33,197 nucleotides of DNA from Acidobacteriota bacterium (GTDB taxonomy: Bacteria > Acidobacteriota > Aminicenantia > UBA2199). The DNA lies in assembly GCA_025456175.1 (NCBI GenBank), contig JALOLC010000024.1, forward strand, positions 1-33,197, written 5' to 3'. Shown here piece after piece: positions 1-33,197 of this stretch. The position numbers and the translations under genes were made by a program. The notes beneath the pieces are model-generated. The model saw nothing but the letters and a program-made list of their open reading frames with translations, was not told where the DNA came from and did not search any database. Within the stretch, counting starts at the first letter, position 1; every line of letters begins with the position of its first letter.

Positions 1-1419
1 GGCCTCGCCCAACGGGTGCAGCGAGCGGCGCTCCACGGCAGCGGCCGCGCGCAGCAGTTCGTCCGCCGTCGCCCCCACGGAGGGCGCTCCCGCCGCGCCC
101 AGCACCTCCACGACCTCGGGCTTGCCCGCAGTGAGGGTGCCGGTCTTGTCAAAAACGGCCATGGTCAGCTTGCCCGCGGCCTCCAGGGCCTCGCCGCGCT
201 TGATCAGGATGCCCAGCTCGGCGCCGCGGCCGATACCCACCATCACCGCCGTGGGCGTGGCCAGCCCCAACGCGCAGGGACAGGCGATGACCAGGACGGA
301 TATCAGGGCGGTCAGGGAGAAGAGGAGGGGCTGGCCGCCGATGAAGTACCAGCCGAAAAACGCGGCCGCGGCGACGGCCAGGATGACCGGGATGAAGAAC
401 GCGACCGCGCGGTCGGCCAGGCGCTGCAGCGGCGGCTTGGAACCCTGGGCTTCCCGCACCAGCGCGATGATCTGCGCCAGGAGCGTCTCGCGACCGACCT
501 TGGCCGCCGTGAAGCGCAGCACGCTGTTCTTGTTGATGGTGCCGCCCACCACGGCGTCGCCCGGATGCTTCAGGACCGGCAGCGGTTCGCCGCTGATCAT
601 CGCCTCGTCCACGTATCCCGAACCGGCGCTCACGCGTCCGTCGACCGGCACCTTCTCCCCCGGCCGCACCACGACCTCGTCGCCGACGCGGACGTCGTCG
701 ATGGCCATCTCGGTCTCCTTGCCGGCGCGGATGACCACGGCCCTCTTCGGCTGCAGGCCCAGCAGCTTCCGGATCGCCGTCGAAGCCCTGCCCTTGGCCC
801 GCATTTCCAGGTACTTCCCCAGGTTCAGGAACGCCGCCAGGAGCACGACGGTGTCGAGAAAAAGGAACTCGTGACCAAGGACGCCGGCTACGGCCAGCAG
901 GCTGGAGATCAGGGCCATGCCGATGCCCAGGCTGTACATCACATCCATGTTCAGGATGCGGTTTCTCAGGGAGCGGCCGGCGGCGGCGAAAATGGGGAAG
1001 CCGAGCGCGACGATTCCCGGCAGGGAGAATGCGAGCAGGCCCAGGCGCCAAGGCAGGGAAGGATGCGCCATCCCCAGCATGGCCGCCATCAGGGGGATGC
1101 CGGTGGCGAAACCGACGGCAAGGCGCGATCGCCGGGTTCGCAGTTCCCTGGCCAGAGCGTCGGCTTCCCTTTCCCCGGCATCGTCGCCCGGGCCCAGGTA
1201 GCGGTACCCCGCTGCCTCGATGGCCTTCCCAATCTCGGCGAGGCCGGCCTGCGTTTCGTCGTAGGTCACAAAAGCCTGCTCGCTGGCCAGATTGACCGCG
1301 ATTTCCCTGATCCCCGGCACTTTTTCAAGCGCGGCCTGCACCGCCTTGACGCACATGGCGCAATGCATGCCGCCGACCCTGACCGCCACCTTGCTGACCG
1401 CACTTGTCCGTTCCGTCAT
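1..1419 (-). CDS. copA: Copper-translocating P1B-type ATPase, 3' end outside window
   Basis: Membrane ATPase that pumps copper (probably Cu+) out of the cytosol. The first 473 codons are visible. An N-terminal heavy-metal-associated domain carries GMHCAMC (Cys20, Cys23). The actuator-domain motif is SGEP instead of TGEP, a common variant. The membrane metal site is CPC (Cys380, Cys382) in [12 protein letters not shown], and the phosphorylation motif DKTGT starts at Asp424. CPC with one HMA domain indicates a copper rather than zinc/cadmium pump; this specificity is family knowledge. The ATG at 1419 is preceded by AAGGAGG at good spacing. The gene diverges from a CDF exporter, forming a small metal-efflux locus. 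The P- and N-domain remainder lies beyond base 1. Confidence 0.95.
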
Positions 1420-1444
1420 GCCGCCTCCTTCCTGGCCATCACCC

Positions 1445-1473
1445 AGTATACATCCTCGCCCATGATTTGTCCC
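1445..1473 (-). promoter_or_regulatory. Predicted sigma70-type promoter of copA
   Basis: On the minus strand, GGGACA (1468-1473) and TATACT (1445-1450) are separated by 17 bp. The predicted transcript starts near 1438, about 19 bases before the copA ATG, and includes its AAGGAGG ribosome site. The 17-bp spacer is not the stretched 19-20 bp spacer expected of a CueR/MerR-activated promoter. No clear copper-regulator operator was recognised. Confidence 0.5.
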
Positions 1474-1515
1474 CTGCCGGGCACAAAGTGAACGGCAAGG
1501 CCCGAAGCGGGCGAT

Positions 1516-1544
1516 TTGACAAGTCGGCGCCGCCGTCATAAAAT
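1516..1544 (+). promoter_or_regulatory. Predicted strong sigma70-type promoter of the CDF exporter gene
   Basis: TTGACA (1516-1521) and TAAAAT (1539-1544) are separated by exactly 17 bp, close to consensus. The predicted start near 1551 gives a leader of about 27 bases to the ATG at 1578. Confidence 0.7.
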
Positions 1545-1577
1545 GCATCTTCCCGAAATCCATCCCGCAGCGATGCC

Positions 1578-2507
1578 ATGGACTTGACCATGAAAAAGCT
1601 GAAGAGCTCGAAATCGATCATCCTGGCCGCCTTCGTGGCCAACCTGTTCATCGCCCTGGTCAAATTCGTCGTGGCCTTCTTCACGGCCTCGTCGGCCATG
1701 CTGGCCGAGGGCATCCACTCGACCGCCGACACCCTGAACCAGGTGCTGCTCTTCGTCGGCATCAAAAAAGCGGCCAAGAAGGCCGACGAGCTGCACCCTT
1801 TCGGCTTTTCGGGCGAGGCCTACTTCTGGTCCTTCATCGTGGCCATCATCCTGTTCACCACCGGGGCCATCTTTTCCATCTACGAGGGGGTGCACAAGCT
1901 GCGCCATCCTGCCCCGGTGGACCACCTGCCCGTGGCGCTGCTGGTGCTGGCCGTGGCCATCATCGCCGAGGCCGTCTCGCTGCGCGTGGCCGTCAAGAAG
2001 ATCAACGCCGAGCGCGGCGCCACCGGCCTGGCCGCCTTCCTGCATCGGACGAAAAAAGCCGAGCTGGTCGTGGTCTTCCTCGAAGACACCGCCGCCCTCG
2101 TTGGCCTGTTCATCGCCCTGGTCGCCCTGCTGATCGAGTATTTCACCGGCATCCTGTTTTTCGACGGCCTGGCCTCGGTGCTGATCGGCGTGCTGCTCGC
2201 CGCCACCGCCCTGGTCATGGGCTATGAGACCAAGTCGCTGCTCCTCGGCGAAAGCGCCGACCCGGCGCTGCTGCGCCGCATCCGCCAGCTGCTGCTGAAG
2301 GAAGAGAGCATCCGCCGCGTGATCCACATCCGCTCCCTGCACCTGGGCGCCGACGACATCCTGCTGGCGATCAAGGCCGAGTTCGACGCCCAGTTGAGCG
2401 CCCGGCAGGTCTGCAACCTGATCAACGGCATCGAGGCCGACCTGCGCGGACTTTACCCCGAGGTCACCAAGATCTTCATCGAGCCCGACATCTACCGCAA
2501 GGCGTGA
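1578..2507 (+). CDS. Cation diffusion facilitator (CDF) family metal transporter
   Basis: Predicted inner-membrane divalent-metal/proton antiporter of 309 residues. About six membrane segments fill residues 10-215, followed by a cytoplasmic ferredoxin-like domain to residue 305. The second helix carries HSTAD in a [11 protein letters not shown] context and the fifth helix carries an [10 protein letters not shown] stretch. That ED signature is typical of the ZNT9-like CDF branch rather than the YiiP type with DxxxD and HxxxD. Metal identity (Zn, Co, Fe or Mn) cannot be read from this. The start may be the ATG at 1578 or the ATG at 1590, and neither has a good ribosome site. Its stop codon directly abuts the stop of the convergent MFS gene. 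Confidence 0.9.
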
Positions 2508-4015
2508 TCATCCCCGCCCCTGGCGGGTCATGCCCTTGGCCATCCACCTGCGGGCCAGGACCAGGGCGATCGGCGAGACCATGGCGATGAAGGCGTACAG
2601 CAGCCACATGGTGCCGGTGCGCATGGGCAGGCCCAATTCCGGCTTGGGGCAGTAGCGGGCGATGACATAGCCCGAATACAGCGAGGTGAGCAGCTTGGTC
2701 AGGAACCAGGGGAACTGGCCGATGCCCATGTAGAGGCCGGTCTTGCCCTCGGGGGCGATCTCGGCCACCCACTGCAGGAAGCGCGGCTGCCACATGGCCT
2801 CGTCCCGGCGATCATCATCCGGTAGACGTTGCTGCGTATGGTCAGGGCGGCGATCAGCGGCGAGAGGATAAATATCAGGATGGGATTGAGGTTGGAGAAG
2901 ACCTCGAAATAGCGGCTGACGCCGGAGCCGGCGAAAGCGCGGTCCAGATAGTAGGGAATGGTCAGCCAGTTGTGGGCGAAAAGGGTCTGCACCGGGATGA
3001 GGATGAAGATGAAGAAGACGAAGCGGCCGTCGCGGAAAGGGTGGTCGGGACGGCGGCGCAGGAACTCCCAGCCGGCGCCCAGGACGGCGAAACCCAGGAT
3101 GGCGAATACCAGCGGCCAGGGCAGGTTCAGGCGGCCGACGCGGTTGAGGATGGCCAGTCCCAGCCCCAGGGCGGCGAGGGAGAGCAACAGATAGAACAGA
3201 CCCATCGGGACGCGGGCGGCGACCTTCTTTTCCGCGGCGGCGGCCTTGGCGTCGGCGGCCCGGTTCTGCTCCTCGGTGTTCATCGCCCGCGTCTCGCGCG
3301 CCACGCGCTCGACCGCCCGGGCATCGACCCTGCGCGTGATGAGCAGCAGGGTGAGCAGCACGCTGAACAGCATGATGGCGGCATAGATCCAGAAAACGGC
3401 GGCCAGGCCGTTGGGCGGGAACTGGGAGACGAATGCTTTGCGTGAGCCGGACGAGATGAAGCCCGACACGAAGGCTCCGAGGTTCATCAAACCATAGATC
3501 ACCGCATAGCCGATGGCGGCCGTCTGCGGGTTGGTGTAGCGCTTGACCCCGGCGTAGGCCGCCGGCATGTACAGGCCGTAGGCGACGACGATCAGCAGCA
3601 GGCCGCCGGCCATGACAAAGAACATGAGCGATCCCATGCCGCGGCCCAGGGCCATCGTCCCGGAAAGGGCGAGCAGGATGTACCCCAGCATCATCACCGC
3701 CAGCGACAGGGCCAGGGAGACGCGCACGCCGATCTTGTCGGAGACGCCGCCGAACAGCAGCATGGCGAAGGTGATGCCGCCGGTGACGCCGCCGTAGACC
3801 CAGCCCGCGTGGACATCGCTCAGGATGAGGTTCTCCGCGCAGAATTTGCCCAGGATGGTCAGGAGCCCGAAATAGACCAGTCCTTCGAACACGTAGGGGA
3901 TGTTGACCCCCCAGAGCGCCCGCGGCGCCTTCAGGAAGGCGGCGAAGGTCCGGCCCAGCTCGCTCAAGGTGTTCTGGACGGCCGCGGCCAGTCCGCCTGC
4001 TTGCTTGTCAGTCAT
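2508..4015 (-). pseudogene. MFS/POT-like transporter, disrupted by an internal deletion and frameshift
   Basis: Major facilitator, most like the proton-dependent oligopeptide transporter branch. The ATG at 4015 opens a frame through about ten membrane helices, with a motif A-like loop (GGVSDKIGVRVSL). It runs to VYRMMIAGT near 2812 and then leaves the family pattern. The family C-terminus resumes in another frame as EAMWQPRFLQWVAEIAPEG and continues to the stop at 2508. From memory of relatives, roughly one helix (about 25-30 residues) should lie between the halves. The frames require a missing length of 3n+1 bases. It could be real decay or an assembly collapse; the rest is intact and shows no other stops. 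The start overlaps the end of the small membrane gene upstream. Confidence 0.75.
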
Positions 4016-4370
4016 GGGCAGATTCTCCTTCTTTCTTGAGAATGCGCAGGTACAGGACGATCCCCAGCATGCCCAGGGCCTGGATGCCGACCATCAGCCC
4101 GTGGGACAGCCACTCGACCGGGAAGGGGCGGATGACCAGCACGAGCACGATCGAGGCCAGCAGGGAGAAGAGCGGATAGACGGCCCGCCACCCCCGCGGC
4201 CTTTTGCCGCTGAAAGCGATCAAGGCGCTCCAGCCCAGGGCGGTCAGCAGCACCAGGCAGGCGCTGGTCATGTCGGCCGCTGCCGGTCCGGGGCGGTAAA
4301 GAAGCAGGAACAGTGCCAGCGGCAGCAGGGCGAACAGCAGGGGAAACAGCAGCGTGGCGAGTTTCTTCAT
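4008..4370 (-). CDS. Small four-helix membrane protein, unknown function
   Basis: A 120-residue protein with four predicted membrane helices (about 4-24, 34-54, 65-82, 88-108) and a short charged tail ending KKEGESAHD. I do not recognise a family. Its last codons overlap the start of the MFS gene by eight bases, so the two are probably translated together, and it may be an accessory subunit or simply a co-transcribed passenger. The ATG at 4370 is only about five bases from the predicted transcription start, and no good Shine-Dalgarno is present. Confidence 0.7.
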   Translation of the reverse strand: MKKLATLLFPLLFALLPLALFLLLYRPGPAAADMTSACLVLLTALGWSALIAFSGKRPRGWRAVYPLFSLLASIVLVLVIRPFPVEWLSHGLMVGIQALGMLGIVLYLRILKKEGESAHD

Positions 4371-4381
4371 GGTGAATTCCC

Positions 4382-4410
4382 ATGATAGGAAATCGGCGGC
4401 GCAATGTCAA
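4382..4410 (-). promoter_or_regulatory. Predicted sigma70-type promoter of the membrane protein/MFS operon
   Basis: On the minus strand, TTGACA (4405-4410) and TATCAT (4382-4387) are separated by 17 bp. The predicted start near 4375 is about five bases from the ATG at 4370, implying a nearly leaderless mRNA. Confidence 0.6.
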
Positions 4411-4472
4411 CGCCCGCGAAAGGTCAAGCATTTTTCGCCGTGTTTCACCGGGGCCGGGCGGACCGCCTCTTG

Positions 4473-4501
4473 TTTACTTTTCGCTTGCATTCGCCTATAA
4501 T
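4473..4501 (+). promoter_or_regulatory. Predicted sigma70-type promoter of the unknown-dcd-uvsE group
   Basis: TTTACT (4473-4478) and a perfect TATAAT (4496-4501) are separated by 17 bp. The predicted start near 4508 leaves a leader of only about 12 bases to the GTG at 4520, with a GGAGG at 4510-4514 filling most of it. Confidence 0.7.
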
Positions 4502-4519
4502 CCCCACGCGGAGGCACAC

Positions 4520-5404
4520 GTGGAAACCTTGAGCATTCTGGGCAAGTTCGGCGGCAAACGATTGGAAAACGTCCCGGCCATCCAGCACAACAACCTGTTC
4601 AAGAGGATCCGGGAGAACTTCCACCTCGAGCTGTTCCTCAAGGGCGGCCATACGCTGCTCTCCCCCTTCTACACGGTGCTGCGCGGCGAGTCTTTCCCCG
4701 AACTGGCCGCCTTCCTCGCCCAGAGCGAGGAGTTCCTGGACAGCCTGAAGGACTTCACCGTCGCCACGCTGTTCGCCTACAGCGCCCTGGTCGAGGAGAA
4801 CGCCAGCTACCTGGCCAGCGAACAGGACGTCCTCATCGCCCGCCTGCGCTACCGCGACCACGGACGCTTCGAGGTCAAGTTCTATTCCCATTACCAAGAC
4901 GAGCTGGTGAATGCCTACAACGACAAGATCTACCTCGGGCGCGCCTTCATCGACCTGAAGAAATTCGAAAAAGAGCACCTGGGGCTCCATGAGATCTTCC
5001 ATTCGCTCCTGGAGCAGAACAGCAAGATCCAGGAGCGGGCCATCCACAAGCTGCGCTATTTCGAGGACTACAAGAAACCCTACCTCGACGAGATCGATTA
5101 CCTGGTCAAGGAACTCAACACCGAGGCCCTGGAGCGCATCGGACTGATCCCGCGCAGCGACCTGAAGAGCGCCCCCACCATCGCCCTGGTCGACAGCATC
5201 GACAACCTGCTGCTCCTGCGCAACCTGATGGTCGAACTGAAGGACTTCCTCGTGGAGTTCGAGAACAAGCTGCGCCTGGGCGAGGAGACCAGCTACGTCA
5301 AGTATCTCTTCAAGTTCTCCAAGGACCTGACCAACGGCATCGAGTTCCTGAGCAAGCTGGGCTACCTGATCAGCCACCGCGCTTCCAAGTTCTCGCTCGT
5401 CTGA
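4520..5404 (+). CDS. Conserved-looking helical protein of unknown function, upstream of dcd
   Basis: I do not recognise this 294-residue protein. It has no signal peptide or membrane helix, and it is rich in Leu, Glu, Lys and Phe. Long predicted helices (about residues 60-130 and 160-290) suggest an all-alpha soluble protein. The reading frame is open further upstream, but that region contains the promoter. GTG at 4520 with GGAGG six bases before it is therefore the best start. Its TGA overlaps the ATG of the dCTP-deaminase-family gene by one base, so the two are probably coupled in translation. No catalytic motif stands out. Confidence 0.8.
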   Translation: METLSILGKFGGKRLENVPAIQHNNLFKRIRENFHLELFLKGGHTLLSPFYTVLRGESFPELAAFLAQSEEFLDSLKDFTVATLFAYSALVEENASYLASEQDVLIARLRYRDHGRFEVKFYSHYQDELVNAYNDKIYLGRAFIDLKKFEKEHLGLHEIFHSLLEQNSKIQERAIHKLRYFEDYKKPYLDEIDYLVKELNTEALERIGLIPRSDLKSAPTIALVDSIDNLLLLRNLMVELKDFLVEFENKLRLGEETSYVKYLFKFSKDLTNGIEFLSKLGYLISHRASKFSLV

Positions 5405-5961
5405 TGCTCAAGTCTTCGCGCTGGATCCGGGAGGAGGCCGAGGCGCACCGCCTGCTGGAGCCCTTCGTCGCCACCTCGGTGCGCAGCGGCGTCATCTCCT
5501 ACGGCCTCGGTCCCTATGGCTACGACCTGCGCCTCGACCGCACCTACCGCCGCCCCGTTCCCTCGATCGCGCCGCTCGACCCGCACCGGGTGGCGGAGGG
5601 CGACTTCGAGACCCTGAGTTCGGACCTGATCGTCGTCCCGCCCGGCCAGTTCATCCTGGGGCGCAGCCTGGAATACTTCCGCATGCCCAAGAAGATCCTG
5701 GGCCTGGTCTTCGGCAAGTCCACCTACGCCCGCTGCGGCGTGCTGGTCAACGTCACCCCGCTTGAGCCCGAATGGACCGGCTACCTGACCATCTCCATCG
5801 CCAATTGCGGCGGCCGGCCGGCCGTTCTGCACCCCGGCCAGGGCATCGCCCAGGTCATCTTCATCGAGAGCCCCGAAGCGCCGCTCCTTTCCTACAAGGA
5901 CCTCGACGGCAAGTACAACGGCCAGGACGAGGTTACCGTGGCCAAGATCCAGAAGGGATGA
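5404..5961 (+). CDS. dcd: dCTP deaminase-family protein with a substituted catalytic Glu position
   Basis: A 185-residue protein with the dCTP deaminase/dUTPase fold. The family converts dCTP to dUTP and ammonia for dTMP synthesis. Visible marks are the GYDLRL strand (39-44), GKSTYARCG (104-112, with Arg110 matching the nucleotide-binding Arg), LEPEWTG (120-126), GIAQVIF (147-153) and the C-terminal GKYNGQ lid. By spacing from Glu121, the catalytic Glu of the family (Glu138 in E. coli, usually in LEISN) falls on Ser131 in TISIAN. Activity is therefore doubtful; it may be a non-canonical or regulatory member. It lies between the unknown gene at 4520 and uvsE. Confidence 0.82.
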   Translation: MLKSSRWIREEAEAHRLLEPFVATSVRSGVISYGLGPYGYDLRLDRTYRRPVPSIAPLDPHRVAEGDFETLSSDLIVVPPGQFILGRSLEYFRMPKKILGLVFGKSTYARCGVLVNVTPLEPEWTGYLTISIANCGGRPAVLHPGQGIAQVIFIESPEAPLLSYKDLDGKYNGQDEVTVAKIQKG

Positions 5962-5998
5962 GCCCGGGCGCGGCGAACCCCACCGGACATGGCGAGCG

Positions 5999-6910
5999 GT
6001 GGCTGACCCCATGAAGATCGGCTATCCCTGCCTCAACCGCTCCCTCGGCTGCACCCCGAGCCGCACCTTCCGCCTCGCCTCCTATTCGACGCAGCGCCTG
6101 CGCGAATCGCTAGGCTACAACCTCGAGTGCCTGCAGCGCATCCTGGAGTTCAACCGCAGCAGCGGTTTGCTGTTCTTGCGCATCACCTCCGACCTGGTCC
6201 CCTTTGCCTCGCACCCGGTCTGCGCCTTCCCCTGGCCCGAGGAGTTCGCCCGGCGCTTCGCGGCTCTCGGCGCCTTCATCCGCCGCCACGGCATGAGGAT
6301 CTCCATGCATCCCGACCAGTTCACCCTGATCAATTCGCCCGACGAGGGCATTTTCCGGCGCAGCGCCGCCGAGCTGGCCTACCACGCCCGCGTCCTCGAC
6401 CTGCTGGGGCTGGACCTGACGGCCAGGATCCAGATCCATGCCGGCGGCGTCTACGGCGACAAGCAGGCGAGCTTGGACCGCTTCTGCGCCCGTTTTGAAA
6501 AACTGGACGAAACGATCCGCCGCCGCCTGGCGGTGGAGAACGACGACCGGCTGTACCGCGTCGCCGACTGCCTGCTCATCAGCCGGCGCACGGGCGTCCC
6601 CGTCCTTTTCGACTCCTTCCACCACCGGCTGAACTCCCGCGGCGAGGGCGTCGCCGAGGCGCAGGCCCTGGCCGCGGCCACCTGGAAGCGGATGGACGGC
6701 CTGCCCATGGTCGACTACAGCTCGCAGAAGCGGGACGGCCGCGCCGGCAGCCACAGCGAAAGCATCGACCTGCGGCATTTCGCCAGGTTCATCGCGGCGA
6801 CTGCCGGCAGGGATTTCGACATCATGCTCGAGATCAAGGATAAGGAGAAAAGCGCCTTGCGCGCCCGCCGGCAACTGATCAGAATGGGGCGCATTCGCGA
6901 AGCGCGCTGA
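5999..6910 (+). CDS. uvsE: UV DNA damage endonuclease (UvdE/UvsE)
   Basis: A TIM-barrel metal-dependent endonuclease that nicks DNA on the 5' side of UV photoproducts and starts alternative excision repair. The family's metal-ligand motifs are all present in order: MHPDQFTL (about residue 102), IHAGGVYGDK (about 145), VENDDRLY (about 178), FDSFHH (about 203), SH in the GSHSESID stretch, and LEIKDKEKSAL near the C-terminus. The open frame begins at a GTG at 5999. The ATG at 6011 (MKIGYPCL) matches the usual family N-terminus better and is equally possible; neither has a strong ribosome site. Its neighbour is a nucleotide-pool-type gene, suggesting a genome-maintenance group. Confidence 0.93.
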   Translation: MADPMKIGYPCLNRSLGCTPSRTFRLASYSTQRLRESLGYNLECLQRILEFNRSSGLLFLRITSDLVPFASHPVCAFPWPEEFARRFAALGAFIRRHGMRISMHPDQFTLINSPDEGIFRRSAAELAYHARVLDLLGLDLTARIQIHAGGVYGDKQASLDRFCARFEKLDETIRRRLAVENDDRLYRVADCLLISRRTGVPVLFDSFHHRLNSRGEGVAEAQALAAATWKRMDGLPMVDYSSQKRDGRAGSHSESIDLRHFARFIAATAGRDFDIMLEIKDKEKSALRARRQLIRMGRIREAR

Positions 6911-6934
6911 ATTTTTCGGGAAAAGGAGGGATGG

Positions 6935-7708
6935 ATGGCTCAGGTGATCGTTTTGGCCGCGTTGGCCGTTTTCATCTACATGACCATGATTTTCATCCTG
7001 GCCCTGGCCAAAAAGAACAACGGCGTCGTTGATATCGCCTGGGGCTTGGGATTCATACTGGTCGGCTGGATCGTTTTTCTACGCTACGGGCAAGGCCATC
7101 CCAGGCAATGGCTGGCCCTAACGCTGGTTTTGATCTGGGGCGGCCGTTTGGCCTGGCATATTTTCCGGCGCAACCGCGGCCGGGAGGAAGATTTCCGCTA
7201 CGCCGCCTGGCGCCGCCAGTGGGGAAACTTCTTCGTCATCCGCAGTTTCGCCCAGATATACATGCTGCAGGGGCTTCTCCTGCTGCTGGTCATCTCCCCG
7301 GTTTTGCTGATCGCCGGCCAGGCGCAGCCGTCCCTGAATTTTCTGGATGGGCTGGGTTTGCTGCTCTGGCTGACGGGCTTTCTTTTTGAAACCGTCGGCG
7401 ACCGCCAGCTGGCCGCGTTCATCAGGGACCCGGCGCACAAGGGGAAGCTCATCACCACGGGTCTCTGGCGCTATTCCCGCCACCCCAACTACTTCGGCGA
7501 AGCCGCCCTCTGGTGGGGCATGGGCATCATCGCCCTCTCGGCGCCGAATGGCTGGCTGGGCTTGATCGGCCCGCTGGTCATCACCTTCCTGCTGCTCTTC
7601 GTCTCCGGCGTCCCACTGCTGGAGAAAAAATACGCCGGCCGCCCCGACTGGGAGGAGTACAAGAAGCGCACGCCCAAGTTCGTGCCGTGGTTCCCAGGGA
7701 GAACGTAA
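6935..7708 (+). CDS. DUF1295 / steroid 5-alpha-reductase-like membrane protein
   Basis: A 257-residue membrane protein with about seven helices. The C-terminal half has the DUF1295 signature [15 protein letters not shown] (about residues 177-191), shared with the steroid 5-alpha-reductase and isoprenylcysteine methyltransferase superfamily. An N-terminal [10 protein letters not shown] stretch is also typical. The substrate of bacterial members is unclear, possibly a lipid or isoprenoid. The ATG at 6935 follows AAGGAGG by five bases; an ATG four bases earlier is out of frame. It starts 24 bases after uvsE and is probably the last gene of that transcript, ahead of two GC hairpins. Confidence 0.88.
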
Positions 7709-7775
7709 AACAGGCACTCGGCATACGGTGCTTGACTTTGTTACTTTGGCCGGCCAGCAGCGGAGTCCGGATGTA

Positions 7776-7830
7776 GGGGCACGGCGTGCCGTGCCCTCTT
7801 ATCTTGCCGTGGGGCGCGGTCATCGCGCCC
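7776..7830. repeat. Two GC-rich palindromic hairpins between convergent genes
   Basis: The first hairpin has a 9-bp perfect stem, GGGCACGGC (7777-7785) and GCCGTGCCC (7788-7796), with a two-base loop and one extra G-T pair. It is followed by a T-rich stretch. The second has a 7-bp stem, GGGCGCG (7812-7818) and CGCGCCC (7824-7830), with a five-base loop. They sit between genes that converge and look like dispersed REP-type elements. They may also end transcription of the rightward genes. Confidence 0.6.
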
Positions 7831-7864
7831 GTGATCGTCATAACCGCCAGGGGCGGGACATTCC

Positions 7865-9199
7865 CTATCCTTCTTTAGCTGCTAATGATGACCTGGCGGT
7901 CAGGCCGGGGAAGAGGGAGACCGCGTAGAGGGGATAGTTGCAGAAATCGCCGTCACGCTTGAAATTCCTGGCCCCGGCCCGCGACAATGCCGCCGGCTTG
8001 AACTTCTCGCCGTAAACGCGCAGGCTCCTTTTCTCGCGGCTGGCGCCCGCCTTGACTTCCAGGGGCAGGATGGATTCTCCGCTGGCGATGACGAAGTCCA
8101 CTTCGGCGCGGCCCGGGCTGGTCCAGAAGTGCAGCTCCCCGTTCCCGGCCGCGAGCAATTCCTGCGCCGCATAGTTCTCCACGAAGGCGCCATTGTATTC
8201 CTGGAACAGGCGGTTGCCTTCGATGACGGTTTTTTCGCTCAAACCCAGGCGCGCCCCCAGCAAGCCCACGTCCAGCATATACAGCTTGAAGGAGCTCTCT
8301 TCGCGGTATCCGGCCAGCGGGAGTTTGGGCGTCTTCAGGCTGTGGCATTTGTGCGCCAGGCCGGCATTGACCAGCCATTGCACCGAGTCCATGTAATCCC
8401 GCGCCCGGGCATGGTCGGCAACGGCGGCGAAGCGGAATTTCTTGTTTTCCCTTCCCAATTGTGCCGGCAGCGCGCTCCAGACACGGCTGTTCTTCATTGC
8501 CTCGGCCTTGGTGGTGTGCTTGGCCAGGTCGCGGTCATAGGCGCCGAGAATCTCGGTCTGGACCAGGCGCGCCTTTCCCAGATCCCCGGTTTCGGAGTAG
8601 CGGACGACCGCTTCCGGCATGCCGCCCACAAAGTAGTAGGTCTTGAGCAGGCCGAGCAGGTCTTCATGAAAGCCGGCTTCCAGGGGGGTGAAGTCTTGCT
8701 TCTGTTCCAGCAGGCCGCGCAGGCTTGCCCGGCCTATGCCTTCCAGGAATTCGCCGAACGACATGGGCAAAAGAGCAAGAAAACTCACCTTGCCCACCGG
8801 GAAATGGGTCGCTTTCCCCAGCATGGTGCCAAGCAACGAGCCGGCAGCAACGACATGGTATTCCGGCGTCAACTCCTGGAAATATTTCAGGCTGTTCAAG
8901 GCTTCCGGGCATTCCTGGATTTCATCGAAGATGATCAGGCTGTCTTCCGCGCCAATGCGGCTTTCGGTATAAATGGAGAGTTTATCAATGATCTGTCGGG
9001 GGTCAAGGCGGCCCTGGAAAAAATCACGCAGGCGCGGGTCCATTTCGAAGTTGAGATAGACCGAATGGCGATACTCGCCGGCAGCGAACTCCTTGAGAAC
9101 ATAGGTTTTGCCTACCTGGCGCGCTCCGCTGACGATCAATGGCTTGCGGTAAGGCGATTTTTTCCATTCCAACAGCGATACATAAATATTTCGTTTCAC
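7865..9199 (-). CDS. AAA+ ATPase with C-terminal DUF4143 (PD-(D/E)XK-like) domain
   Basis: A 444-residue member of the AAA_14/DUF4143 family, whose cellular role is unknown. Walker A is GARQVGKT (about residues 25-32) and Walker B is LIIFDEIQ (about 88-95). A sensor-type AAGS follows near 117. The DUF4143 part contains EVDFVI followed by LEVKAG near residues 370-385, the layout of a restriction-nuclease-like fold. GTG at 9199 is the only start that fits, because an in-frame TAA lies just upstream. The predicted transcription start coincides with this GTG. This family is often patchily distributed and spread by transfer, and the AT-rich upstream region contrasts with the neighbours. Confidence 0.9.
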   Translation of the reverse strand: MKRNIYVSLLEWKKSPYRKPLIVSGARQVGKTYVLKEFAAGEYRHSVYLNFEMDPRLRDFFQGRLDPRQIIDKLSIYTESRIGAEDSLIIFDEIQECPEALNSLKYFQELTPEYHVVAAGSLLGTMLGKATHFPVGKVSFLALLPMSFGEFLEGIGRASLRGLLEQKQDFTPLEAGFHEDLLGLLKTYYFVGGMPEAVVRYSETGDLGKARLVQTEILGAYDRDLAKHTTKAEAMKNSRVWSALPAQLGRENKKFRFAAVADHARARDYMDSVQWLVNAGLAHKCHSLKTPKLPLAGYREESSFKLYMLDVGLLGARLGLSEKTVIEGNRLFQEYNGAFVENYAAQELLAAGNGELHFWTSPGRAEVDFVIASGESILPLEVKAGASREKRSLRVYGEKFKPAALSRAGARNFKRDGDFCNYPLYAVSLFPGLTARSSLAAKEG

Positions 9200-9205
9200 A
9201 TAGCC

Positions 9206-9234
9206 TTAATATCAATAAACGTGAAAAATGTCAA
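9206..9234 (-). promoter_or_regulatory. Predicted promoter of the AAA/DUF4143 gene with operator-like repeat in the spacer
   Basis: On the minus strand, TTGACA (9229-9234) and TATTAA (9206-9211) are separated by 17 bp. The first copy of the 12-bp repeat TCAATAAACGTG (plus-strand reading, 9212-9223) fills most of the spacer, a classic site for a repressor. The predicted start falls at about 9199, on the GTG itself. Confidence 0.6.
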
Positions 9235-9291
9235 TTATTAACTTCATTTTTCGTGCAATCATTGATTCATTATGTTCAATAAACGTGTAAA
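9212..9291. repeat. Pair of direct repeats TCAATAAACGTG upstream of the AAA/DUF4143 gene
   Basis: TCAATAAACGTG occurs exactly at 9212-9223 and 9276-9287. Both copies continue with a W then AAA, giving 15 of 16 matching bases. The 64-bp spacing is close to six helical turns, which would put both copies on one DNA face. Between them an inverted pair, GAAAAATG (9223-9230) and CATTTTTC (9245-9252), could form a hairpin. Together they look like a regulatory or recognition region. Confidence 0.55.
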
Positions 9292-9390
9292 TACAAAGAA
9301 ACACTGGCAAAAATTCGGTGAAAATATTGGTTATTGTGATCGAGCAAGAATGGGGTCGTCGCTTTACTTTAAAAGTATTCGCCACGTTTC

Positions 9391-9418
9391 CGCGTTACGC
9401 GTCACGCGTCACGCGTCA
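9391..9418. repeat. Heptamer tandem repeat (CGCGTCA type), four copies
   Basis: Four back-to-back 7-bp units: CGCGTTA once, then CGCGTCA three times, ending at 9418. Each junction creates the palindrome ACGCGT. The array lies just after the 3' end of the DUF523-DUF1722 gene, in a 231-bp gap that otherwise holds the AT-rich control region of the AAA gene. Confidence 0.7.
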
Positions 9419-9430
9419 CGATAGCGTCTT

Positions 9431-10381
9431 TTAAGCATGATTTCTGAGCTTGAGCTCCAGCGGGTGCGGGTCGAGATAATACTGGTCTTTCAGATACGGC
9501 TCCCGGAACTTGTCGATATAATGTTTTAGCAGGGTCAGCGGCACGATCAGCGGCACCAGGCTCTGGCGGTATTCCTCGATGACCCGCAGCAATTCCCTCT
9601 TTTCGAAGTCATCGAGCTGCTTCTTGAAATAGCCGAGCATGTGCTGCAGCACGTTGACGTTCTTGCGCACCGTGGCTTTCTGCTTCAGGGCGGTCAGAAA
9701 AAGCTTTTCATATTCGGGCACGATCTCCGTCAGCGGGCGGGTGCCGGCGCCGGCCACCAGTTTGCCGAGCTGGCGGGCCATCTCCGGGCTGTGAGCCATC
9801 AGCAGCAGCTTGTGCCGGCGCTGGAATTCGACCAGCCGCCCGGCCGCGGCGCCACTGGAGAGCATTTCCCGCCAGCGGCGGTAGACGAAGATGCGCACGA
9901 TGAAGTTCTCGCGCAGGTCAATGTCCTGCAGGCGGCCTTCCTCCTCCACCGGCAGCAGCGGCAGCCGCGCCATGAGCGCCCGGGCAAAGACGCCCACCCC
10001 CTTCTTCTCGGCCATGCCCTTGTCGTTGTAGACCTTGACCCGCTCCATGCCGCTCGACGGCGACTGGCTCTTGAAGATGAAGCCGCACATCTCCTCCTTC
10101 TCCAGCTGCGGCAGCTTCTTCTCGATCCAGCGCTCCATCTGCGGCGTGGCGTCGACCCCGGTCTGGCGGGTGACCAGCCTGGGCCGCTCCGGGTCGCCGA
10201 CCAGGCGGAAGGCCTCGCGCGGCACCGGAAATCCCGACTCCACCTCGGGGCACACCGGGACGTATTCCACGAACTGGCCCAAGGTGTTCACCAGGAATGG
10301 ATCGAACTTGTGGCCGCCGTCGTAACGCACCTTGTTGCCCAGCAGGCAGGAGCTGATGCCCAGCCTGATCTTCTTCTCCAT
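9431..10381 (-). CDS. DUF523-DUF1722 (YbgA-like) two-domain protein
   Basis: A 316-residue protein. Residues about 1-150 are DUF523, recognised from GISSCLLGNKVRYDGGHK, the CPEVESG stretch and the FKSQSPSSG motif with conserved Cys and Ser. Residues about 180-300 are DUF1722/YbgA, with RRHKLLLMAHSP and YKKQL-like helical segments. The combined architecture is widespread and its biochemical role is not settled. The ATG at 10381 has GGAGGAG seven bases before it; in-frame upstream codons have no ribosome site. It follows the FakA-FakB fusion by 17 bases and is probably the last gene of the polA transcript. Confidence 0.9.
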   Translation of the reverse strand: MEKKIRLGISSCLLGNKVRYDGGHKFDPFLVNTLGQFVEYVPVCPEVESGFPVPREAFRLVGDPERPRLVTRQTGVDATPQMERWIEKKLPQLEKEEMCGFIFKSQSPSSGMERVKVYNDKGMAEKKGVGVFARALMARLPLLPVEEEGRLQDIDLRENFIVRIFVYRRWREMLSSGAAAGRLVEFQRRHKLLLMAHSPEMARQLGKLVAGAGTRPLTEIVPEYEKLFLTALKQKATVRKNVNVLQHMLGYFKKQLDDFEKRELLRVIEEYRQSLVPLIVPLTLLKHYIDKFREPYLKDQYYLDPHPLELKLRNHA

Positions 10382-10398
10382 GACTCCTCCTTGCGGAA

Positions 10399-12174
10399 TC
10401 ACTCCCCTGCCTCCGCGTCGGGCAAGGCGAACAGGCAGAAGGTTCCCGGTCCGGCGTGGGCGCCGAGCACGGCCGCGCCGACGGTTTGGTAGAGGGACGA
10501 TACCTTCAGCGGCGACTTGGCCAGCTCGTCCGCGAGCCGCAGGGCCGCCTGCGGGTTATCGGTATAGACGACGGCCACGGAATGGGAGCGGCGCAAATCC
10601 AGCCGCTTCAGAAAGCGGCGTACCACCTTTTTCTCCTTGTGGCGCGAGCTGAGCAGGGCCCCTTTCCTGACCAACCTGCCATCGACGAAGGCGACCAGGG
10701 GCCGAATGCCGAGAAGGCGGGTGACGGCGCCGGCCAGCGGCGGCAGGCGGCCGCCGCGCACCGCGTATTCCAGCGATTCGACATAGCCCAGAGATACCAC
10801 GTGGGCGCGGCGGCGTTCGATCGCACCCGCGGCCTGCTCCGGGTCCAGCCCCTGCTGCAGCAGCTGCAGGGCGCCGCAGAAGAGCAGGCCGCTGCCGGCC
10901 GAGACGTTGAGCGTATCGATGATGCGGATGCGGGCCTGGTCCGCGGCGCTCAGGAGGCGCAGCGCAGCCAGCGCGCCCTGGAACGAACCGCTCAGGCGCG
11001 ACGACAGGCTGAAAAAAAGCACCTGCCGCTTGCGCGCCAGGGCCGCCTCGAAGGCGGTCTTGAAATCACGCGGCGCCGGTTGCGAGGTCTTGACCACCAG
11101 GTCCTTTTCGGCCCGCATGCGGCGGTACAGCTCCTCCTTGGCGATCTCGATCCGGTCGCGGGCATAGCGGTCGTTCAAGAGGATCTGCAGGGGCACGATC
11201 CCGACGTCCGACGACCTCTCCGTCGCTTCCGGGATGTCGACGGCGGAGTCGATGAGCAGGGCGACGTCGAGCGGCGAAGCCGATCCCGGCGCCGGGCGCA
11301 GCGAGTCGACCTTGCGCGACTGGATCTCGCCGTGGCGGGCGATCTCCGCCTCGGCGCCGTCCGGGTCGTCGGTGTGCAGGTGCAGGTGAAACAGGCCGGC
11401 ATCGCCGGCGATGAGCAGCGAGTCGCCCCGTCCCTTGAGCAGGTCCTTGAAGAATTCGCGGTCGCGGCGGGGGCGCACCACCCACTCGGCGCAGTAGGTC
11501 AGCGACGACGGCTCGACAACCTGGGGTGCCTGGTCGAAAGCGGCGCTGCCGGCGTCGCCGCCGCGGCCGTTGACCGCGGCGGCCATGCCCTTGAAGAAGA
11601 GGAAGAATCCCAGCCCGCCGGCGTCGACCACCCGCGCCTTCTTCATCTGCGGCAGCATGTCGCGGGTCTTCTCCAGGATCTCCTTGGCCTTGATGATCGC
11701 CTTTTCGAAGATGACCTGGTAGCGTTCCCCGCTCAGGGCCAGGCGCTTGAACTCATCGGCGGTGTGGCGCAGCACGGTCAGGATCGTCCCCTCGCGGGGG
11801 TCGGCGACCGCGGCGTAGGTCTCGCGCACGGCCTTCTCCATGGCCAGGCTGAAGTCGGCCGGCCCGATCGTCGCCCGGCCCTGCAGCGCCTGGGCGAAGG
11901 CGAAAAAGAACTGCGAGAAAATGACGCCGGAATTGCCCTTGGCCGAGAGCAGCATGGTCTGGGCCAGGCGGGCCGCCAGGTCGTCCAGGCGCGTCTCGCC
12001 ATGGGCGTCGATGCCGTCGTAGACCGGCTTCAGGGTATGGACCAGGTTGTCGCCGGTATCCCCGTCGGCGACCGGGAAGACATTGATGCGGTTCAGGAGC
12101 TCCCGGTCCTGGAACAGGTGCTCCATGCCCCGCTTGACAATCTCCCTGAACTTGGCGGCGTCGATCTCCTTCAC
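10399..12174 (-). CDS. Fused fatty acid kinase: DhaL (FakA-type) plus DegV (FakB-type) domains
   Basis: A 591-residue fusion. The DhaL/DAK2 kinase domain covers about residues 1-200, with NVFPVADGDTGDN (31-43) for Mg-ATP and AKGNSGVIFSQ. A FakA middle domain (about 228-285) contains HLHLHTDDP. The DegV domain (about 302-588) has the fatty-acid-binding marks KTSQPAP, SSRLSGSFQGA, VRGGRL and GAHAGPGTF. In Firmicutes, separate FakA and FakB phosphorylate exogenous fatty acids to acyl-phosphate. Here the binding protein appears joined in cis, replacing the usual C-terminal FakA domain. It starts at GTG 12174 behind GGAGGAG, ten bases after polA. The assignment of activity is family inference. Confidence 0.88.
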   Translation of the reverse strand: MKEIDAAKFREIVKRGMEHLFQDRELLNRINVFPVADGDTGDNLVHTLKPVYDGIDAHGETRLDDLAARLAQTMLLSAKGNSGVIFSQFFFAFAQALQGRATIGPADFSLAMEKAVRETYAAVADPREGTILTVLRHTADEFKRLALSGERYQVIFEKAIIKAKEILEKTRDMLPQMKKARVVDAGGLGFFLFFKGMAAAVNGRGGDAGSAAFDQAPQVVEPSSLTYCAEWVVRPRRDREFFKDLLKGRGDSLLIAGDAGLFHLHLHTDDPDGAEAEIARHGEIQSRKVDSLRPAPGSASPLDVALLIDSAVDIPEATERSSDVGIVPLQILLNDRYARDRIEIAKEELYRRMRAEKDLVVKTSQPAPRDFKTAFEAALARKRQVLFFSLSSRLSGSFQGALAALRLLSAADQARIRIIDTLNVSAGSGLLFCGALQLLQQGLDPEQAAGAIERRRAHVVSLGYVESLEYAVRGGRLPPLAGAVTRLLGIRPLVAFVDGRLVRKGALLSSRHKEKKVVRRFLKRLDLRRSHSVAVVYTDNPQAALRLADELAKSPLKVSSLYQTVGAAVLGAHAGPGTFCLFALPDAEAGE

Positions 12175-12183
12175 GGCTCCTCC

Positions 12184-14865
12184 TTACCCAGCGGCCATGT
12201 CGGCCCAGTTCTTCCCCTTTTTGAGGCTCACCCGCAGGGGCACCCGCAGCGCGACGGCGTTCTCCATGCCGTCGCGCACCAGGGCGGCCAGGCGCGGCTC
12301 CTCGGCGGGGGGGTATTCGAAGACCAGTTCGTCATGCACCTGCAGCAGGAGGCGGCTCTCCATGGCGCGCAGCCCCTCGTGGATGCGGATCATGGCGATC
12401 TTGATGATGTCGGCGGCGCTGCCCTGGATGATGGTGTTGATGGCCATGCGCTTGCCGTTTTCCTTGACGGTGCGGTTCGAGCTCTGCATCTCGGGGATGG
12501 GGCGGACGCGGCCGGCCAGCGTGCGCACTTCGGGCTCGCTTTCGGCCGCGGCGGCGACCCGGTCCATGAACGCCCTCACGCCGCGGTAGGTCTCGAAATA
12601 GCGGTCGATGAAGTCCTTGGCCGCGGCGAAGCTCACGCCGAGCTCCTTGGCCAGGGAATAGGCGCCGCTGCCGTAGATGATGGAGAAGTTGATGATCTTG
12701 GCCCGCCGCCGCAGCTCGGGCGCTGCGGCGAAGAGGTCGGCGCCAAAGACCAGTTCGGCGGTGCGCTGGTGGATGTCGGCGCCGGAAGCGAAGGCCTGGA
12801 GAAGGTTCTGGTCCTCGGAGAAATGGGCCAGGACCCGCAGCTCGATCTGCGAGTAGTCGGCCGACAGCAGTCGGCGGCCCGGGGCGGCGGCGAAGGCCCG
12901 GCGCAGGTGGATCCCCGCCACCTCGTTCACCGGGATGTTCTGCAAATTGGGGTTGGACGAGGAGAGGCGGCCGGTGGCGGTGACCGTCTGGTTGAACTGG
13001 GTGTGGACGCGGCCGCCGGCATCGAGGTTGTCCAGCAGCGCCAGGACATAGGTGGAGTGGAGCTTCTTGTAGGTGCGGTAGGCGATGATCTTCTCCACCA
13101 GCGGATGGCCCTTCAGCTCGTTCAGCACCTCAATGTCGGTCGACTGCGCCCTGGTCTTGCGCGTCTTCTTGCTCAGGGGCAGGTTCATCTTGTCGAAGAG
13201 CAGCTCGGCCAGCTGCTGGGACGAGTTCAGGTTGAAGTCGTAGCCGGCCAGTTCGCGCACCTCCTTCTCGCTGGCCGCGATGCTCGCGCGCAGCCGGTCG
13301 TCGGCCGTGCGCAGGAAGGCGCGGTCGACGCCGATGCCCTGCCATTCCATGTCCATCAGCACCCGCAGCAGGGGGATCTCGATGCCGCGGTACAGGTCCA
13401 GGAGCTTCTTCTCCTCAAGCTGCGGCAGCAGCTTCGCCACCAGCTGCCCGGAGCAGGAGGCGTCGGCGGCGCAGTAGGCGCCGACCTTCTCGGCCGCGAT
13501 GGCCGCCAGCGACACCTGGCTCTTGCCCGTGCCGACCAGCTCCGCGAACGCGATCTGGCGCACGCCGAGGAACTCGGCGCTCAGCTCCTTCAGCTGGTGG
13601 GAACGGCGGTTGGGGAACAGGAGGTAGGACATGATCATGGTGTCGTGCTCGACACCGTCGACCGCCATGCCCCGCTGCCAGAGATGCAGCATGTCGAACT
13701 TGAGGTTGTGCCCGGTCTTGCGGATGGCCGGATCGGAAAAGAGCCCGGCCATTTCCTTCTTGAAGTCGGCGAAGGTCAGCGTGAAACGCCCCGCCTGCTC
13801 CGCGGGGACGAGAAAGGGGATGTAATAGGAAACAGCGGGCAGGGAAACGGCCACGCCGACGATCTCCGCCGCGCTGAAGTCGAGGGCGGTGGTCTCGATG
13901 TCCCAGGCGAAGCTCCCGGCGGCGCGAATCGCTGCGGCGACCTCCTGCAATTGGGCGCGATTCTCCACCAGGCGCACCGGCAGCGCCGATTCTTCGGCGT
14001 TCGCTGCCGGGGCCGCCCCCAGTTTCTTCAGCAGGCTGCCAAACTGCAGGCGGCGATAGAGCCCCAGCAGCTGCTCGCCGCAGCGCGTCTGCAAGGGGGG
14101 CACCTCCAGGTCGAGGTTGGTCTGCGGAATGCGGGCGAAATCGAGGAGCATCCGCCACTTCTCGAGGAGATGGGCGTGCGTCGCGATCCTTTCGCGGAGC
14201 TTGCCCTCGACCTGGTCCAGCCCCTGACGCATGGCGTCCAGGCTGCCGAACTTTTCGATCAGCTTGGTCGCCGTCTTTTCGCCGATGCCCGGGATGCCGG
14301 GGATGTTGTCCGAGGCATCGCCGGCCAGGGAAAGGAAGTCGACGATCTGCTCGGGATAGACGCCAAAGAGTTCCTTCACCTCCTCGCGGCCCAGCTTCTT
14401 TTTCAGCTTGGGATGGTAGATGAAGATCCGCCCGCCCACCAGCTGGAAGAGGTCCTTGTCGGCCGAGAAGATCAGCACCTCGCTGCCGGCGGCGGCGTAG
14501 CGCCGGGCCAGCAGGGCGATGATGTCGTCGCCCTCGAGCCCCGGCTTCTCCAGCGCGTGGATGCCGCGCCCCTCCAGGTATTCGTGCACGGCAGGCAGCT
14601 GCTGCAGCAGCTCCTCCGGCGGCAGCTGGCGCTGGGCCTTGTACTCGGGGTACAGCTCGCGGCGGAAGTTCTTCTCCTTGGAGTCGAAGGCCACGGCCAG
14701 GCGGTCGGGGCGCAGCTCCTGCACCAGGCTCTCCACCCGGCTGGCGAAGCCGAACACGGCGCCGGTGGGCTCGTTCTGCAGGGTGCGCATGGAATGATAG
14801 GCATAGAAGGAGCTGAAAACGAGGTACATGCCGTCGATGAGCAGGACGCGGTCGGGCACGCTCAA
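12184..14865 (-). CDS. polA: DNA polymerase I with 5'-3' and 3'-5' exonuclease domains
   Basis: An 893-residue polymerase for Okazaki-fragment processing and repair synthesis. The 5' nuclease domain (about 1-290) contains EGDDIIALLA and DASDNIPGIPGIGEKTA. The proofreading domain looks active: DIETTALDF, NLKFD and YCAAD supply the DxE, second and third acidic motifs. The polymerase has motif A DYSQIELR (Asp670), motif B RRRAKIINFSIIYG (Lys, Phe and Tyr of the O-helix kept) and motif C QVHDELVFE (Asp845). The best start is TTG at 14865, which overlaps the TGA of the small upstream gene in a TTGA arrangement. GTG at 14859 is an alternative, and neither has a ribosome site, so coupling is likely. 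Confidence 0.96.
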   Translation of the reverse strand: MSVPDRVLLIDGMYLVFSSFYAYHSMRTLQNEPTGAVFGFASRVESLVQELRPDRLAVAFDSKEKNFRRELYPEYKAQRQLPPEELLQQLPAVHEYLEGRGIHALEKPGLEGDDIIALLARRYAAAGSEVLIFSADKDLFQLVGGRIFIYHPKLKKKLGREEVKELFGVYPEQIVDFLSLAGDASDNIPGIPGIGEKTATKLIEKFGSLDAMRQGLDQVEGKLRERIATHAHLLEKWRMLLDFARIPQTNLDLEVPPLQTRCGEQLLGLYRRLQFGSLLKKLGAAPAANAEESALPVRLVENRAQLQEVAAAIRAAGSFAWDIETTALDFSAAEIVGVAVSLPAVSYYIPFLVPAEQAGRFTLTFADFKKEMAGLFSDPAIRKTGHNLKFDMLHLWQRGMAVDGVEHDTMIMSYLLFPNRRSHQLKELSAEFLGVRQIAFAELVGTGKSQVSLAAIAAEKVGAYCAADASCSGQLVAKLLPQLEEKKLLDLYRGIEIPLLRVLMDMEWQGIGVDRAFLRTADDRLRASIAASEKEVRELAGYDFNLNSSQQLAELLFDKMNLPLSKKTRKTRAQSTDIEVLNELKGHPLVEKIIAYRTYKKLHSTYVLALLDNLDAGGRVHTQFNQTVTATGRLSSSNPNLQNIPVNEVAGIHLRRAFAAAPGRRLLSADYSQIELRVLAHFSEDQNLLQAFASGADIHQRTAELVFGADLFAAAPELRRRAKIINFSIIYGSGAYSLAKELGVSFAAAKDFIDRYFETYRGVRAFMDRVAAAAESEPEVRTLAGRVRPIPEMQSSNRTVKENGKRMAINTIIQGSAADIIKIAMIRIHEGLRAMESRLLLQVHDELVFEYPPAEEPRLAALVRDGMENAVALRVPLRVSLKKGKNWADMAAG

Positions 14866-15194
14866 GGGTTTTCGTTCTGCATGTATTCCAGAACCATTTC
14901 ATCGAGGGTCTTGTCCTCGATATCCTGGGTCTCCAGCGACATCAGATGCGAGAACTTCCCCTCCTTCAGTTCGCCGATGACCTGATCGTGCTGGACCTTC
15001 ATCAGGTTCTTGACCTTCTTGATCTTGTCGGTCGACTGCAGCAGGTGGGCGTAGGATATGCGCCGCGAAAGCAGGATCTCGCCGTGCAGGTAGACCAGCG
15101 TCTCGATCAGGGGGTTGCCATGCCCCTTGTCCTCGGTCTGGATGTGGAACACTTCCTGCCGGTACTTGATATCGGTGTTGTAGCCAACGATCAT
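14862..15194 (-). CDS. Small conserved hypothetical protein coupled to polA
   Basis: A 110-residue soluble protein starting MIVGYNTDIKYRQEVFHIQ. The first half looks beta-rich, with HIQTEDKGHGNP and LIETLVYLHGEIL. The second half is a Lys- and Glu-rich helix (VKNLMKVQHDQVIGELKEG). I recall similar small proteins in Acidobacteriota and deltaproteobacterial genomes, but no function. Its TGA overlaps the TTG start of polA, so polA translation probably depends on ribosomes finishing this gene. It starts at ATG 15194 with no clear ribosome site, just after the heptamer-repeat block. Confidence 0.75.
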   Translation of the reverse strand: MIVGYNTDIKYRQEVFHIQTEDKGHGNPLIETLVYLHGEILLSRRISYAHLLQSTDKIKKVKNLMKVQHDQVIGELKEGKFSHLMSLETQDIEDKTLDEMVLEYMQNENP

Positions 15195-15204
15195 GCGAGC
15201 TTGA

Positions 15205-15307
15205 GTGAAATGTGAAAAGTGAAAAGTGAATTGAGAATTTAATAGGACTCTTGTCCGATTCGTTACGGTTCCTTTTCACATTTTACTTTTTACTTTTCAC
15301 TTTTCAC
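15205..15307. repeat. Heptamer repeats (GTGAAAA type) forming a large inverted repeat
   Basis: Four 7-bp units read GTGAAAT, GTGAAAA, GTGAAAA, GTGAATT at 15205-15232. Five units in the opposite sense read TTTTCAC, ATTTTAC, TTTTTAC, TTTTCAC, TTTTCAC at 15273-15307. About 40 bases lie between the arms, including GGACTCTTGTCC, a small hairpin. The block is far more AT-rich than its surroundings. It fills the gap between dxs and the polA group, overlaps the last dxs codons, and could form a long imperfect stem in RNA that ends or processes transcription. Confidence 0.75.
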
Positions 15308-17172
15308 TGTTTTTTATGAACTCGCGGACGCGGCGGTAAATGCCCGCGGCGTCGAGGCCGCAGTGCGCCAGCAGTTCCTCGCGCGAGGCCAGGGGCAGGC
15401 TTTCCTCGCCGACAGCCAGGGTGAGGAACTCGTGCCCGCCGCCGCCCCATGGATGATCGAGGCGAAGCCGCCGCGGGCGGTGCCGTCCTCGATGGTGACG
15501 ATCTTGCGAATGCCGGCGGCCAGCGCGAAGATCGACTCCCGGTCGAGGGGCTTGAGGAAGCGCACGTTGACCACCGTCGTCTCGATGCCATCCTCGCGGG
15601 CCAGTTTCTCGGCCGCCGCCAGCGCCCGGTAGACCAGCGGCCCGACCGCCAGCAGCAGGGCGGCCCCGGGCCCCGGCGCCAGGCGCAGCACCTCGGCCAT
15701 GCCGATGGGCAGCTCGCGGAAATCGGCGTCCAGCGGGACTCCCTGCCCCGGCTCCTTGGGGAAGCGGATGAAGACGGGCTGGTCCAGGCGGCTGCCGCTG
15801 TAGACCATTTGCTGCAGCTCGTTCTCATCCTTGGGGGCCATGAGCACGATGCCGGGGACGGGCTGCAGCAGGGCGATATCGTAGATGCCCTGGTGGGTTG
15901 GCCCGTCGCCGCCCACCAGCCCGGCGCGATCCAGGCCGACCAGCAGCTTCAGGCGCATCAGCGCGACGTCGTGGATGACCTGGTCGACGGCGCGCTGCAG
16001 AAAGGTGGAGTAGACGCCCAGCACGGGCTTGAAGCCGCCCAGGGCCAGGCCGCCGGCGAAGTCGAACATGTACTGCTCGGCGATGCCCACGTCGAAAAAG
16101 TTCTCCGGGAATTCCCTTTGCACCACATCCAGGCCGGTCCCCTCGGGCATGGCCGCCGTCAAGGCCACGAAGCGCCGGTCCGCTTCGACCAGGCGCCGCA
16201 CGCTGCGGCCGAAGATCTCCGAGTACGAGGGGCCCCGCTCGCGGCCGATGAACTTGCCGTTCTCGATGTTGAACGGCGCCGAGGAGTGGAAGGAGCTGGG
16301 GTCATCGCTGGCCGGCTCATAACCCTCCCCTTTGCGCGTCACCACGTGCAGCAGGACCGGGAAGCCGTACTTCCTCGCCGCCGCGAACTCCTTGAGCATC
16401 TCGCGGAAGTCGTGGCCATTGATCGGCCCGATGTACTTGATGCCCAGCTCGTCGAACAGGGAGCCCGGGACCATCATGGTGCGCATCAACACCTCGATTT
16501 TCTTGGCCAGCTCGTACATCGGCCGGCCCAGCACCGGTATGGATTTGAGGAACTTCTGGAGCACCTCCTTCATGCGGATGTAGGGGCGCCCCGAGACCAG
16601 GTAGTTCAGGTGGCGCGAGATGCCGCCGACGTTGGGCGCGATCGACATCTTGTTGTCGTTGAGGACGATGATCAGGCGCTGCTTGACCTGGCCGATATGG
16701 TTCAGCGCCTCCAGCGCCACGCCGCCGGTCAGCGCCCCGTCGCCGACGACGGCCACGATGTGGTAGTCCTCCTGCAGCCGGTCGCGGGCGATGGCCAGGC
16801 CCGAGGCGAAGCCCAGCGAGGTCGAGGCATGGCCGGTGTTGAGCACGTCGTACGGGCTCTCCCCGCGGTCGGGGAAGCCGAGCAGACCGCCTTGCTTGCG
16901 GATGGTGAAGATGCGCTCGCGGCGGCCGGTGACGATCTTGTGCGTGTAGCTCTGGTGGCCGATGTCCCAGATGATCCGGTCGCGCGGGGCGTCGAACACG
17001 CGGTGCAGGGCCAGGGTCAGATCGACGGCCCCCAGGTTGGACGACAGGTGGCCGCCGTTTTGCGCCACCACCTGCACCAGCAGCTCGCGGATCTCCGCCG
17101 ACAGCGCGGCCAACTCCTCCAGGCTGAGGCGGCGCAGGTCGGCCGGGGAATGGATCGCGTCGAGCAGCGCCA

Positions 17173-17176
<4 letters not shown>
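15297..17176 (-). CDS. dxs: 1-deoxy-D-xylulose-5-phosphate synthase, with a one-base frameshift near the 3' end
   Basis: A thiamine-diphosphate enzyme joining pyruvate and glyceraldehyde-3-phosphate, the first step of the MEP isoprenoid pathway. It is recognised from HxSSNLGAVDLTLALH, the ThDP motif VVGDGALTGG with LNDNKMSIAPN, and the catalytic Glu in FDVGIAEQY. The frame is intact through GGFASIIHGAAAG, then breaks near 15443-15455. Restoring one G gives HEFLTLAV followed by a normal Dxs tail ending REFIKNSEK, stop at 15297-15299, for about 626 residues. As read, the protein would end at 15314 with a foreign tail. The ATG at 17176 overlaps the ispA stop as ATGA. Confidence 0.9.
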
Positions 17177-18019
<843 letters not shown>

Positions 18020-18027
<8 letters not shown>

Positions 18028-18259
18028 TCTCTTCGGGCTCGAAGTCGGCCTCCTGCAGCTCGCCCTTGGCGTCCTTCTGCAGGATCTTCACCTTTTTCTC
18101 GATGTCGTTCAGCTCTTTCTTCATCTGGGCGCTCAGCTTCATCCCCTCCTCGTAAAGGGCGAAGCCCTCCTGCAGGGGCACCTCCGGGTTCTCCAGCTTC
18201 TGCACGATGGCTTCGAGCTTCTTGAGCGCCGCCTCGAAATCGAGCGTTTCTTTCTTCAT
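18020..18259 (-). CDS. xseB: Exodeoxyribonuclease VII small subunit
   Basis: A 79-residue protein with the XseB signature: DFEAALKKLEAIVQKLEN followed by PLQEGFALYEEGMKL. Several XseB copies decorate the XseA subunit to form a nuclease that degrades single-stranded DNA from both ends. It lies three bases after xseA and overlaps ispA by eight bases, matching the common xseA-xseB-ispA-dxs order. The C-terminal tail is acidic. Confidence 0.95.
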
Positions 18260-18262
18260 GCC

Positions 18263-19609
18263 TCACTCCTTGACCACCCGGGCGGCGGCGCCGCCGCGGG
18301 CAAAGCGGATGCGGATCAACTCGTCGGCAGCCAGGGCCGCCGCGTCGCGGACGACCTGCTGGCGGCTGTCGGTGGTGATGGAATACCCCTTGGCCAGGAT
18401 GCTCTCCGGGTTCATGCCGGCCAGCCGGCCGTCGAGCACGCGCAGCCGCTCACGGCGCCGCTGCCAGCCCTGCTGGAACCCGGCGGCGGCCTGCAAGCCC
18501 AGGTTCTGCAGGCGCAGCGCCCGGTTGCGCAGCAGCCCCCCCATGTCGCAGGCGGCGAATCCCTGGACCGCAGTATTCATCCGTGCCGTCCACGAGCTCA
18601 ACGATTGGCGGAAGCAGGCCACCAGGGAGAACTCGCCGTTGTCCAGGCGCTGGGCCAGACTCTGCAGGCGGCCCGGGAAGTCGGCCAGGGCCGACTCGCC
18701 GCGCAGCCGCGCCAGCGCCGATCTGCGTTCATGCAGTTCCCGTTCCATGGGACGCATGAGGGCCTGGCGCAAAAATTGGATGCGGCTCAGGAATTCGTCC
18801 TTTTTCCCCACCACGAGCTCGGCGGCGGCCGAGGGCGTGGCGGCCCGCAGGTCGGCTACGAAATCGGCGATGGTGAAGTCGGTCTCGTGCCCCACGGCCG
18901 AGATGACGGGGACGCGGCTGCGGAAAATGGCTTCGACCACGGGCGCCTCGTTGAAGGCCCACAGGTCCTCGTAGCTGCCGCCGCCGCGGCCGACGATCAG
19001 CACGTCCACTTTTGCCGGCGGCAAGGTGCCGTTGAAATAGTCGACGCCGGCGGCGATCTCCTCGGCCGCCCCTTCTCCCTGAACCCTGGCCGGGTAGATG
19101 ACGACGGCGATGCCCGGGAAACGGCGGCGCAGGATGCGCACGATGTCGCGCACCGCCGCCCCGGTCGGCGAGGTCACCACGCCGATGCGCCCCGGAAGCA
19201 GCGGCAGCGGCTTCTTGCGCTGCGGGTCGAAATAACCCTTTTCCTGGTAGGCCTTCTTCAATTTCTCCAGCGCGGCGAAGATGTCGCCGATCCCCTGCAG
19301 CCGGATGTCGCTGGCGATGATCTGCAGTTCGCCGCGCAGGGGATAGACCGAGAGCATGCCGCGCACCACCACCTGCTGGCCGTTTTCCAGCCGCTTCAGG
19401 GTACTGCGCTGCAGGGCGCCGCGGAACATGGCCACCTTCATGGCCCCGGCGGCGTCCTTGAGCGTGAAGTACAGGTGCCCGGAGCTGGCCAGGACCACGC
19501 CCGAGGCCTCGCCCAGCACCGCGATCTGGGCAAACTGCGTCTCCAGCGTCAGCTTCAGCAGCTGCGCCAGCTCCGCCACCTTGTAGATCCTCTCCTCGCT
19601 CGTCTGCAT
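18263..19609 (-). CDS. xseA: Exodeoxyribonuclease VII large subunit
   Basis: A 448-residue catalytic subunit. The N-terminal OB-fold (about residues 5-105) contains SSGHLYFTLKD and MFRGALQR. The nuclease domain has GVVTSPTGAAVRDI (about 144-157), IVGRGGGSYEDLWAFN (about 205-220) and SAVGHETDFTIADFVADLRAATPSAAAE. A long coiled-coil region follows, where XseB binds, ending in the YSI-type C-terminal segment (ILAKGYSITT). ATG at 19609 starts the transcript xseA-xseB-ispA-dxs, about 60 bases after a good promoter. The ribosome site is weak. Confidence 0.96.
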   Translation of the reverse strand: MQTSEERIYKVAELAQLLKLTLETQFAQIAVLGEASGVVLASSGHLYFTLKDAAGAMKVAMFRGALQRSTLKRLENGQQVVVRGMLSVYPLRGELQIIASDIRLQGIGDIFAALEKLKKAYQEKGYFDPQRKKPLPLLPGRIGVVTSPTGAAVRDIVRILRRRFPGIAVVIYPARVQGEGAAEEIAAGVDYFNGTLPPAKVDVLIVGRGGGSYEDLWAFNEAPVVEAIFRSRVPVISAVGHETDFTIADFVADLRAATPSAAAELVVGKKDEFLSRIQFLRQALMRPMERELHERRSALARLRGESALADFPGRLQSLAQRLDNGEFSLVACFRQSLSSWTARMNTAVQGFAACDMGGLLRNRALRLQNLGLQAAAGFQQGWQRRRERLRVLDGRLAGMNPESILAKGYSITTDSRQQVVRDAAALAADELIRIRFARGGAAARVVKE

Positions 19610-19675
19610 CTGGCTATGAAATGGGCGGCACCTTCGCTGGCGGGATCCGGGAAAAACACGATTGGTTCATGATTC

Positions 19676-19704
19676 ATTATAGCGCAACCACCGGCAATCG
19701 GCAA
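19676..19704 (-). promoter_or_regulatory. Predicted sigma70-type promoter of the xseA-xseB-ispA-dxs transcript
   Basis: On the minus strand, TTGCCG (19699-19704) and a perfect TATAAT (19676-19681) are separated by 17 bp. The predicted start is near 19669, giving a leader of about 60 bases to the xseA ATG. The 202-bp gap 19610-19811 is shared with the divergent phosphonate gene, for which I could not find a convincing promoter. Confidence 0.6.
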
Positions 19705-19811
19705 CCGGGCGGGGGCCGGAAGCGGCCGAAAGCCATGGAGCGGATGCGTTCGGCAAAAAAATGCGCGTCACTCCCGGCAAAGGCTTCATTTTTTCTTGAA
19801 AATATGCAAGA

Positions 19812-21188
19812 ATGAGGCCGAGCAAAATGAAAACAACAAAGAAAATGCCAAGCCAGAGTGAAGCGCAAACCGGGTTGGGCGGCAAGGCCGAAAAAACGGT
19901 CTATGTCGGCATGAGCGCCGACCTGATCCACCCCGGCCACCTCAACATCATCCGCGAAGCCAGCCAGCATGGCCGGGTGATCGTCGGCCTGCTGACCGAC
20001 GGCGCCATCGCCAGCTACAAGCGCCTGCCCTACATGCCGCTGGAGCAGCGCAAGCTGATCGTGGAGAACATCAAGAACGTCTCCGAGGTGGTCCTGCAGG
20101 AGACCCTGGATTACGTGCCCAACCTGCGCCGCCTGCGCCCCGACTTCGTGGTCCACGGCGACGACTGGCGCACCGGCGTGCAGCGCGAGATCCGCGACCG
20201 GGTGATCGAAACGCTGAAGGAATGGGGCGGCCAACTGATCGAGCCGCAATACACCCAGGGCATTTCCTCCACCCAGCTCAACAATTCGCTCAAGGAAATC
20301 GGGACGACGCCCGGGATCCGCCTGAAGATGCTGCGCCGGCTGCTGGCGGTCAAGGACCAGATCCGCGTCATCGAGGCCCACAGCGGGCTGACCGGCCTGA
20401 TCGCCGAAAAAACCCAGGCCAAGGTCGGCAACGAAACGCGCGAATTCGACGCGCTGTGGCTGAGCAGCCTGACCGACTCCACGGCCAAGGGGCGGCCGGA
20501 CAACGGCAGCGTGGACCTCACCTCGCGCCTGACCACCCTCAACAACATCCTGGAGATCACCACCAAGCCGATCTTCTTCGACGGCGACTCGGGCGGCGTG
20601 CCCGAGCACTTCGCCATCATGGTCAAGACCCTCGAGCGCATGGGCATCTCGGCCGTCATCATCGAGGACAAGGTGGGCCTAAAGGAGAACTCGCTGCTGG
20701 AGACGAACGGCTCCCAGCAGCAGGACACGATCCTCGGCTTCTGCAAGAAGATCCAGCACGGGAAAAGGGCGCAGGTCACCGACGACTTCATGGTCATCGC
20801 CCGCATCGAGAGCCTGATCCTGGGAGCGGGCATGAGCGACGCGCTGCAGCGCGCCGAAGCCTACATCGCGGCGGGCGCCGACGGCATCATGATCCACAGC
20901 AAGCAGAAGAACCCCGACGAGGTCCTGAGCTTCTGCCGCGAGTACGCGTCGTTCAGCCGCCGCGTGCCGCTGGTGGTTGTCCCCTCCACCTACAGCCAGG
21001 TGCACGAGAAGGACCTCGCCGCCGCCGGAGTACGCATCGTCATCTACGCCAACCAGCTCCTGCGCAGCGCGTATCCGGCCATGGTGCGCACCGCCGAATC
21101 CATCCTGCACCATGGACGGGCGCTGGAGTGCGAGAAGGAGTGCCTGTCCATCCGGGAGATCCTGCGCCTGATCCCCGGCGGCGAGTAG
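19812..21188 (+). CDS. Cytidylyltransferase-phosphoenolpyruvate mutase fusion
   Basis: A 458-residue two-domain enzyme. Residues about 28-165 are a nucleotidyltransferase of the cytidylyltransferase type: [11 protein letters not shown] with the HxGH motif, [14 protein letters not shown] and GISSTQL. Residues about 180-440 are PEP mutase, which makes phosphonopyruvate. Its marks are [32 protein letters not shown] (the EDKxxxKxNS motif) and [10 protein letters not shown]. The fusion couples C-P bond formation to CMP activation of the final phosphonate, as in PntC-type systems. The frame opens at ATG 19812. ATG 19827, with GAGG upstream, is equally plausible and removes five residues. It heads the phosphonate cluster and ends four bases before the decarboxylase. 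Confidence 0.92.
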
Positions 21189-21192
21189 GATC

Positions 21193-22287
21193 ATGGACGC
21201 CGCTCCGTTCATCCACGCTCTGCAGGCGGCCTCCTTTTCGCCCTTCATGGGAGTCCCCTGCTCCGTGTTCACCCCCCTGATCGACCGCCTGGGAGCCGCG
21301 CCTGAAGGCGAACACTTCATCTGCACCTCGGAGGGCGAGGCCATGGGCCTGGCCGGGGGCTTCGCTCTGGCCGGCCGCCTGCCCGTGGTCTACATGCAGA
21401 ACGACGGCTTCGGCAACGCCGTCAACCCCCTGACCTCCCTGCAGCTGCTCTATCGCCTGCCGGCGCTGCTGCTGATCTCCTGGCGCGGCGAGCCGGGCCT
21501 CAAGGACGCCCCGCAGCATCGGGTGATGGGCTCTGCCCTGCGCGGCCTGCTGGAGCAGCTGCAGGTGCCGTACCGCGTGCTCGAGGACGGCCGCGCGGCC
21601 CTCGCTGAGGCGCTGGCCAAGGCCCGCGAGCACTGCCGCGCCACGGGCACGCCCTTCGCCTTCGTCATTCGCCGTGGCTATTTCGCCGCCGGCGAGAAAG
21701 CCGGTGCCGCCCACGCCGAAGAGCTTTGCCAGCGCCTGGCCTACATTGAACTGCTGGCCGGCATGGCCGCTCCCGAGGATATCCTGCTGGGGGCCACCGG
21801 TTTTTCTGGCCGCGAGCTCCAGCAGTATACCGGGCACCGGGGCCGCTTCTACATGATGGGCTCCATGGGCTGCCTGCCCGCCCTGGGATTGGGCCTGGCC
21901 AGGAGCCGCCCGCGGCGCTCCGTCTTCGTCCTGGACGGGGACGGGGCCCTGCTCATGAAGCTGGGCTCGCTGGCGACCATCGGGCACTATCGGCCGACGA
22001 ACTTCGTGCACATCCTGTTCGACAACCAGGCCTACGAGTCCACCGGCGGCCAGCCTTCGCTGGCAAGCGGGACCGATTTCTGCGCCGTGGCCCGCGCCTG
22101 CGGCTACCCGACCCAGGAGAAGGTGACCACCCCGGCCGAGTTCCAGGACCTCCTGTCAACATTGGCGGACAGGGCCAAGCCCCTGTTCATCCATGTGCGC
22201 GTCCGCTGCGGCACGCCGGCCGGCCTGCCCCGCCCCGAGCAGCCGCCCGAGCAGATGCGCGACGACCTGATGTCCTTCCTGGCCTGA
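21193..22287 (+). CDS. Phosphonopyruvate decarboxylase
   Basis: A thiamine-diphosphate enzyme of 364 residues that converts phosphonopyruvate to phosphonoacetaldehyde and pulls the unfavourable PEP mutase reaction forward. The N-terminal part has GVPCSVFTPL, TSEGEAMGLAGG (with the cofactor-activating Glu) and ISWRGEPGLKDAPQH, typical of this family. The C-terminal ThDP motif begins VLDGDGALLMKLGSLATIG and ends near DNQAYESTGGQ. Sulfopyruvate decarboxylases are related, but the adjacent PEP mutase settles the assignment. It starts with ATG 21193 four bases after the mutase gene, and the reductase follows three bases after its stop. Confidence 0.93.
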   Translation: MDAAPFIHALQAASFSPFMGVPCSVFTPLIDRLGAAPEGEHFICTSEGEAMGLAGGFALAGRLPVVYMQNDGFGNAVNPLTSLQLLYRLPALLLISWRGEPGLKDAPQHRVMGSALRGLLEQLQVPYRVLEDGRAALAEALAKAREHCRATGTPFAFVIRRGYFAAGEKAGAAHAEELCQRLAYIELLAGMAAPEDILLGATGFSGRELQQYTGHRGRFYMMGSMGCLPALGLGLARSRPRRSVFVLDGDGALLMKLGSLATIGHYRPTNFVHILFDNQAYESTGGQPSLASGTDFCAVARACGYPTQEKVTTPAEFQDLLSTLADRAKPLFIHVRVRCGTPAGLPRPEQPPEQMRDDLMSFLA

Positions 22288-22290
22288 ACC

Positions 22291-23394
22291 ATGTGGCGCT
22301 TTGCCAACCCCGTCGCCATCCACTGGACCGACGACCTGGCCTCGCTGCTCCCATCCCTGCTGCCTCCCGGACAGGGGCTGCTGATCGCCCACCCGCGATT
22401 CAATGAGGCTGCCCGCGCCGGGCTGCTCCCCGGCTCCCTCGCCGGGCTGCCGTCGTTCAGCGGCATCGAGACCAATCCCACTCCCGACCAGGTGCAGCAG
22501 GCGATCGATTTCGCCTGCCCGCTGGCCCCGCGCTGGATCCTGGCCGTGGGCGGCGGCTCGGTGCTGGACACCGCCAAGATCGTCCGCCTGGCCCTGGCCC
22601 ACGACTGCCCGTCGGTCCGCGAGCTTCTGCAGGCGGTTCCGCCGGAAACGGGCGCTGAACGCCCGCTGCTGATCGCCGCTCCCAGCACCCACGGCACCGG
22701 GGCCGAGCTGACCCCATGGGCCGCCATCTGGGACATGAAAAGCAACCGCAAGCTCTCCCTGTCCCATCCGGGGAATTATGCCGATGTCGCCGTGTATTGC
22801 CCGGCCTTGACGCACAGCCTGCCGCTGCCCGTCTCCATCTCGACCACCCTGGACGCCCTGGCGCATGCCATGGAATCGCTGTGGAGCCGCAACGGCAACC
22901 CGGTCTCCGTGGAGCTGGCCGCGGCCGCCGTGGGCGCCATTTCCGAGAACCTGGAGCTTCTGGCCGACCCCGTGCCCCACCCGGTACGCGAAAATCTCCT
23001 GCGCGCCTCCCTGCTCGCCGGGCTGGCCTTCGCCAATACCCGGACCGCCGCCGCCCATTCCATCTCCTACCCGCTGACCCTGCATCTGGGCATCCCCCAC
23101 GGGATCGCCTGTACCTTGACCTTGCCGGCGCTGTGGCGCATCAACTCCCCGGACATGCCCATCCAGGCCGAGCGGCTGCGCCGGCAGCTGGGTCATGAAG
23201 ACGTCGCCGCGGTTCTGGAGCGCATGCTGCGCTTCGCGGCCAAGAGCCTGCCCATTCGCCTCTCCGCCTACGGGGCCAAACCGGCCGATTTGGACTCACT
23301 GGCCAGGGAGTCTTTCACCAAGGGGCGCATGGACAACAACCTCGTCGACCTGAGCCTGGCCGACGTGCGCGCCATCCTGGAGTCCATTTTCTGA
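22291..23394 (+). CDS. Iron-containing alcohol dehydrogenase, probable phosphonoacetaldehyde reductase
   Basis: A 367-residue group III alcohol dehydrogenase. The Rossmann part has LAVGGGSVLDTAKI (about 86-99), followed by STHGTGAELTPWAA. The iron ligands are visible: Asp and His in LDALAHAMES, His in TAAAHSIS, and His in GIPHGIA 14 residues later, the spacing seen in FucO. In phosphonate clusters this family (PhpC-like) reduces phosphonoacetaldehyde to 2-hydroxyethylphosphonate with NAD(P)H. That substrate is inferred from position, three bases after the decarboxylase. No aminotransferase is present, so 2-aminoethylphosphonate is not the expected product. Confidence 0.87.
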   Translation: MWRFANPVAIHWTDDLASLLPSLLPPGQGLLIAHPRFNEAARAGLLPGSLAGLPSFSGIETNPTPDQVQQAIDFACPLAPRWILAVGGGSVLDTAKIVRLALAHDCPSVRELLQAVPPETGAERPLLIAAPSTHGTGAELTPWAAIWDMKSNRKLSLSHPGNYADVAVYCPALTHSLPLPVSISTTLDALAHAMESLWSRNGNPVSVELAAAAVGAISENLELLADPVPHPVRENLLRASLLAGLAFANTRTAAAHSISYPLTLHLGIPHGIACTLTLPALWRINSPDMPIQAERLRRQLGHEDVAAVLERMLRFAAKSLPIRLSAYGAKPADLDSLARESFTKGRMDNNLVDLSLADVRAILESIF

Positions 23395-23428
23395 TGCACC
23401 GGGCCCGGCGCTCGCAGCCGGCGCCGCG

Positions 23429-23457
23429 TTGACTTTCCAGCCCCGCGGCGCTATAAT
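23429..23457 (+). promoter_or_regulatory. Predicted strong promoter of the CDP-alcohol phosphatidyltransferase gene
   Basis: TTGACT (23429-23434) and a perfect TATAAT (23452-23457) are separated by 17 bp, within the 77-bp gap after the reductase gene. The predicted start is near 23464, only eight bases before ATG 23472. The transferase can thus be expressed apart from the three upstream phosphonate genes. A GC-rich stretch before it (GCGCTCGCAGCCGGCGC) may weakly terminate the upstream transcript. Confidence 0.65.
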
Positions 23458-23471
23458 GATCCGGCAAAAGG

Positions 23472-24170
23472 ATGGTCGCCAGCGGCATGAAGAAGGAAGA
23501 CCCGTTCTATCAGGCACAATTGAAAAAGGATCGCCAGGGCTTCTGGGCCCGCTATCTGAACGTCGAGAACTGGATCAATCGCCCCTTGGCCTCGCTTCTG
23601 GTGCGTCTGCTCTTTCACTCGCCGGTAACGCCCAACCAGCTCACCGTCGTCGCCTTCATCCTGGGGCTGGGGGCCGCCGCGCTGTTCGCCGTGGGCTCCG
23701 CCGCCAGCTCCATGGGGGCGGCCGTGCTGTGCGAGATCGCGCTGGTCTTCGATTGCGCCGACGGCATGCTGGCCCGGGCCCGGAACTCCTGCAGCCGCTT
23801 CGGCTCCTTCCTGGACCTGTTTCTCGACCGCATCTCCGATTTCACCGTGATGTTGGGCGTCGCCGTTGGCTTCTACCGGGCGGGCGGAGCAGACAAGGAC
23901 CGACTCATCCTGGGCCTGCTGGTCATCTCCCTGTACATGCTCCAGGTCATCCTGTACTATATTTTCAACCGCTTCCTTGACGCCCAAAACGGCGAGAGTG
24001 GCGAGGGCCGCGCCTTGGGTATATTCATCTTTTTCATCTTGGGGATGCTGAACCGCCTCGACCTGATCATTTACGCCATGCTGGCGGAAACGGTCCTGAA
24101 TCTGGTCTACCGCGTCAGTTGTTTTCTGCTGGCGGGCTGGAGATCGGAACGGCAGCAACTTCCCCTTTGA
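23472..24170 (+). CDS. CDP-alcohol phosphatidyltransferase family protein
   Basis: A 232-residue membrane enzyme with about six helices. It has the full family motif DGxxARx8GxxxDxxxD, beginning with DGMLARA near residue 98 and ending at the FLDLFLD stretch. Such enzymes displace CMP from a CDP-alcohol. Next to a CMP-activating PEP mutase fusion, the likely donor is CMP-hydroxyethylphosphonate and the acceptor a lipid such as diacylglycerol; this is inference. The start is ATG 23472, where AAAAGG touches the start codon, or ATG 23487 (MKKEDPFY). The last 56 bases overlap the convergent flippase-like gene. Confidence 0.88.
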   Translation: MVASGMKKEDPFYQAQLKKDRQGFWARYLNVENWINRPLASLLVRLLFHSPVTPNQLTVVAFILGLGAAALFAVGSAASSMGAAVLCEIALVFDCADGMLARARNSCSRFGSFLDLFLDRISDFTVMLGVAVGFYRAGGADKDRLILGLLVISLYMLQVILYYIFNRFLDAQNGESGEGRALGIFIFFILGMLNRLDLIIYAMLAETVLNLVYRVSCFLLAGWRSERQQLPL

Positions 24171-25143
24171 CCGGCGGGCGCGCCCGCAGGCGCAGCATGG
24201 GCAGCAGGCCGATGGCGGCCATGAGCAGGTTCAGCAGCCGCCGCAGCAGGACCACCGTGATGCCGTAGCGCAGCGGAACGCTGAAAATAGCGAAAATCGG
24301 CAGGTAGCTCATGTCATAGATCCCGATGCCGGCCGGGATCACCGGCACGATGTTGGCGACGATGCCCAACATCGTGATCAGGAAGCTTTTCAGCGGCGTG
24401 ATGGTGTGCATGCCGATGAAGTAGAAGCTCAGGTGCATCTCCACGGCCCAGAGCAGGGTCATGGCGATATACTGCAGGAAAACCTGCAGGAAACGGCGGC
24501 GATGGTTCGCGTAAAAATCGGCGATCACCACGTCGGTCTCGATCAGCCGTTCACGCTTGGCCTCCAGGTAGCGGGAGCGGATATGCAGCTTCTTCAGACA
24601 CTCCAGGATCCAGACGAACAACCCCTTGCGCTGCTGGCGGAAAAAGACTGCGATCAGCGCGGCGGTGAAGGCGGTCAAGGACAGGAACACGAGGCGCTGC
24701 GTCGACCCCATGCGGATGCGCGCCAGGGTGATGAACAAGCCCAGGCTCATCATCAGGATCGTGGCGATCAGTTCGATCGTCTTGTCGACCACCACCGAGG
24801 CCAGCGACTGGTTCTTGGGCACGGGGCCGAGCATCATGGCGCGGATGGCGTCGCCCCCCAGCTTGGCCGAGGGGGTGAAATGGCCCACGGCATGGCCGGC
24901 CATCTCGGCCCAGAACAGGGTGGCGAAGGAAACGGGGCAGCGGCTGCAGCAACCCAGGACGGTCCGCCAGGACCAGGTGCGCAGCCCCCAGAAGAGAAGC
25001 CGCAGGAGGATGAGCGTGATGATCCCGAAGGCTGAAAGACGGCCCAGCAGGCGCAGCAGTTCCTTGGGATTGGCGCGGATGATCAAATAGACGAAAATCG
25101 CCACGCAGAGCAGGGCCGTGACCTTGATTATTTTCCGCTGCAT
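24115..25143 (-). CDS. MprF flippase-domain-like integral membrane protein (LPG synthase TM family)
   Basis: A 342-residue protein with about eight helices, matching the lysylphosphatidylglycerol-synthase transmembrane family (UPF0104). Typical stretches are AEMAGHAVGHFTPSAKLGGD (about 80-99), the DKTIE segment and PVIPAGIGIYD (about 265-275). It lacks the C-terminal GNAT aminoacyltransferase domain of MprF, so it should not make lysyl-lipids; stand-alone members are thought to move lipids across the membrane. It is convergent with and overlaps the CDP-alcohol transferase gene by 56 bases. It follows ymdB by 54 bases on the same strand, so it may be read through from that operon. Confidence 0.88.
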   Translation of the reverse strand: MQRKIIKVTALLCVAIFVYLIIRANPKELLRLLGRLSAFGIITLILLRLLFWGLRTWSWRTVLGCCSRCPVSFATLFWAEMAGHAVGHFTPSAKLGGDAIRAMMLGPVPKNQSLASVVVDKTIELIATILMMSLGLFITLARIRMGSTQRLVFLSLTAFTAALIAVFFRQQRKGLFVWILECLKKLHIRSRYLEAKRERLIETDVVIADFYANHRRRFLQVFLQYIAMTLLWAVEMHLSFYFIGMHTITPLKSFLITMLGIVANIVPVIPAGIGIYDMSYLPIFAIFSVPLRYGITVVLLRRLLNLLMAAIGLLPMLRLRARPPVKGEVAAVPISSPPAENN

Positions 25144-25197
25144 GGCTGTGGATTGCCCCGGGGGCGTTGCGGCAGAACCGCCGAACCCGCTCTCCGC

Positions 25198-26013
25198 TCA
25201 GGAGAGCTGCTGGCCATAGGTCTCCTCGTGATAGCGGTGGGCCTCGATGCCGACGGCCTTGCCGCTGGCCGGGTCGACGTCGACCACGGTCATGTCCAGC
25301 ACCTGGCTGCCCTGGGCCACATCGAACTTCTGGTGCATCCCGGTGCAGAACTTCCTGATGATCGGCTCGCGCGTCATGCCGATGACCGAATCCAGCGCCC
25401 CGGTCATGCCCACGTCGGTCTGGTAGGCCGTCCCCCTCTCCAGGATGCGGGCGTCGGCGGTGGGCACATGGGTGTGCGTGCCCAGCACGGCGCTGACGCG
25501 GCCGTCGAGGAAATAGCCCATGGCCTGCTTCTCGGCCGTGGCCTCGGCGTGAAAATCGACCAGCACGATCGGGTGCGCGGTCTTCTTCAGGAACTCGTCG
25601 ATGCAGGTGAAGGGGTTGTCGACCACCGGCTCCATGAATACCCGCCCCTGCAGGCTGACGATGACCACCGCCTGGCCGCCGGCGCTGCGATAGGTCATCG
25701 AGCCGTTGCCCGGCGTCATCGGGTGGAAATTCAGGGGCTTGAGGATGCGCCCCTCGGTCGCCAGCAGCTCGAGCGCCTCTTTCTTGTCCCAGGTGTGGTT
25801 GCCGCCGGTCAGGACGTTGACCCCGGCCTCGAAGAGCTCGTCGGCGGTGCGGCGGATGACGCCCAGGCCGCCGGCCGAGTTCTCGCCGTTGGCGATGACC
25901 ACGTCGGGCTGGAATTTTTCCTTGAGCCGCGGCAGCACGGCGCGGACGAAGCGGCGGCCGCCGCGGCCGACGACATCGCCGATGAGGATGAGGCGCAGCG
26001 GCTTACTTGGCAT
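25198..26013 (-). CDS. ymdB: YmdB-family metallophosphoesterase (TIGR00282)
   Basis: A 271-residue enzyme of the family that hydrolyses 2',3'-cyclic nucleotides in vitro and affects biofilm and motility gene expression in Bacillus. Metal-site motifs are in order: IGDVVGRGG (residues about 10-18), ANGENSAGG (about 41-49), GGNHTWD (about 69-75), VDFHAEATAEK (about 150-160) and GTHTHVPTAD (about 175-184). It overlaps the 3' end of rny by 11 bases, the usual pairing of RNase Y with YmdB, and is probably translationally coupled to it. Confidence 0.95.
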   Translation of the reverse strand: MPSKPLRLILIGDVVGRGGRRFVRAVLPRLKEKFQPDVVIANGENSAGGLGVIRRTADELFEAGVNVLTGGNHTWDKKEALELLATEGRILKPLNFHPMTPGNGSMTYRSAGGQAVVIVSLQGRVFMEPVVDNPFTCIDEFLKKTAHPIVLVDFHAEATAEKQAMGYFLDGRVSAVLGTHTHVPTADARILERGTAYQTDVGMTGALDSVIGMTREPIIRKFCTGMHQKFDVAQGSQVLDMTVVDVDPASGKAVGIEAHRYHEETYGQQLS

Positions 26014-27562
26014 ACTCGATGGCCCTCACCTCGCGGATCACCGACACCTTGATCTGCCCGGGGTACTCCATCTCGTCCTGGATCTTGCGGGCGATGTCCT
26101 TGCAGATGAGGAAGGTGCGGTTGTCGTCGAGCTCGTTGGCGTTGACGATGACGCGCACCTCGCGGCCGGCCTGCAGGGCGTAGGCCTTGGTCACCCCGGC
26201 GAAGGACTTGCTCAGCTCCTCGAGCTTCTCCAAACGCTTGATGTAGGTCTCCAGGATCTCGCGCCGCGCTCCCGGCCTGGCGGCGGAGATGCTGTCGGCG
26301 GCCTGGATCAGGACGGCCTCGATGGAGGTGAAGGCCGTGTCCATGTGGTGCGAGGCGATGGCGTCCTGCACCGCGGCCGACTCGCCGAACTTCTTGGCCA
26401 ACTCCACCGACAGCGAGGTGTGCGTGCCCTCGGTCTCGCGGTCGATGGCCTTGCCGACGTCGTGCAGGAGCCCGGCGCGCTTGCAGACGGCGACGCTGGC
26501 CCCGACTTCGCGGGCCAGGAAGGCGGCGATCCAGGCCACGTCCTTGGAATGCTCCAGCACGTTCTGGCCGAAAGAGGAGCGGAACTTGAGCTTGCCCAGG
26601 TAGAAGTACAGCTCGGGGTTCAGGTCGCGGATGCCGAGCTCCAGGACGGCGGCCTCGCCCTGCTTGCGCAGGTAGCCGTCGAAGTTGCCCTTGATGCGGT
26701 CGACGATCTCCTCGATGCGCGCCGGGTGGATGCGGCCGTCGGCGATGAGCGTCTCGATGGCCTGCTTGGCCATCTCGCGGCGGATGGGATCGAACGAGGA
26801 GACCAGGATGGCCTCCGGCGTGTCATCGACGATGAAGTCGACGCCGGTGGCGTTCTCCAGGGCGCGGATGTTGCGGCCTTCGCGGCCGATGATGCGCCCT
26901 TTCATCTCGTCGGAGGGCAGGTCGATGACCGTCACCGAGGAGGAGACGACGTGCTCGGTGGCGATGCGCTGCACGGCGTTGGAGATGGCCTCCTTGGCCA
27001 GCTGCTGGCTCTTCTCCTTCAGCTCGTCCTCGATCTGCTTCAACCGTTGGGCCGACTCCAGGCGCGCCTCGCCCTCATACTGGCGGATGATCAGTTCCTT
27101 GGCCTCCTGGACGGTCAGGCCGGAGATCTTCTCCAGCTTCAGCCGCTGCTCCTCGTGGAGTTGGTTGACCTGAGTTTTCAGGGCGGCGATCTCCTCCTCC
27201 TGGATGTCCAGGTCGCGCTCCTTCTTCTTCAGTTCCTTCTCCTTGTTGTCCAGGTTGGTGTAGCGCTTGTCGAGGTTCTCTTCCTTGAGGATGAGCCGCT
27301 TCTCCATGACGTTCAGGCGGTTGACCTTTTCGTTCTGCCGGTTGTTGTACTCGTTCTTCCACTCGGCGAACTCTTCCTTCAGCTCCAGCTGCGAGTGCTT
27401 GCGGGACCGTTCCAGCTCCTCGCGGTTCTGCGCCTCCAGCTGCTTGTGCTGGGCCTCCATTTTCCTGTATTCGCCAACAAAGATCCTGCGCTTTAAAAGA
27501 AATACGGCACTGCCCCCCAAGAGGGTTCCGAGCAGCACCATAACGATCGCGATCGCGGTCAT
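26003..27562 (-). CDS. rny: Ribonuclease Y
   Basis: A membrane-anchored endoribonuclease that starts mRNA decay, 519 residues. It has one N-terminal helix (about 4-24) and a long Glu/Lys-rich coiled coil (about 30-200). A KH RNA-binding domain follows with GRIIGREGRNIRALE, then an HD phosphohydrolase domain with LEHSKDVAWIAAFLA, LLHDVGKAID and ASHHMD. The length and domain order are standard. ATG 27562 follows GAGGAGGAAG. It sits after zapA-like and overlaps ymdB, in the long leftward operon. Confidence 0.97.
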   Translation of the reverse strand: MTAIAIVMVLLGTLLGGSAVFLLKRRIFVGEYRKMEAQHKQLEAQNREELERSRKHSQLELKEEFAEWKNEYNNRQNEKVNRLNVMEKRLILKEENLDKRYTNLDNKEKELKKKERDLDIQEEEIAALKTQVNQLHEEQRLKLEKISGLTVQEAKELIIRQYEGEARLESAQRLKQIEDELKEKSQQLAKEAISNAVQRIATEHVVSSSVTVIDLPSDEMKGRIIGREGRNIRALENATGVDFIVDDTPEAILVSSFDPIRREMAKQAIETLIADGRIHPARIEEIVDRIKGNFDGYLRKQGEAAVLELGIRDLNPELYFYLGKLKFRSSFGQNVLEHSKDVAWIAAFLAREVGASVAVCKRAGLLHDVGKAIDRETEGTHTSLSVELAKKFGESAAVQDAIASHHMDTAFTSIEAVLIQAADSISAARPGARREILETYIKRLEKLEELSKSFAGVTKAYALQAGREVRVIVNANELDDNRTFLICKDIARKIQDEMEYPGQIKVSVIREVRAIEYAK

Positions 27563-27577
27563 TGTCTTCCTCCTCTA

Positions 27578-27886
27578 TCAGGACGACAAACTGACGGTTA
27601 ACTTTCCATCCTCGCTTTCCGGCGACAGCAGCGTGTCGATTCTCCCGAGAATCTGCGCCAGTTTCTCGTTCTCCTTCTTGAGCGAAAAGAGATCCTGGGC
27701 GATGTTTATCGAAGTTAACAACCCCAATTTCTGGGCGTCCAATTCGTTCATCCTGTTCTTTATTTTATTGATCTTATTCTCCACGTACTCGACCACCTGC
27801 AGGAACTCCTCGGGCCGGACATCGTCGGCAAGCTGGAAAACGAAGCGCTTGCCGTTGATCTGGACCTCGACTTCCTTGCCCATCAT
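27578..27886 (-). CDS. zapA: ZapA-like cell division protein
   Basis: A 102-residue protein with a small beta-rich head (EVEVQINGKRFVFQL, about 5-19) and a following coiled coil (VVEYVENKINKIKNRM, then LKKENEKLAQILGRID). This is the ZapA layout; ZapA bundles FtsZ filaments at the division ring. The ATG at 27886 overlaps the stop of the small coiled-coil gene upstream in an ATGA arrangement, and a second in-frame ATG follows directly. Identity rests on short motifs and position, since zapA-like genes often lie between pheT and rny. Confidence 0.8.
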   Translation of the reverse strand: MMGKEVEVQINGKRFVFQLADDVRPEEFLQVVEYVENKINKIKNRMNELDAQKLGLLTSINIAQDLFSLKKENEKLAQILGRIDTLLSPESEDGKLTVSLSS

Positions 27887-28089
27887 TCACCGAGCGAATC
27901 GACCAGGTCGATCAGCGAGGCGATCTTCTTGCGGATCTCGCCCTTCTCGCCCTCGCGCTGGGAGGAGTCGTGCTGGATCGACTGCAGCTCCTTCTTCAGC
28001 TTCTGGTTCTCCTCGCGCAGGGCCTTCATGCCGCTGATAAGGCGGTTGATCTTTTCTTCCAGTCTATCGAACTCCTTGAAACTGCTCAT
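27883..28089 (-). CDS. Small coiled-coil protein, ZapB-like
   Basis: A 68-residue, almost entirely coiled-coil protein (FDRLEEKINRLISGMKALRE, then EENQKLKKELQSI), with a hydrophobic C-terminal IASLIDLVDSL. ATG 28089 is preceded by GGAGAG. It is the right size for ZapB, the coiled-coil partner of ZapA, and is coupled by overlapping codons to the ZapA-like gene. Low-complexity coiled coils are hard to assign, so ZapB is a positional inference. The frame stays open upstream inside pheT, but that part is antisense-like in composition and is not coding. Confidence 0.72.
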   Translation of the reverse strand: MSSFKEFDRLEEKINRLISGMKALREENQKLKKELQSIQHDSSQREGEKGEIRKKIASLIDLVDSLGE

Positions 28090-28100
28090 CGTTGCTCTCC

Positions 28101-30143
28101 TTAGCGTTGAATTAAACCCAGTTCCGCCGCCAGCCGCTCGATGAACCCGCGGTGGGCGGCGTTCACCTCGTCGCCGGTCAGCGTCCGCTCCTGGGCCCGG
28201 TAGGTGAATCCCATGGACAAGCTGACTTTGTCGGCGGGAACGGCCTGCCCCTGGAAGACGTCGGTCAGCTCGTAGCTCTCCAGCGCCTCGGGCCGCAGGC
28301 GCTCGATGGCGGCGCGCAGCGCCTCGAAGCGCACGCTCTTGGCCACCAGGAAGGTGAAGTCGCGGCGGGCGGCGGGGAAGCGGTTCCAGGGGAGGAAACG
28401 GCTCTCGGGCGCGGCCGCGATCAGCGCCGCCAGGTCGAACTCGGCGGCGAATACCGGCGCGTCCGCGTCCAGCTTCGCGAAGCGGCGCAGTTCCGCGGCG
28501 ACCTCGCCGGCCCAGCCGCAGCCCCGCCGGTCGACCTCGACCGCGAAGCAGCAGGAGGGGGAGAAGGCCGGGTGCCGCCCCTGGCGGAAGGCGAGTTCCA
28601 GGCGCAGGCGCCGCCCGAGCAGCGCCAGCTGCGATTTGAACCAGGCGAAGTCGAACGCCTGGGCGGCCAGGCGCCAGTCCTTTTTTTGCTGCAGGCCGCA
28701 GGCGCTGATGGCCAGCCGCCGGCTCTCCAGGACCCGTTTCCCCTCCTGCCCGAAAACATTGCCGATCTCGAACAGCGCCACCCGCTCGATCCCCTGGTTG
28801 GCGTTGGCCGCCGTGTTCTTCAGCAGCCCGGGCAGCAGGGAGTTCTTCATGACCGAGAAATCCCTGCCCAGGGGGTTCTTCAGGGTCAGGGGTTCCCCCT
28901 GCGGGTCGGCCATGAGGTTCTCCTCGGGGGATTGGAAAACGTAGTTGATCACCTCGTTGAAGCCGGCGTCGGCCAGCTGGCACTGCAGCCGCTGGACGGC
29001 CACGCGCCCGCCGTCGACGCGCAGGACCGGGTTGGCGGCCAGGGGCATCTCGCCCGGCAGATGCTCGTAGCCGTGGATGCGGGCGATCTCCTCGACCAGG
29101 TCCTCCCGGCACTGCGCGTCCACGCGGTGGCTCGGCGGCGTGACCGCCCAGTGGCCCCCCTCGTCGCGCAGGGCGAAGCCCAGGCGGCCGAGGATGGCGG
29201 CGCTGGCGGCGGCCGGCAGTTCCATGCCGGTAAGCCGGGCGGGGAAGTCCTTGTCCAGGTGGATGACGGGCCGCTCCTGCGGCCGGGGATAGGCGTCCTG
29301 GAAAAAAGCCGGGGCCAGCCGGCGGCCCTGCGAACGCGCCAGAAAGAGCAGGGCCATCTTCAGCGCCGGCAGGGTCGCCTCGGCGTCCATGCCCCTTTCG
29401 AAGCGGTAGCTGGCGTCGGTCTTCAGGCCCAGGGCGTGCGCCCCGAGGCGGATGACCACCGGGTCGAAGCAGGCGCTCTCGATGAAGATATGGCGGGTGC
29501 CGGGGCCGATGCCCGAGTCCAGGCCGCCCATGATGCCGGCCAGCGCCAGCGGCCGCCTGGCATCGGCGATGAGCAGGTGGCGCTCGTCCAGGGCGACGTC
29601 GCGCTCATCGAGCAGGCGCAGCGACTCGCCGCGGCGGGCGCGGCGCACGCGCACCTCGCCGCCCTGCAGGCGGTCGAGGTCGAAGATGTGCAAGGGCTGG
29701 CCGCAGGTCATCATCACCAGGTTCGAGGCGTCGACGATGTCGTTGATCGGCCTGAACCCCAGGCTGACCAGCAGCTTCTGCACGTCGGGCGGCGACTCCC
29801 TCACCGTCAGGCCGCGGACGATGCAGCCGCTGTAGCGGCGGCAGTCGGCGGCGTCCTCGACGTGGATGGCGAAGCCCGTCGAGGGAGCGTCCAACGACGC
29901 TCCCGAGACGTCCATGGGCGTGAAGCGCAGGCGGTGGTCCTTGGCCGCGATCTCGCGGGCGATGCCGTAGTGCGAGAGCCAGTCGGGGCGGTTGGGCGTG
30001 GTCTCGATGTCCAGGACGGTCTCGCCGTCGCTGGCCAGGGTTTCGGCCGTCTCCAGCCCGATGCCGGCCAGCAGCTCCTTCAGGGCCTTGTCCTCCAAGT
30101 CGCAGGCGACGAAGCGCTTCAGGTATTCGACGTTGATCTTCAT
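28101..30143 (-). CDS. pheT: Phenylalanyl-tRNA synthetase beta subunit, short form without OB-fold insert
   Basis: The beta subunit of the heterotetrameric enzyme that charges tRNA-Phe, 680 residues against about 790-800 in E. coli. After the N-terminal segment ending GIGLETAE it passes directly to TVLDIETTPNRPDWLS. This skips the roughly 110-residue tRNA-binding (EMAP II-like OB-fold) domain normally at positions 39-148. The B3/B4 editing region (FRPINDIVDASNLV), the B5 region, core beta strands (NQGIERVALFEIGNVF) and the C-terminal anticodon-binding FDX domain (RFPAARRDFTFLV) are present. It starts four bases after pheS. Confidence 0.95.
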   Translation of the reverse strand: MKINVEYLKRFVACDLEDKALKELLAGIGLETAETLASDGETVLDIETTPNRPDWLSHYGIAREIAAKDHRLRFTPMDVSGASLDAPSTGFAIHVEDAADCRRYSGCIVRGLTVRESPPDVQKLLVSLGFRPINDIVDASNLVMMTCGQPLHIFDLDRLQGGEVRVRRARRGESLRLLDERDVALDERHLLIADARRPLALAGIMGGLDSGIGPGTRHIFIESACFDPVVIRLGAHALGLKTDASYRFERGMDAEATLPALKMALLFLARSQGRRLAPAFFQDAYPRPQERPVIHLDKDFPARLTGMELPAAASAAILGRLGFALRDEGGHWAVTPPSHRVDAQCREDLVEEIARIHGYEHLPGEMPLAANPVLRVDGGRVAVQRLQCQLADAGFNEVINYVFQSPEENLMADPQGEPLTLKNPLGRDFSVMKNSLLPGLLKNTAANANQGIERVALFEIGNVFGQEGKRVLESRRLAISACGLQQKKDWRLAAQAFDFAWFKSQLALLGRRLRLELAFRQGRHPAFSPSCCFAVEVDRRGCGWAGEVAAELRRFAKLDADAPVFAAEFDLAALIAAAPESRFLPWNRFPAARRDFTFLVAKSVRFEALRAAIERLRPEALESYELTDVFQGQAVPADKVSLSMGFTYRAQERTLTGDEVNAAHRGFIERLAAELGLIQR

Positions 30144-30147
30144 GGCA

Positions 30148-31179
30148 TCACCCGAACTGCCCCAGCAGGCGCAGGTCGTTGTCGTAGAGCAGGCGCAGGT
30201 CCGGCACGCCGTACTTGACCATGGCCACGCGCTCGATGCCCATGCCGAAGGCGAATCCCGAGTATTCCTCGGGATCGATGCGGCAGTTGCGCAGCACCTG
30301 CGGGTGCACCATGCCGCTGCCCAGGATCTCCAGCCAGCCCGTTCCCTTGCAGACCCGGCAGTCGCTGTTTTTGCCCGCGCACAGGAAGCAGCTGATGTCG
30401 ACCTCGGCCGAGGGCTCGGTGAAGGGGAAGTAGCCGGGGCGGAAGCGCAGCACGACGTCGGGTCCGTAGAACGAGCGGCAGAAGGCCTCCAGCGTCCCCT
30501 TCAGGTGCGAGAAATGGATGCCGCGGTCCACCAGCAGCCCCTCCACCTGGTGGAAGCAGGGCGAATGGGTGGCGTCGGGATCGTCCTTGCGGAAGGCCTT
30601 GCCCGGAGAGACGATCTTCAGCGGCGGCGGGTGGGCCAGCATGTAGCGCACCTGCATCGGCGAGGTGTGCGTGCGCAGCAGCAGGTCGTCGTGGCCCTCC
30701 AGAAAGAAGGTGTCCTGCTCGTCGCGGGCCGGATGGTGCTCGGGGAAGTTCAGCAGGGTGAAGTTGTATTCATCGCGCTCCACCTCGGGGCCGGTGGCGA
30801 TCTCGTAGCCCAGCTGCTGGAAGATGTCCTCGATGCGGCGCTGGATGTCGGCGATCAGGTGCAGGCGGCCGACGGGGAGCTCCGAGGCGGGAAGCGAGGG
30901 GTCGCTCCACGGGGCCGAGGCAGAGATCCGCGCCGCTTCCGCCCCGGCCAGCGCCTCCTCGACGAACTCCTTGAAGCGGTTGATCTCCTGGCCGGCAACG
31001 GGCTTCTCGGCCGGGGGGCATTCCCTGAGCCGCGCCAGGAACAGGGAGACCTGCCCCTTCCGGCGGCTGAGAAAACGCTCGCGCAAGGCGGCGAGCTGCT
31101 CGGGAGATTGAACGTGCTCTAGGTCATGGAGAAAGGATCGTCGGGCTCCTTCAATCTCTTTTTTGAGTTCATCGGTCAT
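30148..31179 (-). CDS. pheS: Phenylalanyl-tRNA synthetase alpha subunit
   Basis: The catalytic subunit, 343 residues, class II fold. Motif 2 is seen in KAFRKDDPDATHSPCFHQVEG (split across about 200-221), and motif 3 in GFAFGMGIERVAM near the C-terminus. A four-Cys insertion (CFLC, then CRVC, followed by GTGWLEILG) looks like the small zinc-ribbon form found in many non-proteobacterial PheS. The N-terminal tRNA-binding coiled coil is present. The ATG at 31179 overlaps the rplT stop (ATGA); the frame is open upstream inside rplT but that is not coding. Confidence 0.96.
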   Translation of the reverse strand: MTDELKKEIEGARRSFLHDLEHVQSPEQLAALRERFLSRRKGQVSLFLARLRECPPAEKPVAGQEINRFKEFVEEALAGAEAARISASAPWSDPSLPASELPVGRLHLIADIQRRIEDIFQQLGYEIATGPEVERDEYNFTLLNFPEHHPARDEQDTFFLEGHDDLLLRTHTSPMQVRYMLAHPPPLKIVSPGKAFRKDDPDATHSPCFHQVEGLLVDRGIHFSHLKGTLEAFCRSFYGPDVVLRFRPGYFPFTEPSAEVDISCFLCAGKNSDCRVCKGTGWLEILGSGMVHPQVLRNCRIDPEEYSGFAFGMGIERVAMVKYGVPDLRLLYDNDLRLLGQFG

Positions 31180-31529
31180 GCCACGGACTTGGCTTTCTCG
31201 ACGATGGCCCGAAAGGTCTCGGGCTCGCAGGCGGCCAGGTTGGCCAGCATCTTGCGGTTGAGCAGGATCCCGGCCTTTTTCAGGCTCTTGATGAAGACCG
31301 AGTAGCTCAGTCCGCACTCGCGCACGGCGGCGTTGATGCGCACGTTCCACAGCGTGCGGAAGTCGCGCTTGCGGTTGCGCCGGTCGCGGTAGGCGTAGAC
31401 CATCGCCCGCTCGACCGATTCCTTGGCCGAGCGGTAGTTCTTGCGCTTGGCGCCCCAGAAGCCCTTGGCCTGGTCGAGTATCTTTTTTCTGCGCAGAAGT
31501 TTTTTGTTTCCCCTGGTGACTCTAGGCAT
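31176..31529 (-). CDS. rplT: Ribosomal protein bL20
   Basis: A 117-residue large-subunit protein needed for early 50S assembly. It has the standard N-terminus MPRVTRGNKKLLRRKK, the QAKGFWGAKRKNYRSAKESV stretch and ARVN-like LWNVRINAA. Of two adjacent ATGs (31532 and 31529), the second is chosen because the GGAGG is five bases from it and too close to the first. It is nine bases after rpmI and is coupled to pheS. No L20-binding leader hairpin was seen before rpmI. Confidence 0.97.
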   Translation of the reverse strand: MPRVTRGNKKLLRRKKILDQAKGFWGAKRKNYRSAKESVERAMVYAYRDRRNRKRDFRTLWNVRINAAVRECGLSYSVFIKSLKKAGILLNRKMLANLAACEPETFRAIVEKAKSVA

Positions 31530-31538
31530 CATGCCCTC

Positions 31539-31739
31539 CTATTTTGCATACGGCAGCAGTTCCTTCATCTTCTTGTATTCCGACTTGACCACGAACGTCG
31601 ACTTCTTCAGGTTGCGCTTGCGCTTGGCGCTCTTCTTGGTCAGTATGTGCCGGCCGAAGGCCTTGCTGCGCTTGATCTTCCCGGTTGCGGTCACCTTGAA
31701 CCGCTTGCGGGCACCTCTATGCGTCTTTAGCTTTGGCAT
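31539..31739 (-). CDS. rpmI: Ribosomal protein bL35
   Basis: A 66-residue, very basic large-subunit protein beginning [21 protein letters not shown], with the family's [18 protein letters not shown] region. The ATG at 31739 lies behind AAGGAGG and inside the 3' end of infC, overlapping it by 23 bases in another frame. It is part of the classic infC-rpmI-rplT trio. Confidence 0.97.
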
Positions 31740-32286
31740 CCTTTCCTCCTTTTTTTGCTCCGATCATGATATGGCAGAAAAAACCCTCCCGCTTGGGAGG
31801 GGCTTCGATCTCCGCGATCTCCTTGAGTATCTCCATGATGCGCGCGACCATCGTCTCGAGCATCTCCGGCTTGCGCTTCTGGCGCCCCTTCAGCCAGACC
31901 GTCACCTTGACCTTGTTGCCCTCGGCGAGGAACTCCTTGATCTTCCTCAGCTTGACTTCCACGTCGTGCTCGCCGATGACCGGCGTGAACTTGATCTCCT
32001 TGATCAGGATCTTGCGCTGGTGGCGCTGCGCTTCGTGGGCCTTCTTCTGCAGCGCGTAGAGGAACTTGCCGTAATCCAGGACGCGGCAGACCGGCGGCTG
32101 GGCCTCCGGCGAGATCTCGACCAGGTCCAGCTCCTTCTCGCGGGCGATGTCCATGGCCTGGGCGATGGAGAGGATGCCGATCTGGTTCTTCTCCTCGTCG
32201 ATCAGGCGCACCTCGCGGGCCAGGATCTCCTCGTTGATCCGGTGGGGATTCTTCTTCTTGTTGGGGATCGGTTTACTGAATCTCAT
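31717..32286 (-). CDS. infC: Translation initiation factor IF-3
   Basis: A 189-residue factor that binds the 30S subunit, prevents early 50S joining and proofreads start codons. The N domain has [15 protein letters not shown] and [18 protein letters not shown]; the C domain has [21 protein letters not shown] and the [12 protein letters not shown] stretch. The C-terminus is slightly extended ([14 protein letters not shown]) because the frame runs through the rpmI start. The ATG at 32286 overlaps the thrS end by 14 bases. The codon directly before it is an in-frame ATT, the unusual start used for autoregulation of infC in E. coli, with a GAGGG 11 bases upstream. Confidence 0.96.
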
Positions 32287-33197
32287 AATGTTGGCTTTTT
32301 CCCTCTACGATTATTTTAGTTTTCTTCAGGAATTCGTCCAGGCTTACCTTGCCCTGGTCGCCCCGGCCGTGGATGCGGAAGGAAATGTTCCCCTGCTGCG
32401 CCTCCTGGGGGCCGAGGACGATGATGTAGGGCACCTTCTGCTTCTCGGCGTCGCGGATCTTGCGGTTGACCCCCTCGCTGCGCGCGTCGAGCTCGGCCCG
32501 CATCCCGCCGCGGCGGAGTTCTTCCAGCACCTGCCGGGCGTAGGGCAGGCAGTCGTCGTTCAGCGGGGCGATCAGCGCCTGCACCGGGGCCAGCCACAGG
32601 GGGAAGAAGCCGCGATAATGCTCGATCAGCACCCCGAAAAAGCGCTCCAGCGAGCCCAGCAGGGCGCGGTGCACCATGTAGGGCTGGTGGGCGGCGCCGT
32701 CGGGGCCGATGTACTTCATGGCGAAGCGCTGCGACATGTTGAAGTCGAACTGGATGGTGGTGCACTGCCAGAAGCGGCCCAGCGCGTCCTTGATCTTGAT
32801 GTCGATCTTGGGCCCGTAGAAGACGGCCTCGCCCTCCATGCGCTGGTAGTCCAATTGGCGCTCGGCCAGGGCCTTGACCAGCGAAGCCTCGGCCTCGACC
32901 CACATGGCGTCGCTGCCGGCGTACTTGCCGGTGATCTGCGGGTCACGCACCGAGAGCTCGATCTTGAACTCGCGGAAGCCGAAGGAGCGCAGCAGGTCAA
33001 GCGAAAAGTCGAGCACGCGCAGGACCTCGCCGTCGATCTGCTCGGGGGTGCAGATGATGTGGGCGTCGTCCTGGGTGAAGCCGCGCACGCGCAGCAGGCC
33101 GTGCAGCGTGCCGCTGCGCTCGTAGCGGTAGACCGTCCCCAGCTCGGCCCAGCGCAGGGGCAGGTCGCGGTAGGAGCGCTGGCTCGACTTGTAGACC
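32273..33197 (-). CDS. thrS: Threonyl-tRNA synthetase, C-terminal part; 5' end outside window
   Basis: About 307 residues of the class II synthetase for tRNA-Thr. The visible part starts inside the catalytic core (RWAELGTVYRYERSG, motif 2 region). It includes RVRGFTQDDAHI with a zinc-ligand His, KIDIKIKDALGRFWQCTTIQFD, and HRALLGSLERFFGVLIEH (motif 3), which follows a second zinc-ligand His. The C-terminal anticodon-binding domain (APVQALIAPLNDD onward) is complete, ending SQHYEIQ. The first zinc Cys and the N-terminal TGS and editing domains lie outside. It leads the long operon and overlaps infC. Confidence 0.97.
   Translation of the reverse strand, partial: VYKSSQRSYRDLPLRWAELGTVYRYERSGTLHGLLRVRGFTQDDAHIICTPEQIDGEVLRVLDFSLDLLRSFGFREFKIELSVRDPQITGKYAGSDAMWVEAEASLVKALAERQLDYQRMEGEAVFYGPKIDIKIKDALGRFWQCTTIQFDFNMSQRFAMKYIGPDGAAHQPYMVHRALLGSLERFFGVLIEHYRGFFPLWLAPVQALIAPLNDDCLPYARQVLEELRRGGMRAELDARSEGVNRKIRDAEKQKVPYIIVLGPQEAQQGNISFRIHGRGDQGKVSLDEFLKKTKIIVEGKSQHYEIQ

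What the first reader, a model, noticed from the sequence alone, without database searches (positions are those of the whole stretch)
9199..9291. Repeated 12-bp element placed inside a leaderless-type promoter of an AAA/DUF4143 gene
TCAATAAACGTG occurs twice, 64 bp apart (about six helical turns). One copy fills the spacer between a perfect TTGACA and TATTAA. The predicted transcript starts on the GTG start codon, and an in-frame TAA just upstream rules out a longer protein. The layout is what one expects of an autoregulated operator, or of a DNA site recognised by the ATPase/nuclease-fold protein itself. DUF4143 proteins have no settled function.
Basis: partly seen in the sequence, partly recalled or inferred. 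Interest (0 to 1): 0.55.

Follow-up and report, generated by a model that had tools for sequence, protein, structure and literature searches.

The report
Operator array before a defence-candidate gene
A very common bacterial gene suspected of fighting viruses carries, in its own on-switch, a row of evenly spaced DNA repeats that follows the gene across many bacterial groups, which suggests that the protein may control itself by binding there.

Summary
TCAATAAACGTG occurs twice in the held 2.19-Mb genome, both times here. A decayed third copy lies exactly midway, so the period is 32 bp: copies start at -88, -56 and -24 from the GTG. A relative with a 92% identical protein has three copies at the same places.

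The AAA/DUF4143 protein matches PADLOC's PDC-S01, a phage-defence candidate reported as the fourth most common defence in prokaryotes (PMC12988326, passages). Of 93 same-type genes from ten hand-labelled phylum groups, 81 have an upstream repeat at 31-34 or 64-67 bp with p<=0.05. Upstreams of neighbouring ORFs rarely do (4 of 142 at the p floor, none at 32/33). Repeat type tends to follow the protein clade and can differ between paralogues in one genome. Some other DUF4143 genes have 23-bp arrays or long inverted repeats. A leaderless-type promoter recurs on the window's side of the tree.

Best reading: a dedicated operator array, most likely bound by the STAND-like nuclease itself. Binding and repression are inferred, not shown. 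Eight library searches listed no description of it.

The parts
9212..9223 (-). Array copy 1 (gene-strand CACGTTTATTGA, -24 to -13), inside the spacer of the predicted promoter
9244..9255 (-). Array copy 2, decayed (CACGAAAAATGA, 8 of 12), 32 bp from each intact copy
   Evidence: the relative L009 keeps 11 of 12 at the same position; three-copy layout found once in the genome
9276..9287 (-). Array copy 3 (CACGTTTATTGA, -88 to -77)
9229..9234 (-). Predicted -35 element TTGACA
   Evidence: sequence; inferred
9206..9211 (-). Predicted -10 element TATTAA, 6 nt before the GTG (alternative GATATT, gap 8)
   Evidence: peak at gap 6 in related genes; inferred
7865..9199 (-). AAA_14 + DUF4143 protein, 444 aa, GTG start: PDC-S01 defence candidate; STAND-like NTPase with winged-helix region and PD-(D/E)XK-type nuclease domain
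   Evidence: Pfam, PADLOC, model and fold searches, invariant residues

Best explanation
The repeats are an operator array dedicated to the downstream PDC-S01/DUF4143 gene: direct repeats every 32-33 bp (three helical turns, one face of the DNA), the proximal unit lying on or near the core promoter. Most likely the protein itself binds it through its nucleotide-binding/winged-helix region, probably with several protomers side by side, and represses its own often leaderless transcript, keeping a potentially harmful STAND-type nuclease scarce until a trigger releases it. Shown by computation: array, period, promoter overlap in part of the set, linkage to the gene, clade-dependent sequence, shared leaderless-type geometry on the window's side of the tree. 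Inferred: self-binding, cooperativity, repression, release on infection.
For: Period: 68 of 93 same-type genes have a self-repeat at p<=0.01, every one at offset 32, 33 or 64-66; 81 of 93 at p<=0.05 with offset 31-34 or 64-67 (91 were found by protein, two by the array itself). Pooled autocorrelation of 91 upstreams peaks at lag 32 (z 27), then 33 (18.5), 64 (14), 66 (9). Controls: upstreams of other ORFs in the same loci 4 of 142 at the p floor, none of the strong ones at 32/33; downstream of the gene 6 of 79. Linkage: with a dyad pattern made from the arrays, all 14 places with <=1 mismatch in 10 genomes or records are arrays before DUF4143 genes; two belong to a paralogue I had not examined, and a 32-bp pair at 3 mismatches led to another. 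With a paired Bacillota pattern, 49 of 50 matches in 25 genomes lie before the gene; reversed control 0. That the known arrays match is by construction; the finding is that almost nothing else does. Array follows protein: paralogues L016 and L169 in one genome differ, while L169 sits with Chlamydiota relatives in both tree and array. No neighbour family in more than 5 of 89 loci. Fold: 2qen Z 16.3, NLR/CED-4 Z 14-15, range about 1-320; Cdc6/Orc1-DNA among Foldseek hits. Proximal repeated copy reaches -36..-7 in 15 of 26 genes.
Against: No binding, expression or mutant data. 11 of 93 genes have no repeat at p<=0.05 (L014, L018, L029, L052, L056, L066, L072, L077, L085, L088, L124). The dyad pattern at up to 3 mismatches matches no more often than its reversed control in ten genomes (135 against 147 matches), so only the <=1-mismatch places carry weight; three of the ten had none. 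Co-variation between phyla is modest: rho 0.218 against a within-phylum permutation maximum of 0.203; the winged-helix partial correlation (0.168) is the highest of four regions but low and untested for significance. Gene and flank also simply travel together when transferred. In 11 of 26 genes the repeated copy as detected stops short of -36: 5 at -37 to -41, 5 at -50 to -67, and L009 is an N-padding artefact. One array lies about 40 bp behind a gene, L065. The window's own winged-helix stretch matches no HTH family in Pfam. NB-ARC winged helices often serve the switch rather than DNA binding (recalled).
Confidence: 0.62

Rival explanations
1. The array is an operator, but for a separate host regulator (for example a CRP/FNR-like or other winged-helix repressor), not for the DUF4143 protein.
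For: TGTGA-like words are enriched in the upstreams (47 of 91 against 21.4 in shuffles) and resemble CRP half-sites; some Bacteroidota copies look like TGTGA-TCACA dyads.
Against: In the window's genome the site exists only here; in 25 other genomes 49 of 50 paired motifs are at this gene; paralogues in one genome can carry different arrays; no widely shared neighbour.
Confidence: 0.14
2. The array is an iteron-like site where the ATPase/nuclease assembles for DNA work in cis (origin-like, mobilisation, or a self-marking site for the nuclease) rather than for transcription control.
For: In-phase direct repeats beside an AAA+ gene with Cdc6/Orc1 and RuvB among fold matches; PD-(D/E)XK residues D368, E381, K383 invariant in 46 of 46; gene and array occur together across phyla, as after transfer.
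Against: Repeats downstream of the gene are rare (6 of 79); the proximal unit overlaps the promoter region in 15 of 26 genes; other DUF4143 genes have promoter inverted repeats. Replicon type of the loci was not tested.
Confidence: 0.13
3. The repeats act in RNA (hairpins in a leader or a small RNA).
For: Many units are 24-bp near-dyads, e.g. CACGTTTTTCCAACGAAAAACGTG.
Against: On the window's side of the tree the -10 lies 6 nt before the start codon, so the array would not be transcribed from that promoter; the window and Bacillota forms are direct repeats without a clear dyad.
Confidence: 0.04
4. Chance repeats in AT-rich promoters.
For: Upstreams are AT-rich (about 71% A+T); in the window scan allowing 2 mismatches 11 of 100 shuffles match the count.
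Against: Dinucleotide-preserving shuffles and same-locus controls; a 32/33 period in ten phylum groups; for the window alone p is 0.001.
Confidence: 0.02

Closest known systems
PDC-S01 (PADLOC single-gene phage-defence candidate; AAA_14 + DUF4143; COG1373 is recalled)
   Same: The downstream gene matches PDC-S01 models at E 4.5e-159; ATPase + PD-(D/E)XK architecture as described in PMC12988326 (passages).
   Different: A word search of that paper's main text gave 0 for 'promoter' and nothing on repeats or autoregulation of these genes under 'regulat'; antiphage activity of this gene is untested.
RptR, repressor of a phage-defence island (PMC12255303; abstract and passages)
   Same: Three direct repeats in a defence promoter, two overlapping the -10 box, bound by RptR, whose gene lies behind that promoter and which represses it.
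   Different: RptR is a dedicated repressor with 9-bp repeats around TAGCTA; here units are 32-33 bp apart and the presumed binder is the NTPase-nuclease itself.
Archaeal Cdc6/Orc1 and NB-ARC proteins that bind DNA (Rx1, PMC4599002, abstract and passages)
   Same: Shared nucleotide-binding plus winged-helix core; Rx1 NB-ARC bends and melts DNA; Cdc6/Orc1-DNA structures are among the fold hits.
   Different: No origin or immune-chromatin role shown here; the C-terminal nuclease domain is extra.
IniR, mycobacterial ATPase regulator (PMC5760070; passages)
   Same: AAA+ domain said there to resemble SSO1545, the protein of the second Foldseek hit here; binds a promoter.
   Different: IniR induces another operon (iniBAC) and has a separate C-terminal DNA-binding domain; the passages describe no nuclease domain.
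Plasmid iterons beside rep genes (recalled)
   Same: Direct repeats in helical phase next to the gene of their binder, often autoregulatory.
   Different: Nothing here indicates a replicon or origin function; that was not tested.

Membership tests
PDC-S01 | Match to PADLOC PDC-S01 profiles over the full protein | tested here: met
   PDLC04786, residues 1-430, E 4.5e-159; four DUF4143 proteins of other types match PDC-S01 too
PDC-S01 | Protects against phage | not testable with these tools
STAND / NB-ARC NTPase | P-loop domain + helical domain + winged-helix domain fold | tested here: met
   Model pLDDT 90; 2qen Z 16.3 rmsd 4.5 over 268, RPP1 Z 14.9 over 254, CED-4 Z 14.6 over 262, ranges starting at 1 and ending at 319-338; domain borders are my reading, and other AAA+ proteins follow at Z 10-11
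STAND / NB-ARC NTPase | Signal-dependent oligomerisation | not testable with these tools
   no assay
PD-(D/E)XK nuclease | D...ExK active-site residues | tested here: met
   D368, E381, K383 invariant in 46 of 46 aligned sequences; reading them as the active site is recalled
PD-(D/E)XK nuclease | DNA cleavage | not testable with these tools
   no assay
Autoregulatory operator | Repeated site overlapping or next to the gene's promoter | tested here: met
   Window copy 1 lies between -35 and -10; 15 of 26 genes overlap -36..-7
Autoregulatory operator | Bound by the gene's own product, which changes transcription | not testable with these tools
   only indirect co-variation
Leaderless promoter | 5' end at the start codon | tested here: inconclusive
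   -10 at gap 6: z 8.9 in 26 hand-picked genes, 0 of 26 SD-like; z 9.2 in 29, 5.7 in 66, 1.8 in all 93; no 5'-end mapping
Plasmid iteron origin | Array acts as replication origin | not testable with these tools
   no assay

The most novel reading that the evidence does not exclude
Every PDC-S01 protein has its own matching promoter array on which it assembles as an inactive STAND oligomer; the array is both its brake and its storage site, and an infection signal that frees the protein from the array switches on expression and nuclease action together. The array would thus be part of the immune sensor, with different branches using 32-bp arrays, 23-bp arrays or one long dyad.
Probability: 0.17. 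Interest if true: 0.92.

Novelty: new variant of a known kind. Interest (0 to 1): 0.72.

Why it matters
PDC-S01 is among the most abundant suspected immune genes in prokaryotes (PMC12988326, passages) and I found no mechanism for it in print. A dedicated, clade-matched operator array would give a ready DNA ligand for binding tests, a possible reason why such a gene might stay silent in laboratory screens, a marker for finding members by DNA alone, and a testable model of how a one-gene NLR-like nuclease is held in check.

Tried and rejected
Blind motif discovery drifted to A/T tracts. A seeded model worked better, but its two overlapping registers (spacing 2 is common) inflate site counts, so I do not rely on its '78 of 91 loci with 2 or more sites'. 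phmmer against the PDB found nothing; fold search did. NCBIfam gave no family over its cut-off. Of the first 35 other DUF4143 loci several starts were mis-called; this was redone with given strands: 72 of 75 usable, L089 without a start and two with under 120 bp upstream. One of the 72, L006, is the window's own gene and was left out of the inverted-repeat test (71). In one search the offset-30 result for L009 is an artefact of N padding, the window alone was scored at offsets 60-68, and some of the 26 genes' repeats there are not significant. A viral-contig scan with a paired motif gave 10 contigs, 2 with a DUF4143 frame next to it (L171, L179); L170 ends 157 bp behind the motif and cannot be judged; the other 7 have no such frame (four of them share one sequence family, two are near-identical) and look unrelated. 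CRP/FNR sites, RNA hairpins and cis DNA work were judged less likely (see rivals). Phylum labels, and the 26-gene and 27-gene groups, were set by hand; the 26 were grouped after I had seen the upstreams, and L019, L027 and L029, unresolved next to them in the tree, had been left out (adding them gives z 9.2).

None of the listed titles or abstract starts describes repeats before these genes; one search listed 20 of 36,486 papers, 10 of 33 and 10 of 12. The library holds open-licence PubMed Central papers only, no bioRxiv, and the source preprint of the PDC families (Payne 2024, seen only in a reference list) was not read.

Full report
Observation. The 12-mer TCAATAAACGTG is at 9212-9223 and 9276-9287, 64 bp apart. 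The held genome (2,186,344 bases, 188 contigs, 73.5% complete) has no other copy at 0 or 1 mismatch. The gene runs leftward from 9199, so on its strand the element is CACGTTTATTGA. The promoter reads TTGACA, 17 bp, TATTAA, 6 nt, GTG. Exactly midway, at 9244-9255, is CACGAAAAATGA (8 of 12; chance about 0.01 for a given position). The spacing is therefore 32 bp, with copies starting at -88, -56 and -24. The nearest relative found, L009 (92% identical protein, an Acidobacteria MAG), has copies at the same three positions, matching 10, 11 and 12 of 12. The three-copy layout occurs once in the genome with up to 3 mismatches. For the window alone the self-repeat has p = 0.001 (2000 dinucleotide shuffles).

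The gene. The 444-aa protein is AAA_14 + DUF4143 and matches PADLOC PDC-S01 over its length. [quoted passage not shown] PMC13356809 (passages) reports it as the most frequent individual locus in rumen genomes. A model from 46 aligned sequences has mean pLDDT 90. Its first 320 or so residues match two archaeal ATPases and NB-ARC proteins (2qen Z 16.3, RPP1 14.9, CED-4 14.6; other AAA+ proteins follow at 10-11); Foldseek also lists ORC and Cdc6/Orc1-DNA chains. That this is the STAND class is my reading. D368, E381 and K383 are invariant in 46 of 46, as expected of a PD-(D/E)XK site (recalled). In three of four other, shorter DUF4143 proteins the winged-helix region gives weak HTH hits below Pfam's cut-offs (HTH_20, HTH_11, GntR, MarR and others); the fourth and the window's own region give none.

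The array is a family trait. The 80 best relatives in genome contigs were chosen by protein only. With the window, the 160 bp upstream were tested for self-repeats against dinucleotide shuffles: 61 of 81 reached the p floor (0.01) and 70 of 81 p<=0.05, against 6 and 8 of 79 for the 160 bp downstream. Upstreams of other ORFs in the same loci gave 4 of 142 at the floor and 11 of 142 at 0.05; none with p<=0.02 had its best offset at 32/33, and 12 of 142 had any best offset at 32, 33 or 64-66, about what chance gives (these control ORFs are mechanical). Ten copies were fetched from the 79 plasmid and phage records matched; nine had repeats at 32, 33 or 66 bp (p<=0.02), among them Fusobacterium animalis, Glaesserella parasuis, Segatella copri, Collinsella aerofaciens, Vibrio coralliilyticus and Acinetobacter towneri; a Fusobacterium vincentii copy had none. 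A final run with 300 shuffles over 93 genes (two of them paralogues found by their array) gave 68 at p<=0.01, every one at offset 32, 33, 64, 65 or 66, and 81 at p<=0.05 with offset 31-34 or 64-67. The 11 genes above 0.05 are listed in the Against line; the one gene left (L053, by subtraction) passes 0.05 at another offset. Pooled autocorrelation of 91 upstreams is 0.41 at lag 32 against 0.305 in shuffles (z 27), with 33, 64 and 66 next. Thirty-two to thirty-three bp is about three turns of B-DNA.

Unit sequence. Enriched words include AAAAGTGT, AAAATGTG, AAAACGTG and CACGTTTT. In Chlamydiota and Gammaproteobacteria many units are near-dyads such as CACGTTTTTCCAACGAAAAACGTG; in Bacillota they are one-sided (CAAAAGTGTGAT), and so are those of the window and L009.

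Array and protein belong together. A dyad pattern searched in ten whole genomes or records found 14 places with at most one mismatch: 12 in arrays already known, and two before a Collinsella paralogue I had not examined (L168; one search had counted three places in that record). At up to 3 mismatches the pattern matched 135 times and its reversed control 147 times, so weaker matches are noise as a class; yet one pair 32 bp apart in genome G154 led to another paralogue, L169. L169 and its genome-mate L016 have different arrays; L169 sits among Chlamydiota proteins in the tree and shares their array. In 25 genomes a paired Bacillota-type motif with up to 3 mismatches matched 50 times, 49 before the known gene and once about 40 bp behind one; the reversed control matched 0 times (30 matches were loci in which the gene frame was found, the others lie 32-64 bp from those). 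The patterns were made from these arrays, so the informative part is the absence elsewhere. Upstream similarity rises with protein identity (Mantel rho 0.383, permutation maximum 0.138), strongly within phyla (0.76 against a maximum of 0.446) but only just beyond permutation between phyla (0.218 against 0.203). The winged-helix region has the largest partial correlation (0.168), which is weak and untested for significance. Shared neighbours are rare: the largest neighbour family is in 5 of 89 loci, four of them one near-identical group (about 2 kb each side at most).

Other DUF4143 genes. From 149 genomes of the window's phylum (84 with DUF4143; 29 new loci from the top of the list), 40 more stretches of that list and the genome's own six, 75 loci were taken and 72 were usable, the window's own gene among them as L006. 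Direct repeats reached p<=0.01 in 15 and p<=0.05 in 20 of 72; ten of these have periods of 22-23 bp or twice that (L104, L105, L109, L136, L143, L148, L151, L157, L160, L162; words like AACTTTCAATCAGCCG). Many others have a long inverted repeat in the last 100 bp: 44 of 71 at p<=0.05 and 23 at the floor, against 39 and 21 of 91 for the window's type and 16 and 5 of 142 controls. That these are separate branches of the family is my reading; no tree of them was built. In the window's genome 4 of 6 DUF4143 genes have a direct or inverted repeat at p<0.05: the window, L008, L004 and L007; L003 and L005 do not (two tests for each of the five others, uncorrected).

Promoter. In 26 hand-grouped genes on the window's side of the tree, -10-like hexamers peak 6 nt before the start codon (z 8.9) and none has a Shine-Dalgarno-like stretch, while a 27-gene Bacillota group has one in 25 and the remaining 40 genes in 12. 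The gap-6 peak holds with three left-out neighbours added (z 9.2, 29 genes) and in all 66 genes outside the Bacillota group (z 5.7), not in all 93 (z 1.8). The proximal repeated copy reaches -36..-7 in 15 of 26 of these genes; of the other 11, five end at -37 to -41, five at -50 to -67, and one is an artefact.

Mechanism and standing. The simplest account is autoregulation: the protein binds its array and blocks or tunes its own promoter. Each step from binding onward is inferred. The nearest tested parallel is RptR, which represses a defence island through three direct repeats, two of them on the -10 box (PMC12255303, abstract and passages). NB-ARC proteins that bind DNA are known: Rx1 (PMC4599002, abstract and passages). 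IniR is an ATPase regulator whose AAA+ domain is likened there to SSO1545 (PMC5760070, passages). Operator arrays are a known kind of thing; a strict, clade-matched array in ten phylum groups, built into the promoter of an abundant one-gene defence candidate, appears new in the eight searches I made.

Noticed in passing
window 9391-9420: Tandem CGCGTTACGCGTCACGCGTCACG-type repeat between the end of the upstream same-strand gene (9431-10402, -) and the array; looks unrelated to it.
   Followed up: no
L104, L105, L109, L136, L143, L148, L151, L157, L160, L162: DUF4143 genes with upstream repeats every 22-23 bp (or twice that) instead of 32-33 bp.
   Followed up: partly
L095, L140, L144, L146, L152 and others (last 100 bp upstream): DUF4143 genes of other types with an inverted repeat of 33-51 bp ending 0-37 bp before the start codon.
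   Followed up: partly
L171 7039-8530, L179 1329-2800: Two viral contigs with closely similar DUF4143 genes, found by the DNA motif alone; L171 shows four GAAAAATGTGA units at 32-bp steps before the gene.
   Followed up: partly
L038, L046, L050, L051: Nearly identical gene and upstream in records labelled Gastranaerophilales and Clostridium (96-98% protein identity): misbinning or recent transfer.
   Followed up: no
L184 about 1501: A two-unit array about 40 bp downstream of the L065 gene with no DUF4143 frame behind it on the short contig end.
   Followed up: partly
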